Assembly (NCBI GenBank): GCA_022566735.1
Contig: JADFIG010000005.1
Coordinates: forward strand, 62,001-126,000
DNA length: 64,000 nucleotides
Direction of reading: 5' to 3'
Source: Pseudomonadota bacterium
GTDB lineage: Bacteria > Pseudomonadota > Gammaproteobacteria > Burkholderiales > Burkholderiaceae_C
The position numbers and the translations under genes were made by a program. The notes beneath the pieces are model-generated. The model was not told where the DNA came from and searched no databases. It was given only the letters and a program-made list of their open reading frames with translations. Shown in pieces: positions 1 through 64,000 of this stretch (its first letter is position 1; every line of letters starts with the position of its first letter).

Positions 1-585
1 TCGGTGCTCATCAACCTGGTCAACGAGCTGCTGAACCTGGCGCGCATCGAGTCGAGGCGCGGCAAGGACTTCAAGCGCGAGCGCCTGTCGCTGCAGCCGC
101 TCATCACCGCCACGCTGGACAGCCTGCTGGTGCATGCCGACCCGCGCCAGGTCGATGTCGCCTTGCCCGCCGAGGCGATCTGGGTCGACGCCGATCGCGA
201 GAAGCTGGCCCAGGCGCTCACCAACGTGCTCTCCAATGCCTACAAGTACTCGCCCGGTGGCGGCGACATCGGCCTGGACCTGGTCTGGCGCGACCGCCTG
301 GAGCGGCAGGAGTGCGGCATCCGCGTCACCGACCGCGGCATCGGCATGACGCCGCAGCAACTCGACAAGGTCTTCGACCGCTTCTTCCGTGCCGACACCT
401 CGGGCAACATCCCCGGCACGGGCCTGGGCATGACCATCGTCAAGGAGATCATCGAGCTGCATGGCGGCCAGGTCCAGGTGGCCAGCGAGCCCGGGGTGGG
501 CACCACGGTGATCCTGTGGCTGCCGGCGCTGGCCATGCCTCGGGGAGAGGCGCGTCGCGCGGACGCCCCCGCGATGTGGTCCTGA
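1..585 (+). CDS. Sensor histidine kinase, C-terminal part (5' truncated by window edge)
   Basis: The reading frame is open from base 1, so the start lies outside the window. The visible 194 residues are the end of a dimerisation helix (NELLNLARIES) and a complete HATPase_c domain. The N-box is NVLSNAYKYS, the G1 box DRGIGM, the F box FDRFFRAD and the G2 box GTGLGM. Such kinases autophosphorylate on a His in the missing part and pass the phosphate to a response regulator. A short tail of about 20 residues follows the ATPase fold. The partner regulator and sensed signal cannot be told from this window. Confidence 0.93.
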   Translation, partial: SVLINLVNELLNLARIESRRGKDFKRERLSLQPLITATLDSLLVHADPRQVDVALPAEAIWVDADREKLAQALTNVLSNAYKYSPGGGDIGLDLVWRDRLERQECGIRVTDRGIGMTPQQLDKVFDRFFRADTSGNIPGTGLGMTIVKEIIELHGGQVQVASEPGVGTTVILWLPALAMPRGEARRADAPAMWS

Positions 586-687
586 GGCATGCCGATGTCG
601 CAGCGCGCCTGACAAGTCCGCCCGAGTTGCCGCAAGATGGCGCGGCATGGTCGCCGTGCCGGCCCTGCCATCGCTCACCGATCACCC

Positions 688-1398
688 ATGTCCATCCGCA
701 CCGCCTCCGACCCTGCGCAGCGCCCCCGTCCCTGGTGGCGGTGGGGCTTGCTGTCGGCCTATGGGCTGATGCTGCTGGGGCTGAGCCTGGCTGCGCGTGA
801 CCCGGCCTGGTCTGCCTGGTTCGACCCGCAGGCGCTGGCCGTGCGTGCGCAAGCCTTGCTGGCCTGGCCCATGGGGCCGCTGGCCGTGGTCGGGGCCTAT
901 GTGCTGCTGGTGCTGATGGCCGTGCCGGTGCTGGCGCTGATCGTCATGGGGGCGGCGGTCTTCGGGCCCTGGCCGGGCATGGCGTACTCGCTGGTCGGCA
1001 TGGTGGCCGGGGCGACCGTGGCCTTCGCCTTCGGGCGCTGCACCGGCGCGCAGGCCATGGACCGGCTCACGCAAGGCCGCCTGGGCTTGCTGGACAAGCA
1101 CCTGCACCAGCGCGGGCTGCTGACCGTGGCCCTGGTGCGCTTCCTGCCCATGGCGCCGTTCATGGTGGTCAACCTGGTGGCCGGGGCCTTGCGCATCCGC
1201 CTGCGCGACTTCGTCCTGGGCTCGGCCCTGGGCCTGCTGCCCGGCACGGTGCTGATCTCCCTGTTCACCGAACGCCTCCTGCAGGCCTGGCAGTCCCGCG
1301 ACGTGCCGGTGGCGGTCTGGGTGGGGCTGGCCGCCGCGGCCATGGTGGCGTGCGGGGGGTGGTGGGTGAGGCGGCGACGCGCGGCCGGGAAGGTCTGA
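688..1398 (+). CDS. VTT/TVP38 (DedA-like) family inner-membrane protein
   Basis: A 236-residue hydrophobic protein with about five membrane segments. The central VTT-type region contains GAAVFGPWPGMAYSLVGM, then FAFGRC and, after a charged loop, RFLPMAPFMVVNLVAGA, the F/G/P-rich pattern of the TVP38/TMEM64 family. Eukaryotic relatives are lipid scramblases; bacterial members have no settled role. It ends in a basic tail (RRRRAAGK) that probably lies in the cytoplasm. The ATG at 688 was preferred because the hydrophobic part begins soon after it; an in-frame ATG at 637 would add 17 residues. Neither start has a clear ribosome-binding site. Confidence 0.82.
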   Translation: MSIRTASDPAQRPRPWWRWGLLSAYGLMLLGLSLAARDPAWSAWFDPQALAVRAQALLAWPMGPLAVVGAYVLLVLMAVPVLALIVMGAAVFGPWPGMAYSLVGMVAGATVAFAFGRCTGAQAMDRLTQGRLGLLDKHLHQRGLLTVALVRFLPMAPFMVVNLVAGALRIRLRDFVLGSALGLLPGTVLISLFTERLLQAWQSRDVPVAVWVGLAAAAMVACGGWWVRRRRAAGKV

Positions 1399-1773
1399 GG
1401 AGGCCTGACAAGGCGCCGGGCGGTCCGGGATGCCGCGTGGCAATTGCCCTGGCGGCCAAGCGCGCATCGTTTTGAATCGATCGCGCCATAACCCCGATGA
1501 ACGCTGGTGAAAACCCTTAAGTGCTGGCGTGTAAGGGCTCGCCATTAAGGGGTTTCCTCGCCCTGCAAGCGGGTGGATTGCACGGCCATGAGCTTGGCTT
1601 GCACGGCCAGCCTCAAATCCTTCACGGAGCACATGATTCGTTCACGCCAACGCGAGTCATGCACAACCGGATCGGGGCACCGACGAGGTCAGCGAACACA
1701 GAGTGATCACCTGTGGGCCAGGCAGGACGGCAGGGCGTGAGACATCAACCACACCTACATCTCTGGAGTTCAC
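1399..1773. other. 375-base intergenic region with regulatory-looking repeats
   Basis: No convincing gene is present. The stretch contains an inverted pair (AAACCCTTAA at 1511-1520 and TTAAGGGGTTT at 1545-1555), two direct TAAGGG copies about 14 bases apart (1532 and 1546), and the start of a roughly 60-bp element that recurs at 3713. It probably holds the promoter and operator of the secreted-protein gene at 1774. No strong -35/-10 pair could be picked by eye. Confidence 0.5.
1546..1605. repeat. Upstream repeat element, copy 1
   Basis: It begins with the 19-mer TAAGGGGTTTCCTCGCCCT, followed by CAAGC, GTGG, CATG and GCTTGGC at the same spacing as in the copy at 3713. The element ends about 170 bases upstream of the secreted-protein gene. 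Two copies in front of two related transcription units that flank an AraC-type regulator suggest an operator, but this is inference. Confidence 0.6.
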
Positions 1774-2400
1774 ATGCAAGCATTCAAGCTTTCCTTCGTT
1801 GCCCTGGCCCTGTCCGCCGTGGCTGCTTCGGCCTCCGCCATGTCTTCGATCGACGACGCCGCCCTGAGCCAGATCAGCGGTCAAGACGGTGTGTCGATCG
1901 CCGGTGACCTGAACATCAACATCGGTTCCTTCAAGTACACCGACACCGACGCCACCGGCGGTTCCGTGTCCTTCAACGACATCGGCATCAAGGGCCTGTT
2001 CGTGATGACCATCGACATCCTGGGCAAGCCCGCCTTCGTGTCGACCGTCTCCAACTCGATCGGCGCACGTCTGGGCTTCACCCAGGCTGACGCCACCAGC
2101 GCCGCTGCTGCTGCCGCCGGCCTGGGTGCTCCCACCGCCAACGGCGCCATCATCGCTGGCGAACTGGCCAAGCTGACCGGCGCTACCTTCGACGCCTTCG
2201 GCGCTGCCACCGGCGACGCCATCTACGCTGGCTCCGACGTGGTCCAGTTCGCTTTCCCCAACGCCAAGCTGAAGGGCGAACTGACCCCCAGCGTGACCGT
2301 GGGTTCGATCAAGATGGGCAACAGCAACGCTTCCTTCGGTTCGTTCGCCATCAACAACATCGACATGCAAGGCACCAAGGTCTGGATGTGGGCCCACTGA
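1774..2400 (+). CDS. Secreted Fil/DUF6160-like signature protein (putative major surface subunit)
   Basis: A 208-residue exported protein. Residues 1-22 form a Sec signal peptide ending ASASA, followed at once by the signature [18 protein letters not shown]. The rest is Gly/Ala/Asn/Thr-rich, with short alternating stretches ([24 protein letters not shown]) suggesting beta structure, and ends in [15 protein letters not shown] lies 7 bases before the ATG. Codon use is strongly biased to AAC, GGT, CTG and GAC, unlike the neighbouring operon, which suggests high expression. It has its own transcription unit, with a hairpin downstream and the repeat element upstream. It resembles Acinetobacter FilA-type proteins as I recall them. 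The role as a pilus or amyloid-like subunit is inference. Confidence 0.75.
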
Positions 2401-2473
2401 TCTGGCTGGCCTCATCTGGCCTGAGCAGGTCTGACCAAGGTGCGTTCAGGCGCACCTGAAATCTCCATCGACA

Positions 2474-2501
2474 GCCCCTGATCGTTTCTGCGGTCAGGGG
2501 C
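2474..2501 (+). terminator. Hairpin terminator after the secreted-protein gene
   Basis: The arms GCCCCTGATCG and CGGTCAGGGGC (one G-U pair) form an 11-bp stem around a TTTCTG loop. The tract that follows (GTTGTCG) is poor in T, so termination may be partial or factor-assisted. It lies 74 bases after the stop codon. Confidence 0.6.
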
Positions 2502-2613
2502 GTTGTCGCTGCGGTGTGACACCCGGATGCGGGGTGAGGCGCTCCCATCTCATGGCAAACCCACCGGGGAGATGCCCGCCTTACAGCCGATCCCAGGGTT
2601 TTCACGGTGATCT

Positions 2614-3681
2614 ATGTTGCAGAGTATCTGTAAGCATTTGCCGTTTGTCGCTCAGGAATCCTTGTTGTCGCTCACCCGCATGGCTGTCAAATCGTTCTCG
2701 ATGTCGCAAATCGCCTGGTTCAACACCATGCGCGATGCCTTGTCCCTGCGCGGCCTGGACATGGACGAGCTGGTGCGGCAGTGTGGGCAGACCTTCAATG
2801 CGCTGGAGATGGACGTCAACGCGCTGTCGGACCTGATGTCCTGCGTGTGGGAGATGGCCGTGCAGCGCACCGGCGATGCCAGCATCGGGCTGACCCCGCC
2901 GACCCACCCCTTGTCGGCTTTCGGCGTGATCGCGCAGCTGCTGCTGTCCGCCCAGGACCTGCTGGACGCCGCGCGCAGCATGGCGCGCTTCGCGGCACTG
3001 GTGTCGCCGACCTTCGCCATGGACGTGGTCCGCGAGGGGGAGAACTGCCTCGTGACCTTCAGCATCGCGGGCGGGCGCCGGCCCGTGCCCATGCAGCGTT
3101 TCGACTTCGTGGCCATGGTCTTCCTGACCGGTGCGCGCTGGCTCACGGGCAAGGCCCTGGTGCCCCATGTGCTGCACATGCCCTTCGCCCAGCCGCCCGA
3201 CGTGGGGCCGTGGCGCCGGGCTTACGGCTGCCCCATCGTGTTCGATGCCGAGGCCTTCCGCGTTGAGTTCCTGCTGCGCGACATGCTGCAGCCTTTGCCC
3301 ACGCGCGATCCGGCCGTGGCCGACATGTGTGCGCGGCTGGCCCTGCAAGCCAGCGTGCAGACCGGCGGCCAGTTCACGGTCAAGGTGCGGCAGGCCGTGG
3401 CCCGCATCCTCAGCAAGGGCGACCCCCACCGCGAGCAGATCGCCGAGCTGCTGTGCGTGAGTGAGCGCACCTTGCAGCGCCGCCTCAGCGAGGAGGGCAC
3501 GAGCTTTGCCGAGATCGTCGATGCGCACCGCCGAGAGCGTGCCGAGCAGCTGCTCGCGCAGGGGCGCCTGAGCGTGTCGGAGATGGCCTTCGAGCTGGGC
3601 TTTTCCGACCCCAGCAATTTCTACCGGGCCTGCAAACGCTGGTTCGGCCTGTCGCCGGCGAGCTTCCGCTCGACCTCTTGA
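2614..3681 (+). CDS. AraC-family regulator with arabinose_bd-type N-terminal domain
   Basis: About 355 residues. The N-terminal 220 residues resemble the PF12625 ligand-binding/dimerisation domain of OruR/ArgR-like regulators (RGLDMDELVRQCG near residue 45, LSAFGVIAQLLLSAQDL near residue 105). The C-terminal 100 residues are an AraC double helix-turn-helix: IAELLCVSERTLQRRLSEEG, then LSVSEMAFELGFSDPSNFYRACKRWFGLSPASFR. It lies between the secreted-protein gene and the eight-gene operon, both preceded by the same repeat, so it probably controls this locus. The start is uncertain: ATG 2614 gives the longest form, while ATG 2680 or a TTG near 2665 after AGGAA are possible. Confidence 0.87.
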   Translation: MLQSICKHLPFVAQESLLSLTRMAVKSFSMSQIAWFNTMRDALSLRGLDMDELVRQCGQTFNALEMDVNALSDLMSCVWEMAVQRTGDASIGLTPPTHPLSAFGVIAQLLLSAQDLLDAARSMARFAALVSPTFAMDVVREGENCLVTFSIAGGRRPVPMQRFDFVAMVFLTGARWLTGKALVPHVLHMPFAQPPDVGPWRRAYGCPIVFDAEAFRVEFLLRDMLQPLPTRDPAVADMCARLALQASVQTGGQFTVKVRQAVARILSKGDPHREQIAELLCVSERTLQRRLSEEGTSFAEIVDAHRRERAEQLLAQGRLSVSEMAFELGFSDPSNFYRACKRWFGLSPASFRSTS

Positions 3682-3712
3682 ACCAAGGGGTCGACCCGAC
3701 TGCGTTTGTCCG

Positions 3713-3772
3713 TAAGGGGTTTCCTCGCCCTTCAAGCAAGTGGCTCCCAAAGTCATGCGCTTGGCCCCAGGG
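3713..3772. repeat. Upstream repeat element, copy 2
   Basis: Near-repeat of the element at 1546. The first 19 bases are identical and the CAAGC, GTGG, CATG and GCTTGGC blocks keep their spacing. It ends about 140 bases before the first gene of the operon and 30 bases after the AraC stop codon. It is a candidate binding site for the neighbouring regulator. Confidence 0.6.
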
Positions 3773-3912
3773 GTCACGGCCGCTCAGGGTCATTTCGCGA
3801 TGATTCGGCAGCCGCCTTCAACGCGACGCGCTGCGCGACAAGCCAATAACCATCGGCGTTTCGACCGATCCATCTTCCGGGCCACCGCCGTTTCACCTGC
3901 CGAATTGCCACC

Positions 3913-4662
3913 ATGCTGTTCACACTGTGTCGCTCGCTGCTGCCGAGCCTGAGCCTGGCGCTCATGGCCGCTGCGCCCGCGCACGCGCAGGGCGTGCCCA
4001 TCGACGACGAGGCGCTGTCGCAGGTGTACGGCCAGGCGATGTTCAGCCTGAGCAACACCAGCGTCAACGGCTTCGATTTCTCGCGCATCACCCTCAACGC
4101 CGACGTGCAGCTCGCCGCCACCCTCGGCGGCCTGCGCCTGGGCGAGTACAGCCACAGCGTGCGCAACGGCACGGGCGCCGACATCGACATCGGCACGCTG
4201 CAGTTCGGCAACGCGGCCACGCGCAGCGCGGTGGCCATCACCGACCCCTACGTCGAGTTCGTCTACCGCAACGTGGGCAACGCGGCCACGCGCGAGGTCG
4301 TGGGCATGCGCCTGGGCTTTGGCAGCATCAAGGGCGACATCGGCCTGCAGGCCAATGCCATCAGCGGCGCACTGCTGATCAACGCCGGCGGCAACAGCAT
4401 CGACAGCAGCCAGGACCCGCTGGGCGGCGTGCGCTGGGATGGCAGCACCTGTGCCGGGGGCAACACCTGCGCGGTCAAGCTCAGCGACCTCGCCGGCGTG
4501 AAGGCGGGCGACAGTGCCGGGGGCAGCCGCGACTTCTTCATCTCGGTGCTCAAGACGGCGGTGAACTTCCCCACCACCAACGCGGCGCTGGCGGCTTCGG
4601 CCACCGCCCAGGCGGGCTTCTGGCTGAACTGGCGTGACCGGCTCAATGCCGTGCTCAAGTGA
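3913..4662 (+). CDS. Secreted signature protein 2 (Fil-like operon, first gene)
   Basis: A 249-residue exported protein with a signal peptide (residues 1-25, ending APAHA) and then QGVPIDDEALSQVYGQ, which matches the family signature except that the usual G-[QR]-D-G ends as GQAM. The mature part is rich in Gly, Asn and Thr with repeated hydrophobic/polar alternation (DFSRITLNADVQL, DIDIGTLQFGN), so it is probably all-beta. Two Cys (CAGGNTC, near residue 180) could form a disulfide. It opens an operon running without gaps to 11922. I know of no tested function; a minor subunit or adhesin is inference from context. Confidence 0.68.
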   Translation: MLFTLCRSLLPSLSLALMAAAPAHAQGVPIDDEALSQVYGQAMFSLSNTSVNGFDFSRITLNADVQLAATLGGLRLGEYSHSVRNGTGADIDIGTLQFGNAATRSAVAITDPYVEFVYRNVGNAATREVVGMRLGFGSIKGDIGLQANAISGALLINAGGNSIDSSQDPLGGVRWDGSTCAGGNTCAVKLSDLAGVKAGDSAGGSRDFFISVLKTAVNFPTTNAALAASATAQAGFWLNWRDRLNAVLK

Positions 4663-4669
4663 GGTGGGC

Positions 4670-5608
4670 ATGAGCCGAGTGTGCGTGCGGCCCCGCGCGG
4701 GCCTGACCCTGACGACGCTGTCGTGGTGCCTGAGGACGCTGCTGTCGATGCCGCTGCTGGTGCCGCTGTGGATGCCGCTGTGGATGCCGAATGCCCACGC
4801 AGCGGGACTGAGCTCGCTCGACGATGCCGACCTGGCCCGCGTGGCTGGCCGCGATGGCGTGGCCTTCAACCTCAAGGGCTTTGCCATGAGCGGGCCGCTG
4901 AGCTTCACCTACACCAGCCCCGAAGCCGGCTCGCCCAGCCTGAGCCTGGGCAACCTGTCGCTGTCGCGCTCGGACGACGAGGCCCACACCTTCACCGACC
5001 CCTATCGCCTCGACATCGTGGCCAGGCCGGGCATGGCCGATGTCCTGCGCCTGAGCAACCCGCTCAACGAGCTGGGCCTGATCCAGTGGCAGTTCGCGGC
5101 CGACCTCACCATCAAGGACGCCAGCTCGACCTTCGAGGCCGGCAGCCTGATCCTGCGCAACGTCGGCATCTACGGCGGTGGCCTGGACATCACCACGCCG
5201 GCCACCCCGGGTGTCGAGGGCTTTGCCTTCGGCCTGGCGCTGCGCGTGGACATCGGCGATGTGCTGATCCGCCCGCGCGGCCGCGACGACATCACCGTGG
5301 CCGACCCGGGCACCGTCGGCGAGCAGCTGCGCATCAGCGGCGTCCACATCGGCACCCCCGATGGCAAGCCCTGGGCCATCGCCGATGCCACCACCCAGCC
5401 GGGCATCATCAACGCCGTGACCGACGCCAATGGACAGTCCTTCCTGCACGTGGGCATCGACTGGTCGAGCGCGCCGCAAGGCCCGGCCACCGGGCGGGTG
5501 GTCATCGACAACATCGCCTTCAAGAGCGACGTGACGGGCAACCTCGATCTGGGCAGCAGCCGCATCAACGCGATCCAGCTGCAGTACCTGGACATCAAGT
5601 TCCGCTGA
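4670..5608 (+). CDS. Secreted signature protein 3
   Basis: 312 residues. The start at 4670 was chosen because GAGGTG sits just before it and upstream ATG codons overlap the previous gene. The N-terminus is a long signal sequence with a duplicated PLWMPLWMP segment ending NAHA, then LSSLDDADLARVAGRDGVAF, a full signature. The body alternates hydrophobic and polar residues (LSFTYTSPE, LSLGNLSLSRS, DVLIRPRG) and ends in AIQLQYLDIKFR. It follows the preceding gene by 7 bases. It is probably exported and beta-rich; function unknown. Confidence 0.68.
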   Translation: MSRVCVRPRAGLTLTTLSWCLRTLLSMPLLVPLWMPLWMPNAHAAGLSSLDDADLARVAGRDGVAFNLKGFAMSGPLSFTYTSPEAGSPSLSLGNLSLSRSDDEAHTFTDPYRLDIVARPGMADVLRLSNPLNELGLIQWQFAADLTIKDASSTFEAGSLILRNVGIYGGGLDITTPATPGVEGFAFGLALRVDIGDVLIRPRGRDDITVADPGTVGEQLRISGVHIGTPDGKPWAIADATTQPGIINAVTDANGQSFLHVGIDWSSAPQGPATGRVVIDNIAFKSDVTGNLDLGSSRINAIQLQYLDIKFR

Positions 5609-5617
5609 GGGCCAGCC

Positions 5618-6106
5618 ATGCGCAAGAACAGGTCGATGTCGACGTGGATGAAGCTGTGCCTGTGGATGGCAGGGCTGCTGCTGGCGCCGGTGCTGCACGC
5701 CGAGCCGCTGCCCCTGGACGAGGCCGAGCTGGCCCAGGTCAGCGGGCGCGACGGCATCGGCTTCGCGGTGCACCTGGAGATCAACTCAGCGCCCATCTAC
5801 GGGCTGGACATCGACAGCCGCCTCACCGCGGGCTTCACTGTCGACGGCCTCAAGACCTACCTGGTGGCGCTCAACCCCGGCGGGATCATCGACCTGTTCG
5901 CCATGGCGCTGAACCTGCGCACGCGCCCGGACGGCGGCGACTACATCGACGTGACGCTGCCGTTCTTCGTGGGCGTGCAGGACTTCGGCGTGCGTGCCCT
6001 GAGCGCGCAGACCGATCCGCGCGCGCCCATCACCAACAGCTACGGGCAGTTCCTGCTCAACGGCCATGCCTCGATGCAGGGCCACCTCTACCTGTGGGCG
6101 CAGTGA
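5618..6106 (+). CDS. Secreted signature protein 4
   Basis: 162 residues: a signal peptide (MKLCLWMAGLLLAPVLHA) then EPLPLDEAELAQVSGRDGIGF, the clearest copy of the family signature. It ends in MQGHLYLWAQ, which resembles the [11 protein letters not shown] end of the protein at 1774, so the two may be incorporated in the same way. It starts 10 bases after the previous stop with GAGGGCC upstream. The mature domain is short and beta-rich (IDSRLTAGFTVDGLKTYLVAL). Function unknown; probably a minor component of the same surface structure. Confidence 0.68.
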   Translation: MRKNRSMSTWMKLCLWMAGLLLAPVLHAEPLPLDEAELAQVSGRDGIGFAVHLEINSAPIYGLDIDSRLTAGFTVDGLKTYLVALNPGGIIDLFAMALNLRTRPDGGDYIDVTLPFFVGVQDFGVRALSAQTDPRAPITNSYGQFLLNGHASMQGHLYLWAQ

Positions 6107-6128
6107 CGCCCGCGACCGGAAGCACCCC

Positions 6129-6893
6129 ATGTTGCCCATGCTCCTCGGCATCATCGCCAGCGCCATCGGAGGCTCTGCCGCCACCGACCGCCACCCGCCA
6201 CTGGAGGTGCCCAAGGGCGAGTTCAACCTGCCCATGGTGGCCGTGGGCGGCGGCGTCTCGCCGGAGCAGGTGACGATCAGGCCCTACTCCGAGTTCAAGT
6301 TCGAGAACATCGTCCACCAGGCCTACGACTACAGCTGCGGCTCGGCCGCGCTGGTGACGGTCATCAACCACTACCTGGGCATCCCGGTGACGGAGCAGCA
6401 GGCCATGGAAGGCATGCTGGAACACGGCCAGCGCGAGAAGATCATCGAGCGCCGCGGCTTTTCGCTGCTCGACATGAAGCGCTATGTGGCCTCGCTGGGC
6501 GCCACCGGTGCGGGCTTCCGCGGCGAGATGGAGGACCTGGCCAAACTGACGCAGCCGGCCATCGTGCCGATCGACTACGCCGGCTTCAAGCACTTCGTCG
6601 TGTTCCGCGGCATCCGCGATGGCCGCGTGTTCATCGCCGACCCGTCGGCGGGGCACATCGTCTTCACGGTCGAGCAGTTCGCCAAGCTGTGGGACCGCAA
6701 CACCCTCTTCCTGCTGAACCTGCCGAGCACGGCCGGCCAGCCGCTCACCCGCCTGGCCCTCACCGACCGCGAACTCGGCGTGATCGATGGCGACACCGTG
6801 CGGGCCAGCGCCAAGCTGCCCATGCCCGACCACAGCGACATCCTGCGCAACGCCGTTCAGACCGGCACCGGCCTCTTCATCCTTCGCAAGTGA
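6129..6893 (+). CDS. C39-family cysteine peptidase, FilB/FapD-like
   Basis: 254 residues with a hydrophobic N-terminus (LPMLLGIIASAIGGSAA). The C39 fold shows the catalytic Cys in YDYSCGSAALVTVINHY (about residue 77), RGFSLLDMKRYV, the His in FKHFVVFRGI (about residue 157) and an Asp in VFIADPSAG. C39 peptidases process leader peptides of secreted substrates; FapD of the Fap amyloid system and the putative Acinetobacter FilB are free-standing members of this type. This one has no ABC-transporter part and probably acts in the periplasm on the signature proteins encoded just upstream, which is inference. GGAAG precedes the ATG. A 70-residue C-terminal extension follows the catalytic core. Confidence 0.85.
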   Translation: MLPMLLGIIASAIGGSAATDRHPPLEVPKGEFNLPMVAVGGGVSPEQVTIRPYSEFKFENIVHQAYDYSCGSAALVTVINHYLGIPVTEQQAMEGMLEHGQREKIIERRGFSLLDMKRYVASLGATGAGFRGEMEDLAKLTQPAIVPIDYAGFKHFVVFRGIRDGRVFIADPSAGHIVFTVEQFAKLWDRNTLFLLNLPSTAGQPLTRLALTDRELGVIDGDTVRASAKLPMPDHSDILRNAVQTGTGLFILRK

Positions 6894-6898
6894 GCACC

Positions 6899-7939
6899 AT
6901 GCAGTACTTCCGTACCTTGAGCATCCCCGTCACCCTGAGCGCCTTGGCGGTGCTGTCCCTGGCCGTGTCCCTTCCCGAACTGGCGCTGGCCCAGTCCACC
7001 GACGTTGCCGCGAGTGGCAGCAGCGATGCCGCCCGCAGCGCCCTGGGCAAGCAGGAGGGCGACGTCGACCAGGCCACGCTGCTCAAGCAGACGCTGACGG
7101 CCTCGGACAAGCAGTATTCGCTGGTGAAGACCGGCAAGATGATGGTCACCTACGACCTCAACTACAGCTACACCGGCCAGCAGCAGATCGACGCCAAGTT
7201 CACCGACAGCACCCTGACGCTGTTCAAGATCGAGAACACCCGCGCCCACACCATCACCAACACGGTGTCGCTGGACTACGGCTTGCGCGACAACGTGACG
7301 GGCAGCGTCTCCTTGCCGCTGGTGAGCAAGTACTCGGAGTCGTCGTCGTTCTCCGGCACCTCGCACGCCTTCGGCGACGTGCAGCTGGGCCTGCGCTGGC
7401 AGCCTTTCGAGCTGCGGCGCGACACCCCCAGCCTGACCACCAGCGCCACGCTGCGCCTGCCCACCGGCCGCAGCCCCTACCGCACCGATGCGACCAAGAA
7501 CCTCTCCACGGGCTCGGGCACGACCGGCATCACCTTCGGCGCCAACACGTCCAAGATCATCGACCCGATCGCGCTGTTCGGCTCGGTCAGCCTGGGCTTC
7601 AGCCTGCCGGCCAAGCACCTCAGCCAGGTGCGCGACGGCATGACGCTGGTGGAGCTGCGGCCGGGGCCGTCGGTCGGCTTCGGCGGCGGCTTTGCCTATG
7701 CGCTGTCCTATGACGTCTCGACCACGATGTCCATCCAGGAGACGCTGTCCTTCCCCAGCCGCCTGCGTTTCTCCGACGGTTCGACCGTGCGCACCAGCGT
7801 GCAGACCTCGGGCATGTTCAACATGGGCCTGGGGGTGCGCACCTCGCCGACCAACACGATGAACTTCACCGTGGGCGTGGGCCTGACGTCGGACTCGCCC
7901 GACTTCACGCTGGGCCTGAACATGCCGCTGAACTTCTGA
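6899..7939 (+). CDS. Outer-membrane beta-barrel protein (transporter/FapF-like)
   Basis: 346 residues. A signal peptide (ending ALAQ, about residue 32) is followed by a polar segment (SSDAARSALGKQEGDVDQATLLKQTL) that may be helical, then about twelve amphipathic beta strands: MMVTYDLNYSYTG, NTVSLDYGLRDNVTGSVSLPLVSKY, FGDVQLGLRWQPF and others. It ends in FTLGLNMPLNF, a C-terminal Phe typical of BAM-inserted barrels. A short N-terminal helical plug followed by a barrel is the plan of FapF, the Fap secretion pore, but similarity beyond architecture cannot be judged by eye. It starts 5 bases after the peptidase stop and may be the export pore for the signature proteins. Confidence 0.75.
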   Translation: MQYFRTLSIPVTLSALAVLSLAVSLPELALAQSTDVAASGSSDAARSALGKQEGDVDQATLLKQTLTASDKQYSLVKTGKMMVTYDLNYSYTGQQQIDAKFTDSTLTLFKIENTRAHTITNTVSLDYGLRDNVTGSVSLPLVSKYSESSSFSGTSHAFGDVQLGLRWQPFELRRDTPSLTTSATLRLPTGRSPYRTDATKNLSTGSGTTGITFGANTSKIIDPIALFGSVSLGFSLPAKHLSQVRDGMTLVELRPGPSVGFGGGFAYALSYDVSTTMSIQETLSFPSRLRFSDGSTVRTSVQTSGMFNMGLGVRTSPTNTMNFTVGVGLTSDSPDFTLGLNMPLNF

Positions 7940-7952
7940 CGGGCTGCCGGGC

Positions 7953-9569
7953 GTGAAGCGTTTGCAAGTCACCGTCACCGCGCTGGCCTGCGCGGCCGCG
8001 CTGCTGGCCGCCTCCGGTCTGCTGCGGCCTGCGCATGCGGCACTGACGGACAACCTCGCCGTCAGCGTCAAGGCCATGTCCATGGGCAACGCCGTGACGG
8101 CCGACCCGCCGGGGGTGGACGCCATCCACTTCAATCCGGCCGGGCTGTCGCGCCTGGAGGGGGACGTCAAGCAGGACAACTTCTTCGGCGCCTCGATCCG
8201 CTTCAAGTCGCGTCTGGACAAGCCCGAGGGCTTCGACATCGGCGGCTGGAAGGACGACCCGGTGGCGGGCACCAGCAGCGGCAAGATGCGCCAGAAGATC
8301 TACCTTCCGGGCATCGGGCCGTCGAAGTTCAGCCTGCCGGCCGCCGTGGCCGCGGGCATGGGCTTCAGCTTCAACCGCAAGGGCTCGCCCTGGACCTTCG
8401 CCACGGCCGTCTACGTGCCGCAGGGCGTGGGCATCGTGCGGCCGGACGCGAACGACCCGACGCGCTTCGATGGCCAGCAGGTCATCCTGCAGCGCCTGGT
8501 CTACCTCTCGCCCTCCGTGGCCTACAAGGTGTCCGACACGCTGAGCGTGGGCCTGGCCGTGCCGATCGCGCACCAGAGCTTCGCGCTGAACACGGACATG
8601 CGCTTCCCCAACAAGCTGCTGGGCATCATCGGCAAGCTGCAGGACGCCTGGTGCGGCGACGGCGGCAACCCGCTCGACGCCCTCGGCTTCGGCCTGTGCG
8701 GCGGCGGCAAGGAAGGGCGGCTGCGGCCCTTCAACAAGGCCGGCAGCATGCAGTTCGACATGACCGCGCCGGTCGACCCGACCTTCAACCTCGGTGTGCT
8801 GTGGGAGCCCAAGGACTGGTTCGCGGCCGGCCTGGTCTACCAGTCGGGCACGCGCAGCACGCTGACCGGACGCTACAGCTTCCAGGCCGAGCCCATGCTG
8901 CCGCGCTTCGTCGAGGGCATGTACAGCAGCCTGCTGGGCCCGGTGGTGGCGGCCATGCTGGGCTTCCCCACCAGCATCCCGGCCGAGCAGTCCGGCTATG
9001 CCACGATGAAGCTGCCTTTCCCGGCGCACTGGCAGCTGGGCATCAAGCTCAAGCCGATGAGCCGGCTGCAGTTCAACGTGGATGTGAACTACACCGACTG
9101 GCGCAAGTGGGACAAGCTGGAGATCCAGTTCGACCGCCAGGTCAACCTGCTGCAGATGGCGCGCCTCTTCGGCCAGGGCGATGCGTCCCGTCTGGTGATC
9201 CCGCGTGGCTACAAGGACCCGGTGCACTTTGGCTATGGCATGGAGATCGGCCTGACCAAGGGCTTCAAGCTGCGCTTCGGCTACGAGCCGCGCAAGACCT
9301 CGGTGCCGCAGTCGGCCTTCGACCTGATCGCGCCGCTGCCCCAGCTCAATGTGCGCAGCATCGGCTTCGGCTACGAGGCGCCCTCCGGCCTGAAGGTCGA
9401 TGCTGCCTTCAGCTACGCCAAGGGCCGCTACAACATCCCGCACGACACGAGCTGCAACCTCAACTGCACCAATTTCTTCAACCTGATCTACAACCCCTAC
9501 GCGGGCCTGGACGTCTCCGGGACGACCACCCTGCGCTACGGCGGCGTGTCGATCACCCAACCGTTCTGA
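7953..9569 (+). CDS. FadL/OmpP1/TodX-type outer-membrane protein
   Basis: 538 residues with a GTG start and a signal peptide (ending RPAHA). The mature N-terminus carries the FadL-family hatch pattern: AVSVKAMSMGNAVTADPP, then AIHFNPAGLSRLEG. Repeated beta strands follow (WTFATAVYVPQGVGIV, LVYLSPSVAYKVSDTLSVGLAVP, HWQLGIKLKPMSRLQFNVDVNYTDW), and the protein ends in YGGVSITQPF with a terminal Phe. FadL proteins move hydrophobic molecules across the outer membrane by lateral diffusion. At 538 residues it is longer than E. coli FadL and contains a Cys/Gly-rich loop (WCGDGGNPLDALGFGLCGGG). Its place inside the operon suggests a role in the surface system rather than general fatty-acid uptake. Confidence 0.82.
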   Translation: MKRLQVTVTALACAAALLAASGLLRPAHAALTDNLAVSVKAMSMGNAVTADPPGVDAIHFNPAGLSRLEGDVKQDNFFGASIRFKSRLDKPEGFDIGGWKDDPVAGTSSGKMRQKIYLPGIGPSKFSLPAAVAAGMGFSFNRKGSPWTFATAVYVPQGVGIVRPDANDPTRFDGQQVILQRLVYLSPSVAYKVSDTLSVGLAVPIAHQSFALNTDMRFPNKLLGIIGKLQDAWCGDGGNPLDALGFGLCGGGKEGRLRPFNKAGSMQFDMTAPVDPTFNLGVLWEPKDWFAAGLVYQSGTRSTLTGRYSFQAEPMLPRFVEGMYSSLLGPVVAAMLGFPTSIPAEQSGYATMKLPFPAHWQLGIKLKPMSRLQFNVDVNYTDWRKWDKLEIQFDRQVNLLQMARLFGQGDASRLVIPRGYKDPVHFGYGMEIGLTKGFKLRFGYEPRKTSVPQSAFDLIAPLPQLNVRSIGFGYEAPSGLKVDAAFSYAKGRYNIPHDTSCNLNCTNFFNLIYNPYAGLDVSGTTTLRYGGVSITQPF

Positions 9570-9577
9570 GCATCCCG

Positions 9578-10189
9578 ATGACCGCAGTTCACGCATCCAT
9601 GCCCGCCCGTCTCCGTCGCAGCCTGAGCCTGTCGGCCCTGGCCACCGCCCTGTCCCTGAGCGCCATGGGCGTGCATGCCCAGGCCCAGCCCCAGCCCCCG
9701 GCGGGTGAGGCCAAGGCCAGCGAAGCCAAGGCCCGCCTCATCGAGCGCCTGCTGACGGTGTGGCACCCCGAGGACGTGGCCATCGTCATGGTGCAGCGCC
9801 CGGCCGCCGATGCGCTGCAGCAGGCCCGCATCGCCCTGCAGGGCCGTGTCACGCCGGAAAAGCGCGATGCCACCATCAAGGACATGGCCACCGACGTGCA
9901 GAAGTACATCGATGAGGCCACGCCGGTGGTGCGTGACAGCGCCAAGCGCTCGCTGGCGACCTCGGTGGTGCCGATGCTGCAGCAGAACTTCAGCGAAGAA
10001 GAGCTCAAGCAGCTCATCGTGCTGATGGAGTCGCCGGTCAAGAAGAAGTTCGAAAGCCTGCTGCCCCAGATGGAGCGCGCCCTCGGCGAGAAGGTGGCCA
10101 AGGAGAGCCGCGCCGTCATCGACCCGAAGCTGCAGGCCCTGACCCAGGCGGTCGGCCTGAAGCTGCGCGGCGCCACGGTGGCACCATGA
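9578..10189 (+). CDS. DUF2059-domain periplasmic protein
   Basis: 203 residues with a signal peptide ending GVHAQA. The C-terminal half matches DUF2059: NFSEEELKQLIVLMESPVKKKFESLLPQME, i.e. the F-x-x-x-E-L, SP-x-x-K-K-F and P-x-M elements, in an all-helical region. DUF2059 proteins are periplasmic and of unknown function. It starts 8 bases after the FadL-like gene and overlaps the next gene by 4 bases, so it is co-translated with the rest. A second possible ATG is at 9599. Within the operon it could act as a periplasmic chaperone; this is inference only. Confidence 0.78.
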   Translation: MTAVHASMPARLRRSLSLSALATALSLSAMGVHAQAQPQPPAGEAKASEAKARLIERLLTVWHPEDVAIVMVQRPAADALQQARIALQGRVTPEKRDATIKDMATDVQKYIDEATPVVRDSAKRSLATSVVPMLQQNFSEEELKQLIVLMESPVKKKFESLLPQMERALGEKVAKESRAVIDPKLQALTQAVGLKLRGATVAP

Positions 10190-11922
10190 GCCTGATGCGC
10201 GGTCCTCGCTCCCTGATGGCCTGGCTGGTCCGGCTGATCCGGCTGGCGCGGGCCCCGGCCCTCGCGTTCGGCCTGGCCATGGGTCTCGCGCTGGGCCTGA
10301 GCGCCTGCGGTGGCGGCTCGACCAAGGGCGGCAGCGGCACGCTGGCGACCGGCACCGACGCCACCCATGGCGCACTCACGCTGGGCCTCAGCGGCGGTGC
10401 GCAGCGCGAGGTCGAGCACGTCTGGGTGACCATCGGCAGCGTGGCCTTGCACAGCTCGGCCACCCAGGCCTGGAGCAGCAGCGACCGCAGCTGGGTCGTG
10501 CTGAACCTGCCCACCCCGGTGGTGGTCGACCTGGCGCAGACCTCGCAGCCCAACACCTCGCAAAGCGACGTCAGCCGCGTGCTGGACGGTGTCTCGGTGC
10601 CGCAGGGCAGCTACGCGCAGATGCGCCTGTTCCCGCTGGCCCATGACGCGGACTTGGTGGACGCCGCGCGCAATGCGGGCCTCGGCCACAACGCCCAGGT
10701 GCGCTACACCGATGCCACCGTGGGCACGCAGAACATGCCGCTGGAGTTGCCCCAGCCCGCGCAGGGCTGGCGCTTCGAGGGGGCGCTGAACGTGGTGGCC
10801 GGCCAGTCGAACTACGTGGTGCTGCAGTCCGATGTCCAGCACAACCTGGTGCGCCTGGCCAGCAGCGATGGGCGGGCCCGCTTCGGCTGGCGCTCGCAGA
10901 TGAGCGGTTTCGACCTCACCAGCAGCGGCGCCATCTTCGGCTACATCGACCCGGCCAGGCTGTGCGGTGGGACGGGGGCCGCGGCCGCGCCCAACTGTGC
11001 CTCGGAGGTCATCGCCAGCGCACAGCGCCTGAGCGCCGATGGCAGCCGCTACGAGAGCGTCCGGGCGGCGCGCGTGGGCACGGGCGGCGGCTTTGCGCTC
11101 TACCCCTTGCCGTCGGCCTCGCAGTTCGACGTGGTCATCACCGGCCGGCACATGCAGACCATGGTGATCCGCGCGGTGACGGTCTCGGCCTTCAATGTGC
11201 TCACCACGCTGGACTGGTCGGCCCTGGGCTCGACCACCTCGCCGCTGACCCCGGTGATCGTGCCGGGGACGGAGCCCGGCGTGAGCCTGTCTGCCGCGGT
11301 GGTGCCGGGCAGCGGAGCCCTGCGCATGGGGCAGACCCTGGCGGCGGCGGGCAAGCCCCACGAGGTGGCGACGCAGCAGCGCGACCCGTTCACGGGCCGG
11401 CTGGCCAGGGAGCTGACCGTGCCCGCCGGGCCGCTGAGCGTGGCCACCTTCACCAGCAGTGGCGCCGCGCTGAGCTTCGCCGACGAGACGCCTGTGGAAG
11501 GCCTGCAGGGCTTCAGCGCCCAGGCGGCGGGCCGCAGCCACGACGATGACGGTGCGGTGGCGACGGTGTCGGCCCCGGCGCCGGGCAGCCTGATCGCCGT
11601 GCCCAACCCGAGCCTGAAGGCCGGTGTGGGCACCGGCCTGGTGAACGTGACCCTGACGGGGGCGCTGTCGCCGAGCTACGACCAGGCGATGGTGGTGGTG
11701 GCCGATGTGGATGGCATCGTGCAGACGCAGTCGGTGTCTGGCGCGGGCTCGGTGTCCCTGGCGGTGCCGGCCGGCGCGAACGCGGCGGCCCATGGCGGCG
11801 CGCTCTACAGCGTCGCGGTGCGGGCCACCGGGGCGAGCGGGACCTTGCGCTGGGTGCGGGCGCCTGCGCTGGTGGACTTGCGTGCAGGCGGCAGCGTCGG
11901 CGTGACGCTGGCCTTGCCCTGA
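10186..11922 (+). CDS. DUF4382-type lipoprotein, FilF-like
   Basis: 578 residues. A long basic N-region and hydrophobic stretch end in the lipobox LGLSAC (Cys near residue 43), followed by GGGSTKGG. The next 150 residues resemble DUF4382 (HVWVTIGSVALHSS, WVVLNLPTPVVVDLAQ, VSVPQGSYAQMRLFPL). The C-terminal part is long, Ala/Gly/Ser/Val-rich and apparently beta-sandwich-like (GTGLVNVTLTGALSP, GALYSVAVRATGASG). It overlaps the DUF2059 gene as ATGA and closes the operon. The predicted site is an outer-membrane-anchored lipoprotein, perhaps a tip or anchor; a large lipoprotein closes Acinetobacter fil loci as I recall. Confidence 0.72.
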   Translation: MSLMRGPRSLMAWLVRLIRLARAPALAFGLAMGLALGLSACGGGSTKGGSGTLATGTDATHGALTLGLSGGAQREVEHVWVTIGSVALHSSATQAWSSSDRSWVVLNLPTPVVVDLAQTSQPNTSQSDVSRVLDGVSVPQGSYAQMRLFPLAHDADLVDAARNAGLGHNAQVRYTDATVGTQNMPLELPQPAQGWRFEGALNVVAGQSNYVVLQSDVQHNLVRLASSDGRARFGWRSQMSGFDLTSSGAIFGYIDPARLCGGTGAAAAPNCASEVIASAQRLSADGSRYESVRAARVGTGGGFALYPLPSASQFDVVITGRHMQTMVIRAVTVSAFNVLTTLDWSALGSTTSPLTPVIVPGTEPGVSLSAAVVPGSGALRMGQTLAAAGKPHEVATQQRDPFTGRLARELTVPAGPLSVATFTSSGAALSFADETPVEGLQGFSAQAAGRSHDDDGAVATVSAPAPGSLIAVPNPSLKAGVGTGLVNVTLTGALSPSYDQAMVVVADVDGIVQTQSVSGAGSVSLAVPAGANAAAHGGALYSVAVRATGASGTLRWVRAPALVDLRAGGSVGVTLALP

Positions 11923-11943
11923 GCGCGGCTGTCCCGGGGGCGC

Positions 11944-12486
11944 TCAGCGCGGCAGCATCGGCGCGCCGAACAGCGGCATGGCCAGCGGTGCCGTGACCAT
12001 GGTCACCGGCGTGATGGCGGCCAGCATGGCGCCCGTCTGGGCCATGCGCACCGCGTTGGCGCTGCCCTGGAGGGCCGCACTGAGGGCCAGCGAGGTCTCC
12101 ATCTGCACAGCCTGGCGGCTGAGCGTGTTCATCAGCAACTGGCTTTGCGAAGCACCCGAACTGGCGGTCTCCGGGCGCTTGGCGTCGTCCTTGTGGCTGT
12201 CCTGGGCGTCGGGCGGCGGGCCGGCACGGCGCTCGTCGCCTTTGCGGCGGCGATCCTGGCCAGCGCCTTGCCCAGCGTTCGGGCCCGCGTTCAGGCGGCT
12301 GAGGGCGATGTCGTCCAGCCCGGCGCCGTGCAGGGCCAGCAGCTCATGGTCGGGCAGCGTCTGCAGGCCGCTGTGGGGGGCGTTGTGCGGGGTGTTTTGC
12401 GGGCCATCCTGGGCCAGGCAGGGCAAGGTCCAGGGCAGGGCGGCCAGGCCGACGAGGGCCCGCATCCAGCGGTGCTTGATGTGCAT
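11944..12486 (-). CDS. Exported protein with divergent Fil-type signature (convergent to the operon)
   Basis: 180 residues. The ATG at 12486 has GGGAG 8 bases before it. A signal peptide (MRALVGLAALPWTLPCLAQ) is followed by a short Asn/Pro linker and LQTLPDHELLALHGAGLDDIALSR, which looks like a decayed copy of the L-D-D-x-x-L-x-x-[VI]-x-G-[QR]-D-G signature of the four proteins at 1774-6106. A charged, Gly/Asp/Arg-rich middle (GQDRRRKGDERRAGPPPDAQD) and a hydrophobic Met/Ala-rich C-terminus follow. It ends 21 bases from the operon's last stop, on the other strand. No known domain was recognised; membership of the family is a tentative reading of the signature. Confidence 0.6.
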   Translation of the reverse strand: MHIKHRWMRALVGLAALPWTLPCLAQDGPQNTPHNAPHSGLQTLPDHELLALHGAGLDDIALSRLNAGPNAGQGAGQDRRRKGDERRAGPPPDAQDSHKDDAKRPETASSGASQSQLLMNTLSRQAVQMETSLALSAALQGSANAVRMAQTGAMLAAITPVTMVTAPLAMPLFGAPMLPR

Positions 12487-12634
12487 GTGCGCTCCCATGA
12501 TCCCGGCGGCCCGCACCTGCGAGGGCAGGGCGACAAGGCCAGCCGCTGGAGCTGATGTCGGCCGCATCGGGCGGCGTTTGAGGGGAGGCGGTGCACGCGC
12601 GCCGCAGCAGCGTGCAGAATCGACACGGGCAAAG

Positions 12635-12664
12635 AAAAAGCCCACAGGCGCTGACCTGTGGGCT
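12635..12664 (-). terminator. Rho-independent terminator downstream of the tRNA-Arg pair
   Basis: Read on the minus strand: AGCCCACAGG, a 6-base loop, CCTGTGGGCT, then a T-rich tail (TTTTTCTTT). The perfect 10-bp stem lies 5 bases after the CCA end of the second tRNA. Confidence 0.88.
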
Positions 12665-12669
12665 TGTGA

Positions 12670-12746
12670 TGGTGCGGCTGGCAGGATTCGAACCCACGAC
12701 CCCTTGGTTCGTAGCCAAGTACTCTATCCAACTGAGCTACAGCCGC
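12670..12746 (-). tRNA. tRNA-Arg(ACG), downstream copy
   Basis: 77 bases including an encoded CCA. The acceptor stem is GCGGCTG / CAGCCGC, the D arm includes AGCTCAGTTGGATAGAGTA, the anticodon stem CTTGG/CCAAG encloses the loop CTACGAA (anticodon ACG, read as ICG after deamination), and the T arm contains GGTTCGAATCC. Identical to the copy at 12815-12891. It is last in the pair, just before a terminator. Confidence 0.97.
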
Positions 12747-12814
12747 TTGAAAATGAGAAGGCCCGCAGACAAAGGCCACGGGCCCGGCACATTTTCTGTC
12801 ATCGAAAAAGTCTC

Positions 12815-12891
12815 TGGTGCGGCTGGCAGGATTCGAACCCACGACCCCTTGGTTCGTAGCCAAGTACTCTATCCAACTGAGCTACAGCCGC
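12815..12891 (-). tRNA. tRNA-Arg(ACG), upstream copy
   Basis: 77 bases, CCA-encoded, base-for-base the same as the copy at 12670-12746. A 68-base spacer separates the two, so they are very likely co-transcribed and processed from one precursor. Anticodon ACG serves CGU/CGC/CGA codons, and CGC dominates in this genome. Confidence 0.97.
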
Positions 12892-13011
12892 CGAGAGAAA
12901 GAGACTATAGCATGTTTTTGAGGGAATGCCAGCGGACGTGACACTTTTGTGGCGACACGGCACCGCTTCCCTGCGCCGCGGGGTGGGCGTGAAACGCAGG
13001 GAACGCGGGGA

Positions 13012-14265
13012 TCAGGCCTTGTCCAGCAGCGCGGCCAGGCGGAAGTAGCGGGCAGCTTCTTCCTCGCGGTGCTCACGCTCGGCCAGGCGGCCCAGACAGG
13101 CCCAGGCCTGGCGGCGGCCTTCTTCACCGAGGTCGATGTCGTTGGCGGCCGACATCAACATGCCGCGCGCCTTGCCCCACAGCTGGCGCTCGGCCAGGGC
13201 CAGGCCCAGGGTGAGGGCCAGGGCGGGGTTGCGCAGCGCGGCTTGCGAGGTGGCGTCCAGGCGGGGCAGCCATTCGGCTTCCAGGCCGTCGAGGGCGCTG
13301 CGCAGGGCGTCGGCCAGGGCGGTGGTGCCTTCCACCGACAGGTTGCGGATCTGGTCCCACAGCGGTGCCAGCCACTGGCGGGCTTCGGCCGGCGCGCCGA
13401 GCTCGGCCATGCGGCGCGCGGCGTGGGCCACGACCAGCGGGTCGCGGCGCTCCTGGGCGTCGAGGTTTTGCCACAGGGCGCGCAACTGGTCGGCATCGCG
13501 GGCGGCGGCCAGCGCTTCGGTGGCGAGGGTGCGCAGCAGGCCTTCGGCGGCCACGCTGGTGAAGCCCTGGTGCTTGGCCAGCAGGCGGGCGGTGCGCAGG
13601 GCTTCCATGGGCTGGCGCGCCAGGCGGCTGGCCTGCAGCTTCAGGCGCAGGGCCTGGGTGCGGCGGCCCACGCCGGGGGGCAGCTCGGCCAGGTCGCGCA
13701 GGGCGCGCGGGGCATCGCGGTCTTCCAGGGCGCATTCGGCGGCCAGCAGGCGGGCGCCTTCTTCCGTGGGGCGCGGCTTGCGCGTCAGCAGGGCGAGGTC
13801 GATGGCGCGGCGCAGGTGTTCGTCGCGCTTGGGGCGGTCTTGCAGGCGGTGCAGGCTGCCGGCCGACAGCATGTGGGCCAGGGCGGTGAACTCGGCGTCG
13901 AGCGCCAGCTCCGGGGTGTCGGCCTGGATGGCCACGGCGCGCTGGCAGGCCTTGTGCGCACGGGTGTAGCGGCCGGCCATGTACAGCGCCAGGCCTTCGC
14001 GCAGGGCGGCCTGGGCCTGGCGGTCGCGCTGGGCCACGCGCCACTTGCGGGCACGCTCGGGCAGGTCGAACAGGCTGTCGACGCCGCGCACCAGCGAGTA
14101 GATGGCCAGGATGAACAGCAGCAGGCTGAGCAGGAAGAGGTTGAGCGAGAGGTCCAGGCGCCAGCCCATCCAGAAGATGGTGACCAGGCCATCGTTGCCA
14201 CCCAGCGCGGTGGCGCCGATCACGGCCGAGACGGCCAGCAGGAGGATCCAGACGATGCCGTGCAC
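13012..14265 (-). CDS. hemY: HemY-type protein of the heme operon
   Basis: 417 residues with a GTG start and AGAGGA 8 bases before it. Two membrane helices lie at the N-terminus (IVWILLLAVSAVIGATAL and LNLFLLSLLLFILAIYSLV), followed by a cytoplasmic helical TPR-like array (YMAGRYTRAHKACQRAV, FTSVAAEGLLRTLATEAL, EGRRQAWACLGRLAEREHREEEAARYF). This is the proteobacterial hemY partner of hemX, not the Gram-positive oxidase of the same name; its exact role in tetrapyrrole synthesis is unsettled. It is the last gene of hemC-hemD-hemX-hemY, 18 bases after hemX. Confidence 0.9.
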   Translation of the reverse strand: MHGIVWILLLAVSAVIGATALGGNDGLVTIFWMGWRLDLSLNLFLLSLLLFILAIYSLVRGVDSLFDLPERARKWRVAQRDRQAQAALREGLALYMAGRYTRAHKACQRAVAIQADTPELALDAEFTALAHMLSAGSLHRLQDRPKRDEHLRRAIDLALLTRKPRPTEEGARLLAAECALEDRDAPRALRDLAELPPGVGRRTQALRLKLQASRLARQPMEALRTARLLAKHQGFTSVAAEGLLRTLATEALAAARDADQLRALWQNLDAQERRDPLVVAHAARRMAELGAPAEARQWLAPLWDQIRNLSVEGTTALADALRSALDGLEAEWLPRLDATSQAALRNPALALTLGLALAERQLWGKARGMLMSAANDIDLGEEGRRQAWACLGRLAEREHREEEAARYFRLAALLDKA

Positions 14266-14283
14266 GTCGCGCGTCCTCTGGGC

Positions 14284-15453
14284 TCAGCGTCCGCCGCCCA
14301 CCGCGGCCAGGGCGGCCAGGGTGTCGTCGGGGCGCGGAACGGCGGTTTGCTGGCTCTGGGCGATGACGTCGCTGACCATGGACTGCAGCAGTTGCGTCTT
14401 GCGAGACTGCACGTCGAAGTAGCGCGGCAGGGTGCGCTCGACCTGCCGCAGGTCGGCGCTGGCCTGGGGCGTCTGGCGGCTCAGCAGGGCCAGGCGGGCA
14501 TTGAGCAGGCGCAGCTTGACGTTTTCGCGCAGGAAGAAGGCCTGGTCCGGGGCGATCAGCATGCCTTCGGGCTGGGCGATGCGGGTCACGCGCACCAGGC
14601 TGCGGGTTTCGCTCCAGACCGACTGGGCGGCGCCGCGGGTCCAGTCCAGCAGGGTGTGGCGCCAGCCGCTGTCGCTGGCCGTGGCGGCCGAGGAGGCCGA
14701 TGCGCTGACCTGGCCCGCGCGGGATGCCTTGCCGTTGGCGGCCGCAGGCGCTGTGGCCGGGGCGGTGCGTTGGGCGGCTTCGGGCTGGCTGATCAGCGGG
14801 ATCTCGTCGACCAGGCGCACGGCCTCGTCGAGGCGGATGGTCAGGGCGTTGATGTCGGCCACGCGGGTGGCGCGCACGCGGTCGAGGTCCTTGGCGACGG
14901 CACGGCGCAGGTTGTCCAGGCGCGGCTGCCTGGCGCGGGCCAGGCGTTCATCGGCGGATTGCAGGGCGGTGACCAGCGGCTCGGCGCTGCCGGTGAGGGC
15001 GGCTTGCTGGCTGGCCACGCGCAGGCCGGCTTCGAGGTCGTAGACGAGGTTTTCGTCGCGCGACACGTTCAGCGTCTTGATGAGGTCCTCCACCTGGGAG
15101 CGCTGCATGGCGACTTCGCTGAGGCGGGTCTCCAGCAGGGTGGCGCGGGCGGCGGCTTCGCGGGCGAGTTCCTGGGCCTGTCTGGCTGCCACGCGGGCCT
15201 CGGTGGCCTGGCTCTGGCTGTCCTGCTGGCGGCGCACCAGTTCCTGCTCCAGACCCTGCACGCGCTTTTGCGTCTGCCAGGCGAGCCAGCCTGCACCGGC
15301 GGCGGCCACGCTGAGCACCAGCACGGCCACGCGCACCCAGCCCGGGCCTTCGTGCGCAGCGGCAAGCTGCCCGGACTGGGGCGCAGCAGGGGCCGGGGTG
15401 GCCGCCTCGGAGGGGCCGGACGCGGCCGAGATGGGGGAGGGAAGTTCGCTCAC
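14284..15453 (-). CDS. hemX: HemX-type membrane protein (uroporphyrinogen-III C-methyltransferase-like annotation)
   Basis: 389 residues from a GTG at 15453. A Pro/Ala-rich cytoplasmic head (about 40 residues) precedes one membrane helix (VRVAVLVLSVAAAGAGWLAW), a coiled coil rich in Gln/Glu/Arg/Ala (KRVQGLEQELVRRQQ to ARATLLETRLSEV) and a C-terminal HemX domain (LRDLAFFLREN-type segment QAFFLRENVKLRLLNARLALLSRQ). The family is often labelled as a methyltransferase, but no SAM-binding motif is visible. A TACAAT hexamer lies 9 bases before the GTG and there is no ribosome-binding site, so a nearly leaderless internal transcript is possible. It is 61 bases downstream of hemD. Confidence 0.85.
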   Translation of the reverse strand: MSELPSPISAASGPSEAATPAPAAPQSGQLAAAHEGPGWVRVAVLVLSVAAAGAGWLAWQTQKRVQGLEQELVRRQQDSQSQATEARVAARQAQELAREAAARATLLETRLSEVAMQRSQVEDLIKTLNVSRDENLVYDLEAGLRVASQQAALTGSAEPLVTALQSADERLARARQPRLDNLRRAVAKDLDRVRATRVADINALTIRLDEAVRLVDEIPLISQPEAAQRTAPATAPAAANGKASRAGQVSASASSAATASDSGWRHTLLDWTRGAAQSVWSETRSLVRVTRIAQPEGMLIAPDQAFFLRENVKLRLLNARLALLSRQTPQASADLRQVERTLPRYFDVQSRKTQLLQSMVSDVIAQSQQTAVPRPDDTLAALAAVGGGR

Positions 15454-15514
15454 GATGATTTCATTGTATCGACGTGGCCTGATCGCGGCGGCAGAGTTCG
15501 CAGCGTGATGCGCT

Positions 15515-16330
15515 TCAGGGGGGCGACCGTCGTGCTTCCACCACTGCGGACAGGGTGGGCGCGCATTGGCGCACCTCGCCGAAGCCGAGGGCGCGGGCAC
15601 GCTCGGCGATGCGGGGGTGGGTGCACAGGGCGCGGGCGCGCGGCCAGTCCGGGGCTGGGGCGTGGGCGGCGGCGGCCAGGGCCGGCAGGTGGGCTTCGGC
15701 CAGGTGGTCGATGGCCTGGGAGCTGCTGAACAGCCAGACGTGGGCTTCGGGCCGGGCCAGGGCCTGGCGGGCGAGCGCCTGCTGGGCGGGCGTCCAGGTG
15801 CCAGGGGTGCGCTGGTAGGCCTGGACGGCGTGGACCTCGGCACCGCGCGCGCGCCATTGCGCGCTCAGCCAGGTGCGGCCGCGGCTGCCGGCAGCGTCGC
15901 CGCCGCTGACGATGGCGATGCACTGGCCTTGCCAGTCCAGCCCGGCGAGGTGGGGCCACAGGGCTTCGGAGTCGAACTGCGGGCTGTCGGCCTCGGGCGA
16001 GACGAGGTGCTCAGGCCTGAGCCCCAAGGGGCCACCCAGGGCCTGCAGCACGCGGGCTGTGCCCGGGCCGGGGGCAGCAGCGAGGGTGTCCTCGGGCCAG
16101 GTGGCGATGGCCGGTGGGCGCAGCCGGAAGAACCAGTCGACCGCCGCGGGGCTGACGAACATCAGGGTGCGGTGCGATGGCAGCGTGGCCCACAGTTCGG
16201 CCACGTCTTGCGCGCGCGGCGGCGCGGCGATGTCGATCAGGGGCAGGGCCCGGGCGGGCACACCTTGGGCGGACAGCGCCTGGGCCCACTCGTCGGCCTG
16301 GGGCTGGGGGCGCGTCACCAGGGTGGTCAT
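15515..16330 (-). CDS. hemD: Uroporphyrinogen-III synthase
   Basis: 271 residues. HemD closes and inverts ring D of hydroxymethylbilane to give uroporphyrinogen III. The N-terminus [15 protein letters not shown] matches the family, as do the [10 protein letters not shown] strand, [13 protein letters not shown] and [13 protein letters not shown] (the S-S-x-x-[AG]-V-type motifs of both lobes). The start overlaps the hemC stop by 4 bases (ATGA), so the two are translationally coupled. Confidence 0.93.
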
Positions 16331-17319
16331 GGGGCGCTGGGTGGGGCGCCCAGCCAGCCGGGCGTGGCCTGCGCTTCGGCCTGGGTGCGCAAGGCCGCAG
16401 CGGCTTCGCGGCCCAGGACCTCGGCGTCGGTCAGGGTCCGCACCGCGGCGCAGCGTTCGGCCGACAGGATGCCGGGCAGCTCGGGGTGGCCCAGGCGCAC
16501 GCGCAGGCGCAGCACGTCCTGGCCGGCGTAGGTCTGCCAGTCGCCGAAGGCGGCCAGCGGCATGGAGCAGCTGCCGCCCAGGGCGCGCGAGACGGCCCGC
16601 TCGGCCGCGGCGGCCAGCCAGGTGGGCTGGTGCGCCAGCGCTCGCAGGGCTTGCGGCAGCTCGGGGTGGGCGGCGCGCACTTCCAGGCCCAGGGCGCCCT
16701 GGCCGGCGGCGGGCAGCATGGTGTCGGTGTCGATGAACTGGCGGATGCGTTCGCCCAGGCCCAGGCGCTTGAGGCCCGCGGCGGCCAGCACGATGGCGTC
16801 GTACTGGCCTTCGTCGAGCTTGCGCAGGCGGGTGTCGAGGTTGCCGCGCAGCGGCTCGATGCGCAGGTCGGGGCGCAGGGCGCGCAACTGCGTCAGGCGG
16901 CGCAGGCTGGAGGTGCCCACGACCGCGCCTTGCGGCAAGGCCTGCAGCGAGGCGTGGCGGGGAGACACCAGCGCGTCACGCGGGTCTTCGCGCTCCATGA
17001 CGGCGGCCAGCACGAAGCCTTCGGGCAGCTCCATGGGCACGTCCTTGAGCGAATGCACGGCCAGGTCGGCGCGGCCGGCTTCCAGCGCGAGTTCGAGCTC
17101 CTTGACGAACAGGCCCTTGCCGCCGACCTTGGAGAGCGCGCGGTCGAGGATCTGGTCGCCCTGCGTGGTCATGCCCAGCAGCGTGACGGTGCGGCCGAAG
17201 CGCTGCATCAGCAGGTCGCGCACATGCTCGGCCTGCCACAGGGCCAGGCGGCTTTCGCGGGTGGCGATGACCCAGGGGGCGCGGGTGTCGGGGGAGGGCT
17301 GGGGCAGATCGACAGTCAT
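16327..17319 (-). CDS. hemC: Hydroxymethylbilane synthase (porphobilinogen deaminase)
   Basis: 330 residues. It joins four porphobilinogen units. Visible motifs are [60 protein letters not shown] (catalytic Asp in HSLKD) and the dipyrromethane-cofactor Cys in [11 protein letters not shown]. It is first in the hem operon. The hexamer TAGCAT (preceded by TG one base upstream, an extended -10) lies 6 bases before the ATG and no ribosome-binding site is visible, so the message is probably leaderless. Confidence 0.97.
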
Positions 17320-17388
17320 GTGCCGATGCTACCAGCGGTGCGGCGCGCGCCGGGCGTGACAGGGCGTGACAGCCCGTCGCTCTGGCAC

Positions 17389-18117
17389 TCAGCCCGTGAG
17401 GGCGCTGCGGCGCTTCTGCGTCTGGTGGATGTAGTGCTGCAGGCTGCGGTCGTGGCCTTGCAGGCTGGTCAGCTCGCAGCCCAGGCGGGAGCCGCGGGTG
17501 TCGGGGTGGATGGCCGTGACGTGGTGGATGACCAGGCCGACGTCCAGTTCGGTGTCGGCATCCAGGCGGATGTGGCACTGGCCGATGCGCACGCCCGAGG
17601 CGATCGCGGGGACGTCTTCAGGCAGGAACAGGGCCACACCGCTGAGGCTGACGTCGAGCACGCGCAGCGACAGGCGCATGTCGGGCATGGCGGGGTGGCG
17701 GAACTCGGCCACCGGGCCTTGCGCGGTGAAGGGCTGCACCCGGAAGGCCGAGCGGCGCTGGAACCGGTAGGCCAGCTGCGGCAGGCGGGCGTTGAGCGCC
17801 TCGTTCTGGCCGCGCACATGCACCAGGCCTTCGATGTCGAACTGCACCTTGATGCGGTCGAGGTAGACCACGGCGACGATCTCTTCCGATTCCAGCAGGG
17901 CTTGCAGGGAGGCATCGCTGCCATCGGCGCCGAAGGAGATCAGGCCGACGCGCGGATCGACACCGCACAGCAGCGTGGTGTAGCTGGCGCCGTCGGGGCT
18001 GGACAGCGTCACCAGGGCGCGCTGGTCCTGCACTTGCCTGAGCAGGTCCAGGATCTCGGCGCTCGACGAGATGCGGTAGTCGTCCAGCGATTCGTTGGCG
18101 GCGCGGGTGTGGTGCAT
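17389..18117 (-). CDS. ycgR: YcgR-type flagellar brake, PilZ domain
   Basis: 242 residues. The N-terminal YcgR domain (residues 1-115) is followed by a PilZ domain with the c-di-GMP-binding RRSAFR segment and VSLSGVAL (D-x-S-x-x-G pattern) about 45 residues later. YcgR proteins bind c-di-GMP and slow the motor by contacting it from the cytoplasm. It starts 21 bases after fliT, so it is probably transcribed with fliS-fliT from the sigma-28 promoter at 18974. Confidence 0.9.
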   Translation of the reverse strand: MHHTRAANESLDDYRISSSAEILDLLRQVQDQRALVTLSSPDGASYTTLLCGVDPRVGLISFGADGSDASLQALLESEEIVAVVYLDRIKVQFDIEGLVHVRGQNEALNARLPQLAYRFQRRSAFRVQPFTAQGPVAEFRHPAMPDMRLSLRVLDVSLSGVALFLPEDVPAIASGVRIGQCHIRLDADTELDVGLVIHHVTAIHPDTRGSRLGCELTSLQGHDRSLQHYIHQTQKRRSALTG

Positions 18118-18138
18118 GTGGCGCGGGCGGGGCGGGTG

Positions 18139-18477
18139 TCAGTGCATCTTGCCGGGCTCGCCCACCATCTGGCTGAGCTCGTTGAGCCAGGGCTCGGCCA
18201 GGTTGCGGATCTCGGCGTCGTTGACCAGGATGCGCTGCATGATGCGCGACTTGAGCGCCATCTCCGAGGCCCCCATGGGGTGGTCGGCCGCCGCGTGCTT
18301 GAGGCGCGCGATCAGCACGGCGCAGGCGCCTTCGAGCTTGACCACGCGGTCCCAGTCGCCAGCGCGTGCGGCGCTGAGCATGTCCAGGCTGGCGTGCTCG
18401 ATGGCCTCGTAGTAGCTCAGCAGGTTGCCGGTGATGAGGTCGTCGTCGACGGCGGTGATCAGTTCGGGGGCGTTCAT
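18139..18477 (-). CDS. fliT: Flagellar chaperone FliT-like protein
   Basis: 112 residues, entirely helical (LLSYYEAIEHASLDMLSAARAGDWDRVVKLE, MALKSRIMQRILVNDAEIRNLAEPWLNEL). Size, helix pattern and position directly after fliS fit FliT, the FliD chaperone that binds export gate components. The ATG overlaps the fliS stop as ATGA. Sequence similarity in this family is low, so the assignment leans on context. Confidence 0.8.
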   Translation of the reverse strand: MNAPELITAVDDDLITGNLLSYYEAIEHASLDMLSAARAGDWDRVVKLEGACAVLIARLKHAAADHPMGASEMALKSRIMQRILVNDAEIRNLAEPWLNELSQMVGEPGKMH

Positions 18478-18938
18478 GCTTGCACCTTCATCGAGCCACG
18501 CACCGCCTCGGTCTGGGTGGGCGTGATGTTTTGCCAGGCGTCGCGGATGGGCTGGATCAGGTTCTGGCACTCGTCGAGGATGGCCTCGTCGTTGTGCAGG
18601 TTGGCCTGGGTCAGCCGCAGGCACACGTAGGTGTAGAGCCCGTGGAGGTTCTGCGCGAGCTCGCCGCCGGACTGCAGGTCCAGGCTGGACTTGAGGCCTT
18701 CGTCGACGATGCGCAGGGCGCGGGTGAGGGATTGGGTCTTGGCCTCGACATCGCCCTTGCGGATGGCGGCGCGGCTGTCGGTGAGCGACTCGAAGAAGCC
18801 GTCGAACAGCAGCTTGACGAGCTGGTGGGGCGATGCGCCGCTGATGCTCGTTTCCACGCCCACCTGACGGTAGAGGCTGGACTGGGTGCGGTCGCCTGCG
18901 GGCAGGGGGCGGGAGAAGGGGCTGGCAGGTGCGTACAT
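18474..18938 (-). CDS. fliS: Flagellin chaperone FliS
   Basis: 154 residues from ATG 18938 (a TTG two codons upstream is also possible). It shows the FliS pattern SLYRQVGVETSISGASPHQLVKLLFDGFFESL, with the Y-x-x-x-x-V-x-T and L-x-x-x-L-[FY]-D-G elements, then LSLAL-like RALRIVDEGLKSSLDLQSGGELAQNLHGLYTYVCLRLTQANLHND. FliS caps the C-terminal helices of flagellin before export. A sigma-28 promoter lies about 36 bases upstream. Confidence 0.94.
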   Translation of the reverse strand: MYAPASPFSRPLPAGDRTQSSLYRQVGVETSISGASPHQLVKLLFDGFFESLTDSRAAIRKGDVEAKTQSLTRALRIVDEGLKSSLDLQSGGELAQNLHGLYTYVCLRLTQANLHNDEAILDECQNLIQPIRDAWQNITPTQTEAVRGSMKVQA

Positions 18939-18973
18939 CTTCAAGCTCTGCGAGGTGATCAGTGTTGAATGTG

Positions 18974-19000
18974 TTATCGACCTTTGGGGGGAAAGCTTGA
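18974..19000 (-). promoter_or_regulatory. Sigma-28 promoter of fliS-fliT-ycgR
   Basis: Minus strand: TCAAGCTT, 11 bases, GTCGATAA, against the flagellar sigma-28 consensus TAAAGTTT-N11-GCCGATAA. The -10 ends 36 bases before the fliS ATG. Confidence 0.82.
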
Positions 19001-19069
19001 CCGCGAAACCTTGGTCGGAAGCGCCAATCTGTCCCTTTGTTTCGCCCTTGTTTCAGCGCTGGCGAACGG

Positions 19070-20515
19070 TCACTTGTTGAGCGCGGCCAGCTGGGCCGTC
19101 ATGTAGGTCGACAGGCCGCTGAGCTTGGCCATGCTGGTGTCCAGCGCGGTGTACTGGGCGCGCAGGCGGGTCTCGACCTTGGTCGCGTGCTCGTTGATGT
19201 CTTCGATCTTGTTCTTGTTGCGCGTGATGGTGCTGTTGAGCCCGTTGGTGCTGTTGGCGATGGCACCGGAGGTCGCGTCGAGGATCTGCTTGGTCAGGTT
19301 CTTCACGCGCGTGCCGACGCCGTTGAGCGTGCTGTCGGTGTCGCTGCTGTTGCCGAAGAACTTCTTCAGGTCGGCCATGTTCTTGCTCATGGCGTCGTTG
19401 AACTTGGTCGACTTCATCGACAGCGTGCCGTCCTTGTTGATGTCGATGCCGACATCCGACAGGCGGCTGAACACGTTGGACGCGCTGGTGCTGGAGCCGA
19501 TCAGCCCGCGCATCTGCGCCAGCAGGCCGCGCGCGGTGGCGTTGCCCTGCAGCGGTCCGGCGGTCTTGGAGGCTTCGTCGTACATGGTCTGCACGCGGAT
19601 GGTGCTGACCACGCTGTTGTAGGCGGTGATGAAGTCCTGCATGCCTTTGGTGATGCCGGCCGTGTCCTGGTCGACGGTCACCGTGGTGGGCGAGGTGTTG
19701 GTCTTGTTGAGCTTGAGCGTGACGCCATCGACCACGTTGTTGAGCGTGTTCGATTCCGAGGAGATGTCCAGGCCGTTGATCGTGGCCTTGGCGTTCTGCG
19801 CGGACTGCGTGCGGATCATGGCGCTGGTGCCGCCCGTCTCGGCGGTGTAGGCCAGGGCGGACAGGCCCGGTGCCGCGGCCGATTCGGTCACGCTGACCTT
19901 GAAGGCGTTGGTTTCACCGTTCTGGCCGCGCAGCACCAGGCGGGCACCCGAGGCGTCGGTCACGATGGAGGCGCTCACGCCGGCGTTGGCCGTGTTGATG
20001 CGGTCGCGGATCTTCTCGAGGGTGTTGTCGTCCGGCCCGATCGTGATGTTCACGGCCGAGGCGGCGGCCTTGGCCGCGAAGGTCACGGCCGGGGGCGTCG
20101 TCGAGTTGTCGGTGGTGTAGGTGCCCAGCTGGATGGTCAGGGTGCCCTCACCCACCTTCGCGGTGCTGGCGGTGTAGGCCGAGGAGGCCACCGACTGGCC
20201 CGCTGCCAGCTGCGACACCGCGACCGCGTAGGACCCCGCCGCGGCATTGCTGCCGGTGGTGACGCTGACGGTGGTGTCGTCGCTCGACTTGGCGGTGGTC
20301 GAGCTCCAGAAGCTGCTGTCCTGCAGTTTCGAGGCCGCGTCCTGCAGCGACGAGAAATTGCTCTGGATCTTGCCCCAGGTGGACACCTGGGTCTGCAGCT
20401 TGGTGTTGGTGGTGGTGAGCGCGTCCGCAGGCTGCTTTTCCAGCGCCACCAGCTTGGTGACGATGGTTTCTGCGTCCAGGCCGCTGCCGACGCCAAGGGA
20501 GCTCAACGAGGCCAT
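19070..20515 (-). CDS. fliD: Flagellar filament cap protein FliD
   Basis: 481 residues. The N-terminus LGVGSGLDAETIVTKLVALEKQP matches the FliD_N domain, and the middle contains the repeat-like hook_IN and FliD_C regions (LTIQLGTYTTD, GVTLKLNKTN, MQDFITAYNSVVSTIRVQTMYDE, LSDVGIDINKDGTLS). The C-terminus is a coiled coil ending LSTYMTAQLAALNK. FliD caps the filament tip and folds incoming flagellin. GAGAGGAAC is a good ribosome-binding site and a sigma-28 promoter lies 63 bases upstream. Thr/Ser-rich as expected for an exported flagellar protein. Confidence 0.96.
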   Translation of the reverse strand: MASLSSLGVGSGLDAETIVTKLVALEKQPADALTTTNTKLQTQVSTWGKIQSNFSSLQDAASKLQDSSFWSSTTAKSSDDTTVSVTTGSNAAAGSYAVAVSQLAAGQSVASSAYTASTAKVGEGTLTIQLGTYTTDNSTTPPAVTFAAKAAASAVNITIGPDDNTLEKIRDRINTANAGVSASIVTDASGARLVLRGQNGETNAFKVSVTESAAAPGLSALAYTAETGGTSAMIRTQSAQNAKATINGLDISSESNTLNNVVDGVTLKLNKTNTSPTTVTVDQDTAGITKGMQDFITAYNSVVSTIRVQTMYDEASKTAGPLQGNATARGLLAQMRGLIGSSTSASNVFSRLSDVGIDINKDGTLSMKSTKFNDAMSKNMADLKKFFGNSSDTDSTLNGVGTRVKNLTKQILDATSGAIANSTNGLNSTITRNKNKIEDINEHATKVETRLRAQYTALDTSMAKLSGLSTYMTAQLAALNK

Positions 20516-20577
20516 GATGTGTTCCTCTCAATGCACTGACGTCCAGGAAGCCACTTTTGGCCACCCGGACGCCGTGC

Positions 20578-20604
20578 TCATCGGCGCCTGCCTCTGGAAC
20601 TTGA
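20578..20604 (-). promoter_or_regulatory. Sigma-28 promoter of fliD
   Basis: Minus strand: TCAAGTTC, 11 bases, GCCGATGA, almost exactly the TAAAGTTT-N11-GCCGATAA consensus. The transcript would start about 56 bases before the fliD ATG. Confidence 0.85.
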
Positions 20605-20640
20605 TCCGGTCAGGGCCGCGGGCGTGAATTTCTGGCGATA

Positions 20641-21582
20641 TCAACCCTTCAGCAGGCTGAGCACCTGCTGGGGCAGCTGGTTGGCCTGGGCGACCATCGC
20701 GGTGCCGGCTTGCTGCAGGATCTGGGCGCGCGAGAGGTTGGCGGTTTCGGCGGCGAAGTCGGCGTCCATGATCCGGCCACGGGCGGCAGCCTGGTTTTCC
20801 ACGCTGACCTGCAGGTTCGAGATCACGGCCTCGAAGCGGTTCTGCGTGGCGCCGAAGCTGGCGCGGCTGTCGTTGATCGCGTCCAGCGCCTTGTCGATCA
20901 CGTTGATGGCGTCGTCCACCTGGCTGACGGTGCTGGGAGTGGTGCCGCCAGCGGCATCGCCGCCGATGGCCACGCCGTTGGTGCCGTCCCAGTTGGCGGT
21001 GACGGTGGCCAGCAGGTCCTGCACCGCCGAGGTGCCGGTCGAGGCGATCGCCGAGGCGGCGGCCATCGAGGTGCCGCCACCCAGCAGGGCGCCGGTGACG
21101 TCAATGCGGTCGGTCGAGGCGGTGCCGGCGCCGACCTGGAAGGACAGGGTGGTGGGGGCGCCGGAGGCGAACAGCGGCTGGCTGTTGAACTTGGTGCCCT
21201 GCACGGTGCGGTCGATTTCCGCCTGCAGCTGCTTGAATTCCTTTTGCAGGTTGTCGCGGTCGCCGGCGCTGTTGGTGGCGTTGCGGGACTGGACAGCCAG
21301 CTCACGCATGCGCTGCAGGTTGTCGGCGATCTTGCCCAGCGCGCCTTCGGCGGTCTGCGCCAGCGAGATGCCGTCGTTGGCGTTGCGGATCGCGACGTTC
21401 ATGCCGCGCACCTGGGTGTTCATCCGTTCGGCGATGGCCAGGCCGGCGGCGTCGTCCTTGGCGGAGTTGACGCGCATGCCCGATGACAGGCGCTGCATCG
21501 ACACCGACAGCGAGTTCTGCGACATGTTGAGGTTTCGCTGAGCATTCATCGAAACCACGTTGGTGTTGATCGTTTGGGGCAT
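20641..21582 (-). CDS. fliC: Flagellin, downstream tandem copy
   Basis: 313 residues. The conserved N-terminal D0/D1 region (INTNVVSMNAQRNLNMSQNSL, LSSGMRVNSAKDDAAGLAIAERM, AEGALGKIADNLQRMRELAVQS) and C-terminal region (ANLSRAQILQQAGTAMVAQANQLPQQVLSLLKG) flank a short variable centre. The protein lacks the long D2/D3 domains of enteric flagellins. AGGAG precedes the ATG. It is about 85 percent identical by eye to the copy at 21846. Differences cluster in residues 130-225, where Ser/Thr-rich stretches could be glycosylated. No clear sigma-28 box was found directly upstream. Confidence 0.97.
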   Translation of the reverse strand: MPQTINTNVVSMNAQRNLNMSQNSLSVSMQRLSSGMRVNSAKDDAAGLAIAERMNTQVRGMNVAIRNANDGISLAQTAEGALGKIADNLQRMRELAVQSRNATNSAGDRDNLQKEFKQLQAEIDRTVQGTKFNSQPLFASGAPTTLSFQVGAGTASTDRIDVTGALLGGGTSMAAASAIASTGTSAVQDLLATVTANWDGTNGVAIGGDAAGGTTPSTVSQVDDAINVIDKALDAINDSRASFGATQNRFEAVISNLQVSVENQAAARGRIMDADFAAETANLSRAQILQQAGTAMVAQANQLPQQVLSLLKG

Positions 21583-21771
21583 GGTGCACTCCTAAAGAAT
21601 CGAGAGACTCCCGGCTCTCATGCCGGCCGGCTTCAATCTGCAAAAAAGCTGGCCAAAGACTGTTGCGGAAACCTTCGACCTGTGGGTTGAATGTTCGGCC
21701 ACTTCAGGTCGGGCCAAAAACGGGATGTGCAGCGTTTTTGGCCTTCAGTTCTCGTCTTACGTCGCCCCATG

Positions 21772-21797
21772 AAAAAAGCCGCCCCGAGGGGCGGCCT
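21772..21797 (-). terminator. Rho-independent terminator after the upstream flagellin
   Basis: Minus strand: GGCCGCCCC and GGGGCGGC separated by a two-base turn, followed by TTTTTT. It lies about 50 bases after the stop codon and uncouples the two flagellin genes. Confidence 0.88.
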
Positions 21798-21845
21798 TGG
21801 CGTCGGGACACCGCCGTGGGGCGGCATCCTGAGGCGTGTGCGGGA

Positions 21846-22787
21846 TCAGCGCAGCAGCGACAGCACTTGCTGGGGCAGCTGGTTGGCCTGGGCGACCATC
21901 GCGGTGCCGGCCTGCTGCAGGATCTGCGAGCGAGACAGGTTGGCGGTTTCCGTCGCGAAGTCGGCGTCCACGATGCGACCACGGGCGGCTGCCTGGTTCT
22001 CGATGTTGGTCTGCAGGTTCGAGATCACGGCCTCGAAGCGGTTCTGCGAGGCACCGAAGTTGGCGCGCTTGTTGTTGATCAGGGTCAGGGCCTTGTCGAT
22101 GGCGTCGATGGCGTTGTCCACTTGGGACACACCTGCCAGGTTGGTGGCCGAGCCCGAGGCGCCGCCGCCGATGGCGATGCCGTTGGTGCCGTCCCAGCTG
22201 CCGGAGATGGTGGCCATCAGGTCTTGCTCGGCGGAAGCCGAGGTCGAGGCGATCGCCGAGGCGGCCGAGATGTTGGAGCCGCCACCCAGCACGGCGCCGG
22301 AGATGTCGATGCGGTCGGTGCTGGCGGTGCCGGCGCCCACCTGGAAGGACAGGGTGGTGGCAGCGCCGGAGGCGAACATGGCCGTGCCGTTGAACTTGGT
22401 GCCCTGGACGGTGCGGTCGATTTCCGACTGCAGTTCCTTGAATTCCTTCTGCAGGTTGTCGCGGTCACCGGCGCTGTTGGTGGCGTTGCGGGACTGGACA
22501 GCCAGTTCACGCATGCGCTGCAGGTTGTCGCCGATCTTGCCCAGGGCGCCTTCAGCGGTCTGAGCCAGCGAGATGCCGTCGTTGGCGTTGCGCACGGCGA
22601 CGTTCATGCCGCGCACTTGGGAGCTCATGCGCTCGGCGATGGCCAGGCCGGCGGCGTCGTCCTTGGCGGAGTTGACGCGCAGACCCGAGGACAGGCGTTG
22701 CATGGAAGTCGACAGGCTGGATTGCGAAGCCGACAGATTGCGCTGTGCGTTCAGCGCGACGACGTTGGTATTGACAGTTGCGGCCAT
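21846..22787 (-). CDS. fliC: Flagellin, upstream tandem copy
   Basis: 313 residues with the same D0/D1 plan as the copy at 20641 (VNTNVVALNAQRNLSASQSSL; C-terminus ANLSRSQILQQAGTAMVAQANQLPQQVLSLLR). The central part reads GAVLGGGSNISAASAIASTSASAEQD, Ser/Ala-rich. AAAGGAT is the ribosome-binding site. A sigma-28-like promoter about 180 bases upstream would give a long leader with strong secondary structure (22844-22918). A strong terminator follows. It is probably a main filament subunit. Confidence 0.97.
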   Translation of the reverse strand: MAATVNTNVVALNAQRNLSASQSSLSTSMQRLSSGLRVNSAKDDAAGLAIAERMSSQVRGMNVAVRNANDGISLAQTAEGALGKIGDNLQRMRELAVQSRNATNSAGDRDNLQKEFKELQSEIDRTVQGTKFNGTAMFASGAATTLSFQVGAGTASTDRIDISGAVLGGGSNISAASAIASTSASAEQDLMATISGSWDGTNGIAIGGGASGSATNLAGVSQVDNAIDAIDKALTLINNKRANFGASQNRFEAVISNLQTNIENQAAARGRIVDADFATETANLSRSQILQQAGTAMVAQANQLPQQVLSLLR

Positions 22788-22843
22788 GATGTGATCCTTT
22801 GGCGATGATTACTACCCGGCGATAGCGCCGGCGAACAAGTGGC

Positions 22844-22918
22844 TGAGGTGGTTGATGTCTTCAGCGTTCCTGCCCGACGCTAGTCAGCCCATGCGCCCTG
22901 GGTGGTTCAACCACCTCA
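22844..22918 (-). promoter_or_regulatory. Flagellin mRNA leader with competing hairpins
   Basis: TGAGGTGGTTGA (22844-22855) and TCAACCACCTCA (22907-22918) are perfect 12-base inverted copies 51 bases apart. The second copy overlaps a smaller hairpin, GGTGGTT/AACCACC at 22901-22915. In the transcript the two folds exclude each other. The flagellin start lies 57 bases downstream of the distal arm, so the element could control translation or stability; this is inference. Confidence 0.5.
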
Positions 22919-22968
22919 AGCTCTGGCCGGCTAACCGGACCCCGAAACCTTGCGATCCCGATGACTTG

Positions 22969-22996
22969 TTTATCGTCCCGTGCCCTTGGCGTCTTG
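22969..22996 (-). promoter_or_regulatory. Sigma-28-like promoter of the upstream flagellin
   Basis: Minus strand: TCAAGACG, 12 bases, GACGATAA. The spacing is one base longer than consensus and the first -10 base differs, so it is weaker than the fliD and fliS promoters. It would give a leader of about 175 bases. Confidence 0.55.
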
Positions 22997-23170
22997 AGTG
23001 ATTTTTTGCTCACCTTTGGCGCTTGTTTGCACAACCGCCGCTTGACGTTTTTTTGAATTGAGGAACCTTTTCGGCCCACTTGCCGGGATCTTTAGGACTT
23101 TGTTTTCCTAGACTGAGCAGGCCCGCAAAAAGGGCTTGCATCACCGCTTCCTGCCAATCCTGGGGCCCAC

Positions 23171-25090
23171 ATGAACGTCATCCACAAACCCGCTTCCCGT
23201 CACGCCCGCCAGGCCCACCAGCACTGGGAGCGCGGCGTGGCACGGTCCCGCGCGGGCCAGTGGGGCGAGGCGCTGCAGGCCTTCGAGGCGGCACTGAAGA
23301 TTTCTCCCAAGGACGATGTCTATCGCTTGAATGCGGCCAAGGCTGCGCTGGAAACCAACCGCGTCGAGCGGGCGCTGGAGCTCAGCCTGCGGGTGCTGGC
23401 GCACAGCCCCGACTCCCAGGTGGCCACCTTCATCAAGGTGAGCGCCTTGCACCGCCTGCAACGCCACACCGACATCCTGGAGCACCTCCACAGCGTGCCC
23501 GAGGAAGGCCGCCACACGCGCGAGTACTGGAGCGCGCTGGGGTCTGCCCAGCAGAACCTGGGCAAGCACAAAGAGGCCATCGCGTCCTTCATGGAGGCGC
23601 TGGGCTATCAGATGGACGACGCCATGTCGCACTACCGCATGGGCATCTCCTTCTATGAGATGCACCTCAAGGAAGAGGCGTCGGAGTGCTTCCGCACGGG
23701 CCTGGTGCTGGGGCTGGGCCCGAATGCCGTCCACGTGCACGGGATGCTGGCCTATGCCGAGCGCGAGAGCTGCCGCTGGCCCCAGGCCGCCGAAGAGGAA
23801 GCCAACATGCGCGAGATGGTCGATCGCCTGTCGATGAGCGACCGCGTGATCACCGCGCCCTTTGCCCACGTCACGCTGACCGACGACCCGATGCACCAGC
23901 TCAAGGCCTGCACGGTGATGTCCAACAACTTTGCCGACGTCAAGCCGGTGGTGCGCGCCGAGCGGCGCCGCGATGGCCAGCGCATCCGCGTGGGCTACCT
24001 GTCGGCGGACTTCCACCAGCACGCCACCTGTGTGCTGGTGTGCGAGGTGTTCGAGCGCACCGACCGCAGGCGCTTCGAGGTCTTCCTGTACTCGCACGGA
24101 CCCAACGACAACACGCCCATGCGCAAGCGGGTGGAGCAGTCGGCCGACCACTTCGTGGAACTGCGTGGTGCACCCGACCAGGAGATTGCCCAGCGCATCG
24201 CCGATGACCAGATCGACCTGCTCATCGACCTCAAGGGCTACACCGCCGAAAACCGCATGGGTGTGCTGGCCCGCCGACCCGCGCCGCTGCAGGCCACCTA
24301 CCTGGGCTTCCCTGGCACGACGGGGGCATCCTTCATCGACTACATCATCGGCGACCCGGTGGTGACGCCGCTGGCCCACGAGGCGCATTTCGCCGAGAAG
24401 ATCGCCCAGCTGCCCTACAGCTACCAGCCAAACGACCAGCAGCGCCCGCGCCCCCGCCCGATGTCCCGCCAGGATGTCGGCCTGCCGGACGACGCCCTGG
24501 TGCTGTGCGGCTTCAACCAGGCCTACAAGATCTCCGGCGAGGTGCTGGATGTCTGGTGCAGCTTCCTCCAGGACCTGCCCCACGCCGTGCTCTGGCTGCT
24601 GGACTGGCACGGCCAGGCGCGCCCCCATCTGGAAGAGGAGCTCTCGGCTCGCGGCATCGACCTCAGCCGCATCCACTGGGCGCCGCGCTGGGATCTGGCC
24701 CAGCACATCAGCCGCATCCGCCTGGCCGACATCTTCATCGACACCTGGCCCTGCAATGCGCACACCACCGCCAGCGACGCGCTCTGGTCGGGGCTGCCCC
24801 TCGTGACCTGCATGGGCAAAACCTTCGCGTCCCGTGTGGCGGGCAGCCTGCTCACCGCCGTGGGCCTGCCCGAGTTGATCACCGAAAGCGTGGACGCCTA
24901 CCGCGCCAAGGTGCTGGCACTGGCTGCCGATCCGACCGAGCGGGAGCGCATCCGCGCCCACCTGGAGCAGGCACGCGACCGCGCGCCCCTGTTCGACAGC
25001 GCCCAGTACAGCCGCGATTACGACGACCTGCTGGAGCGCATGGTGCTGCGCCATGAGCAAGGGCTGGTGCCGGGGCATCTGGTTGCCTGA
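23171..25090 (+). CDS. TPR-containing GT41 (SPINDLY/OGT-type) glycosyltransferase
   Basis: 639 residues. The N-terminal 230 residues are tetratricopeptide repeats (HWERGVARSRAGQWGEALQAFEAALKISP, YWSALGSAQQNLGKHKEAIASFMEAL). The C-terminal catalytic part has O-GlcNAc-transferase signatures: RIRVGYLSADFHQHA, IDLLIDLKGYTAENR, PLQATYLGFPGTTGASFIDYII, and the UDP-binding region NAHTTASDALWSGLPLVTCMGKTFASRV. Such enzymes attach a sugar from a UDP-sugar to Ser/Thr of proteins. Divergent location next to two flagellins makes flagellin the likely acceptor, as for other cytoplasmic bacterial OGT-like flagellin transferases. It is first in a five-gene plus-strand group. Confidence 0.9.
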   Translation: MNVIHKPASRHARQAHQHWERGVARSRAGQWGEALQAFEAALKISPKDDVYRLNAAKAALETNRVERALELSLRVLAHSPDSQVATFIKVSALHRLQRHTDILEHLHSVPEEGRHTREYWSALGSAQQNLGKHKEAIASFMEALGYQMDDAMSHYRMGISFYEMHLKEEASECFRTGLVLGLGPNAVHVHGMLAYAERESCRWPQAAEEEANMREMVDRLSMSDRVITAPFAHVTLTDDPMHQLKACTVMSNNFADVKPVVRAERRRDGQRIRVGYLSADFHQHATCVLVCEVFERTDRRRFEVFLYSHGPNDNTPMRKRVEQSADHFVELRGAPDQEIAQRIADDQIDLLIDLKGYTAENRMGVLARRPAPLQATYLGFPGTTGASFIDYIIGDPVVTPLAHEAHFAEKIAQLPYSYQPNDQQRPRPRPMSRQDVGLPDDALVLCGFNQAYKISGEVLDVWCSFLQDLPHAVLWLLDWHGQARPHLEEELSARGIDLSRIHWAPRWDLAQHISRIRLADIFIDTWPCNAHTTASDALWSGLPLVTCMGKTFASRVAGSLLTAVGLPELITESVDAYRAKVLALAADPTERERIRAHLEQARDRAPLFDSAQYSRDYDDLLERMVLRHEQGLVPGHLVA

Positions 25091-25199
25091 GGTTTGCGCC
25101 AGCTTCGATTGCCCTCAGCAGCCACGCTCAGCAGCCATTCGCATTCAGCGGTCCCCCCAGCGTTCAGACCCTGTCCCAGGTCGCGAAGAAAGACACCCC

Positions 25200-27968
25200 A
25201 TGTACAGCTTGCCCGCCATCCATTTGTGCATCATCCAGCCGCCCGGCTACATCCACTCTTTGGGCTTCCTGGATCAGGCGCGCTATTTCCGTCATCAGTT
25301 CCGTCGCATGGGGGCAGAGGTCACGCTCTCCAAGAACAGATTGCGGCACGACGCCGTGAACATCATCTTCGGCGCTCACCTCGGGTTCGAGGCCAGCCTG
25401 CGCACCCGCTACAGCTGCATCTTCGTCAACCTGGAGCAGTTGGGCCAAGGTGGCGCGAGCATGCCCGCCAGCTACATGAGCCTGCTGGGATCGTCCGCGG
25501 TGATCGATTACGACGCGCGCAACGTTCCGGCCTACACCCAGCATGTGGACGACGTCTCTGTCGTGCCCTTCCTGAATGCGCCGTACTTGCAGTCGGACGA
25601 CGTCGTGCCCTTGCGAGATCGCCCCATTGACGTGCTGTTCATCGGCAGCCTCAATGATCGGCGGCGAGACATGCTGGCGCGGATCGAATCGACGGGTGCC
25701 AAGGTGGTCTTGTTCGACGCGCCCTTGTATGGGCCCGAGAGAGACAGTTTCATCAAGCAGGCCAAGTGTGTCTTCAATGCGCACTTCTATGAGTCCAGTC
25801 GCTTCGAGCAGGCCCGCGTGTCGCTGTGTCTGTCGCTTGGGACGCCAGTCGTGTCGGAGCGGTTGCCAGCATCCGGGCCGCATCCCGCCTTTGAAGACAG
25901 TGTGTTCTGGGTCAACGATGACACGCTCGAGTCGTTCTTTGCGGACATCTTTCCGTCAGAAGCCTACGTGCGGGAGGCCGAGAGGCAGTTGTCCAACTTC
26001 CGCTCCTTCGACCCGATCGAGGCCTATGCCGATGTGCTGGCGTTTGCGGCGGGTTTTGGGCAGGCCCACCAGGGCGCCAGGCCTCAGGAGGTCTGGCGCC
26101 CTCATCAGATCAACCTGGGCTCTGGCAAGGATTACAAGCCCGGCTGGCTGAACATCGACGTGCTGGACCGGGCCGAGCCGGACCTGTTGCTGGACCTGGG
26201 TTGCCAGGTCGAGTGGCCGGTGAGAGCGCAGACCGCGTATGCGGGGCCGCTTGAGCTGGATGCCGGCAGCGTGGATGTGATCTATGCGAATAACGTGCTG
26301 GAGCACGTTCCCGATTTGCCGACGTTGATGTCGAACTGCCTCGATCTGTTGAAGGTCGGAGGCCGCTTCCTCATCGAGGTGCCCTACGAGCACGCGCAGA
26401 CTGCCTGGCAGGATCCCACGCACATCCGCGCCATGAACGAGCGATCCTGGGTGTACTACACCGATTGGTTCTGGTACCTGGGTTGGTTTGAGAGCCGCTA
26501 CAAGGTCGATCAGTTCACTTACCTCGACACCCAGTTGAAAGAATGCGGCCGTGAACAGGCGGCCTTCATGAAGGTGCTCCTGGTCAAGGTCGAGACCACG
26601 ATGCAGGAGCGCATGATCGCGCGGGCCATGCAGGCCAACTTTGGTGGAATCCCGGACGACGAGACGGCGGTGCCGCAGGGGCGGTCTGCTTCCACTTGCG
26701 TTGACGTGGCCGGGGGCCTGGCAGGGAGCCCGCTGGTTCCCTTGCAGCCGCGCGTCGCCCCGCGGGCCGAGGCTGGGCCCTGGCTGGTGCTGGCGCCCTC
26801 GCATGATGACCATGTCACCGAGAACTTTTCATGGCATCTGGCAAACGCACTGCGGGCCCATGGCCACACGGTCCACGAAGTCAATGTCTCGGGTGATCCG
26901 GGGGAGCAACTTCAGGGCGTCGACCTGGGCCGCTTGTCCGGCGTGATCAGCGTGGGTGCAGTGCCTTTGGGGCTGAGCATCGGAGGGGTGCCATTTCACC
27001 GTGTGGTGACCTGCCCGTACCATGCCTACGTGCTGGATTCGATCGTCTACGATCTGGCGCGTGTGCCGGCTGTGGGTGAGTTCATTCACGACGCCTGGTC
27101 CAGTGAGCGGCTCATCCCTGTGCTGGCCGAAGGAAGCTATCTTCAGTTGGCGCGATCCGGCAGCCGCCCCTTGCTGCCGCCCCAGAGCCGGTATGTGCCG
27201 TTCGCCGCCTTCACCGTGCCTTTCGCCGATGATGCGACTCCCAAGGCGCTGCCTCCGCAGAACCGCCTGCTGGTTGTCGGGGCGCTGGGACGTGAGCTGT
27301 CTGGCGGGGCCATCCGTCAGGATCTGATGCAGACCCTGCAGGATGCCAACCGCTGCGCGCTGTCGCACAACGAACTCGGCCGATTGGCGGACAGGTTGCT
27401 GGCCCCATCGGCACCTGGCAATCCGATGCTCGATGTCAGCGAGGTGCTGAATCTGCATGGTGTCGACTTGTTCACTCCCGATATGCTGCACCTGGGGTGC
27501 GCGGCGGACTCGTTCCTCAAGCGCTCCCGCCGCCTCGCCGGTGTGATGGCGCTGCGTGGACAGCCTGTCGATTTCATCGGGCCAGGCTGGGAGGACGCCT
27601 TTGGCGACGAGCCAGGCTTCCGGTTCCTCGGATCCGTTGAGCACCCCCATCTGCCAAGGCTGATGGCCTTGTACAAGGGCGTCGTCAATTTCGATCCGAA
27701 CTGGTCATGGGGCATGCACGATCGCGCCTACACGGCTCTGTCGCTGGGCGTGCCCGTGATGACGCATGCGAACCGCGCCATCCAGGACGAGGGCCTGCCT
27801 GCAGGGCTGGTGCATGAGTTCCTCCCGAACGCGCCTGTGCTGGCCGGTGCGGCTGCCGAGTGCCTGGCAAAACCGCATGGTTTCCACGAGCCGGTTTCTA
27901 TGGACAAGATCGGCTGGCAGGCGCGCATGTCGCTCATGCTGCAGTCGTGCACGGAGGTGCAATCATGA
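25200..27968 (+). CDS. Three-domain glycosyltransferase-methyltransferase-glycosyltransferase protein
   Basis: 922 residues. Residues 1-290 resemble CgeB/GT1-like transferases (IDVLFIGSLNDRRRDML, VSLCLSLGTPVVSERLP). Residues 300-490 are a class I SAM methyltransferase: INLGSGKDYKPGWLNIDV (motif I), VDVIYANNVLEHVPDLPTLM and VGGRFLIEVPYEHA. After a Pro/Val linker, residues 525-915 form a second transferase-like unit (WLVLAPSHDDHVTENFSWHLANAL, RLLVVGALGREL, VNFDPNWSWGMHDRAYTALSLG). The start at 25200 was chosen over an in-frame ATG at 25053 that overlaps the previous gene. Base composition is less GC-biased than that of housekeeping neighbours. It probably extends and O-methylates the flagellin glycan; this is inference. 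Confidence 0.8.
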   Translation: MYSLPAIHLCIIQPPGYIHSLGFLDQARYFRHQFRRMGAEVTLSKNRLRHDAVNIIFGAHLGFEASLRTRYSCIFVNLEQLGQGGASMPASYMSLLGSSAVIDYDARNVPAYTQHVDDVSVVPFLNAPYLQSDDVVPLRDRPIDVLFIGSLNDRRRDMLARIESTGAKVVLFDAPLYGPERDSFIKQAKCVFNAHFYESSRFEQARVSLCLSLGTPVVSERLPASGPHPAFEDSVFWVNDDTLESFFADIFPSEAYVREAERQLSNFRSFDPIEAYADVLAFAAGFGQAHQGARPQEVWRPHQINLGSGKDYKPGWLNIDVLDRAEPDLLLDLGCQVEWPVRAQTAYAGPLELDAGSVDVIYANNVLEHVPDLPTLMSNCLDLLKVGGRFLIEVPYEHAQTAWQDPTHIRAMNERSWVYYTDWFWYLGWFESRYKVDQFTYLDTQLKECGREQAAFMKVLLVKVETTMQERMIARAMQANFGGIPDDETAVPQGRSASTCVDVAGGLAGSPLVPLQPRVAPRAEAGPWLVLAPSHDDHVTENFSWHLANALRAHGHTVHEVNVSGDPGEQLQGVDLGRLSGVISVGAVPLGLSIGGVPFHRVVTCPYHAYVLDSIVYDLARVPAVGEFIHDAWSSERLIPVLAEGSYLQLARSGSRPLLPPQSRYVPFAAFTVPFADDATPKALPPQNRLLVVGALGRELSGGAIRQDLMQTLQDANRCALSHNELGRLADRLLAPSAPGNPMLDVSEVLNLHGVDLFTPDMLHLGCAADSFLKRSRRLAGVMALRGQPVDFIGPGWEDAFGDEPGFRFLGSVEHPHLPRLMALYKGVVNFDPNWSWGMHDRAYTALSLGVPVMTHANRAIQDEGLPAGLVHEFLPNAPVLAGAAAECLAKPHGFHEPVSMDKIGWQARMSLMLQSCTEVQS

Positions 27969-29005
27969 AGGTTGCCATCGTGGGCGGCGGTTGGTATGGC
28001 TGCCACATCGCATCGTCCTTGCACGCGCACGGCGTCGAAGTGGCGCTGTTCGAAAAAAACGGACGCCTGTTTGACGAGGCCTCCGGCAACAACCAGTTCC
28101 GATTGCATCAGGGCCTGCACTACGCGCGATCCGCGTCGACCCGCTACCAGTCGCGAGATGGCTATCACCGGTTTGTCGAGCGCTACCCCAAGCTCTCCAG
28201 GACCGTCGAAAGCAACATCTACCTGGTTCCCAAAGAAACCTCGCTGATCGACTACGACACCTACTTCTCCATCATGTTGTCGAGCGGGATCAACCTCGAC
28301 AAGGTCCCGCTCAACAGCATCGACTGGCTCAATCGGTCTGCCTTCGAGGGGGCCATCCGTTGCGATGAGCGTGTGGTGCTGACCAGCAGTGCCCGCGCGC
28401 ACTTCGAAAGCCGTCTGGATGGCTTGGTGAGGCTCCATCACCGCGTCACCGACCTTCAGGTGCGTGACGACAAGGTGCGGATCGATGGCGAGCATTTTGA
28501 CTACATGATCGATGCCACCTGGGGCGCTCTGTCGTTTCATGCGACGAGGGACCAGCAGGTGTTCTACGAGCCCACCTTGCTGCTCTACTATCGGCAGCGC
28601 GGTGGGGACAATGTGTTTCCAGCCGTCACGCTGGTCGATGGTGCACTGTGGTCGGTCTATCCGACCGAGGACGACAGGATGTTCACCTTGTCGTCGGTGA
28701 CACACACGCCGCTGGCGAACTGCCGCAGCAAGGACGAGGCGTATGCGGTCCTGGCAGACGTGACCTCCGATCTGGTCGCGCGCAAGCGAGCACTCATGGA
28801 AAAGGAAGTGCAGCCTTACATGCCCGAATTTCTTGAACGTTTTGAGTTCGTGGGGCCGCAGTTCGCCATCAAGACCAAGCCGCGCGGACTGTCAGAGAAC
28901 CGGGCTTGTGGCGTCGACGTGCAAGGTCGCTACATCGGCGTGCAGTCCGGCAAGATCGACAACATCTTCTTTGCCAACGACAGGATCCTGGGACTCCTGC
29001 TGTGA
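27965..29005 (+). CDS. FAD-dependent oxidoreductase (DAO-like)
   Basis: 346 residues. The N-terminal Rossmann motif is VAIVGGGWYGCHIASSL, with Glu in ALFEK about 20 residues later binding the FAD ribose. YMIDATWGAL is a typical second FAD-family segment (D-x-[AT] near residue 180) and the C-terminus GVDVQGRYIGVQSGKIDNIF is consistent with the fold. It overlaps the previous gene by 4 bases (ATGA) with GGAGGT upstream, so it is translated together with the transferase. The substrate may be a sugar or amino-sugar of the flagellin glycan; the sequence does not identify it. Confidence 0.8.
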   Translation: MKVAIVGGGWYGCHIASSLHAHGVEVALFEKNGRLFDEASGNNQFRLHQGLHYARSASTRYQSRDGYHRFVERYPKLSRTVESNIYLVPKETSLIDYDTYFSIMLSSGINLDKVPLNSIDWLNRSAFEGAIRCDERVVLTSSARAHFESRLDGLVRLHHRVTDLQVRDDKVRIDGEHFDYMIDATWGALSFHATRDQQVFYEPTLLLYYRQRGGDNVFPAVTLVDGALWSVYPTEDDRMFTLSSVTHTPLANCRSKDEAYAVLADVTSDLVARKRALMEKEVQPYMPEFLERFEFVGPQFAIKTKPRGLSENRACGVDVQGRYIGVQSGKIDNIFFANDRILGLLL

Positions 29006-29017
29006 GCCGTCACCGAC

Positions 29018-29809
29018 ATGACTGACCGTGTTTTGCTTGGTTACACCGGCTTTGTCGGACAGAACCTGCTCCGGCAACGCCCGTTTGATCTTTGCGTCAA
29101 CCGCAGCAACATCGCCGACCTGAAGGGCGTGCACGCCGATCTGCTGGTGGTGTCCGCCATGCCGGCCGAGAAATGGCGCGCCAATCAGAACCCCGATGAG
29201 GATTTGGCCAACCTTCGGCGACTGCAGGCCTCGCTGACGGGTGTTTCGGCCAAGCGGGTGGTGCTCATCTCGACGGTCGATGTGTATCCCCATCCCCATG
29301 GGGTGGATGAGGACGCCACGATCAAGGAGGCATTGCAGCAGCCTTACGGGGCGCACCGCCTTCGGCTGGAGCAATGGGTGCGGGAGCGTTTCGAGCGCTG
29401 CACCATCGTCCGCCTGCCCGGCTTGTTCGGCCCCGGCTTGAAGAAGAACGTGCTGTTCGATTTGCTGCATGGCCATCAGACTCAGCTGATTCACCTGGAT
29501 GCACAGTTCCAGTGGTATCCCATCACGCGTCTGGCCGAGGACATCGAGCAGGCCTTGGCGCACGACCTGTCTTGCGTGAATGCCGCGGTCGAGCCGGTGC
29601 GAACGAAGGACATTGTTGACCGATTCTTCCCCGGCATGGACTTGCAGGCACAGCCACAGCCGCCCGCGCGGTATGGCATCACGTCTCGACATTCAGCCTT
29701 GTTTGGTGGGCAGAGCGGTTTCTGGCTGAGCCGCGATCAGGTGCTGGAAAGCATCGGGGAGTGGATCCTCAGCGAGGGCGGGGCTCACGCAGGCGGGAGG
29801 TCTGCGTGA
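29018..29809 (+). CDS. NAD-dependent epimerase/dehydratase-like SDR protein with altered catalytic Lys
   Basis: 263 residues. The N-terminal GYTGFVGQNLL is a G-x-x-G-x-x-G cofactor motif; VVLISTVDVYP corresponds to the strand carrying the SDR Ser/Thr. The catalytic Tyr would be in PYGAHRLRLEQW, where the usual YxxxK reads YxxxR. RLPGLFGPGLKKNVLFDLL matches the extended-SDR substrate region. It is shorter than typical sugar epimerases (about 310 residues). It lies 12 bases after the FAD gene and overlaps the next by 4 bases. Lys-to-Arg may reduce or change activity; a nucleotide-sugar reaction is inferred from context. Confidence 0.75.
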   Translation: MTDRVLLGYTGFVGQNLLRQRPFDLCVNRSNIADLKGVHADLLVVSAMPAEKWRANQNPDEDLANLRRLQASLTGVSAKRVVLISTVDVYPHPHGVDEDATIKEALQQPYGAHRLRLEQWVRERFERCTIVRLPGLFGPGLKKNVLFDLLHGHQTQLIHLDAQFQWYPITRLAEDIEQALAHDLSCVNAAVEPVRTKDIVDRFFPGMDLQAQPQPPARYGITSRHSALFGGQSGFWLSRDQVLESIGEWILSEGGAHAGGRSA

Positions 29810-30633
29810 CGGACCTTCGGTTTGCATGCTCGAACATTGCCTGGTCTGATCAGGATGCGTCGGAGGCATTGGCGCTGCTGCGTGAGAACGGCGTCAGCGG
29901 CATCGAAGTCGCGCCCACCAGAATCTGGCCAGACTGGCAGGGTGCCTCGCTCGCTTCTGCCAGGCGGTGGGCCGCGCAGTTCGCCGACATGGGCTTCTGT
30001 GTCCCGTCCATCCAGGCGTTGCTGTTTGGCAAGCCCGACGCGCAGCTCTTTGGTGCCGATGGCGGGCGTGCATTCGAGGCGCACCTGCGGGATCTGGCCC
30101 CACTGGGGGGCGCATTGGGAGCCCGCGCCGCCGTGCTGGGCGCACCCCGAAACCGTCAACGAGGCAACATGCCCTCCGATGCAGCCGAAGCGCATGCCTG
30201 CGATGTTTTTCGCCGGTTGGCGGTGGTGTATGCGGATGCCGGCATGGTGCTGGCGCTGGAGCCGGCCCGGCCGGAGTACGGCGGTGACTTCATCACCACG
30301 ACCGCCGATGCGCTGAGGATGGCCGAGCGGGTGGATCACCCGGGATTGGGTGTGCACCTGGACGCGGCGGCACTTCACTCGGCAGGTGAGCGTCTGGCGG
30401 ACATCTGGGATTTGTCCCGCGGCAGGCATCTGGCCCACTACCAGCTCAGCGAGCCGGATCTGGGTGGGTTCGAGACCCCGGTGGCACCTCATCTGGACAA
30501 CCTGGCCTTCCTCCAGCGCGTGGCATGGCAGGGCTGGTGTGCGATCGAGATGCGCGCGCAACCTCAGGGGCTGAAGCAGTCTGGCCCCTGGGGGCTGCTG
30601 GCGGCTGCCCGCAGGGCGGCCTGCATGGGCTGA
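29806..30633 (+). CDS. TIM-barrel sugar-phosphate isomerase/epimerase-like protein
   Basis: 275 residues from a GTG at 29806 preceded by GGGAGG and overlapping the previous stop. The AP-endonuclease-2/xylose-isomerase-like barrel shows RFACSNIAW, ENGVSGIEVAPTRIWP (Glu), VLALEPARPEYGGDFITT (metal Glu), GLGVHLDAAAL (metal Asp) and LAHYQLSEPD (His). Family members isomerise or epimerise sugars using a divalent metal. It closes the glycosylation group, whose stop is only 10 bases from the convergent dgt stop. Confidence 0.8.
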   Translation: MTDLRFACSNIAWSDQDASEALALLRENGVSGIEVAPTRIWPDWQGASLASARRWAAQFADMGFCVPSIQALLFGKPDAQLFGADGGRAFEAHLRDLAPLGGALGARAAVLGAPRNRQRGNMPSDAAEAHACDVFRRLAVVYADAGMVLALEPARPEYGGDFITTTADALRMAERVDHPGLGVHLDAAALHSAGERLADIWDLSRGRHLAHYQLSEPDLGGFETPVAPHLDNLAFLQRVAWQGWCAIEMRAQPQGLKQSGPWGLLAAARRAACMG

Positions 30634-30643
30634 AGCTGGGAGC

Positions 30644-31771
30644 TCAGAACAGCCGCCGCCCCGTCAGCCGCTCGTGCTCCCGCACGGCGAAGCGGTCGGT
30701 CATGCCGGCGATGTAGTCGGCCACGGCGCGGTGGCGGTCGATGCGTTCGGCGAAGGCGCTCTGCATCTCCTGGGGCGCGGCCACGTAGGCGTGGAACAGC
30801 TCGCCCAGCACCTGCTTGGCCCGCGCCGTGGTCTCGTTGACCTGCGGGTGCCGGTACAGCTCCTTGAACAGGAAGCGCTTGAGCTGGGTGCTGGCCTCGC
30901 GCATGGCGGGGCTGAAGCGCACCAGCGGCGGGCACTGGCGGGCCTCGTTGGCGTTCAGCGGCATGTGCTCGGCGATGCGCGCGCGCGTGGCGTCGATGAC
31001 GTCATAGACCTGCTGCGACAGCATGCGGCGGATGCTGTCGAACAGCAGGCGGCGGCCCTTGGCGTGGGGGAACTCGCGCAGCGTCTCGTCGCGGAAGCGC
31101 ACGAACAGCGGCACCGCTTCGAGCTGGTCCAGCGTGATCAGGCCGGAGCGCACCCCATCGTCGATGTCGTGGGCGTTGTAGGCGATCTCGTCGGCCAGAT
31201 TGCACAACTGCGCTTCCAAGCTGGGCTGGGTGCCCTTGAGGAAGCGCTGGCCAACGCCGCCGGGTTCGCGCTCCTCCAGCAGTTCGGCATGGCGGCGCGA
31301 GCAGTGCTTGAGGATGCCCTCGCGCGTCTCGAAGCTCAGGTTCAGGCCGTTGTAGGGCAGGTAGCGCTCTTCCAGCTCGTCGACCACCCGCAGCGACTGC
31401 AGGTTGTGCTCGAAGCCGCCGTGCTCGGCCATGCAGTCGTTGAGGACGTCCTGTCCGGCGTGGCCGAAGGGCGTGTGGCCCAGGTCGTGGGCCAGCGCGA
31501 CGGCCTCCACCAGGTCCTCGTTGAGGCCCAGCGAGCGCGCGATCGAGCGCCCCAGCTGCGCCACCTCCAGCGAATGCGTCAGCCGCGTGCGGAACAGGTC
31601 GCCTTCGTGGTTGAGGAAAACCTGCGTCTTGTAGACCAGGCGCCGGAAGGCCGTGCTGTGCACGATGCGGTCGCGGTCGCGCTGGAACTCGCTGCGCGTC
31701 GGCGCGCTCGGCTCGGGAAAACGCCGCCCACGCGAGCGGTCGGGCTGGCTGGCGTAAGGGGCGGTCCACAT
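30644..31771 (-). CDS. dgt: Deoxyguanosinetriphosphate triphosphohydrolase (dGTPase-like HD protein)
   Basis: 375 residues. It carries the HD-domain metal ligands: the first His in THSLEVAQLGRSIARSL, the HD pair in ALAHDLGHTPFGHAG and the late Asp in CNLADEIAYNAHDIDDG. It hydrolyses dGTP to deoxyguanosine and triphosphate; the length fits the shorter, non-enterobacterial dGTPase subfamily. It lies 19 bases downstream of aroB and is probably co-transcribed with it. Confidence 0.92.
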   Translation of the reverse strand: MWTAPYASQPDRSRGRRFPEPSAPTRSEFQRDRDRIVHSTAFRRLVYKTQVFLNHEGDLFRTRLTHSLEVAQLGRSIARSLGLNEDLVEAVALAHDLGHTPFGHAGQDVLNDCMAEHGGFEHNLQSLRVVDELEERYLPYNGLNLSFETREGILKHCSRRHAELLEEREPGGVGQRFLKGTQPSLEAQLCNLADEIAYNAHDIDDGVRSGLITLDQLEAVPLFVRFRDETLREFPHAKGRRLLFDSIRRMLSQQVYDVIDATRARIAEHMPLNANEARQCPPLVRFSPAMREASTQLKRFLFKELYRHPQVNETTARAKQVLGELFHAYVAAPQEMQSAFAERIDRHRAVADYIAGMTDRFAVREHERLTGRRLF

Positions 31772-31790
31772 GGCTGAAGGCGGCGGCGGT

Positions 31791-32921
31791 TCAGCGGACG
31801 TGGGCGGCGATCACCTCGCGCACCAGGGCCTCGGGGGCGGGGCGCATGCCCGCCTGGCCGAGCGGGCCGATCACGACGAAGCGGATCTCCCCGCCCTCGG
31901 CCTTCTTGTCCACCTGCATCAACTCCAGGTAGCGTTCGGCGCCCAGGTCCGGTCCCTTGACGGGCAGGCCGGCGCGCGCAATGAGTGCCTGGATGCGCCG
32001 CGAGGTGGCCTCGTCGATCAGGCCCAGGCGGGCGGACAGGTCGGCCGCCATCACCATGCCGCAACCCACGGCCTCGCCGTGCAGCCACGCGCCGTAGCCC
32101 AGGCCGGCCTCGATGGCGTGGCCGAAGGTGTGGCCGTAGTTCAGGATGGCGCGCAGGCCGGCTTCCTTTTCGTCCTGGCCCACCACCCAGGCCTTGATCT
32201 CGCACGAGCGCTTGACCGCGTGCAGCAAGGCCGCGCGGTCGCGCGCCAGCAGCTTGTCCAGGTTGGCTTCCAGCCAGCCGAGGAAGTCGGCGTCGGCGAT
32301 GGGGCCGTACTTGATGACCTCGGCCAGGCCGGCCAGCAGCTCGCGCTGCGGCAGGGTGTCCAGCGTCGCCAGGTCGCAGACCACGCGCAGCGGTTGGTAG
32401 AACGCGCCGATCATGTTCTTGCCGGCGGGGTGGTTGATGGCCGTCTTGCCGCCCACGGACGAATCCACCTGCGCCAGCAGCGTGGTGGGCACCTGCACGA
32501 AGGGCACGCCACGCATGTAGCAGGCCGCGGCAAAACCGGTCATGTCGCCGATCACGCCGCCGCCCAGCGCGTAGAGCACCGTCTTGCGGTCGGCCGCCTC
32601 TTCCAGCAGTTTCGTGAACACCTGGTTGAGCGCCGGCCAGTCCTTGAACTGCTCGCCATCGGGCAACTCGATGTCCAGCACCTGCTGGTGCAGCGGGGCG
32701 ATGGCCTCGCGCAGTCGGGCGGTGTAGAGCGGCCCCACCGTGGTGTTGGTGACGATCAGCGCCTTGGCCGAGCGGGGCAGGCCGGCGAAGCTCTCGGCCT
32801 TCAGCAGGCCCTCGCCGATGAGGATGTCGTAGCTGCGATCGCCGAGGTCGATGGGCACGACCGTGTGATCGACGGTGGGAGCGGACGGGGAGGAAGAGGG
32901 AGCGGAAGAAGCGGATGCCAT
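31791..32921 (-). CDS. aroB: 3-Dehydroquinate synthase
   Basis: 376 residues. Second step of the shikimate pathway, NAD- and Zn-dependent. Motifs: [17 protein letters not shown] at the start, [72 protein letters not shown], and the metal region [12 protein letters not shown] with [10 protein letters not shown]. The ATG at 32921 was preferred to one at 33035, which would add a 38-residue non-conserved tail. aroK, which usually precedes aroB, is not adjacent here; the upstream neighbour is the SRP RNA gene. Confidence 0.96.
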
Positions 32922-32962
32922 GCGGTCACACGGGTGCGCGGTCGGCGCATTCGTCAGGCACC

Positions 32963-33011
32963 CCGAACTTTCGCCGAAGTTCTTTCGCGAGGTTCCTTCG
33001 CGGAAGTTCGG
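32963..33011. repeat. Short tandem/inverted repeat between ffs and aroB
   Basis: On the minus strand, three imperfect 13-14 base units (AACTTCCGCGAAGG, AACCTCGCGAAAG, AACTTCGGCGAAAG) follow each other, and the block is bounded by CCGAACTT and AAGTTCGG as an 8-base inverted pair. It lies 43 bases downstream of the SRP RNA and 42 bases upstream of aroB. It could be a terminator-like structure for ffs or an operator for aroB. Confidence 0.5.
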
Positions 33012-33053
33012 TCCCGGCCGCGACGCGAGGGGCATCAGACACTGTCAGGAAAG

Positions 33054-33157
33054 TGGGTGACGAGCCTGAACCCTGGCACTGGAGGCAAACGGTTGGGGCT
33101 GCTTCGTTCCCGACCTGACCCGGTTGGCCGCGCCCCCATGCAGGGAGGCCCGTCACC
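33054..33157 (-). ncRNA. ffs: Signal recognition particle 4.5S RNA
   Basis: The minus strand carries the SRP domain IV core: GGTCAGGTC, then G-GGAA-C, then GAAGCAGCC. The usual closing pair C-G of the GGAA tetraloop is here G-C, a compensatory change that supports a real hairpin. The ends pair as GGTGACG/CGTCACC, giving a rod of about 104 bases like the E. coli 4.5S RNA. A TACAAT -10 hexamer lies at 33162-33167, about 6 bases before the inferred 5' end. Exact ends are estimates. Confidence 0.88.
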
Positions 33158-33161
33158 GTCC

Positions 33162-33167
33162 ATTGTA
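33162..33167 (-). promoter_or_regulatory. -10 hexamer of the SRP RNA gene
   Basis: TACAAT on the minus strand, positioned so that transcription would begin near 33156, at the base of the predicted terminal stem. No convincing -35 was identified. Confidence 0.6.
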
Positions 33168-33209
33168 CGCGAGGCCGGCCGGTTCTGCTGGCCCCGCGCG
33201 TCCTCAGGT

Positions 33210-33797
33210 TCAGGTCTTGTCGCCCAGCAGCAGCGGCTTGAGCATGTTGTCGGCCGGGTTACCGCCGATCCAGATGCGCAGGATGGCGTTGTAGAAGCCA
33301 CCGTCGGGCAGGGGCGAGCCCAGTTGCTTGCCGTTGAGGGTGATGGTGGTGCCCACGGCGGGGTTGTAGTCGCCCAGGATGACGTCGCCCTTCTTCACGC
33401 CTTCGAACTCGGTGAACAGGTCGCCGAACTTGGTGATCTGGTTCACGTAGCGGGTCTTCTCGTCCTTTTCCAGGTTCTTGTTGATGCCTGCCAGGAAGGC
33501 CTGGCCAAACTCGTCGGAGGTCAGGTCACGCAGGAAGACGATCTTGAAGCGCTTGGGGCCGTTGAGGGCCAGCACGTCGGCGGTGGTGGTCTTCTTCTCG
33601 GTCAGGTACAGGCCGATGGCGTAGACCTTGAACACCGCCTTGATGCGGGCACCGGCGCCATTGAGCACCAGGTTCTTGCCCGCCACGGTGGCGGTGTCTT
33701 CGAGCTTGGCGCCCTGCACCTCGACAGCGTGGGCGGTGGACAGCGAACCCAGGGCCAGGGCGGCTGCGGTCATGAGGGCGGTGATGTGAGCTTTCAT
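33210..33797 (-). CDS. Secreted chalcone-isomerase-like protein
   Basis: 195 residues. A signal peptide (ITALMTAAALALGSLSTAHA) precedes a chalcone_3-type domain: LVLNGAGARIKAVFKVYAIGLYLTEKKTT, FKIVFLRDLTSDEFGQAFLAGI, FTEFEGVKKGDVILGDYNPAVGTTITLNGKQLG and FYNAILRIWIGGNPAD. Bacterial members are periplasmic, lack proven chalcone isomerase activity and probably bind lipid-like ligands. It stands alone, between the SRP RNA gene and a chemoreceptor. Confidence 0.87.
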   Translation of the reverse strand: MKAHITALMTAAALALGSLSTAHAVEVQGAKLEDTATVAGKNLVLNGAGARIKAVFKVYAIGLYLTEKKTTTADVLALNGPKRFKIVFLRDLTSDEFGQAFLAGINKNLEKDEKTRYVNQITKFGDLFTEFEGVKKGDVILGDYNPAVGTTITLNGKQLGSPLPDGGFYNAILRIWIGGNPADNMLKPLLLGDKT

Positions 33798-33854
33798 CAG
33801 GGGTGTCCTTGGGGTTCGGAAGGAAGGGGGCAGGAGGTTCGGGCGGCGGTCGCT

Positions 33855-35411
33855 TCAGTCGGCCGTTTCCAGCTTGAACACGCTGACCACCTCGGCCAGG
33901 TTGTGCGCCTGGTTCTGCATCGATTCGGCAGCCGCGGCGGCCTGTTCGACCAGGGCGGCGTTCTGCTGGGTCACGCCGTCCATCTTGTGGATGCTGCGGG
34001 TGACTTCCTCGATGCCATCGCTTTGCGAGCGGCTGGCGGCGGTGATCTCGCCGATGATGTCGGAGACGCGCTGCACGCTGGCCACCACGTTGTCCATGGT
34101 GCTGCCGGCGGACGTCACGAGCTTGCTGCCTTGCTCGACCTTCTCCACCGACTCGTTGATCAGCGTCTTGATCTCCTTGGCGGCCGTGGCCGAGCGCTGC
34201 GCCAGCGTGCGCACCTCGCCGGCCACCACGGCAAAACCGCGGCCCTGCTCGCCCGCGCGGGCGGCTTCCACCGCGGCGTTCAGCGCCAGGATGTTGGTCT
34301 GGAAGGCGATGCCGTCGATCACGGAGATGATGTCCACGATCTTGCGCGAGGACGCGTCGATGGCGCCCATGGTGTCGACCACCCGGGCCACCACCTGGCC
34401 GCCTTCGGAGGCGATGTTCGATGCGGCCGAAGCCAGCTGGTTGGCCTGCGAGGCGTTCTCGGCGTTCTGGCGCACGATGCGGGTCAGCTCGTTCATGGCC
34501 GACGAGGTCTGTGCCAGCGAGGAGGCCTGCTCCTCGGTGCGCACCGACAGGTCGGAGTTGCCCGAGGCGATCTCGCTGGACGCCGACGCGATCGCCACTG
34601 TGCCCTGGCGCACATCGCCCACGATGCGCTGCAGGCCGCGGTTCATCTCTTCGAGGGCGCGCATCAGCTGGCCGGTCTCGTCCTCGCTCTCGCTGACGAT
34701 CTGGGCGCTCAGGTCGCCGGCGGCCACCTGCTCGGCGATCTTGACGGCGCGGTTGAGCGGGCGGGTGATGCTGCGGGTCGAGAACACCGCCACCACCACG
34801 CTCACCAGCACGATCGCGCCGGCCAGCGCCAGGATGAAGCCGGTGGTGTTGCGGGCGGTCCCGGCCGAGCGCGCGCCGGCGGCTTCCATCAGCGTGTGCT
34901 GGCGGGTGTTGAGCTGCTCCAGCGCCTCGAAGTACTTGGTGTGCATGGCCCGCACCGAGAACAGGAACTTGGTCAGCGCCTCTTCCTTCTGGCCGCCCTG
35001 GATCATCTCCACGAAGGCCTTCTGGGCCTTGTTGGAGCGCTCGCGGTACTTGCTCAGGCTGGCCAGCAGTTCCTTGTCGGCCTCGTCGGGCAGGGCTTTT
35101 TCCACCTCGCTGGCCAGCTCGGCGTTGAGCTTCTCGTACTTGGCGATGTTGGCCAGCTCGCCCTTGATCTGCTCTTCGTCGCTCATCACCAGCACGCTGA
35201 GCATGCTGCGCGAGATCTCGTTGAGGTGGGCCTTCATCCGGTTGGCCGTCACCGTCTGTGGGTAGGTGACGTTGACGATCTCCGTGGTCTCGTGGCTGAG
35301 GCCCTGGATGCGGGTCAGGGCCAGGCCGGCCAGCAGAACCATCAGCGCGATGACCATGCCGAAGCCGATGGTCAGGCGCTGCCCGATGCGGATGTTGCGG
35401 ATGTTGATCAT
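33855..35411 (-). CDS. Methyl-accepting chemotaxis protein
   Basis: 518 residues from ATG 35411. Membrane helix 1 ([20 protein letters not shown]), a periplasmic four-helix 4HB-type sensor (residues 35-190, containing [22 protein letters not shown]), helix 2 ([19 protein letters not shown]), a HAMP domain ([24 protein letters not shown]) and the signalling coiled coil with the MCP hairpin tip [34 protein letters not shown]. It ends in VFKLETAD with no pentapeptide tether. The ligand is unknown. A sigma-28 promoter upstream ties it to the motility regulon. Confidence 0.95.
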
Positions 35412-35505
35412 GTGTTTGCCCACGAAGTCCGTACAGCTGTGTCGGGCGGATGATTCCCTGCATCGCTTCACGGGATGCAGGTGAATTCCGTCACGAACGA
35501 CAGCC

Positions 35506-35532
35506 TTATCGGTCTTTCGCTGGCAAACTGAA
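35506..35532 (-). promoter_or_regulatory. Sigma-28 promoter of the chemoreceptor gene
   Basis: Minus strand: TTCAGTTT, 11 bases, ACCGATAA, with the correct flagellar sigma-28 spacing. It is 95 bases upstream of the chemoreceptor ATG. Confidence 0.82.
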
Positions 35533-35584
35533 CACGCCTGAGGGCAAACCCCAGGGGGCAAACACCGTCAAAACGGCGCTCAAT

Positions 35585-36733
35585 TCAGCGCAATTGCAAC
35601 TCTTCTGCGCCGTACGCCACGTTCAGCGGTTCGATGAGCACCTGCTTGGGGCCGTCTTCCACGCGGCCGGCCACCCAGGCGTCGATGCCCAGGGCCTTGG
35701 ACACCGCCACCACGCGCTCGGCCTGCTCGGCGGCCACGTACAGGGCAAAGCCCGCGCCCATGTTCAGCGTGCCGTAGGCCTCGTGGTCGTCCAGGCCGCA
35801 TTCCTTCTGCATGAAGGCCAGCACCGGGGTCTTGGGCGGCACCTGGGTGATGCGGTAGGTCAGCTGCTTGGGGTGACGCAGCAGCTTGCGCCAGCCGTGG
35901 CCGGTGACGTTGGCGCAGTAGTGCGGGTGGATGCCTTCCTGGGCCAGGGCCTCGGTCACGGGCGAGTACAGCGTGGTGGGCGCCAGCAGGGCCTCGCCGT
36001 AACTCTGGCCGTTGCCGATGTCGGTCAGGTAGCCCTGGGGCAGGCGCTCGGCCAGCTTGCGTGCCAGCGACAGGCCGTTGGCGTGGATGCCGCTGGAGGC
36101 CAGCAGCACGATGGCATCGCCGGCCTGCAGGTCGTCGCCCACCGACAGGCGTGTCTTGGGGCTGATGATGCCGGTGCAGGAGGCGGCCAGGTCGACGCGG
36201 CCGTCGGCCACGATGCCCGCCAGCGCGGGCGTTTCGCCGCCGCCCCAGGCCACGTTGCAGACCTCGCAGGCCTTCTTCCAGCCGGCCACCAGGGCGTTGG
36301 CGCGCACCTTGTCGCCGAACCAGTCCGAGCCGCCCGCGGCCCAGTAGGCTTGCACGACCAGGGGCGTGGCGCCCACGGTGATCAGGTCGTTCACCGCCAT
36401 GGCGATGGTGTCCTGGGCGATGCCGTCGTAGTAGCTCTTGCCCGTCAGCTTGGCCATGTCATCGGCCACCAGGGTCTTGGTGCCCAGGCACTCCACGATG
36501 GACGCCAGGTACATCGGGCCGACGTCCACCACGTAAGCCGATTCACCGCGCGAGGCCAGCACTTCGCTGAAGCCATGGCTGGCCAGGTGGGCGCCGGTCT
36601 GGGCGGCCGCACGCTGCGCCGCCACCTTCAACGGGTCGATCAGGTCGTAGTTGACGCCGGCCTGGTCGTAGGTGAGGGGGGCGTTCGAGGCGTTCGAGGC
36701 GCTGGAGGCGTTGTTCGGCGTGGCGTCGGTCAT
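35585..36733 (-). CDS. purM: Phosphoribosylformylglycinamidine cyclo-ligase (AIR synthetase)
   Basis: 382 residues. It forms aminoimidazole ribotide from FGAM with ATP in purine synthesis. Motifs: LTYDQAGVNYDLIDPLK, GTKTLVADDMAKLTGKSYYDGIAQDTIAMAVNDLITVGATPLVVQAYWA, GGGETPALAG, DAIVLLASSGIHANGLSLARK and CANVTGHGWRKLLRHP. About 20 residues longer than usual at the N-terminus, where a Ser/Ala/Asn-rich stretch (NNASSASNASNA) is encoded by a short 9-base repeat. It is monocistronic and divergent from the DUF486 gene. Confidence 0.95.
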   Translation of the reverse strand: MTDATPNNASSASNASNAPLTYDQAGVNYDLIDPLKVAAQRAAAQTGAHLASHGFSEVLASRGESAYVVDVGPMYLASIVECLGTKTLVADDMAKLTGKSYYDGIAQDTIAMAVNDLITVGATPLVVQAYWAAGGSDWFGDKVRANALVAGWKKACEVCNVAWGGGETPALAGIVADGRVDLAASCTGIISPKTRLSVGDDLQAGDAIVLLASSGIHANGLSLARKLAERLPQGYLTDIGNGQSYGEALLAPTTLYSPVTEALAQEGIHPHYCANVTGHGWRKLLRHPKQLTYRITQVPPKTPVLAFMQKECGLDDHEAYGTLNMGAGFALYVAAEQAERVVAVSKALGIDAWVAGRVEDGPKQVLIEPLNVAYGAEELQLR

Positions 36734-36798
36734 GGCGGAAGCGGGGAGATCGAGGTGGGCAGAGGCGGGATTATCCGTGCTTTGCCTAGACTTGGGGC

Positions 36799-37149
36799 AT
36801 GCACGCACTGCCCATCTCCTTGCAAAGCGCACTCTTGCTGGTCGCTTCCAACGTCTTCATGACCTTCGCCTGGTACGGCCACCTCAAGAACATGGCCGGC
36901 CGGCCCTGGCTCTTCGCCGCCCTGGTGAGCTGGGGCATCGCCCTGTTCGAGTACCTGCTGCAGGTGCCGGCCAACCGCATCGGCGCGCAAACGCTGACGG
37001 TCGGGCAGCTCAAGGTGATGCAGGAGGTGATTTCGCTCAGCGTGTTCGTGCCCTTCGCGGTGTTCTACATGGGGCAGCCCTTCAAGCTGGACTACCTCTG
37101 GGCGGCGCTGTGCCTGGTGGGCGCGGCGTACTTCATGTTCCGTGCCTGA
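36799..37149 (+). CDS. DUF486/DMT-type small membrane protein
   Basis: 116 residues with four membrane helices (LLLVASNVFMTFAWYGHL, WLFAALVSWGIALFEYLLQVPANR, VISLSVFVPFAVFYMG, LWAALCLVGAAYFMF), the complete pattern of DUF486 proteins. They belong to the drug/metabolite transporter superfamily, with no known substrate. TAGACT lies 6 bases before the ATG and no ribosome-binding site is present, so a leaderless message is likely. Confidence 0.9.
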   Translation: MHALPISLQSALLLVASNVFMTFAWYGHLKNMAGRPWLFAALVSWGIALFEYLLQVPANRIGAQTLTVGQLKVMQEVISLSVFVPFAVFYMGQPFKLDYLWAALCLVGAAYFMFRA

Positions 37150-37168
37150 GGGGTGCGCGCTGGCCGGC

Positions 37169-37633
37169 TCACTGGCTGATCTTGCGCGCCTCTTCCACCT
37201 GGTACTCGAAGTAGCGCTGGCCCGAGAAGGCGATGGTCGCCATCAGCACCGTGGCGCCCACCATCAGCGACAGCGCGATGCCGATCACCACGGCCCAGCC
37301 GCTGGCCGGGGTCTGCTGCGGCGCCAGGCCCGGGTTGTGGCAGGCGTGCCAGCGCTCGTCCGGTGTCAGCCCGTAGACGATGGCCTGCAGCATGGTGCCC
37401 GCCAGCGTGAAGCCCAGCACCGGCACCAGCAGCCAGGCGAGCTGGTCGTCCTGCCCGTAGGCCGACACCCGGTGCACCCCCCACAGGCCCAGCGCGGTGG
37501 GCAAGGGCAGCAGCCAGCCCCAGACGTCGCGCAGGCCGTGCAGGTAGAAGCGGTGCAGCCCCACGGCGCCGCCCAGGAAGGCCGCCCAGGTGGCCACGGT
37601 CTTGGATTTGAAGCGGGTGGGGGCGAGTGGCAT
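37169..37633 (-). CDS. TM2-like integral membrane protein
   Basis: 154 residues (162 if a GTG at 37657 is used). The N-terminus KSKTVATWAAFLGGAVGLHRFYLHGLRDVWG has the TM2-domain pattern G-x-x-G-x-H-[RN]-F-Y-L. Three further hydrophobic helices follow (LLVPVLGFTLAGTMLQAIVYG, VVIGIALSLMVGATVLMATIAF). The region between the helices contains His and Cys (WHACHNPG). Function unknown. It is convergent with the DUF486 gene, and its 5' end touches the rpsP promoter on the other strand. Confidence 0.75.
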   Translation of the reverse strand: MPLAPTRFKSKTVATWAAFLGGAVGLHRFYLHGLRDVWGWLLPLPTALGLWGVHRVSAYGQDDQLAWLLVPVLGFTLAGTMLQAIVYGLTPDERWHACHNPGLAPQQTPASGWAVVIGIALSLMVGATVLMATIAFSGQRYFEYQVEEARKISQ

Positions 37634-37651
37634 GGTGTCGGGCGTCGAACT

Positions 37652-37681
37652 TTGCACAATCCGGTCCGGGCCGACTATAAT
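37652..37681 (+). promoter_or_regulatory. Sigma-70 promoter of the rpsP operon
   Basis: TTGCAC (37652-37657), 18 bases, TATAAT (37676-37681), close to consensus. The leader to rpsP would be about 180 bases, long enough for translational control by a ribosomal protein, although no specific binding structure was recognised. Confidence 0.8.
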
Positions 37682-37866
37682 CCGAGGTTTTCCGGCTTGA
37701 GTTGGGCGTCGCGGGAGGTTTTTCCCGGGGTGGACCAGCGCGTATCTAGGCAGGCCGGAGCTTTGCTGGCTGGCGCCACGGCATCCTGGCCTGTGTCAGC
37801 CCTGACCGTCGCTCCCCGAGTGTCTCCCGGGATGCGCCAGTCGCCCAACCCTTTGAAGGACACATC

Positions 37867-38124
37867 ATGGTCGTGATTCGACTCTCCCGCGGCGGCTCCA
37901 AGAAGCGCCCGTTCTACAACATCGTCGTTGCCGAGCAAAAAAACCGCCGCGACGGCCGCTTCCTGGAGCGCGTGGGTTTCTACAACCCCCAGGCTTCCGG
38001 CAACGCCGAAGCCCTGCGCGTGGCTTTTGACCGCGTGGACCACTGGGTCAACAACGGCGCCCAGCCGTCCGAGACCGTGACCCGCCTGCTGCGCGACGCC
38101 AAGTCCAAGGTCGCTGCTGCCTGA
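37867..38124 (+). CDS. rpsP: 30S ribosomal protein S16
   Basis: 85 residues: [37 protein letters not shown] and [23 protein letters not shown] are the standard S16 landmarks. AAGGACA precedes the ATG. First gene of rpsP-rimM-trmD-rplS, the conserved bacterial order. Codon use is strongly optimised. Confidence 0.99.
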
Positions 38125-38149
38125 TCCGGCAGTCCGGGAACAGGCTGGC

Positions 38150-38839
38150 ATGAACGACCCCCGCTTGGCTGCTGTGCCGGTGCTGGACGACGGTGTCGTC
38201 TGGCCCGAAGACGCGGTGGAAGTCGGGCGCGTGGTCGATGCCTGGGGTGTGAAGGGGGGCATCAAGGTGCAACCCTTCTCCTCCGATCCCCAAGCCCTGT
38301 TCTGCACCAGGAAATGGTTCCTGCGCCCCGCCGAAGTGGCTGCGGGCGCCATTGCCAGGCCGGCCACCAAGGCGGCCCCCAAACCGGTCAAGCCGGCTGG
38401 AGCAGCACCGGCTGCCGCTGGCCGCCAGGCACCGCACCAGCCCCCCCGCCTGTCCGCCCCGCGTTTCCTGCAAGTCAAGAGCGCGCGTGAGCAAGGTGAG
38501 GTGGTCGTGGTCACGGCCGACGGCCTGGACGACCGCAACGCCGCGGAAGCCCTCAAGGGGGCGCGCGTGTTCGTGTCGCGCTCGGCCTTCCCCACCCCCG
38601 ACGAAGGCGAGTTTTACTGGGTCGACCTCATCGGCCTGGACGTCCTCAACCCGCAAGGCGAGGCCCTGGGCCGCGTCGTGGACCTGCTGGACACCGGCCC
38701 GCACAGCGTGCTGCGCTGCGAAGCCGCCGGGGCCGATGGCAAGCCCGTCGAGCGCCTGATCCCCTTCGTGTCCGCCTACATCCAGAGCGTCAGCCTGGCC
38801 GACAAGCGCATCGTGGCCGACTGGGGCCTGGACTACTGA
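38150..38839 (+). CDS. rimM: 16S rRNA processing protein RimM, with an Ala/Pro-rich insertion
   Basis: 229 residues against about 170-190 in most bacteria. The N-terminal RimM barrel starts [25 protein letters not shown], and the C-terminal PRC-like barrel contains [35 protein letters not shown] and [10 protein letters not shown]. Between WFLRP and FLQVK (about residues 61-104) lies a low-complexity insertion rich in Ala, Pro and Lys. RimM assists 30S head maturation and binds S19. It lies 25 bases after rpsP. Confidence 0.96.
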
Positions 38840-38870
38840 GCCTGCCCTCCGGCAGCGCCAGGAGCGTCCC

Positions 38871-39683
38871 ATGGCCGTCCGCTTCGACGTCGTCACCCTG
38901 TTCCCCGAGCTGTTCGCCCCGTTCCAGAACGTGGGCGTGACCCGCCGTGCCTTCGAGACGCGCGCCGTGGACGTGCGCCTGTGGCCCTTGCGCGAGCACG
39001 CCGAGGGCGTGTACCGCCGCGTCGATGACCGCCCCTTTGGTGGCGGGCCGGGCATGGTCATGCTGGTCGAGCCGCTGGTGCGCTGCCTGGCGGCCATCCG
39101 CGCGGACCAGGCTGCCCCGGCGAGCCCATCCTCGGCCCAGCCCCCGGGCCAGCGCCTGCCGGTGATCTGGTTCAGCCCCGCCGGCCAGCGCCTGACCCAG
39201 CGCCGCGTGCAGCAGATGGCCGAGGGGCCGGGCGCCGTGCTGGTGTGCGGCCGCTACGAGGGCGTGGACCAGCGCTTCATCGACGCCCATGTGGACGAGG
39301 AGCTCAGCCTGGGCGACTACGTGCTGTCGGGCGGTGAGCTGCCCGCGCTGACCCTGATCGATGCCGTGGCGCGCCTGCAGCCCGGCGTGCTGCACGATGC
39401 CGCCTCGCACGAGCAGGACAGCTTCTCCGATGGCCTGCTGGACTGCCCGCATTACAGCCGCCCCGAGGTCCTGCCGGCGGCGGCCGTGGGCGCCGAGGGC
39501 GGGGCGGACCTGCCTGTGCCGCCGGTGCTGATGTCCGGCCACCATGCCCAGATCGCCCGCTGGCGCCGCGAGCAGCAACTGGCCCTGACGGCCCGCCGCC
39601 GCCCCGAGCTGATCGAGGCCGCGCGGGCCCGTGGCGAGCTGTCGAAAAAAGACGAAGACTTTTTGCGCGGACTCACGCTATAA
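38871..39683 (+). CDS. trmD: tRNA (guanine-N1-)-methyltransferase
   Basis: 270 residues. It methylates G37 of tRNAs with SAM. The knotted SPOUT fold shows [62 protein letters not shown] and [31 protein letters not shown] Pro/Ser/Ala insertion ([18 protein letters not shown]) lengthens it slightly, comparable in kind to that in RimM. It follows rimM by 31 bases. Confidence 0.98.
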
Positions 39684-39685
39684 TC
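39680..39685 (+). promoter_or_regulatory. Possible -10 of an rplS promoter
   Basis: TATAAT overlaps the end of trmD, about 95 bases before rplS. The only -35 candidate at proper spacing is poor. It may give extra L19 transcript independent of the operon promoter. Confidence 0.4.
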
Positions 39686-39780
39686 TGCGGTTTTGCAGAT
39701 CCTCTGTCCGGCTATCCCAGAGCGAAGGCATCCAGCCGACGCATTTTTCCAGCGCGGGCACGATCAATCAGGAGCCATTG

Positions 39781-40137
39781 ATGTCCAACATCATCCAGCA
39801 GCTCGAGCAAGAAGAAATTGCTCGTCTGAACAAGACCATCCCCTCCTTCGCCCCTGGCGACACCGTGATCGTCAGCGTCAACGTGGTCGAAGGCACCCGC
39901 AAGCGCGTGCAGGCCTACGAAGGCGTCGTGATTGCCAAGCGCAACCGCGGCCTGAACTCCAGCTTCATCGTCCGCAAGATCTCCAGCGGCGAAGGCGTGG
40001 AGCGCACCTTCCAGCTGTACAGCCCGCTGATCGCCTCGATCGAAGTCAAGCGCCGCGGTGACGTCCGCCGCGCCAAGCTGTACTACCTCCGCCAGCGTTC
40101 CGGCAAGTCCGCACGCATCAAGGAAAAGCTCTCCTGA
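39781..40137 (+). CDS. rplS: 50S ribosomal protein L19
   Basis: 118 residues: [77 protein letters not shown] and [23 protein letters not shown] are the full L19 pattern. L19 sits at the 30S-50S interface. It ends the operon and is followed by a terminator. Confidence 0.99.
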
Positions 40138-40190
40138 GCTTTCGTCGCAGGCAAAAGCGGGCCTCACAGCCTCATTGCCCTGCGAAGCCA

Positions 40191-40223
40191 AGCCGCCCAC
40201 GCCCCGCGCGTCGGCGGCTTTTT
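40191..40223 (+). terminator. Rho-independent terminator of the rpsP-rplS operon
   Basis: AGCCGCC and GGCGGCT form the outer stem, with a GC-rich interior (ACGC/GCGT) that can extend it, followed directly by TTTTT. Located 54 bases after the rplS stop. Confidence 0.85.
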
Positions 40224-40286
40224 CCATGGTGTCGTGCACGGTGGAGGCCGTCACGACGTCCGCCTTTGCTGCCATCATTGCCTTCC

Positions 40287-40976
40287 ATGGCCATCTCCAT
40301 CGACCCCCGCCTTGCCGAACTGCTGGGCCACGACCACGAACTGCCGCCGGTCTCGCCCGAGCGTTTCTCGCGCGCGGCCCTGCTGCAGCGTTTCGCCCAG
40401 CCGCCGCAATGGCAGCCGGACGTCGATGTGGAGAAGTGGTTCCGCGCGCCTGACCCGGTGCATGCCGCCGTGCTGGTGCCGCTGGTGATGCGCGACCGCG
40501 CCTCGGTGCTGCTGACCCAGCGCACCGCCCACCTCAAGAAGCACGCCGGCCAGATCAGTTTTCCCGGCGGGCGCATGGAGTCGACCGATGCCGATGCCGT
40601 GGCCGCCGCCCTGCGCGAGGCCCACGAGGAAGTCGGGCTGGCGCCGCAGCGCGTCGAGGTGCTGGGCAGCCTGCCGACCTACACCACGGGCACGGGCTTC
40701 ATCGTCACGCCGGTGGTGGGCCTGATCGCGCCGCGCGAGGGCGAGCACCTGAGCCTGAGCCTGCAGCCCGACCCGGGCGAGGTGGATGAGGCCTTCGAGG
40801 TGCCGCTGGACTTCCTGATGGACCCGCGCCACCACCAGCGCCGCGCGCTGGATTTCTCGGGCACCTCGCTGGAGTTCTTCTCGATGCCCTGGTCGTCCGA
40901 AGCCGGCAAGGAGTATTTCATCTGGGGGGCCACCGCCGCGATGTTGCGAAATTTATACCGCTTCCTCGCCGCATGA
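40287..40976 (+). CDS. CoA-pyrophosphatase-type Nudix hydrolase
   Basis: 229 residues from ATG 40287. The Nudix box reads GGRMESTDADAVAAALREAHEEVGL (G-x5-E-x7-REAxEE-type), preceded by the CoA-Nudix signature LLTQRTAHLKKHAGQISFPGG. These enzymes split CoA or acyl-CoA to 3',5'-ADP and phosphopantetheine. The C-terminus AGKEYFIWGATAAMLRNLYRFLA is typical of the YeaB/NudL group. It follows the operon terminator and has its own start region. Confidence 0.92.
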   Translation: MAISIDPRLAELLGHDHELPPVSPERFSRAALLQRFAQPPQWQPDVDVEKWFRAPDPVHAAVLVPLVMRDRASVLLTQRTAHLKKHAGQISFPGGRMESTDADAVAAALREAHEEVGLAPQRVEVLGSLPTYTTGTGFIVTPVVGLIAPREGEHLSLSLQPDPGEVDEAFEVPLDFLMDPRHHQRRALDFSGTSLEFFSMPWSSEAGKEYFIWGATAAMLRNLYRFLAA

Positions 40977-41031
40977 GCCCCAAGGCGCAAACGGCCGCAT
41001 GTGCAGGCGGCCCGCCCGCTATCATGGTCAC

Positions 41032-42030
41032 ATGAGCTTTTTTGCCGTGCTCTTCGCCCTGCTGGCGGAGCAGCTCAAGCCCCTGTCCAACCTCAACCCC
41101 ATCCACCACGCGCTGGCGGCCTGGGTGCGTTGGGCTGGGCGCAATTTCGACGCCGGTGCCGACGTCCACGCCCGCGTGGTCTGGGTCATCACGGTGCTCG
41201 CGCCCTCGGCCCTGGTGGCCCTGGCCTACTTCTTCATCGACCGCTACAGCACCGTGCTGGCGCTGGTTTTCAACGTGGCGGTGCTCTACCTCACCCTGGG
41301 CTTCCGCCAGTTCAGTCACCACTTCACGGCCATCCGTGATGCCCTGGAGGCCGGCCAGGAAAACCGCGCCCGCGAGTTGCTGGCCCACTGGCAGAACCTG
41401 GACGCCAGCGAGTTGCCGCGCACCGAGATCCTGCGCCATGTGCTGGAGTACTCGCTGCTGGCGGCCCACCGCCATGTGTTCGGCGTGTTCTTCTGGTTCG
41501 TGGCCTTGTCGACCCTGGGCCTGGGCCCGGCGGGGGCCGTGCTCTACCGCCTGGCCGAGTTCGCCGGGCGCTACTGGGCCTACCGCAGCCGCGTCACCGG
41601 CACGCCCACCCACGACCGCCTGATGGACCTGTCGCAGACCCTGTTCGGCTGGCTGGACCACGTGCCCGCCCGCCTGACCGCCTTCGGCTTCGCCGTCGTG
41701 GGCAATTTCGAAGACGCGGTGGACGCCTGGCGCCGCCATGCCGTGCTGTGGGTGCGCCCCAATGAGGGCACCATCCTGTCGGCCGCCTCCGGGGCCCTGG
41801 GCGTGCGCCTGGGGGGGCAGGTGGCGCCCACGCCCGAGGACGGCAGCCGCGACGTCACCCGCACCATGAACCAGGGCGATTCGCCCGATGTCATCGAGGC
41901 CGAGGGCAGCACCCAGGGCGCGCCGCCCCTGATGGCCCACCTGCGCAGCGTGGTCGGCCTGATCTGGCGCTCGGTGGTGCTGTGGATGCTGCTGCTGGCG
42001 CTGCTGTCGCTGGCCAACCTGATCGGCTGA
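41032..42030 (+). CDS. CobD/CbiB-like membrane protein
   Basis: 332 residues. The pattern NPIHHALAAWVRWAGRNFDAG and the helices VVWVITVLAPSALVALAYFFI and TVLALVFNVAVLYLTLGFRQFSHHFTAI resemble the CobD/CbiB family (adenosylcobinamide-phosphate synthase), which joins aminopropanol to cobyric acid. No other cobalamin gene is near, and this Burkholderiales branch may have another job. It also resembles AmpE-like regulators. TATCAT lies 6 bases before the ATG and no ribosome-binding site is visible. Confidence 0.78.
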   Translation: MSFFAVLFALLAEQLKPLSNLNPIHHALAAWVRWAGRNFDAGADVHARVVWVITVLAPSALVALAYFFIDRYSTVLALVFNVAVLYLTLGFRQFSHHFTAIRDALEAGQENRARELLAHWQNLDASELPRTEILRHVLEYSLLAAHRHVFGVFFWFVALSTLGLGPAGAVLYRLAEFAGRYWAYRSRVTGTPTHDRLMDLSQTLFGWLDHVPARLTAFGFAVVGNFEDAVDAWRRHAVLWVRPNEGTILSAASGALGVRLGGQVAPTPEDGSRDVTRTMNQGDSPDVIEAEGSTQGAPPLMAHLRSVVGLIWRSVVLWMLLLALLSLANLIG

Positions 42031-42086
42031 AGCCGGCGGCTTGGCGCGCGGTCACCAGGCGCAGGCGCGAGCTTCAGACCTGTGGC

Positions 42087-42395
42087 TCAGGCCTGGGGCG
42101 GGCGCGAAGGCAGCGCCTGGGCCTTGGCCAGCCAGTCTCCCAGGGCGCCGACCATGTCGGCTTTGCTGAAGGAGCAGCTTTCCTCGCTGAACAGCGCCGC
42201 GCTTTCCAGCTGGCTGAGCAGGCGCTCCAGGACGTCCGTGTAGCGTGCCGGCAGGGGCGGTTGGTGCTGCTCGGCCGCATCGCGCCAGCTGCGCGCCAGG
42301 TCGGTGATCGAGAGGTCGCCGCAGGCAAAGGCGTCGAGCGTGGCGGGCAGGGCGGACAGGCGGTCGCGGGAGCGGTCGTGGGTGTGGTCGTTCAT
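42087..42395 (-). CDS. Hypothetical small acidic protein downstream of rsgA
   Basis: 102 residues from ATG 42395: DRLSALPATLDAFACGDLSITDLARSWRDAAEQ, RYTDVLERLLSQLESAALFSEESCSFSKADMVGALGDWLAKA. Helical and soluble, no signal peptide, two Cys. No domain was recognised. It lies 38 bases after the rsgA stop on the same strand. Codon use and third-position GC fit a real gene. A role linked to ribosome assembly would be guesswork. Confidence 0.6.
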   Translation of the reverse strand: MNDHTHDRSRDRLSALPATLDAFACGDLSITDLARSWRDAAEQHQPPLPARYTDVLERLLSQLESAALFSEESCSFSKADMVGALGDWLAKAQALPSRPPQA

Positions 42396-42433
42396 GGTCT
42401 TGGGGGCTGCGTGCGCGCCGGGAGCAAGGGGCG

Positions 42434-43417
42434 TCACCAGCGGGGCTGGCTGAGTTCTTCGAAGAGGTCGGTGTACAGGCTCAGCCGGATGGGGCTGATC
42501 TCGCCGCGCTCCACCGCCGCGCGCACGGCACAGCCCGGTTCCTGGCGGTGGGTGCAGTTGTGGAAGCGGCAGTCGGCCACGTGGGCGCCCAGGTCGGGCA
42601 TCCAGCGCGTCAGCTCGGTGGCCGGGATGTGGTGCAGGCCGAATTCCTGGAAGCCCGGCGAGTCGATGATGGCGCTGCGTTCGGCGTCGCCCGCTTCGCC
42701 ATCGAGCCAGTACCAGAGGCTGGAGGTGGTCGTGTGGCGGCCGGAGTTCAGCGCCTGCGAGATCTCTCCCACCTCGGCGCGGGCCTCGGGCAGCAGGGTG
42801 TTGATGAGGGTGCTTTTGCCGGCGCCCGAGGGGCCCAGCACCAGCGTGGCCTTGCCTTGCAGCAGGGGCATGACCTGGGCGCGGGCGGCGTCTTCCTCTG
42901 CCTTGAGCGAGAGCTCGACCACGTTGTAGCCCATGGCGCGGTAGGGCGCCAGGCGGGCGCGGGCGGTGTCGGCGCCGGGCAGGTCGATCTTGTTGAGCAC
43001 GATGGTCACGGGGATGTCGGCCGAGCGCGCGGCGATCAGGGCCCGCGTGAGTTGCATCTCGCTGAAGACGGGCTCCACGGCGATCCACATCAGCAACTGG
43101 TCGAGGTTGGCCGCAAACGACTTGCTGCGCCATTCGTCCTGGCGCCACAGCAGGTTGCGGCGCTCGTCCACCGACGTGATGACGCCTTCGTCGCCGCCTT
43201 CCAGCGTGTGCTGCCAGCGCACGCGGTCGCCCACCACCGCTTCGCTCTTCTTGCCGCGCGGGTGGCAGATCAGGCGTTGGCCTTGGGTGTCTTCGACCAT
43301 GACGTGGCGGCCGTGCGTGGCCACCACCAGGCCCTGGCGGTCGTCGGGCGAGGCGCCCTTGCCGGCCTTGTGGCGGGCTGCGCGCAGCGGCGCCGTGCTG
43401 CCGTGCCCGCGCTTCAT
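42434..43417 (-). CDS. rsgA: Small-ribosomal-subunit-dependent GTPase RsgA
   Basis: 327 residues. An N-terminal OB fold (GLVVATHGRHVMVEDTQGQRLICHPRGKK) precedes a circularly permuted GTPase: G4 VLNKIDLPG first, then the P-loop LGPSGAGKSTLIN, then G3 DSPGFQEFG. The C-terminal zinc site is CRFHNCTHRQEPGC. RsgA checks late 30S assembly. It overlaps phhB by 4 bases. Confidence 0.97.
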   Translation of the reverse strand: MKRGHGSTAPLRAARHKAGKGASPDDRQGLVVATHGRHVMVEDTQGQRLICHPRGKKSEAVVGDRVRWQHTLEGGDEGVITSVDERRNLLWRQDEWRSKSFAANLDQLLMWIAVEPVFSEMQLTRALIAARSADIPVTIVLNKIDLPGADTARARLAPYRAMGYNVVELSLKAEEDAARAQVMPLLQGKATLVLGPSGAGKSTLINTLLPEARAEVGEISQALNSGRHTTTSSLWYWLDGEAGDAERSAIIDSPGFQEFGLHHIPATELTRWMPDLGAHVADCRFHNCTHRQEPGCAVRAAVERGEISPIRLSLYTDLFEELSQPRW

Positions 43418-43767
43418 GCGAGCAGGGCGTCGACCCGGGCCGCGCAGATGAAGTCGTTGAAGGACAGGCCACCGACCGAGTGGGTGGACCAGTTCAGCGT
43501 GCAGCGCTGGTAGCTCACGGCCAGGTCGGGGTGGTGGTCCTGCTCATGGGCGATCCAGGCGACGGCGTTGACGAAGGCCATGGTGCGGTGGAAGTCGGCG
43601 AAGGTGAAGGTGCGGGTCAGCACCACGCCGGGGCCGTCGCGCTGGATGTCCCAGCCGGGGAGCTGGGCCAGCAGGCGGGCGGCCTGGGCCTCGTCGAGGG
43701 CGGGGCCGCTCTGGTGGGCGCAGCGTTGCTGCAGCAAGGGCAGTGAAGCAGGGGAAGGCATGGGCAT
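43414..43767 (-). CDS. phhB: Pterin-4a-carbinolamine dehydratase
   Basis: 117 residues with the signature EQDHHPDLAVSYQRCTLNWSTHSVGGLSFNDF. The His pair and later His are the catalytic set. It dehydrates 4a-hydroxytetrahydropterin, recycling the cofactor of phenylalanine hydroxylase; no phhA is visible here, so it may have a general pterin role. It starts 6 bases after the M48 peptidase stop and overlaps rsgA as ATGA. Confidence 0.93.
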   Translation of the reverse strand: MPMPSPASLPLLQQRCAHQSGPALDEAQAARLLAQLPGWDIQRDGPGVVLTRTFTFADFHRTMAFVNAVAWIAHEQDHHPDLAVSYQRCTLNWSTHSVGGLSFNDFICAARVDALLA

Positions 43768-43772
43768 GGGGC

Positions 43773-45032
43773 TCAGCGCATGGCGGCCAGGCGCTCGGTG
43801 GCCGGCGGGTGCGAGCAGTGGAAGCGCACGTACAACGGATCCGGGGTGAGCGTGGACGAGTTGTCCTTGTAGAGCTTGATGAGCGCGTTGGCCAGGTCGG
43901 CAGCGCTGGCCTGGGCGCAGGCGTAGGCATCGGCCTCGTACTCGTCCTTGCGCGACAACGCGGCCATCACCGGGGCCACGAAGAACATCACGGGCGGCAG
44001 CGCCATCAGCATCAGCAACAGGGCCAGTGCGTCGTTGGGCGCGTCCAGGTTGGGGCGCACACCCAGGCCCAGGAAGAAGCCGGCCTGGTGCGTCAGCCAG
44101 CCCAGCAGGGCGAAGCCGCCCAGGCTCATGGCGAACATCATCAGCAGGCGCTTGAGGACGTGCTTGTGCTTGAAGTGGCCCAGCTCGTGCGCCAGCACGG
44201 CCTCGACCTCCCCGTGCGACAGGCGCTTGAGCAGGGTGTCGAAGAAGACCACGCGCTTGGCCGCGCCCAGGCCGGTGAAGTAGGCATTGGCGTGGGCCGA
44301 GCGGCGGCTGCCGTCCATCACGAAAAAGCCCTTGGCCTGGAAGCCGCAGCGCGCCATCAGGGCCTGCACGCGCTCGGCCAGGTGGGTGTCGGTCAGCGGT
44401 TCGAACTTGTTGAACAGCGGGGCGATGAAGATGGGGAAGACCACCATCAGCAGCAGGCTGAACGCCACCCAGGCGCCCCAGGCCCACAGCCACCAGGCGG
44501 GGCCGGCCTCACCCATGAGCCAGAGGATGAGCGCCGCGATGGGCGCCCCGATGAGCAGGCCCACCAGCGACTGCTTGAGCTGGTCGCCCAGCCACAGGCC
44601 CCAGCTCATGCGGTTGAAGCCATGGCGTTGCTCGATGCGGAAGGTGCTGTAGGCGGCCAGCGGCCAGTCGACCAGGGCGCTGATGACGGAGAAGGCGCCC
44701 AGCAGGCCGAGCTGGTAGCCCAGGCCACCCACGCGGGGCTGCAGCGCGTCGCGCAAGCTGGTGTTGAGGGCGTCCAGCCCGCCCAGCAGCGTCCAGCCGA
44801 GCAGCATGGCCATGCCGACCAGGTGGCTCACCGCGCCGAAGCGCAGCTTGTCGAGCGTGTAGTCGGCGGCGCGCTGGTGGGCGGGCAGCGTGACCACGTC
44901 GGCGAAGGCCGCGGGCACGGCGCCTCGGTGGCGGGCCACGTGCCGCGCCTGGCGGCCATCGAGCCACAGGCGCGTCAGCGTGGCTGCGACGATGGAGGTC
45001 ACGAAAAGCAGGGTCACGAGGCTGGGGTGCAT
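43773..45032 (-). CDS. M48 (Ste24/CAAX-protease-like) membrane metallopeptidase
   Basis: 419 residues with several membrane helices ([64 protein letters not shown]). The zinc motif is [14 protein letters not shown], with the third ligand in [10 protein letters not shown]. The N-terminal region, including [13 protein letters not shown], matches Ste24-type M48A enzymes. It probably degrades or processes membrane proteins. TACACT lies 7 bases before the ATG with no ribosome-binding site. First of M48-phhB-rsgA and divergent from orn. Confidence 0.93.
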
Positions 45033-45121
45033 GGCCGCGAGTGTACGTTTGCCACACCACTTTGCCTCACAATCGTGGGACTGACCTTCGCGTCAAATCC
45101 CTGATCCCCCGAAAGAAGTCG

Positions 45122-45709
45122 ATGAGCGAATCCACGTCCAGCACCGCCCAGGCCCCCGCCACCCTCGCCAAGAGCGACCAGAACCTGATCTGGATCGACC
45201 TGGAGATGACCGGCCTCAAGCCCGAGAGCGACCGCATCATCGAGATCGCCGTGGTGGTGACCGACGCCAACCTGACGGTGCGCGTCGAAGGCCCGGTCTT
45301 CGCGGTGCACCAGTCCGACGCCACGCTCAACGCCATGGACGCCTGGAACAAGGGCACGCACGGCCGCAGCGGCCTGATCGACCGCGTCAAGGCCTCGACC
45401 GTGGACGAGGCCCAGGCCAGCAAGGACGTCATCGCCTTCCTCAAGCAGCACGTGCCGGCCAACAAGTCGCCGATGTGCGGCAACTCGATCTGCCAGGACC
45501 GCCGCTTCCTGGCCAACTACATGCCCGAGCTGGAAGCCTTCTTCCACTACCGCAACCTCGACGTCAGCACCCTCAAGGAGCTGGCCAAGCGCTGGAAGCC
45601 GGGCCTGTCCGAAGGTTTCAAGAAGGCGCAGAAACACACCGCGCTGGCCGACATCCACGAGTCCATCGACGAGCTGGCCTACTACCGCGAGCACTTCCTG
45701 GTGAAGTGA
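45122..45709 (+). CDS. orn: Oligoribonuclease
   Basis: 195 residues, ATG at 45122 after GAAAGAAG. DEDDh exonuclease: [21 protein letters not shown] (Asp, Glu), [28 protein letters not shown] and [16 protein letters not shown] (His, Asp). It degrades 2-5-mer RNAs and pGpG, ending c-di-GMP turnover. A CACAAT-like hexamer near 45067 may be its -10. Confidence 0.97.
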
Positions 45710-45726
45710 GCCTCGCCGGGTTGCGC

Positions 45727-46113
45727 ATGGCTGTCTCCGCCCATCCCCGCATCGTGCCCATGGCCCAGCCCCTGCGGCCCGGCCAGATCGACCAACCGCG
45801 CCCGGACCGCCTGGTCCAGGGCAACCCGCGCCGCCAGACCTGGCCGCTCTACACCTCCGCCGATGGCGTGACCACGGCCGGCATCTGGGCCTGCGAGCGG
45901 GGCATGTGGCGCATCGTGTTCGCCTCGAACAAGGAAGAGTATTTCTTCGTGCTCGAAGGCCATGTGCGCCTGCACGACCCGCACGGCCAGGCGGTCGATG
46001 TGCGTGCAGGCGAGGGCGCCGTCATCCCGGCGGGCTTCGAAGGGGCTTTCGAGGTGGTGCAGCCGGTGCGCAAGCACTTCGTGGTGGTGGAGCGGCCTTC
46101 AGCGGGGCCCTGA
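45727..46113 (+). CDS. Cupin-domain protein (DUF861-like)
   Basis: 128 residues: [35 protein letters not shown], then [27 protein letters not shown], the two cupin motifs of the (S)-ureidoglycine-aminohydrolase-like DUF861 group. The His ligands of classic cupins are reduced in this family. It starts 17 bases after orn and its last 15 bases overlap the convergent gluQ gene. An alternative ATG lies at 45760. Confidence 0.83.
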
Positions 46114-47079
46114 GCCTGGGGACGACCCCTGGCCCGAGCCGACCCAGCGCGCCCGCCACGCCGAGGTGGCCTGCGCCAGCCAGTCGCCCAGCGGCATCTC
46201 GGGGGTGACCGCAGGGCCGCCCTGCTCGGGCGCCAGGCCCAGCACCGTGGCCGCATCCTGCAAGGCGCGCAGCGGGTCGCTGAGGTCCAGCGGCGTGGCG
46301 CCGTTCTGCTTGGAGAGCTTTTCGCCGTTCGGGCCGCACACCAGCGGCGTGTGCAGGTAGGCCGGGGTGGGCAGGCCCAGGCAGCGCTGCAGCCAGATCT
46401 GGCGGGGGGTGTTGTCGGCGAGGTCTTCGCCACGCACGACGTGGGTGATGCCCTGCTCGGCGTCATCGACCACGACCGCCAGCTGGTAAGCCCACAGGCC
46501 ATCGGCCCGCTTGATGACGAAGTCGCCGACGGCGGTGTCGAGCTGCTGCGACTGCGGCCCCAGCCTGCGGTCGTGCCAGTGGATCAGGCCGGCCTCGCCC
46601 GTGGGCACCTGCAGGCGCCAGGCGCGGGGCGCTGTCCCGGCAGGCGGCGGCGCGGAGGGCGGGCGGCAGGTGCCCGGGTAGACCAGCTCGCCATGCCGCG
46701 GCTTGACGTGGCCTGCGGCGGCATGGGCGCGGGCGATGTCGGCGCGGGTGCAGGCACAGCCATAGGCCAGCCCCCGGCCGACGAGACGTTCCAGCGCCTG
46801 GGCGTAGTGCGCACCGCGCTGGCTTTGCCAGACCGGGGGGGCGTCGGGGTGCAGGCCGCAGGCGGCCAGCTGCTGCAGGATGAGCTGGTCGGCGCCGGGC
46901 ACGCAGCGCGGCAGGTCGACGTCTTCGATGCGCACGAGCCAGGTGCCTCCGTGGGCGCGGGCGTCCAGCCAGGAGGCCAGCGCCGCGACCAGCGAGCCGG
47001 CGTGCAGCGGGCCGGTGGGCGAGGGCGCGAAGCGGCCGATGCAGCCCGGGTGGCGTCGGGCCGGGATGGCGCCGCTCAC
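46099..47079 (-). CDS. gluQ: Glutamyl-Q tRNA(Asp) synthetase
   Basis: 326 residues from a GTG that overlaps the LysR stop as GTGA. Class I synthetase catalytic core without an anticodon-binding domain: [19 protein letters not shown] (HIGH-type), [27 protein letters not shown] and [15 protein letters not shown] (KMSKS-type). A zinc site is suggested by CACTRAD and the Tyr/Cys segment (YPGTC). It attaches glutamate to queuosine-34 of tRNA-Asp. Co-transcription with a LysR regulator is unusual and may be accidental. Confidence 0.94.
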
Positions 47080-48023
47080 AGCAGCAGCCCCTCGTGCAGG
47101 TCCAGCAGGGCGTGGCGCGTCTTGGCGCTGGCCAGCTGGTGCAGCCACCAGGTCAGGGCCATCCCCGGCGGGGTGCTGCCCTGGCGCCAGGCGTAGTGCG
47201 CAGCGATGGCGCGCCTCGGGCCGGCCACGGTCTTGTGGACGAGGCGGCCGCTGGCGATGTGCGGCCGCACCATCGGCTCGGGCAGGTAGCCGATGCCCAG
47301 GCCGCGCAACTGTGCCTCCAGCTTCGCGGCCATCGACGGCAGGGTCAGCACGTCCTGGCCGGGCAGGATGCCGACCGTCATGGGCTCCATGCCGCGGGCG
47401 GTGTCGGCCACGGCGATGATGCGGTGCTCGGAAATGGTGGCGGGGCTCAGCGGTTCCGGCGCCTGGGCCAGCGGGTGGTGGGGGGACACGGTGAGGATGA
47501 AGTGGTGCTCGCCGATGGGCTCGCAGCGGATGTCGGTGCCCGTGGCGCGGTCGCTGGCCACGCCGATGGCCAGGTCGGCCTCGCCCGAGGACAGCGCTTC
47601 CCAGGTGCCGGTCATGACCTCGCTGCGCATGCGCAGGCGGGTCGGCGGCTTGAGGCTGAGGAAGGCCTCCATCAGGTCGAACACGGCGTGCGGCGCGATG
47701 GCCTTGTCCACGGCGATGGTCAGCTCGGTTTCCCAGCCCGAGGCGACGCGCTTGACGCGGTTGGCCACGGCGTCCATCTGTTGCAGCAGCAAGCTGCCTT
47801 CGCGCAGCAACTCCTCGCCGGCGGCGGTCAGGCGGGCCTGGCGGCTGCGGCGGTCGAAGAGCAGCACGTCCAGCGCGTCTTCGAGCTGGCGCACGCTGTA
47901 GGTCAGGGCCGAGGGCACCTTGCCCAGCTCCCGTGCCGCGGCGGCAAAACTGCCGGTGCGCGCGATGGTGATGACCATCTGCAAGGCGTCGGGCGAGAGG
48001 GCGTGGTGGTGGCGGTCGGACAT
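47076..48023 (-). CDS. LysR-family transcriptional regulator
   Basis: 315 residues. The N-terminal winged HTH is [58 protein letters not shown], followed by the substrate-binding fold ([52 protein letters not shown]). It faces the pirin gene across a 148-base region with a perfect palindrome, so it probably controls pirin and itself. The inducer is unknown. The gene is coupled to gluQ. Confidence 0.93.
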
Positions 48024-48051
48024 GGTGGGCGGCACGCGATGAGGGCCTGAC

Positions 48052-48072
48052 TCATTCAAATGCTTTGAATGA
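48052..48072. promoter_or_regulatory. LysR-type operator palindrome
   Basis: The 19-mer CATTCAAATGCTTTGAATG, extended by one matching base on each side, is a perfect inverted repeat with a 3-base centre and contains the T-N11-A pattern of LysR sites. It lies 29 bases before the LysR ATG. A TACAGT hexamer at 48114-48119 may be the -10 of the divergent pirin gene. Confidence 0.75.
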
Positions 48073-48171
48073 TGCCATCAGTCGCATGCACACGCAGGCC
48101 ACCGCACCCCTCCTACAGTGAACCCATGGACGCGGTGCGACAAGGGCATCGCCACACAAGGAGACCCCGCC

Positions 48172-48873
48172 ATGCTGACCCTGCGCAAATCCGACGAACG
48201 CGGCCACGCCGACCACGGCTGGCTGCAGTCCTTCCACAGCTTCTCGTTCGCCGAGTACCACGACCCGGCGCATATGGGCTTCGGGCCGCTGCGCGTCATC
48301 AACGACGACGTGATCGCCCCGGGCCGCGGCTTCGGCATGCACGGCCACCGCGACATGGAGATCGTCACCTACGTGCTCCAGGGCAAGCTCACGCACAAGG
48401 ACAGCCTGGGCACGGGCGCCGACATCCTGCCGGGCGAGGTGCAGCGCATGAGCGCGGGCAAGGGCATCCTGCACAGCGAGTTCAACCACGCGCTCTACGA
48501 GCCGGTGCACCTGCTGCAGATCTGGATCCTGCCGACCGAGCGCAACCTGCGCCCCAGCTACGAGCAGACGCACTTCAGCGAGTCGGAGAAGCGCGGTCGC
48601 CTGCGCCTGGTGGCCTCGCCCGATGGCCGCGAGGGCTCGGTGACGATCCACGCGGACGCCTCGCTCAGCGCCGGCCTGTTCGATGGCGATGAGCACGCCG
48701 ACGTGGCGCTGGACCCGGCGCGCAAGGCCTATGTGCACGTGGCCCGCGGCAGCCTGGTCGTCAATGGCCAGGCCTTGCAGGCGGGCGATGCGCTCAAGCT
48801 GGAGGGCGAATCGCAGTTGACGCTGTCGCAGGGCCAGCAGGCCGAAGTGCTGGTTTTCGACCTGGCGGCCTGA
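48172..48873 (+). CDS. Pirin-family protein (YhhW-like)
   Basis: 233 residues with AAGGAG upstream of ATG 48172. Bicupin: FGMHGHRDMEIVTYVLQGKLTHKDSLG carries the metal ligands H-x-H and E, followed by VQRMSAGKGILHSEFNH and LLQIWILP. Members such as E. coli YhhW act as quercetinases in vitro. Divergent from a LysR regulator, so probably induced by a small aromatic or stress signal (inference). Confidence 0.93.
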   Translation: MLTLRKSDERGHADHGWLQSFHSFSFAEYHDPAHMGFGPLRVINDDVIAPGRGFGMHGHRDMEIVTYVLQGKLTHKDSLGTGADILPGEVQRMSAGKGILHSEFNHALYEPVHLLQIWILPTERNLRPSYEQTHFSESEKRGRLRLVASPDGREGSVTIHADASLSAGLFDGDEHADVALDPARKAYVHVARGSLVVNGQALQAGDALKLEGESQLTLSQGQQAEVLVFDLAA

Positions 48874-48882
48874 GCCGCGGCC

Positions 48883-49749
48883 TCAGCTCTGCTGGGCTTC
48901 CAGGGTGTAGGCGGCGTAGTCGTCCACGCCCAGGGTCTCGACCAGCCAGGGCAGGGCCTCGGCCAGGCGCTCGTACAGCGTCCACGGCGGGTTGATCACG
49001 AACATGCCGCTGCCATACAGCCCCAGGCCGCCCTTTTCGGCACCCTTGACGCGCAGCGTGGCGTGCAGCCAGTCGACCTTGTCCAGGTCACCGCCCAGGC
49101 GCTTGAGCTGGGCGCCGAACTGCTGGGACTCCATGCGCGCGACTTCGGGGTACCAGATCGCGTAGGTGCCGGTGGCAAAGCGCGGGATGGCGTCCTTGAG
49201 CGTTTGAAGGACGCGGCGGTAGTCCTCCTTCATCTCGTACGGCGGGTCGATGTGGATCAGGCCCCGGCGCGGCGGCGGCGGCAGGATGCTGCGCAGGCCG
49301 GCAAAGCCGTCGGCTTCCTCGATGCTGACGCCGCGCCTGACCGATTCGAAGTGCCCGCGCAGCAGGCCGATCTCGGTGGGGTGGAGCTCGTAGAGGCGCA
49401 GGTGGTCGCCCTGGCGCAGCATCTGCGCGGCCAGCTGGGGCGAGCCGGGGTACCAGCGCAGCTCGTTGCCGTCGTTGAGCCGGGCGACCTGGTCGAGCAG
49501 GGCTTTGACGGCCAGGGGCGTGGCCGGGTCCTTGCGCAGTGGCCACAGCGTGCCGATGCCGCCCAGGGACTCGCCGCTCTTGGTGGCGTAGTTGCTGGTG
49601 AGGTCGTAGAGGCCGCCGCCGGCGTGGGTGTCGATCACCCAGAAAGGTTTGTCTTTGTGCAGCAGGTGCTCAAGCACCTGCACCAGCACCATGTGTTTGA
49701 GCACATCGGCGTGGTTGCCCGCGTGGAAGCCGTGTCGGTAACTGAACAT
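48883..49749 (-). CDS. rlmJ: 23S rRNA (adenine2030-N6)-methyltransferase
   Basis: 288 residues: MFSYRHGFHAGNHADVLKH is the invariant RlmJ start, VIDTHAGGGLYDL the SAM motif I region and LIHIDPPYEMKEDY the N6-methylase D-P-P-Y motif. It methylates A2030 of 23S rRNA during assembly. TAACCT lies 6 bases before the ATG without a ribosome-binding site, suggesting a leaderless message. Convergent with the pirin gene. Confidence 0.96.
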   Translation of the reverse strand: MFSYRHGFHAGNHADVLKHMVLVQVLEHLLHKDKPFWVIDTHAGGGLYDLTSNYATKSGESLGGIGTLWPLRKDPATPLAVKALLDQVARLNDGNELRWYPGSPQLAAQMLRQGDHLRLYELHPTEIGLLRGHFESVRRGVSIEEADGFAGLRSILPPPPRRGLIHIDPPYEMKEDYRRVLQTLKDAIPRFATGTYAIWYPEVARMESQQFGAQLKRLGGDLDKVDWLHATLRVKGAEKGGLGLYGSGMFVINPPWTLYERLAEALPWLVETLGVDDYAAYTLEAQQS

Positions 49750-49870
49750 GGGCGAAGGTTAGCGGGTTTGCGGACCGTTGGCCCACGTCCAGGTGTCTTT
49801 TTTGAAGGGGCCGCCCTGGCCCGATCTGCGTCAGTGGGACGCTTTCCTGTTGTCTGAAAGGAAACACAAC

Positions 49871-50428
49871 ATGAGCAAGAAGATCGTCATCGTCTATTTC
49901 AGCGGCTACGGCCACACCCAGCGCATGGCCGAGGCCGTCGCGCAGGGTGCCGGCGGCGCGCTGCTGGCCGTGGACAAGGACGGCAACCTGCCCGACAGCG
50001 GCTGGGAAACCCTGGCTGCCGCCGACGCCATCATCTTCGGCGCGCCGACCTACATGGGCAGCGTGCCCTGGCAGTACAAGAAGTTCATCGATGCCACCTC
50101 CAAGCCCTGGTACCACCAGCAGTGGAAGGACAAGATCGCCGCCGGCTTCACCAACTCGGCCTCGATGAACGGCGACAAGCTCTCCACCCTGCACTACCTG
50201 TTCACCCTGTCGCAGCAGCACAGCATGATCTGGGTGGGCACGGGCCTGATGCCCAGCAACAGCAAGGCCGCCACGCGCAACGACCTCAACTACGTGGCCT
50301 CGTTCAGCGGCGCCATGGCCTCGACGCCCTCGGACGCCAGCGTGGAGGAAATGCTCCCCGGTGACCTGGAGACCGCCCGCCAGTTCGGCGCCCGCGTGGC
50401 CGCGGTGGCGGCAAAATTCTCGGCCTGA
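49871..50428 (+). CDS. Flavodoxin-family NAD(P)H:quinone oxidoreductase (WrbA-like)
   Basis: 185 residues. FMN loop: IVIVYFSGYGHTQRMAEAVAQGA; the second loop AIIFGAPTYMGSVPWQYKKFIDATS and the third, FTNSASMNGDKLSTLHYLFTLSQQHSMIWVG, are typical of WrbA-like flavodoxins. It probably reduces quinones by two electrons. GAAAGGAAAC precedes the ATG. 32 bases upstream of another flavin reductase, so the two may form an oxidative-stress operon. Confidence 0.9.
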   Translation: MSKKIVIVYFSGYGHTQRMAEAVAQGAGGALLAVDKDGNLPDSGWETLAAADAIIFGAPTYMGSVPWQYKKFIDATSKPWYHQQWKDKIAAGFTNSASMNGDKLSTLHYLFTLSQQHSMIWVGTGLMPSNSKAATRNDLNYVASFSGAMASTPSDASVEEMLPGDLETARQFGARVAAVAAKFSA

Positions 50429-50460
50429 TCCTTCCACAACCGCCACGCTGAAAGCCATCC

Positions 50461-51084
50461 ATGACCGCATCCGCAGTCTCCCGTCCACCCCGCCTGCTGG
50501 TCTTGTCCGGCAGCGCCCGCACGGGCTCGTTCAACCGCGAGTTGGTCGAACTGGCCGCGCTCAAGGCCCGCAACCTCGGCGCCGAGACCACCTCGGTCGA
50601 CCTGCGCGCCCTGGCCTTGCCGGTGCTCGATGCCGACCTGCTGCAGGCCCAGGGGATGCCGGCCGGGGCGCTGCGCCTGCGCGACTGGATGGCCCAGCAC
50701 GATGGGGTGCTGCTGTCCAGCCCGGAATACAACGCCCTGCCCTCGCCGCTGTTCATCAACGCGTTCGACTGGCTGTCGCTGGTGCAGGCCGAGGGCGAGC
50801 AGCCTTCCGGCACCGCAGCGACCGCGGGCAAGCCGGTGGGCCTGATGGCGGCCTCGCCGGGCGCGCTGGGCGGCATCCGCGCGCTGCCCATCGTGCGCAC
50901 CTACCTGAGCACCAATTTTGCGATGGTGGTGGTGCCCGAGCAGCTGGCCCTGCCGCTGGCCGACCAGCAGCTCCACGCCCAGCGCCCCGATCTGGAGCGT
51001 CTGGCCAAGCCGGAGCTGGACGCGGTGCTCGACCGCCTGGTGGCCTCGGTGGTGCGTCAGGCGCGCTGGCGCATCAGCGCCTGA
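50461..51084 (+). CDS. NADPH-dependent FMN reductase-like protein
   Basis: 207 residues. LLVLSGSARTGSFNRELVELAAL is the FMN-phosphate loop, HDGVLLSSPEYNALPSPLFINAFDWLS the isoalloxazine-binding P-E-Y-N motif and LMAASPGALGGIRALPIVRTYLS the third segment. Relatives include ChrR/azoreductase-type quinone reductases. Probably co-transcribed with the flavodoxin-family gene before it. Confidence 0.92.
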   Translation: MTASAVSRPPRLLVLSGSARTGSFNRELVELAALKARNLGAETTSVDLRALALPVLDADLLQAQGMPAGALRLRDWMAQHDGVLLSSPEYNALPSPLFINAFDWLSLVQAEGEQPSGTAATAGKPVGLMAASPGALGGIRALPIVRTYLSTNFAMVVVPEQLALPLADQQLHAQRPDLERLAKPELDAVLDRLVASVVRQARWRISA

Positions 51085-51097
51085 AGGGGCGGACGCC

Positions 51098-52048
51098 TCA
51101 TTTGTTGGCGGCCAGGAAGCCCCGCAGCACCTGCAGGGTGGTTTCGGGGGCTTCCTCCTGGGGCAGGTGGCCCAGCTCGGGGAAGGTCACCAGCTTGCAG
51201 TGCGGGATGTCCCGGCAGAACAGGTTGCCCTGGTCGGGCGAGATCATCTCGTCGCGCTCCCCCCACAGCACCAGCGTGGGCTGCTGCACGCGGTGGATCA
51301 GCGGTGCGGCGGCGCCGAACTGGGCCTGGTCCATGCGCTGGAAGAGCGCACGGCGGTTGCCCACGCGCAGCGCGAGCTCGAAGTAGCGGTCGACCTTGTC
51401 CTGGGTGACCTTGCGCGCGTCGCCGAAGACGCTGCGCACGCTGGTGGCGACCATGGCGCGCGGCAGGATGCGCTCCGACACCCAGCGCAGCCCGCGCATG
51501 CTGGCCACCTGGAAGCCCAGGGGCATGGACAGCACGGAGGGCGAGTAGCCGTCGGAGTCGATCAGCACCAGCTTGCGCACGCGCTCGGGCGCCAGCACGG
51601 CGGTCTGCCAGGCGATCTCCCCGCCCAGGGCATTGCCCACCAGCACCACCTGCTTGACGCCCAGGCTGTCGAGCAGGCGCAGCACGAAGCGCGTGTAGGC
51701 GTCGATGCGGTAGTCGCCCTGGGGGCTGGGGCCGGTCAGGCCGAAGCCGGGCAGGTCCATGCTGATGACGCGGTGCTGGCCTTGCAGCGCGGCCTGCCAT
51801 TCCTCGAAGGAGTGCAGGCTCGACGACATGCCGTGCAGCAGCACGATGGGCGTGGGGTCGTTGCGCGGGCCGGTGTCGCGCACATGCACCTGCATGCCGT
51901 CGAGCTCCAGGAAGGTCGACGGCTCCGGCGCCCAGCGAGCCAGCAACTGCCCAAGCTGGCGGTCAGGCTCCCAGGTCGCCCACACCCCCACGGACAGCAC
52001 CGCCCCGATGAGGACGGCGCTCCACCACAAACGCTTGAGCCAGTTCAT
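51098..52048 (-). CDS. Membrane-anchored alpha/beta-hydrolase fold protein lacking the nucleophile Ser
   Basis: 316 residues. An N-terminal membrane anchor (LWWSAVLIGAVLSVGVWATW) is followed by the fold: PIVLLHGMSSSLHSFEEW (oxyanion HG), RVISMDLPGFGLTG, the elbow VVLVGNALGGEIAW, WGERDEMI (Asp) and LGHLPQEEAP (His). The elbow reads G-N-A-L-G where active relatives have G-N-S-[LM]-G, so the nucleophile is Ala (GCC codon). Asp and His remain. It is either a pseudoenzyme or a different catalyst. Convergent with the FMN reductase gene. Confidence 0.85.
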   Translation of the reverse strand: MNWLKRLWWSAVLIGAVLSVGVWATWEPDRQLGQLLARWAPEPSTFLELDGMQVHVRDTGPRNDPTPIVLLHGMSSSLHSFEEWQAALQGQHRVISMDLPGFGLTGPSPQGDYRIDAYTRFVLRLLDSLGVKQVVLVGNALGGEIAWQTAVLAPERVRKLVLIDSDGYSPSVLSMPLGFQVASMRGLRWVSERILPRAMVATSVRSVFGDARKVTQDKVDRYFELALRVGNRRALFQRMDQAQFGAAAPLIHRVQQPTLVLWGERDEMISPDQGNLFCRDIPHCKLVTFPELGHLPQEEAPETTLQVLRGFLAANK

Positions 52049-52102
52049 CCGCGCATCATGCCGCGGATCCGGGGCCGCTCCCATCCTGGCTGCTGCGGGG
52101 TG

Positions 52103-52975
52103 TCAGCGGGCCGCGACGGCGGGGCTGGCGCGGCGCGAGGCGTTCATCTTGCGCACCTGGCGCATCACCAGCACCTGGTAGCTGGCACCCAGCAGGCGCA
52201 CGACCTTGTCCAGGAAGCGGGCGTCGGGGCCGACCAGCACGCGGCGGTCGTTGCGCTCCACCGCCTTGAGGATCTGCAGGGCGGCGGATTCGGCCGTGGT
52301 CACGTTGATGAGCTTGTTGGCCGCGCGCTTGTGGTCGGCCTCGCTGACGCCCGTCCTGGCCGTCACGGCCTCGTCGATCTTGCCGGCCATGGCGATGTTG
52401 GTGGCGATGCCGCCCGGGTGCACGCAGGTGGCGCTGACGCAGGCGCCTTCCATTTCCAGCTCCATGCGCAGGGCCTCGGTGTAGCCGCGCACGGCGAACT
52501 TGCTGGCGTTGTAGGTGCCTTGCGTGGGCACGGCCATCAGGCCGAACAAGCTGGAGGTGTTGACGATGTGGCCCTCGCCCGAGGCCTTGAGGTGGGGCAG
52601 GAAGGCCTGGGTGCCGTGGACCACGCCCCAGAAGTTGATGCCCATGATCCACTCGAAGTCGGCGATCTTCACGGACTCGACGTTGGCCGTCAGGGCCACG
52701 CCGGCGTTGTTGAAGATCAGGTTGACCTTGCCGTGGTCGCGCGCGGCGTCATCGGCCCAGGCGAACACCGCGTCGCGGTCGGCCACATTGACTGTCTTGA
52801 CCGTCACCTTGACGCCGTGTCTGGCGGCCATCTCGGCGGTCTTGACCAGCTCGGCCTCGTTGACGTCGCTCAGCGCCAGGTGGCAGCCGCGGCGGGCCAG
52901 TTCGATGGCCAGGGTGCGGCCCATGCCGGAGGCGGCGCCGGTGATGGCGGCGACCTTGTTCTGGAAGGATGTCAT
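52103..52975 (-). CDS. Short-chain dehydrogenase/reductase
   Basis: 290 residues. Classical SDR: AAITGAASGMGRTLAIELA (T-G-x-x-x-G-x-G), NLIFNNAGVALTANVES (N-N-A-G), HIVNTSSLFGL (Ser) and YNASKFAVRGYTEALRMEL (Y-x-x-x-K). It oxidises an alcohol or reduces a carbonyl with NAD(P). Same strand and 60 bases downstream of the esterase; both are probably under the TetR regulator at 54035. Substrate unknown; such trios often act on lipids or hydrophobic esters. Confidence 0.93.
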   Translation of the reverse strand: MTSFQNKVAAITGAASGMGRTLAIELARRGCHLALSDVNEAELVKTAEMAARHGVKVTVKTVNVADRDAVFAWADDAARDHGKVNLIFNNAGVALTANVESVKIADFEWIMGINFWGVVHGTQAFLPHLKASGEGHIVNTSSLFGLMAVPTQGTYNASKFAVRGYTEALRMELEMEGACVSATCVHPGGIATNIAMAGKIDEAVTARTGVSEADHKRAANKLINVTTAESAALQILKAVERNDRRVLVGPDARFLDKVVRLLGASYQVLVMRQVRKMNASRRASPAVAAR

Positions 52976-53034
52976 GGCGTGGCGTTCGGTGTGGGAGGTG
53001 GGAAAGGGCGGGGGAAAGGGCAGGGACAGCGGGC

Positions 53035-53961
53035 TCAGGCCGCCGCGCGGCTGCGGGCCGGGCGGACGACGCGGTCGATGAACTCGCCGCATTCCTTGAG
53101 CGTCTGGCGGGCCTCGGGCAGCATCAGCATGGTCGGCCAGACGTGGGGCATCTTGGCGCGCAGGTGCAGCTCGCTGGTCACGCCCTGGGCCTGGGCGCGC
53201 TCGTGCAGGCGGGTGGCGTCGGCCAGCAGGATCTCGTGGCGGCTGGCATGGATCATCAGCGAGGGCAGGCCCTTGAGGTTGGCGAACAGCGGCGAGGCCA
53301 GCGGCGTGGTGCTGGGCTGGCCGGCCAGGTAGAGCGCGGCCGCCTCGGGCAGGGACTCGGGGTTGAACATCACGTCGGCATCGGCCAGGGTCTTCATGGT
53401 CTCGCCGGAACACGACAGGTCCGACCAGGGCGAGAACAGGATGGCGCCGGCCGGCATGGGCAGGCCCTGATCGCGGGCGGCCACCATGCAGGCCAGGGCC
53501 AGGCCGCCGCCGGCGGAGTCCCCGGCGAAGACCACGGTGCGCGGGTCGGTGCCCTGGCGCAGCAGCTCTGCCCACCAGGCGACGGCGTCGTCCACGGCGG
53601 CAGGGAAGACGTGCTCGGGCGCCATGCGGTAGTCCACCGACAGCACGCGGGCCTGGGCGGTGCGCGCCAGGTAGGAGCAGGTCGGGCGGTGGGTGTCGAG
53701 GCCGCAGAAGAAGTAGCCGCCGCCGTGGAAGTACAGCACCGTGCGCTGCGGGTGGGCCACGCTGAGCCACTCGGCCGCGCACAGCTTGTGCTGGGGCTGG
53801 GCCGGCACAGGGGTGTGCGTGATGGTCTTGGGCGGCGGCGGGTAGCGCCTGGCCATCTTGTTGACCATGTGGCGAGCCTTGTCCACGTTCAGCGGGCCAC
53901 GGCCCTGGCGCTTGAACTGATGGCGCAGGACGAGGTTGGTGATGAAGGATTGGATGCTCAT
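53035..53961 (-). CDS. HSL-family (hormone-sensitive-lipase-like) esterase
   Basis: 308 residues. VLYFHGGGYFFCGLDTHR holds the H-G-G-G oxyanion motif, VVFAGDSAGGGLALA the nucleophile G-D-S-A-G and AKMPHVWPTMLML the catalytic His. It hydrolyses carboxyl esters of short to medium chain. Start at ATG 53961, divergent from tetR across a 73-base region with two palindromes that overlap its likely promoter. Probably co-transcribed with the SDR gene. Confidence 0.92.
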   Translation of the reverse strand: MSIQSFITNLVLRHQFKRQGRGPLNVDKARHMVNKMARRYPPPPKTITHTPVPAQPQHKLCAAEWLSVAHPQRTVLYFHGGGYFFCGLDTHRPTCSYLARTAQARVLSVDYRMAPEHVFPAAVDDAVAWWAELLRQGTDPRTVVFAGDSAGGGLALACMVAARDQGLPMPAGAILFSPWSDLSCSGETMKTLADADVMFNPESLPEAAALYLAGQPSTTPLASPLFANLKGLPSLMIHASRHEILLADATRLHERAQAQGVTSELHLRAKMPHVWPTMLMLPEARQTLKECGEFIDRVVRPARSRAAA

Positions 53962-53975
53962 GCGGCCTTGACTTT

Positions 53976-54020
53976 TGACAAAGATTATTGTCAGAATAAC
54001 TTTGACAATGACACGTGTCA
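53976..54020. promoter_or_regulatory. Divergent TetR operator region with two palindromes
   Basis: TGACAA-N6-TTGTCA at 53976-53993 and TGACACGTGTCA at 54009-54020 are both perfect inverted repeats built on TGACA/TGTCA, with centres 30 bases apart. The stretch is A+T-rich compared with the rest. It lies between the esterase and tetR starts and probably binds the TetR protein, controlling both directions. Confidence 0.72.
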
Positions 54021-54034
54021 ACACAGGGATCTCC

Positions 54035-54694
54035 ATGGACACCGCCACGCCCGACACCACGCCTCCGCCCCGGCGCCGCTACGGCGGCGTCCTGCCCGAA
54101 GAGCGCCAGCGCCTGCGCCGCGCCAAGCTCATCGAAGGCGCCATCGAGGTGTTCGGCACCAAGGGCTTCCATGCCGCCACCGTGCGCGAGGTCTGCGTGG
54201 CCGCGCACCTGACGGAGCGCTACTTCTACGAGTCCTTCAAGACCCTGCCCCAGCTGTTCCTGGCCACCTACGCCGAGTTGCGCGAGCAGCTCATGGCCCT
54301 GACCCTGGCGGCCCTGAAGAAGGCCGAGCCCACGCCGCTGGGCATGCTGGAGCCGGGCATCCGCGTCTTCCTGGAGTTCATCCGCGACGACCCGCGCCGC
54401 GGCCGCATCATGCTGGTCGATTCGCTGGCCGTGAACGACGAGGTGGCCGCCATGAGCGGGGCCACGGCACGCGACTATTCGGCCATGATGCGCCAGCACC
54501 TGCACATGCTGGTGCCGCGCTCGCGGGCCGAGGAGGTCCAGCTCGACTTGCTGGCCGACGGCATGATCGGCCTGAACGTGCTGCTGGCCGCGCGCTGGAT
54601 GCAGGACGGCTTCGTCGAGCCCATCGACCGGGTGGTGGCCACCAACCTGCTGCCCTACCAGGGCCTGCTGTCGATGGTGGACGCCCAGGGCTGA
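54035..54694 (+). CDS. TetR-family transcriptional regulator
   Basis: 219 residues. The HTH is KLIEGAIEVFGTKGFHAATVREVCVAAHLTERYFYESFKTLPQLFLATY, after a Pro/Arg-rich leader. The C-terminal ligand domain is helical. ATG 54035 was chosen because AGGGAT precedes it; an upstream ATG at 54008 falls at the edge of the palindrome. Divergent from the esterase/SDR pair, which it probably represses together with itself. The inducer may be an ester or fatty-acid derivative (inference). Confidence 0.92.
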   Translation: MDTATPDTTPPPRRRYGGVLPEERQRLRRAKLIEGAIEVFGTKGFHAATVREVCVAAHLTERYFYESFKTLPQLFLATYAELREQLMALTLAALKKAEPTPLGMLEPGIRVFLEFIRDDPRRGRIMLVDSLAVNDEVAAMSGATARDYSAMMRQHLHMLVPRSRAEEVQLDLLADGMIGLNVLLAARWMQDGFVEPIDRVVATNLLPYQGLLSMVDAQG

Positions 54695-54733
54695 AGGCCG
54701 CGCGGCAGGGCGCGCCGGGAGGCGGGGCGCTCC

Positions 54734-54739
54734 TACAAT
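54734..54739 (+). promoter_or_regulatory. -10 hexamer of dnaE, 7 bases before ATG
   Basis: TACAAT followed by 7 bases and the dnaE ATG. Transcription would start at or within a base or two of the A of ATG. No -35 similar to TTGACA is visible and there is no ribosome-binding site. Confidence 0.55.
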
Positions 54740-54746
54740 CGCCGCC

Positions 54747-57700
54747 ATGGCTTTCGTTCACCTGCGCTCTCACACCGAATACTCCGTCGTCGACGGCACC
54801 GTCCGCATCGACGACCTGGTCAAGGCCGCCCAGAAGGATGGTCAGCCGGCGGTGGCCGTGACCGACCTGTCCAACCTGTTCGGTGCGATCAAGCTGTATT
54901 CATCTGCGCGCAAAAGCGGCGTTCAACCAATCATCGGAGCCGATGTGTGGCTGGAGCCCGAGGAGGCCGGCAAGGCCCCGACGCGCCTGCTGCTGCTGAT
55001 CCAGAACCGCGCGGGCTACCTGCGCCTGTGCGAGTTGCTGGGCGAGGCCTGGACGGCGCCGGGCCAGCGCACGCACGCCTGGGTGAGCTGGGCCGCGCTG
55101 GCCGAGCGCAACGGCGGGCTGATCTGCCTGTCGGGGGCGGAGATGGGCATCGTCGGCCAGTCGCTGATGATGGGCGACGTGGCCAAGGCCGAAGCCTGGG
55201 CGACGAAGCTGGCCGAGGCCTTCCCGCAGCGCTTCTACATCGAGTTGCAGCGCGGTGGCCACGGCAGCAACGAGGCGCACATCCGTGCCGCCGTGCCCCT
55301 GGCCGCGCGCCTGAAGCTGCCGGTGGTGGCCACCCACCCCATCCAGTTCCTGGAGCCCGACGACTTCGAGGCCCACGAGGCCCGCGTGTGCATCGCCGAG
55401 GGCGAAACCCTGGGCAACCCCAAGCGCATCAAGCGCTTCACCCGCGAGCAGCACTTCAAGACCAGCGCCGAGATGGCCGCGCTGTTCGCCGACATCCCCT
55501 CGGCGCTCGCCAACACGGTGGCGATCGCGCGGCGTTGCGCGCTGACGCTGGTGCTGGGCAAGCCGCAGCTGCCGGACTTCCCGACGCCGATCATGCCGGA
55601 CGGCCAGCCGCAGCCCATGGACGCGTTCTTCCGCGAGCTCTCGCACCAGGGCCTGGAGGAGCGCCTGCTGCAACTCTTCCCCGAGGCGGCCGAGCGCGAC
55701 GCCCAGCGCCCGCACTACGTCGAGCGCCTGGACTTCGAGATCAACACGATCCTGAAGATGGGCTTCCCCGGCTACTTCCTCATCGTGCAGGACTTCATCA
55801 ACTGGGCCAAGAACAACGGCTGCCCGGTGGGCCCGGGCCGGGGTTCGGGCGCCGGCTCGCTGGTGGCCTATGCGCTCAAGATCACCGACCTCGACCCGCT
55901 GAAGTACAACCTGCTGTTCGAGCGCTTCCTCAACCCGGAGCGGGTGTCCATGCCCGACTTCGACATCGACTTCTGCCAGGGCAACCGCGACCGCGTCATC
56001 GACTACGTCAAGGACCGCTACGGGCGCGAGGCCGTCTCGCAGATCGCCACCTTCGGCACCATGGCGGCCAAAGCCGCGCTGCGCGACGTGGGCCGGGTGC
56101 TGGGCATGGGCTATGGCCACGTCGACAGCATCGCCAAGCTGATCCCTGCGCCGCCGGGCAAGACGGTGACGCTGGCCAAGCTGCCGCCCGACTTCGACCC
56201 CGACAAGGCCAAGGTGATCTACGCACGCCACGAAGCGCCGGAGCTGGAGCAGCGCGAAGCCGCCGAGGAAGAAGTCGCCTCGCTGCTGGCCCTGGCCGAG
56301 CGCGTGGAGGGCATGGTGCGCAACATCGGCATGCACGCCGGGGGGGTGCTGATCGCGCCGGGCAAGATCACCGACTTCTGCCCGCTGTACCAGCAGCCCG
56401 GCAGCGACTCGGCCGTGAGCCAGTACGACAAGGACGACGTCGAGGCCATCGGCCTGGTGAAGTTCGACTTCCTGGGCCTGGCCACGCTGACCATCCTGGA
56501 GACGGCCAAAGAGTTCATCATCGCCCGGCACCCGGACCAGAAGGATTTCGATTTCGCCAAGATCCCGCTGGACGATGCGGCGGCCTACCGGCTGCTGTCC
56601 GAGGGCAAGACGGTGGCCGTGTTCCAGCTCGAATCCCGCGGCATGCAAGGCATGCTGCGCGACGCCAAGCCCAGCGTCTTCGAGGACATCATCGCCCTGG
56701 TGGCGCTGTACCGTCCGGGCCCGATGGACCTGATCCCCTCCTTCTGCGCGCGCAAGCACGGTCGCGAAGAGGTGACCTACCCGCACCCGTTGATGGAAGC
56801 GGTGCTCTCCGAGACCTACGGGATCATGGTCTACCAGGAGCAGGTCATGCAGGTGGCGCAGCGCCTGGGCGGCTACTCGCTCGGTGGCGCCGACCTGCTG
56901 CGCCGCGCGATGGGCAAGAAGAAGGTCGAGGAGATGCAGCACCACCGCGGCCTGTTCGCGGAAGGGGCGGCCAGGAACGGCATCTCGGCCGAGCTGGCCA
57001 ACGAGATCTTCGACCTGATGGAGAAGTTCGCCGGCTACGGCTTCAACAAGTCGCACGCCGCCGCCTACGCCCTGCTGGCTTACCACACGGCCTGGCTGAA
57101 GCACCACTACACGTCAGAGTTCTTCGCAGGGAACATGACGATCGCCAGCGACGACACGGACAAGCTCAAGATCTTCCACGACGATGCCACGCAGAACTTC
57201 GGCATCACCTTCTCGCCGCCCAACGTCAACGAAGGCGAGTGGCGCTTCATCCCCACCGGCAACAAGTCCATCTGCTACGCCCTGGGGGCGGTCAAGGGCA
57301 CGGGCCAGGGCGCCATCGAGGCCATCGTGGCCGAGCGCAAGGCCAACGGGCCGTTCAAGAGCTTCTTCGATTTCTGCGCGCGGGTGGACCGCAAGCTGGT
57401 CAACAAGCGCGTGGTCGAGGCCCTGATCAAGGCCGGCGCCTTCGACGCGATGGAGCCCCACCGCGCTGCGCTGCTGGCCAGTGTGTCGCTGGCCTTCGAA
57501 TACGCCGACACGCTCGCGGCCAATGCCGACCAGGGCGGCCTGTTCGACTTCGGCGACAGCCACGCGGCGTCGACCAACGAGCCCGAGCTGGTGCCCACCG
57601 AGCCGTGGTCGCTCAAGGAGCAGCTCTCGCTGGAGAAGACGGCCATCGGCTTCTTCCTCACCGGCCACCTGTTCGACGAGGCCGAGGCCGAGGTCCGCCG

Positions 57701-58289
57701 TTTCGCGCGGCAGCGCATCGGCGACCTGAAAGACAGCCGCGACCCGCAGATCGTCGCGGGCATCGTCAGCGAGCTGCGCGTCATCAACGGCGCGCGCGGC
57801 CGCGTGGCCATCTTCAAGCTCGACGACAAGAGCGATGTCATCGAGGCCGTGGCCAACCAGGACACGCTGGACGCCAACAAGGACCTGCTCAAGGACGACG
57901 AGCTGGTGGTCATCACCGGCAAGGTGCAGAACGACCGCTTCTCCGGCGGCCTGCGCCTGAACGTGCAGCAGGTCATGGGCCTGGCCCAGGCGCGTTGCCG
58001 CCATGCGCGCTTCGTGCGCCTGCAGGCAGCGGGCTCGCAGCTGCCGGTGGCCGAGTTGCTGCGCGAGTTCCCGGCCAAGCGCATCGAAGCGCCGCAGCCG
58101 GACCTGCCCGACACCTTCCAGGGCCTGCCCATCCGCGTGGTGGTGGAGCGCCGCACGCCCGGTCTGTCGGCGCGCGCCGAGCTGGACCTGGGCGATGCGG
58201 CCCGCGTCTTCCCCAGCGAGCAGGCCTTGCTGCGTTGCAAGGAGCTGATGCCGCAGGCGCAGGCCCAGGTCGTGTACGGCGAAGGCTGA
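54747..58289 (+). CDS. dnaE: DNA polymerase III alpha subunit
   Basis: 1180 residues, the normal DnaE1 length. The PHP domain begins FVHLRSHTEYSVVDGTVRIDDLV. The polymerase palm shows GPGRGSGAGSLVAYALKITDLDPL and the catalytic Asp pair in PDFDIDFCQGNRDRVI. Then VYQEQVMQVAQRLGGYSLGGADLLRRAMGKKK, FNKSHAAAYALLAYHTAWLKHHY, and an OB fold near residue 1000 (VAGIVSELRVINGARGRVAIFKLDD). It is the replicative polymerase. Probably leaderless (TACAAT 7 bases before ATG). Its stop abuts that of the convergent acyl-CoA dehydrogenase with no gap. Confidence 0.99.
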   Translation: MAFVHLRSHTEYSVVDGTVRIDDLVKAAQKDGQPAVAVTDLSNLFGAIKLYSSARKSGVQPIIGADVWLEPEEAGKAPTRLLLLIQNRAGYLRLCELLGEAWTAPGQRTHAWVSWAALAERNGGLICLSGAEMGIVGQSLMMGDVAKAEAWATKLAEAFPQRFYIELQRGGHGSNEAHIRAAVPLAARLKLPVVATHPIQFLEPDDFEAHEARVCIAEGETLGNPKRIKRFTREQHFKTSAEMAALFADIPSALANTVAIARRCALTLVLGKPQLPDFPTPIMPDGQPQPMDAFFRELSHQGLEERLLQLFPEAAERDAQRPHYVERLDFEINTILKMGFPGYFLIVQDFINWAKNNGCPVGPGRGSGAGSLVAYALKITDLDPLKYNLLFERFLNPERVSMPDFDIDFCQGNRDRVIDYVKDRYGREAVSQIATFGTMAAKAALRDVGRVLGMGYGHVDSIAKLIPAPPGKTVTLAKLPPDFDPDKAKVIYARHEAPELEQREAAEEEVASLLALAERVEGMVRNIGMHAGGVLIAPGKITDFCPLYQQPGSDSAVSQYDKDDVEAIGLVKFDFLGLATLTILETAKEFIIARHPDQKDFDFAKIPLDDAAAYRLLSEGKTVAVFQLESRGMQGMLRDAKPSVFEDIIALVALYRPGPMDLIPSFCARKHGREEVTYPHPLMEAVLSETYGIMVYQEQVMQVAQRLGGYSLGGADLLRRAMGKKKVEEMQHHRGLFAEGAARNGISAELANEIFDLMEKFAGYGFNKSHAAAYALLAYHTAWLKHHYTSEFFAGNMTIASDDTDKLKIFHDDATQNFGITFSPPNVNEGEWRFIPTGNKSICYALGAVKGTGQGAIEAIVAERKANGPFKSFFDFCARVDRKLVNKRVVEALIKAGAFDAMEPHRAALLASVSLAFEYADTLAANADQGGLFDFGDSHAASTNEPELVPTEPWSLKEQLSLEKTAIGFFLTGHLFDEAEAEVRRFARQRIGDLKDSRDPQIVAGIVSELRVINGARGRVAIFKLDDKSDVIEAVANQDTLDANKDLLKDDELVVITGKVQNDRFSGGLRLNVQQVMGLAQARCRHARFVRLQAAGSQLPVAELLREFPAKRIEAPQPDLPDTFQGLPIRVVVERRTPGLSARAELDLGDAARVFPSEQALLRCKELMPQAQAQVVYGEG

Positions 58290-60074
58290 TCAGAACTGAT
58301 CGTCGCGCAGCGCCAGCGTGCTGCTGGCGCCATTGACCACGCGGTCGCGCCAGGCCGGGGCGTCCACCAGCACGTGGTGCAGGTGGTGCTGGGCGGTGGC
58401 CACCTTGGCCGACAGCTGGGCGCTGTCACCCTCGTTGCGCGACAGCTGAGCCTGTGCGGCTTCGGCGGCGCGTGCCATCAGCCAGGCCCCGATCACCGTG
58501 CCCGACAGGTGCAGGTAGGGCACGGCGCCGGCCGCGCTGGCCGCTGGTTGCTGCGGGCCACAGGTCAGCAGCCATTCGGTGGCTTGCGACATGGCGTCGA
58601 GGCCGCGTTGCAGGCCCAGGCCCAGCGGGCGCAGGGCCGCGTCTTCGGCTTCGGCCAGGCGGTGGGCGTCGGCCGACATGCTGCGCAGCAGGGCCTTCAT
58701 CGTCACGCCGCCCTCGCGCATCAGCTTGCGGCCGATGAGGTCGTTGGCCTGGATGCCGGTCGTGCCTTCGTAGATGGTGGTGATGCGGGCGTCGCGCAGG
58801 TGCTGCGCCGCGCCGGTTTCTTCGATGAAGCCCATGCCGCCATGCACCTGCACGCCATCGGCCACGACGAGTTGTGCCGTCTCCGTGCACCAGCCCTTGA
58901 CGATGGGGATGAGCAGGTCGACCATGGCCTGCTTCTGTGCGCGCACCGCCTCGTCGGGGTGGCCGTGGGCGCGGTCCATCTCGCCGGCGGCGAAGTAGGC
59001 CAGGGCGCGCATGGCTTCCACGCGGGCCTTCATCGTCATCAGCATGCGGCGCACATCGGGGTGGCCAATGATGGCGGGCGAGCCTTCCACCAGGGTGCGG
59101 CCCTGCACGCGGTCGAGCGCGTAGGCGCGGGCCCGCTGGTAGGCGCGCTCGGCGATGGCCACGCCTTCGAGGCCGACGTTGAGGCGGGCGTGGTTCATCA
59201 TCGTGAACATGTAGCCCAGGCCCTTGTGCGCTTCGCCCACCAGGTAGCCGATGGCGCCGCCCTGGTCACCGAAGGACATCACCGCCGTGGGGCTGGCGTG
59301 GATGCCCAGCTTGTGCTCGATGGCCGTGCACATCAGGTCGTTGCGCGCGCCCAGCGAGCCATCTTCGTTGACCAGGAACTTCGGGCAGACGAACAGCGAG
59401 ATGCCCTTGACGCCCGCGGGCGCGTCCGGCAGGCGGGCCAGCACGAGGTGGACGATGTTCTCGGCCATGTCGTGCTCACCCCAGGTGATGAAGATCTTGT
59501 TGCCGCTGACGCGGTAGTGGTCGCCTTCGGGCACGGCCTTGCTGCGGATGGCCGAGAGGTCGGAGCCAGCCTGGGGCTCGGTCAGGTTCATGGTGCCGGT
59601 CCACTGGCCGGACACCATCTTGGGCAGGAAGCGCTGCTGCAGCTCCGGCGTGGCGTGGCGGGCCAGGGCCTCGACGGCGCCCAGGGTCAGCATCTGGCAC
59701 AGCGAGAACGCCATGTTCGACGACTTCCACATCTCCAGCACGGCGGTGGACACGGCCGTGGGCAGGCCCTGGCCACCGAATTCGGGCGAGGCGGGCATGC
59801 CGTTCCAGCCGGTCTCGCAGAACTGGGCATAGGCTTGCTTGAAGCCATCGGCGCTGTGCACCACGCCCTGGTCCCAGCGGGCGCCTTGCTGGTCACCGGA
59901 CCAGTTGATGGGGTCGAGCACGCCGGTGGCGAAGCGGCCGGCTTCTTCCAGGATGGCTTCGACCAGGTCGGGGGAGGTTTCTTCGAAGCCGGGTTGGGCG
60001 CAGATGGCGTCGAGGCCGGCGACTTCCTGCAGCGTGAAGAGCATGTCGCGCAGGGGGGCTTGGTAAGCAGACAT
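58290..60074 (-). CDS. Acyl-CoA dehydrogenase (long form with C-terminal extension)
   Basis: 594 residues from ATG 60074. The N-terminal helical domain contains GWNGMPASPEFGGQGLP; the middle FAD/substrate part has GTMNLTEPQAGSDLSAIRSKA and FITWGEHDMAENIVHLVLAR; the C-terminal helices hold VQVHGGMGFIEETGAAQHLRDARITTIYEGTTGIQANDLIGRKL. An extra domain of about 120 residues follows, as in FadE-like two-part enzymes of Burkholderiales. It probably oxidises medium- or long-chain acyl-CoA. Divergence from dnaE is by convergent, directly abutting stops. Confidence 0.95.
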   Translation of the reverse strand: MSAYQAPLRDMLFTLQEVAGLDAICAQPGFEETSPDLVEAILEEAGRFATGVLDPINWSGDQQGARWDQGVVHSADGFKQAYAQFCETGWNGMPASPEFGGQGLPTAVSTAVLEMWKSSNMAFSLCQMLTLGAVEALARHATPELQQRFLPKMVSGQWTGTMNLTEPQAGSDLSAIRSKAVPEGDHYRVSGNKIFITWGEHDMAENIVHLVLARLPDAPAGVKGISLFVCPKFLVNEDGSLGARNDLMCTAIEHKLGIHASPTAVMSFGDQGGAIGYLVGEAHKGLGYMFTMMNHARLNVGLEGVAIAERAYQRARAYALDRVQGRTLVEGSPAIIGHPDVRRMLMTMKARVEAMRALAYFAAGEMDRAHGHPDEAVRAQKQAMVDLLIPIVKGWCTETAQLVVADGVQVHGGMGFIEETGAAQHLRDARITTIYEGTTGIQANDLIGRKLMREGGVTMKALLRSMSADAHRLAEAEDAALRPLGLGLQRGLDAMSQATEWLLTCGPQQPAASAAGAVPYLHLSGTVIGAWLMARAAEAAQAQLSRNEGDSAQLSAKVATAQHHLHHVLVDAPAWRDRVVNGASSTLALRDDQF

Positions 60075-60153
60075 CGGGGGAGCTTTCAATGCGATGACCC
60101 CGGGGGCCCGCGAAGGCCACCGAGGTCGGTTTCAGATCAGACGGAGAGGGGTG

Positions 60154-61827
60154 TCAGTGCGCGCTGGCTGCGGCCGCACCGATGCCGGTCTGGGCACGCA
60201 CGTCCTGGTCGTGGTAGCCGGCGATGTCCTTCGCGGCGCGGGCGCTGCGGTCGGTCACCGAGAACAGCCAGGTCACGAAAAAGGCCAGGGGCATCGAGAA
60301 CAGGGCCGGGTGCTCGTAGGGGAAGATGGGCTTGGCGTTGCCCAGCACCACCACCCACACGGCCTTGGACAGCACGACGAAGACCACGGCCGAAACCAGG
60401 CCGGCCACGCCGCCGATCAGCGCGCCGCGCGTCGTCAGGCCCTTCCAGTACAGCGACAGGATCAGCACCGGGAAGTTGGCCGAGGCCGCGATGCCGAAGG
60501 TCAGGCCCACCAGGAAGGCCACGTTCTGCTTCTCGAACAGGATGCCCAGGATGACGGCGACGATGCCCAGCCCGATGGAGGCGAACTTGGAGACGCGCAT
60601 CTCCTCGGCTTCCGTGGCTTCGCCCTTGCGCAGCACGCGGGCATAGATGTCGTGGGCGATGGACGAGGCACCGGCCAGCGCCAGGCCCGAAACCACCGCC
60701 AGGATGGTGGCGAACGCCACGGCCGACAGGAAGCCCAGGAACAGGTTGCCGCCGACGGCCTTGGCCAGGTGCATCACCGGCATGTTGTTGCCGCCGATCA
60801 GCTTGCCGCCGACCTCGCCCTTCTCGAAGAACTGCGGGTCCTGGCCGACGATCACGATGGCCGCCAGGCCCAGCAGGCACACGACCAGGAAGAACAGGCC
60901 GATGAAGCCGCTGGCCACGAAGACCGACTTGCGCGCCTCCTTGGCATTGGGCACGGTGAAGAAGCGCATCATGATGTGCGGCAGGCCGGCCGTGCCGAAG
61001 ACCAGGCCCAGCGACAGCGAGGTCGCCGTGATCGGGTCGGCCAGCATGCTGCCCGGACGCATGATGGCGCCGCCATCCTTGTGCGCGGCGACGGCCGACG
61101 AAGCCAGCGTTTCCACGCTGAAGCCGAACTGGCTCATCGCCAGGGCCAGCAGCAGCAGGCCGCCCGACAGCAGCAGCACCGCCTTGATGATCTGCACCCA
61201 GGTGGTGGCGATCATGCCGCCGAAGGTGACGTAGACCACCATCAGCACGCCCACCACGGCCACGGCCACGGGATAGTCCAGGCCGAACAGCAGCTTGATG
61301 AGCTGGCCTGCGCCGACCATCTGCACGATCAGGTAGAAGCACACCACCGTCAGCGAGGAGAAGGCCGCAAACGTCCGGATCGAGCTTTGCTGCAAGCGGT
61401 AGGACGCGATGTCGGCGAAGGTGAAGCGGCCCAGGTTGCGCATGCGCTCGGCCAGCATGAACAGGATCACCGGCCAGCCGATGAAGAAGCTGATGGTGTA
61501 GACGAAGCCGTCGTAGCCACGCAGGAAGACCAGCGAGCTCAGGCCCAGCAGCGTGGCCGCGGACATGTAGTCGCCCGCGATGGCCAGGCCGTTCTGGAAG
61601 CCCGTGATGCCGCCGCCGGCGGTGTAGAAGTCCGAGGCCGAGGTGGTGCGCTTGGCCGCCCAGTAGGTGATGCCCAGCGTGCCCAGCACGAACACCAGGA
61701 ACATGGCGATGGCCGTCAGGTTGATGGGCTGCTTTTGCGTCTGCGTGACGTCGGCCGGACCGGCCAGCACGCAGGTGGCGGCCAGCAGGGCGGTCGAGGC
61801 GATGAGTGCCTTGAGGGTGGTCTTCAT
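60154..61827 (-). CDS. actP: Cation/acetate symporter ActP-type
   Basis: 557 residues. A signal-like N-terminus ([18 protein letters not shown]) precedes about 13 membrane helices of the sodium:solute symporter family. Landmarks are [53 protein letters not shown] and [20 protein letters not shown]. It takes up acetate and other short-chain acids with sodium. Its start overlaps the DUF485 stop, the standard yjcH-actP pairing. Confidence 0.95.
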
Positions 61828-62132
61828 GTGTTGCGCTCCACGATCTCGCGGGTCAGTTGGTCGAACTCGGTGTTGGCACGGCGCACGTACAGGCCGGTCA
61901 GCAGCCAGGAGCCGGCGATCAGCACGGCGCCCACGGGCACGCCCACGGTCAGGGTGCTGCCCTCGAACAGGGCCTGGGCGAAGATGCCGGGGGCGAAGGC
62001 GACCACGGCCATGAAGGCGTAGTAGGCGCCCAGCACCACGATCGACAGGGTCAGGGCCAGGCGGCCGCGCCGCTGGACGAGTTGCTTGAAGGCGGGGTCG
62101 GACTCGACCCGGCGGTAGATGTCTTGGCTCAT
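61824..62132 (-). CDS. yjcH: DUF485 (YjcH-like) membrane protein
   Basis: 102 residues: [40 protein letters not shown] and [33 protein letters not shown], two helices in the DUF485 pattern. It is always found with ActP and presumably helps its assembly or regulation. Overlaps actP by 4 bases and lies 40 bases after the acyl-CoA ligase stop. Confidence 0.95.
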
Positions 62133-62172
62133 CTGGTGTGTCCTCGTTGAAAGTCTTGGCGGCGGGCGCCGC

Positions 62173-63813
62173 TCACTCGATGGCGCTGGCCGACTTCACC
62201 TGCTGGCGCAGCATGAACTTCTGGACCTTGCCGGTGGCCGTCTTGGGCAACTCGCCGAAGACGATGCGCTTGGGCACCTTGTAGCGGGCGATGTGCTCGC
62301 GGCAGAAGGTGATCAGCTCGTCCTGGCTGACTTCCTGGCCGGGCTTGAGCTCGACGAAGGCGCAGGGCACCTCGCCCCACTTGGCGTCGGGCTCGGCCAC
62401 CACGGCAGCCAGCATCACGGCGGGGTGGTGGTGCAAGGCGTCTTCGACCTCGACGGAGGAGATGTTCTCGCCGCCGGAGATGATCACGTCCTTGCTGCGG
62501 TCCTTGATCTTGATGTAGCCGCTGGCGTCGCGCACGGCCAGGTCGCCGGTGTGGAACCAGCCACCTTCGAAGGCCTCCTGCGTGGCCGCCTCGTTCTTGA
62601 GGTAGCCCTTCATCACCACGTTGCCGCGGAAGCAGATCTCGCCGATGGTGTGGTCGTCCCAGGGCACGGGCTGCAGGGTCTCGGGGTTGAGCACGGTGAC
62701 CTCTTCCTGCAGCGCATAGGGCACGCCCTGGCGGCCGTTGAGGCGGGCGCGCTCTTCCAGCGGCAGGCTGGCCCACTCTTCCTGCTTGGCGCAGACGGCG
62801 GCCGGGCCATAGACCTCGGTCAGGCCATAGACGTGGGTGAGGTTGATGCCCGCGGCCTCGCAGCCCTCGATCACAGCCACCGGCGGCGCGGCCCCGGCGA
62901 TCAGGCCGTTGACCGTGTGGTTCAGGCCTTCGCGCAGCTTGGGCGGCGCGCTGATCATCATGTTGTAGATGATGGGGGCGCCGCACATGTGCGTGACGTG
63001 GTGTGTCTTGAGCAGCCAGTAGATGACCGACGGGTCGATGCGGCGCAGGCACACGCTGGTGCCGGCGACCAGGGCCATCGTCCAGGGGAAGCACCAGCCA
63101 TTGCAGTGGAACATCGGCAGCGTCCACAGGTAGGTGGCGTGCTGCGGCAGGCTCCAGGAGATGACGTTGCTGGCCGAGTTCAGGTAGGCGCCGCGGTGGT
63201 GGGTGACCACGCCCTTGGGGTTGCCGGTGGTGCCCGAGGTGTAGTTCAGGGCGATGGCGTCCCACTCGTCGGCGGGCAGGAAGCCGGTGGGCTGCGGGTC
63301 GCCCTCGGCCAGCAGGGCCTCGTAGTTCAGGCTGCCCAGGTGCTCGCCGGCGGGGGCCGTGTCGTCCTCGACGTCGATGACGAGGATGTGGTGCTTCACC
63401 ATGGTCAGCGCCTTGCCGACCACCTTGGAGAATTCACGGTCGGTCAGCAGCACGCGGGCGTTGCCGTGGTCCAGCATGAAGGCGATGGCTTCGGCGTCCA
63501 GGCGGGTGTTGAGCGTGTTGAGCACGGCACCCGTCATCGGCACGCCGAAGTGGGCCTCCAGCATGGCGGGCACGTTGGGCAGCATCACGGCCACCGTGTC
63601 GCCCCGGCCGATGCCGCGCGCACGCAGGGCGCTGGCCAGGCGGCAGCAGCGCGCCTCGGTCTCGGCCCAGGTCTGGCGGTGCTCGCCGTAGACGATGGCC
63701 GTGCGGCGCGGGTAGACGGCCGCGGCGCGGCGCAGGAAGCTCAGTGGCGAAAGACTGACGTGGTTGGCAGAGTTTTTCTCCAAACCGGCGTCATAAGGGT
63801 TTACACTAATCAT
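62173..63813 (-). CDS. AMP-forming acyl-CoA synthetase (AlkK/DmdB-like)
   Basis: 546 residues from ATG 63813 with AAGGAGAG upstream. ANL-superfamily motifs: ALNYTSGTTGNPKGVVTHHRG (P-loop A3), HVYGLTEVYGPA (A5), GWFHTGDLAVRDASGYIKIKDRSKDVIISGGENISS (A7-A8) and LPKTATGKVQKFMLR with the catalytic Lys (A10). Nearest types are medium-chain acyl-CoA ligases of the AlkK / 3-methylmercaptopropionyl-CoA ligase group. First gene of a minus-strand group with yjcH-actP, suggesting joint uptake and activation of short-chain acids. Confidence 0.93.
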   Translation of the reverse strand: MISVNPYDAGLEKNSANHVSLSPLSFLRRAAAVYPRRTAIVYGEHRQTWAETEARCCRLASALRARGIGRGDTVAVMLPNVPAMLEAHFGVPMTGAVLNTLNTRLDAEAIAFMLDHGNARVLLTDREFSKVVGKALTMVKHHILVIDVEDDTAPAGEHLGSLNYEALLAEGDPQPTGFLPADEWDAIALNYTSGTTGNPKGVVTHHRGAYLNSASNVISWSLPQHATYLWTLPMFHCNGWCFPWTMALVAGTSVCLRRIDPSVIYWLLKTHHVTHMCGAPIIYNMMISAPPKLREGLNHTVNGLIAGAAPPVAVIEGCEAAGINLTHVYGLTEVYGPAAVCAKQEEWASLPLEERARLNGRQGVPYALQEEVTVLNPETLQPVPWDDHTIGEICFRGNVVMKGYLKNEAATQEAFEGGWFHTGDLAVRDASGYIKIKDRSKDVIISGGENISSVEVEDALHHHPAVMLAAVVAEPDAKWGEVPCAFVELKPGQEVSQDELITFCREHIARYKVPKRIVFGELPKTATGKVQKFMLRQQVKSASAIE

Positions 63814-63985
63814 GCGGCTCTCCTTGACGGCACCGCCCACGGAATCGCGTGGGGCGATGACGGCCGCGATGATGGGAGACGACCTTTTCATGGCCTCCCA
63901 GCAAATGTGACGAATCTTTGCGCCGGGTTCGGCCACGGAGGCGCAGCCTGCCGATGCGCCGTCCGCGCTGCCTACAATCGGCCGC

Positions 63986-64000
63986 ATGCCGATGCCGCCC
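63986..64000 (+). CDS. Possible start of a gene continuing beyond the window
   Basis: ATG at 63986 follows TACAAT (63973-63978) by 7 bases, the same arrangement as at dnaE. Only five codons are visible (MPMPP), so the product is unknown and the gene itself is an inference from the promoter layout. Confidence 0.3.

Follow-up and report, generated by a model that had tools for sequence, protein, structure and literature searches.

In double-glycine export systems of the PCAT/ComA kind, the C39 peptidase domain is cytoplasmic and fused to an ABC transporter, and the substrate leader follows a consensus of hydrophobic residues at positions -12, -7, and -4, an acidic residue at -8, Gly at -2, and Gly, Ala, or Ser at -1. 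A signal-bearing C39 peptidase is also part of the Fap system of Pseudomonas, together with a FapF-type barrel. PMC5557850 reports that this peptidase, FapD, is periplasmic, that its active-site Cys is needed for FapC secretion, that the Fap proteins are without the canonical C39 sequence, and that what FapD cuts is unclear. A fil operon has been named in Acinetobacter, where a "FilF pilus assembly protein" has been tried as a vaccine antigen (PMC4751259). This operon has six genes and is described as a "putative pilus system." We take the NCBIfam models NF050077 to NF050081 to stand for it.

The window, which is the whole 64,000-nucleotide stretch of DNA analyzed here, comes from an Aquabacterium-like bacterium and carries a fil-type locus that is a betaproteobacterial relative of the Acinetobacter fil operon. 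We assign a probability of roughly 0.77 to reading it as a complete pilus locus of the fil type, in which S1 would be the main subunit and would be exported by Sec, relieved of its leader by FilB, passed through FilC, and assembled at the surface.

Gene content and conservation of the locus

The features of the locus are listed below, with a slash marking each predicted cut.

1546..1564, + strand: 19-bp element TAAGGGGTTTCCTCGCCCT, 5' of S1; exact second copy at 3713
1774..2400, + strand: S1, FilA-type (Pfam DUF6160, 2e-21; FilA, 1.1e-7)
2614..3681, + strand: AraC-type regulator with Arabinose_bd domain (Pfam, 1.8e-26; HTH_18, 2.4e-23)
3713..3731, + strand: the 19-bp element again, as an identical copy 5' of the S2 operon
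3913..4662, + strand: S2, secreted protein with a leader ending in YGQ; two Cys kept in homologues
4670..5608, + strand: S3, leader-bearing S1 paralogue; leader ends AGR/DG
5618..6106, + strand: S4, leader-bearing S1 paralogue; leader ends SGR/DG
about 6129..6893, + strand: FilB, free-standing C39 peptidase (NF050078, 1.1e-71); signal-like N terminus
6899..7939, + strand: FilC, FapF-related outer-membrane barrel (NF050079, 2.8e-87; FapF 5o68, 1.2e-28)
7953..9569, + strand: FilD, FadL/Toluene_X-type barrel (NF050080, 3.1e-131; Toluene_X, 4e-48)
9578..10189, + strand: DUF2059-like secreted protein at the position of FilE (Pfam, 0.0011, below cut-off)
10186..11922, + strand: DUF4382 protein in the FilF place (Pfam, 1.5e-10; lipobox LSA/CGGGS by eye)
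11944..12498 (or to 12486), - strand: S5, convergent gene; GA-type leader LPDHELLALHGA, followed by G; syntenic homologues

The genes from S2 to the DUF4382 gene lie on one strand with hardly any gaps. The start codon of S3 is uncertain, being either GTG at 4670 or ATG at 4748. Every gene that a preliminary description of this DNA had listed is present, i.e., a regulator, signature proteins, a C39 peptidase, two barrels, and the DUF2059-like and DUF4382 proteins. The parallel to Fil and Fap that it had drawn also stands, as FilB, FilC, FilD, and S1 match their Fil models at the E values given above, all with scores under the curated cut-offs (241.5 bits against 475 for FilB, 293.5 against 630 for FilC, 438.3 against 970 for FilD, and 31.5 against 220 for S1, which is thus a relative of FilA).

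As in the Acinetobacter operon, and as in a locus of gammaproteobacterial type (L066), FilA-type leader proteins are followed by FilB, FilC, and FilD. The window differs from the Acinetobacter operon in having several S genes, an AraC-type regulator, and a shared element. Its products in the places of FilE and FilF match no Fil model, whereas L066 keeps FilF (NF050081, 9e-19); in NCBIfam, the DUF2059-like protein matched TrsD only, at 0.13, and the DUF4382 protein matched no model at an E value of 10. No FilE model appeared among the results.

Synteny was counted in 80 named loci chosen by FilB similarity. Of at least 496 relatives, the best 80 were kept, and four genomes are represented twice among the loci (L061/L111, L062/L110, L063/L113, and L064/L112). 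FilB, FilC, and FilD stand in this order on the same strand in 78 of these FilB-selected loci, and at least one of S1 to S4 is found within the fetched stretch in 78 of the 80; FilBCD are present and S1 to S4 absent from the fetched stretch in L132 and L180. A relative of the DUF2059-like protein is present in 69 of the 80 loci and one of the DUF4382 protein in 7. Because the FilB-FilC-FilD order is kept in 78 loci, we rejected chance co-location of these genes; the locus is real and conserved.

A profile search found DUF6160 in 6 of 369 genomes of the class, and these are the same six that have FilC at 198 bits or more and FilB at 211 bits or more. The preliminary description had named signature proteins occurring mostly without the peptidase and barrel as an observation that would speak against it; we found that co-occurrence holds, although 2 of the 42 genomes examined in the genus are exceptions without an explanation. 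These two, G021 (99% complete) and G030 (71% complete), encode DUF6160 proteins and are without a FilB match of fil strength. One S1 of G021 sits at a contig end beside an adjoining AraC gene, so an assembly gap is possible in that genome. A weak DUF6160 match at G000:C27 was judged to be noise, and a search of plasmids at 1e-5 gave no S1.

S1 resembles a deposited filament over its whole mature length

S1 has a Sec signal (assigned by eye), a leader, a predicted cut after G36-Q37, and a mature part from D38 to H208. We found that mature S1 is 75.7% identical to chain A of PDB entry 9xfv over all 173 residues (E = 9e-76), with residues 1 to 173 of the chain corresponding to S1 38 to 208. The first residue of 9xfv is the one right after the predicted cut SGQ/DGVS, although the N terminus of the chain may be simply what was modelled. 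The entry has 25 chains and the molecule name "bacteria pilus (like)"; since it is not identical to S1, it comes from another species or strain. Judged from sequence, S1 is most likely the main filament subunit. The preliminary description had called S1 abundant-looking, and codon use supports this, as 100% of its two-fold codons end in C and 100% of its Thr codons are ACC (73 to 94% and 50 to 88%, respectively, in the 13 other genes compared), though its overall GC3 of 0.85 is the lowest among the 14 genes. The claim that the system is undescribed is only partly right, because fil had already been named in Acinetobacter and a related fiber deposited as 9xfv; in the open-licence literature searched, no paper explaining 9xfv, DUF6160, or FilA to FilD was found by title or abstract, and three Acinetobacter papers mention FilB, FilC, or FilD (PMC8887720, PMC8792954, and PMC6330354).

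The preliminary description had also proposed four or five paralogous signature proteins. The leader is common to five, and paralogy beyond it extends only to S1, S3, and S4, because S2 and S5 resemble S1 in the leader only. With hhalign, S4 matched S1 at 98.9% over 140 columns (E = 3e-17) and S3 matched S1 at 97.8% over 127 columns, and S3 also reached DUF6160 in Pfam at 7.8e-6, just under the cut-off; the match of S2 is limited to the 25-residue leader, and S5 shares the leader motif only. The S1 alignment used (A4) took 44 of 64 diverse S1 sequences. Searches for solved structures gave none for the S4, S3, and S2 profiles or for FilD as a single sequence.

These properties of the S proteins also bear on whether the fiber is a functional amyloid like Fap, in which the S proteins would stay unfolded in the periplasm, pass through FilC, and form cross-beta fibrils outside. 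FilC matches FapF and FilB matches FapD (1.4e-36), but the scores (74.3 bits against a cut-off of 700 and 125.9 bits against 330, respectively) mark them as homologous to these families and not as members, and a distinct Fap-like locus is present in this genome. At the DNA level, long repeats were absent from S1, S2, and S4, and S3 showed a single weak pair (75%, 32 nt); S1 is not rich in Asn or Gln (4.8% and 2.9%). Because S1 is without DNA-level repeats and Asn/Gln richness and its deposited relative is called pilus-like, the amyloid plan suggested for it earlier is not supported. We consider an amyloid of this kind improbable and rejected a simple Fap amyloid, given the scores under cut-off and the lack of clear repeats. 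The locus shares with Fap a signal-bearing C39 peptidase and a FapF-type barrel and differs from it in the added FadL-type barrel, the C39-type leader, and the absence, among the proteins found, of an Asn/Gln-rich repeat subunit.

A leader with C39-type spacing follows the Sec signal

The most informative feature of the locus, missed in the preliminary description, is a shared leader that stands directly after the Sec signal in S1 to S5 and has the spacing of C39 "double-glycine" leaders. We surveyed 479 open reading frames, finding a leader in 413 and leaving out 66. Among the 25 listed of these 66, many are overlapping-frame sequences and some are genuine leaders that the filter overlooked (such as S3 of L152), and L196 has FAKDG in place of the SGQDG of others. 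The survey gave 276 unique leaders, some of which were called wrongly, either within the signal peptide or further downstream. The consensus of hydrophobic residues at -12, -7, and -4, an acidic residue at -8, and Gly at -2 fits these leaders, with positions -7, -4, and -2 having been used for their selection and -12, -10, -8, and -1 not. Position -12 is Leu, Met, or Ile in 79%, -10 is Asp or Glu in 76%, -8 is Glu or Asp in 48% and Ala in 30%, and -1 is Gln, Arg, Ala, or Gly in 81%. The pairs at -2 and -1 are GQ (135), GR (47), GA (27, the type of the window's S5), GG (22), and GS (6); 20 of the 22 GG leaders are true, all in S3 and S4, and two are miscalls. Since -1 is mostly Gln, and since 10 or more segments out of the 276 are wrongly registered with Ala at -2, this is not a classic double-glycine site.

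One natural full-length S4, that of L168, scores above the curated cut-off of the bacteriocin leader model TIGR01847 (17.3 against 15.7 bits), its leader alone scores 20.6 bits, and two further leaders of the GG type reach 15.7 and 15.4 bits. Among 89 diverse leaders (the first 90 of 123, minus one with masked letters), only 4 match TIGR01847, at a best E value of 0.03, and a handful match further families of double-glycine leaders, whereas none of the 89 shuffled leaders matches any family. The window's own five leaders have no match to bacteriocin leader families, and that of S5 has no match to any family. Positions 20 to 42 of the FilA model match the S1 leader of the window. A leader model, trained partly on the fil-positive genomes tested, matches 8 of 8 of these and 1 of 16 fil-negative genomes, and its five best matches in the window's own genome are S4, S2, S1, S3, and, weakly, S5 (E = 0.18). 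A strict leader pattern found no match in Fap-like stretches (19 kb of L071 and about 2 to 4 kb each of L012 to L019 and L026 to L049).

Leaders of this kind could instead mainly serve the secretion of numerous small bacteriocin- or signal-like proteins by a general route, with the fiber as one product among several. Two distant genomes each have 13 DUF6160 matches (13 were scored out of 17 candidates in one and out of 22 in the other), 23 of these 26 matches end by profile position 56, around the signal and leader, and the same genomes have 13 and 16 leader matches. However, the clear leader proteins of the window's own genome sit in the locus, and S1, S3, and S4 are like fiber subunits, so we hold a general route to be an unlikely account.

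Proposed processing, export, and regulation

Under the pilus reading, subunits would cross the inner membrane by Sec, and loss of the signal peptide would expose the second leader of roughly 15 residues. FilB, as a free periplasmic C39 peptidase, would read the hydrophobic positions -12, -7, and -4 and cut after G-Q (or G-R, G-G, or G-A). Residues Q85, C91, H176, and D192 of FilB (counted from 6066) are invariant in 8 sequences, the catalytic residues being kept, and FilB is related to 6mpz, 4ry2, and ComA chains. The leader spacing is like that of PCAT/ComA systems and FilB is related to their peptidase; the window differs from them in having the leader after a Sec signal, a free-standing peptidase, and mostly Gln or Arg at -1, and none of the products of the locus was found to be an ABC transporter with Pfam and NCBIfam.

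With the FilC profile, solved structures of FapF are recovered at 1.2e-28 to 2.3e-28, and we infer that freed subunits would leave through FilC as a FapF-like pore, with FilD and the DUF2059-like protein helping, and would polymerize at the surface. S1 would be the main fiber subunit, with S3, S4, and S2 from the operon probably being minor, base, or tip subunits, and the DUF4382 lipoprotein may be a surface or base accessory. Neither an usher and chaperone nor a prepilin peptidase and ATPase, the marks of chaperone-usher and type IV pili, respectively, was found among the locus products with Pfam and NCBIfam.

The barrels could also suggest a locus for uptake of hydrophobic compounds, centered on the FadL-type barrel and surface lipoprotein, with the S proteins binding lipids. 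FilD matches Toluene_X, as listed above, and also has a weak likeness to PorV (PorV_fam, 2.1e-7, NCBIfam), and FilC matches Phenol_MetA_deg (2.8e-5, Pfam). Against uptake, the deposited relative of S1 is named as a filament, a peptidase and leader suit export, and none of the locus products matched a catabolic enzyme in Pfam or NCBIfam. We rejected this reading, which leaves the leader and filament unexplained, as very improbable.

The pilus reading further predicts that the AraC-type protein binds the 19-bp element and switches S1 and the operon together. With up to 3 mismatches allowed, the element has exactly 2 copies in the 3.8-Mb genome (89% complete), and read backwards it has one match. 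In L064 and L065, where S1 has two copies, each copy is preceded by the element. An exact 16-mer of the element is present in 10 of 208 fetched loci, none of them outside the genus, and the element with one mismatch is present in 2 of 35 fil-negative genomes. Scans of the DNA gave no sigma-70-like promoter and one terminator-like site, near a tRNA, and so say nothing on transcription.

Implications

Fil may be a separate class of pilus and protein export system, in which a Sec signal and the C39 leader after it form a two-part address read by periplasmic FilB. Export would use a FapF-type pore; the locus has neither a chaperone-usher pair nor an ATPase, and a genome can have up to 16 leader matches, many of them far from the machinery. 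We rate the chance of this as about even; the leader would then identify all substrates by sequence, and FapD may work on the same principle. This reading joins three loose ends, namely, a "putative pilus" operon that has a name but no assigned function, a filament deposited as pilus-like, and the target of periplasmic C39 peptidases. It also suggests that the FilF vaccine antigen would belong to a machine with a now predictable subunit and processing step. If it is true, the substrates of this export route would be readable from sequence in the genomes of Burkholderiales, Pseudomonas, and Acinetobacter.

The locus and its relation to fil and Fap

The gene block is arranged as the preliminary description had it. 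Its leader-bearing secreted signature proteins are denoted S1 to S5.

Features of the locus
1774-2400, S1
2614-3681, AraC-type regulator
3913-11922, same-strand run of S2, S3, S4, C39 peptidase, two barrels, DUF2059-like protein, and DUF4382 protein
11944-12498, S5, convergent to the run

By eye, a DedA/TVP38-like gene lies upstream of the block; hemY/hemX-type genes lie downstream. Two tRNA-Arg (acg) genes (12670-12891) are also found downstream of the locus, as they are in comparison locus L064 (18019-18215), while the stretches fetched for L061, L063, and L065 contain no such pair.

NCBIfam models matched the C39 peptidase to FilB (1.1e-71), the barrels to FilC (2.8e-87) and FilD (3.1e-131), and S1 to FilA (1.1e-7), all under the curated cut-offs, so that the four proteins are relatives rather than members of these families. 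No NCBIfam model matched the DUF4382 protein, and the DUF2059-like protein matched an unrelated model alone (E of 0.13). L066, a gammaproteobacterial-type locus, has FilF (9e-19), and L189, a Pseudomonas locus, has a MalM-domain protein after FilD (2.5e-25); from such gene content, the FilE/FilF end of the locus seems exchangeable.

Against solved structures, the FilC profile matched the Fap pore FapF (5o65, 5o67, and 5o68; 1.2e-28 to 2.3e-28), with no other match below 0.06, and the FilB profile matched the C39 domains of the PCAT and ComA transporters (4.4e-9 to 0.006). Residues Q, C, H, and D are kept in all eight aligned FilB sequences. FilD (7953-9569) weakly matches PorV_fam (2.1e-7), a FadL-like barrel family tied to type IX secretion. 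The same genome also has a separate Fap-like locus (L071, 9125-13804 on G000:C7), with a FapF-like barrel, a FapD-like C39 peptidase, and a Gly/Ser/Asn-rich secreted protein of 394 amino acids, adjoined by what by eye is a sigma54-type regulator.

S1 and a deposited filament

A phmmer search with S1 at an E value of 0.1 returned a single PDB sequence, chain A of 9xfv (9e-76), a 25-chain entry named "bacteria pilus (like)" and known here from the match table and alignment. Residues 1 to 173 of the chain align with S1 residues 38 to 208 at 75.7% identity, and residue 1 is the one following the predicted S1 leader cut. The closest S1 homologue among the sequences compared comes from a Roseateles metagenome-assembled genome (85.5%). 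S1 codon use fits strong expression. S3 and S4 are paralogues of S1, and S2 and S5 have the leader in common with it.

A leader spaced like double-glycine leaders

After the Sec signal, every S protein carries, with small deviations, the pattern L-x-D-x-x-L-x-x-V-x-G-[QRGA]. Among 479 S-like open reading frames, 413 had the leader and 66 lacked it under our filter, giving 276 unique leaders. At positions outside the filter, L/M/I occupies -12 in 79% and D/E occupies -10 in 76% of these; at -1 the residue is Q (48%), R (17%), A (9%), or G (7%). The double-glycine leader consensus is LSxxELxxIxGG, and as judged from sequence the S-protein leaders have the same spacing. GG itself occurs in 22 of the 276, of which 2 are miscalls and 20 come from S3 or S4 (e.g., LDDKELSQVSGGDG). 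A full-length natural S4 from Duganella (L168) scored 17.3 bits with the curated TIGR01847 leader model, whose cut-off is 15.7 bits, and its leader by itself scored 20.6; two more GG leaders reached 15.7 and 15.4. None of the five leaders in the window matched a bacteriocin family; those of S1 and S3 matched FilA, that of S4 matched an ATP-grasp-target RiPP model (0.083), and those of S2 and S5 matched no family. Among 89 unpicked leaders, 4 matched TIGR01847 (best E of 0.03), 20 matched FilA, and a few matched further double-glycine families; of 89 shuffled leaders, none matched any family.

Two variants were also seen. An S1-like protein (L196, 9294-9836) has the leader DADLHQVFAKDG, without Gly at -2, and is perhaps decaying; its genome, G030, has no FilB of the fil kind. 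In the Massilia group, S5-like proteins of L135 (14894-15679), L149 (14917-15651), and L175 (14030-14833) carry some 75 additional residues at the N-terminus, as a domain ahead of the membrane segment and leader. These proteins match DUF4388 weakly (1.4e-4 to 0.1, under cut-off), the domain has by eye the look of a GspE/MshE N-domain, and the proteins are possibly cytoplasmic sensors fused to a leader protein.

Co-occurrence of signature proteins and machinery

Searches for DUF6160, FilC, and FilB used an identical set of 369 genomes of the class. DUF6160 was found in 6 (E of 0.001), and these six gave FilC scores of at least 198 bits and FilB scores of at least 211 bits, compared with at most 88 and 137 bits for the others among the 36 genomes with FilC (1e-8) and the 45 with FilB (1e-15). 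Within the genus, 7 of 42 genomes have FilB of the fil kind and 9 have DUF6160. The two with DUF6160 and without a FilB match of fil strength are G021 and G030; in G021, an S1 at a contig end adjoins an AraC gene, so an assembly gap is possible, though unproved.

We also compared 80 named loci, the best 80 of 496 relatives by FilB similarity, with more beyond, including Aquabacterium, Paucibacter/Roseateles, Ideonella, Massilia, Duganella, Rugamonas, and eight Pseudomonas loci. Among these best 80, FilB is present in all by construction, FilC in 80, FilD in 78, at least one of S1 to S4 in 78, the DUF2059-like gene in 69 (missing from all eight Pseudomonas), an AraC gene in 64, and DUF4382 in 7. 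Most Massilia-group loci place the S genes next to FilB-FilC-FilD-DUF2059, in a run that is either divergent or separate.

In two genomes of one distant family, DUF6160 matches are dispersed across contigs, 13 in each (13 scored among 17 candidates in one genome and among 22 in the other), and 23 of these 26 stop by profile position 56, around the signal and leader. A leader-only model gave 13 and 16 matches there. This model, trained partly on those positives, matched in 8/8 fil-positive versus 1/16 fil-negative genomes, and in the genome that contains the window it ranked the five S genes highest (S5 at just E 0.18; the next match, 0.73).

A repeated element ahead of S1 and S2

An identical 19-bp element occurs at 1546-1564 and 3713-3731. 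Allowing up to 3 mismatches, we found no further copy in the 3.8-Mb genome (89% complete) to which the window belongs, where the pattern read backwards, as a control, matched once. Its 18-base core, with at most 1 mismatch, is present in 7/7 fil-positive versus 2/35 fil-negative genomes of the genus. The exact 16-base core occurs in 10 of 208 fetched loci, all within the genus, and in none outside it. L064 and L065 each have two S1 copies, which flank the AraC gene (L064, 3028-6107; L065, 5007-8034) and both of which have the element ahead of them. That the window has one S1, yet retains the second element before S2, suggests that an S1 copy was lost. We infer that the AraC-type protein binds the element.

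A candidate route for the S proteins

The titles, abstracts, and selected passages covered by our literature search contained no explanation of the fil system. Because release of the Acinetobacter baumannii FilF, a lipoprotein, depends on the type II system according to passages of PMC12802150, the lipoprotein at the operon end may by analogy travel separately. Fap offers a precedent that supports a putative peptidase step in fil: passages of PMC5557850 report that FapC is not secreted when the active site of FapD is mutated, with the target of FapD described as unclear. The reading that accounts for every part is that S proteins would be exported across the inner membrane by Sec, cleaved after G-Q by FilB, passed through FilC, and assembled at the cell surface.
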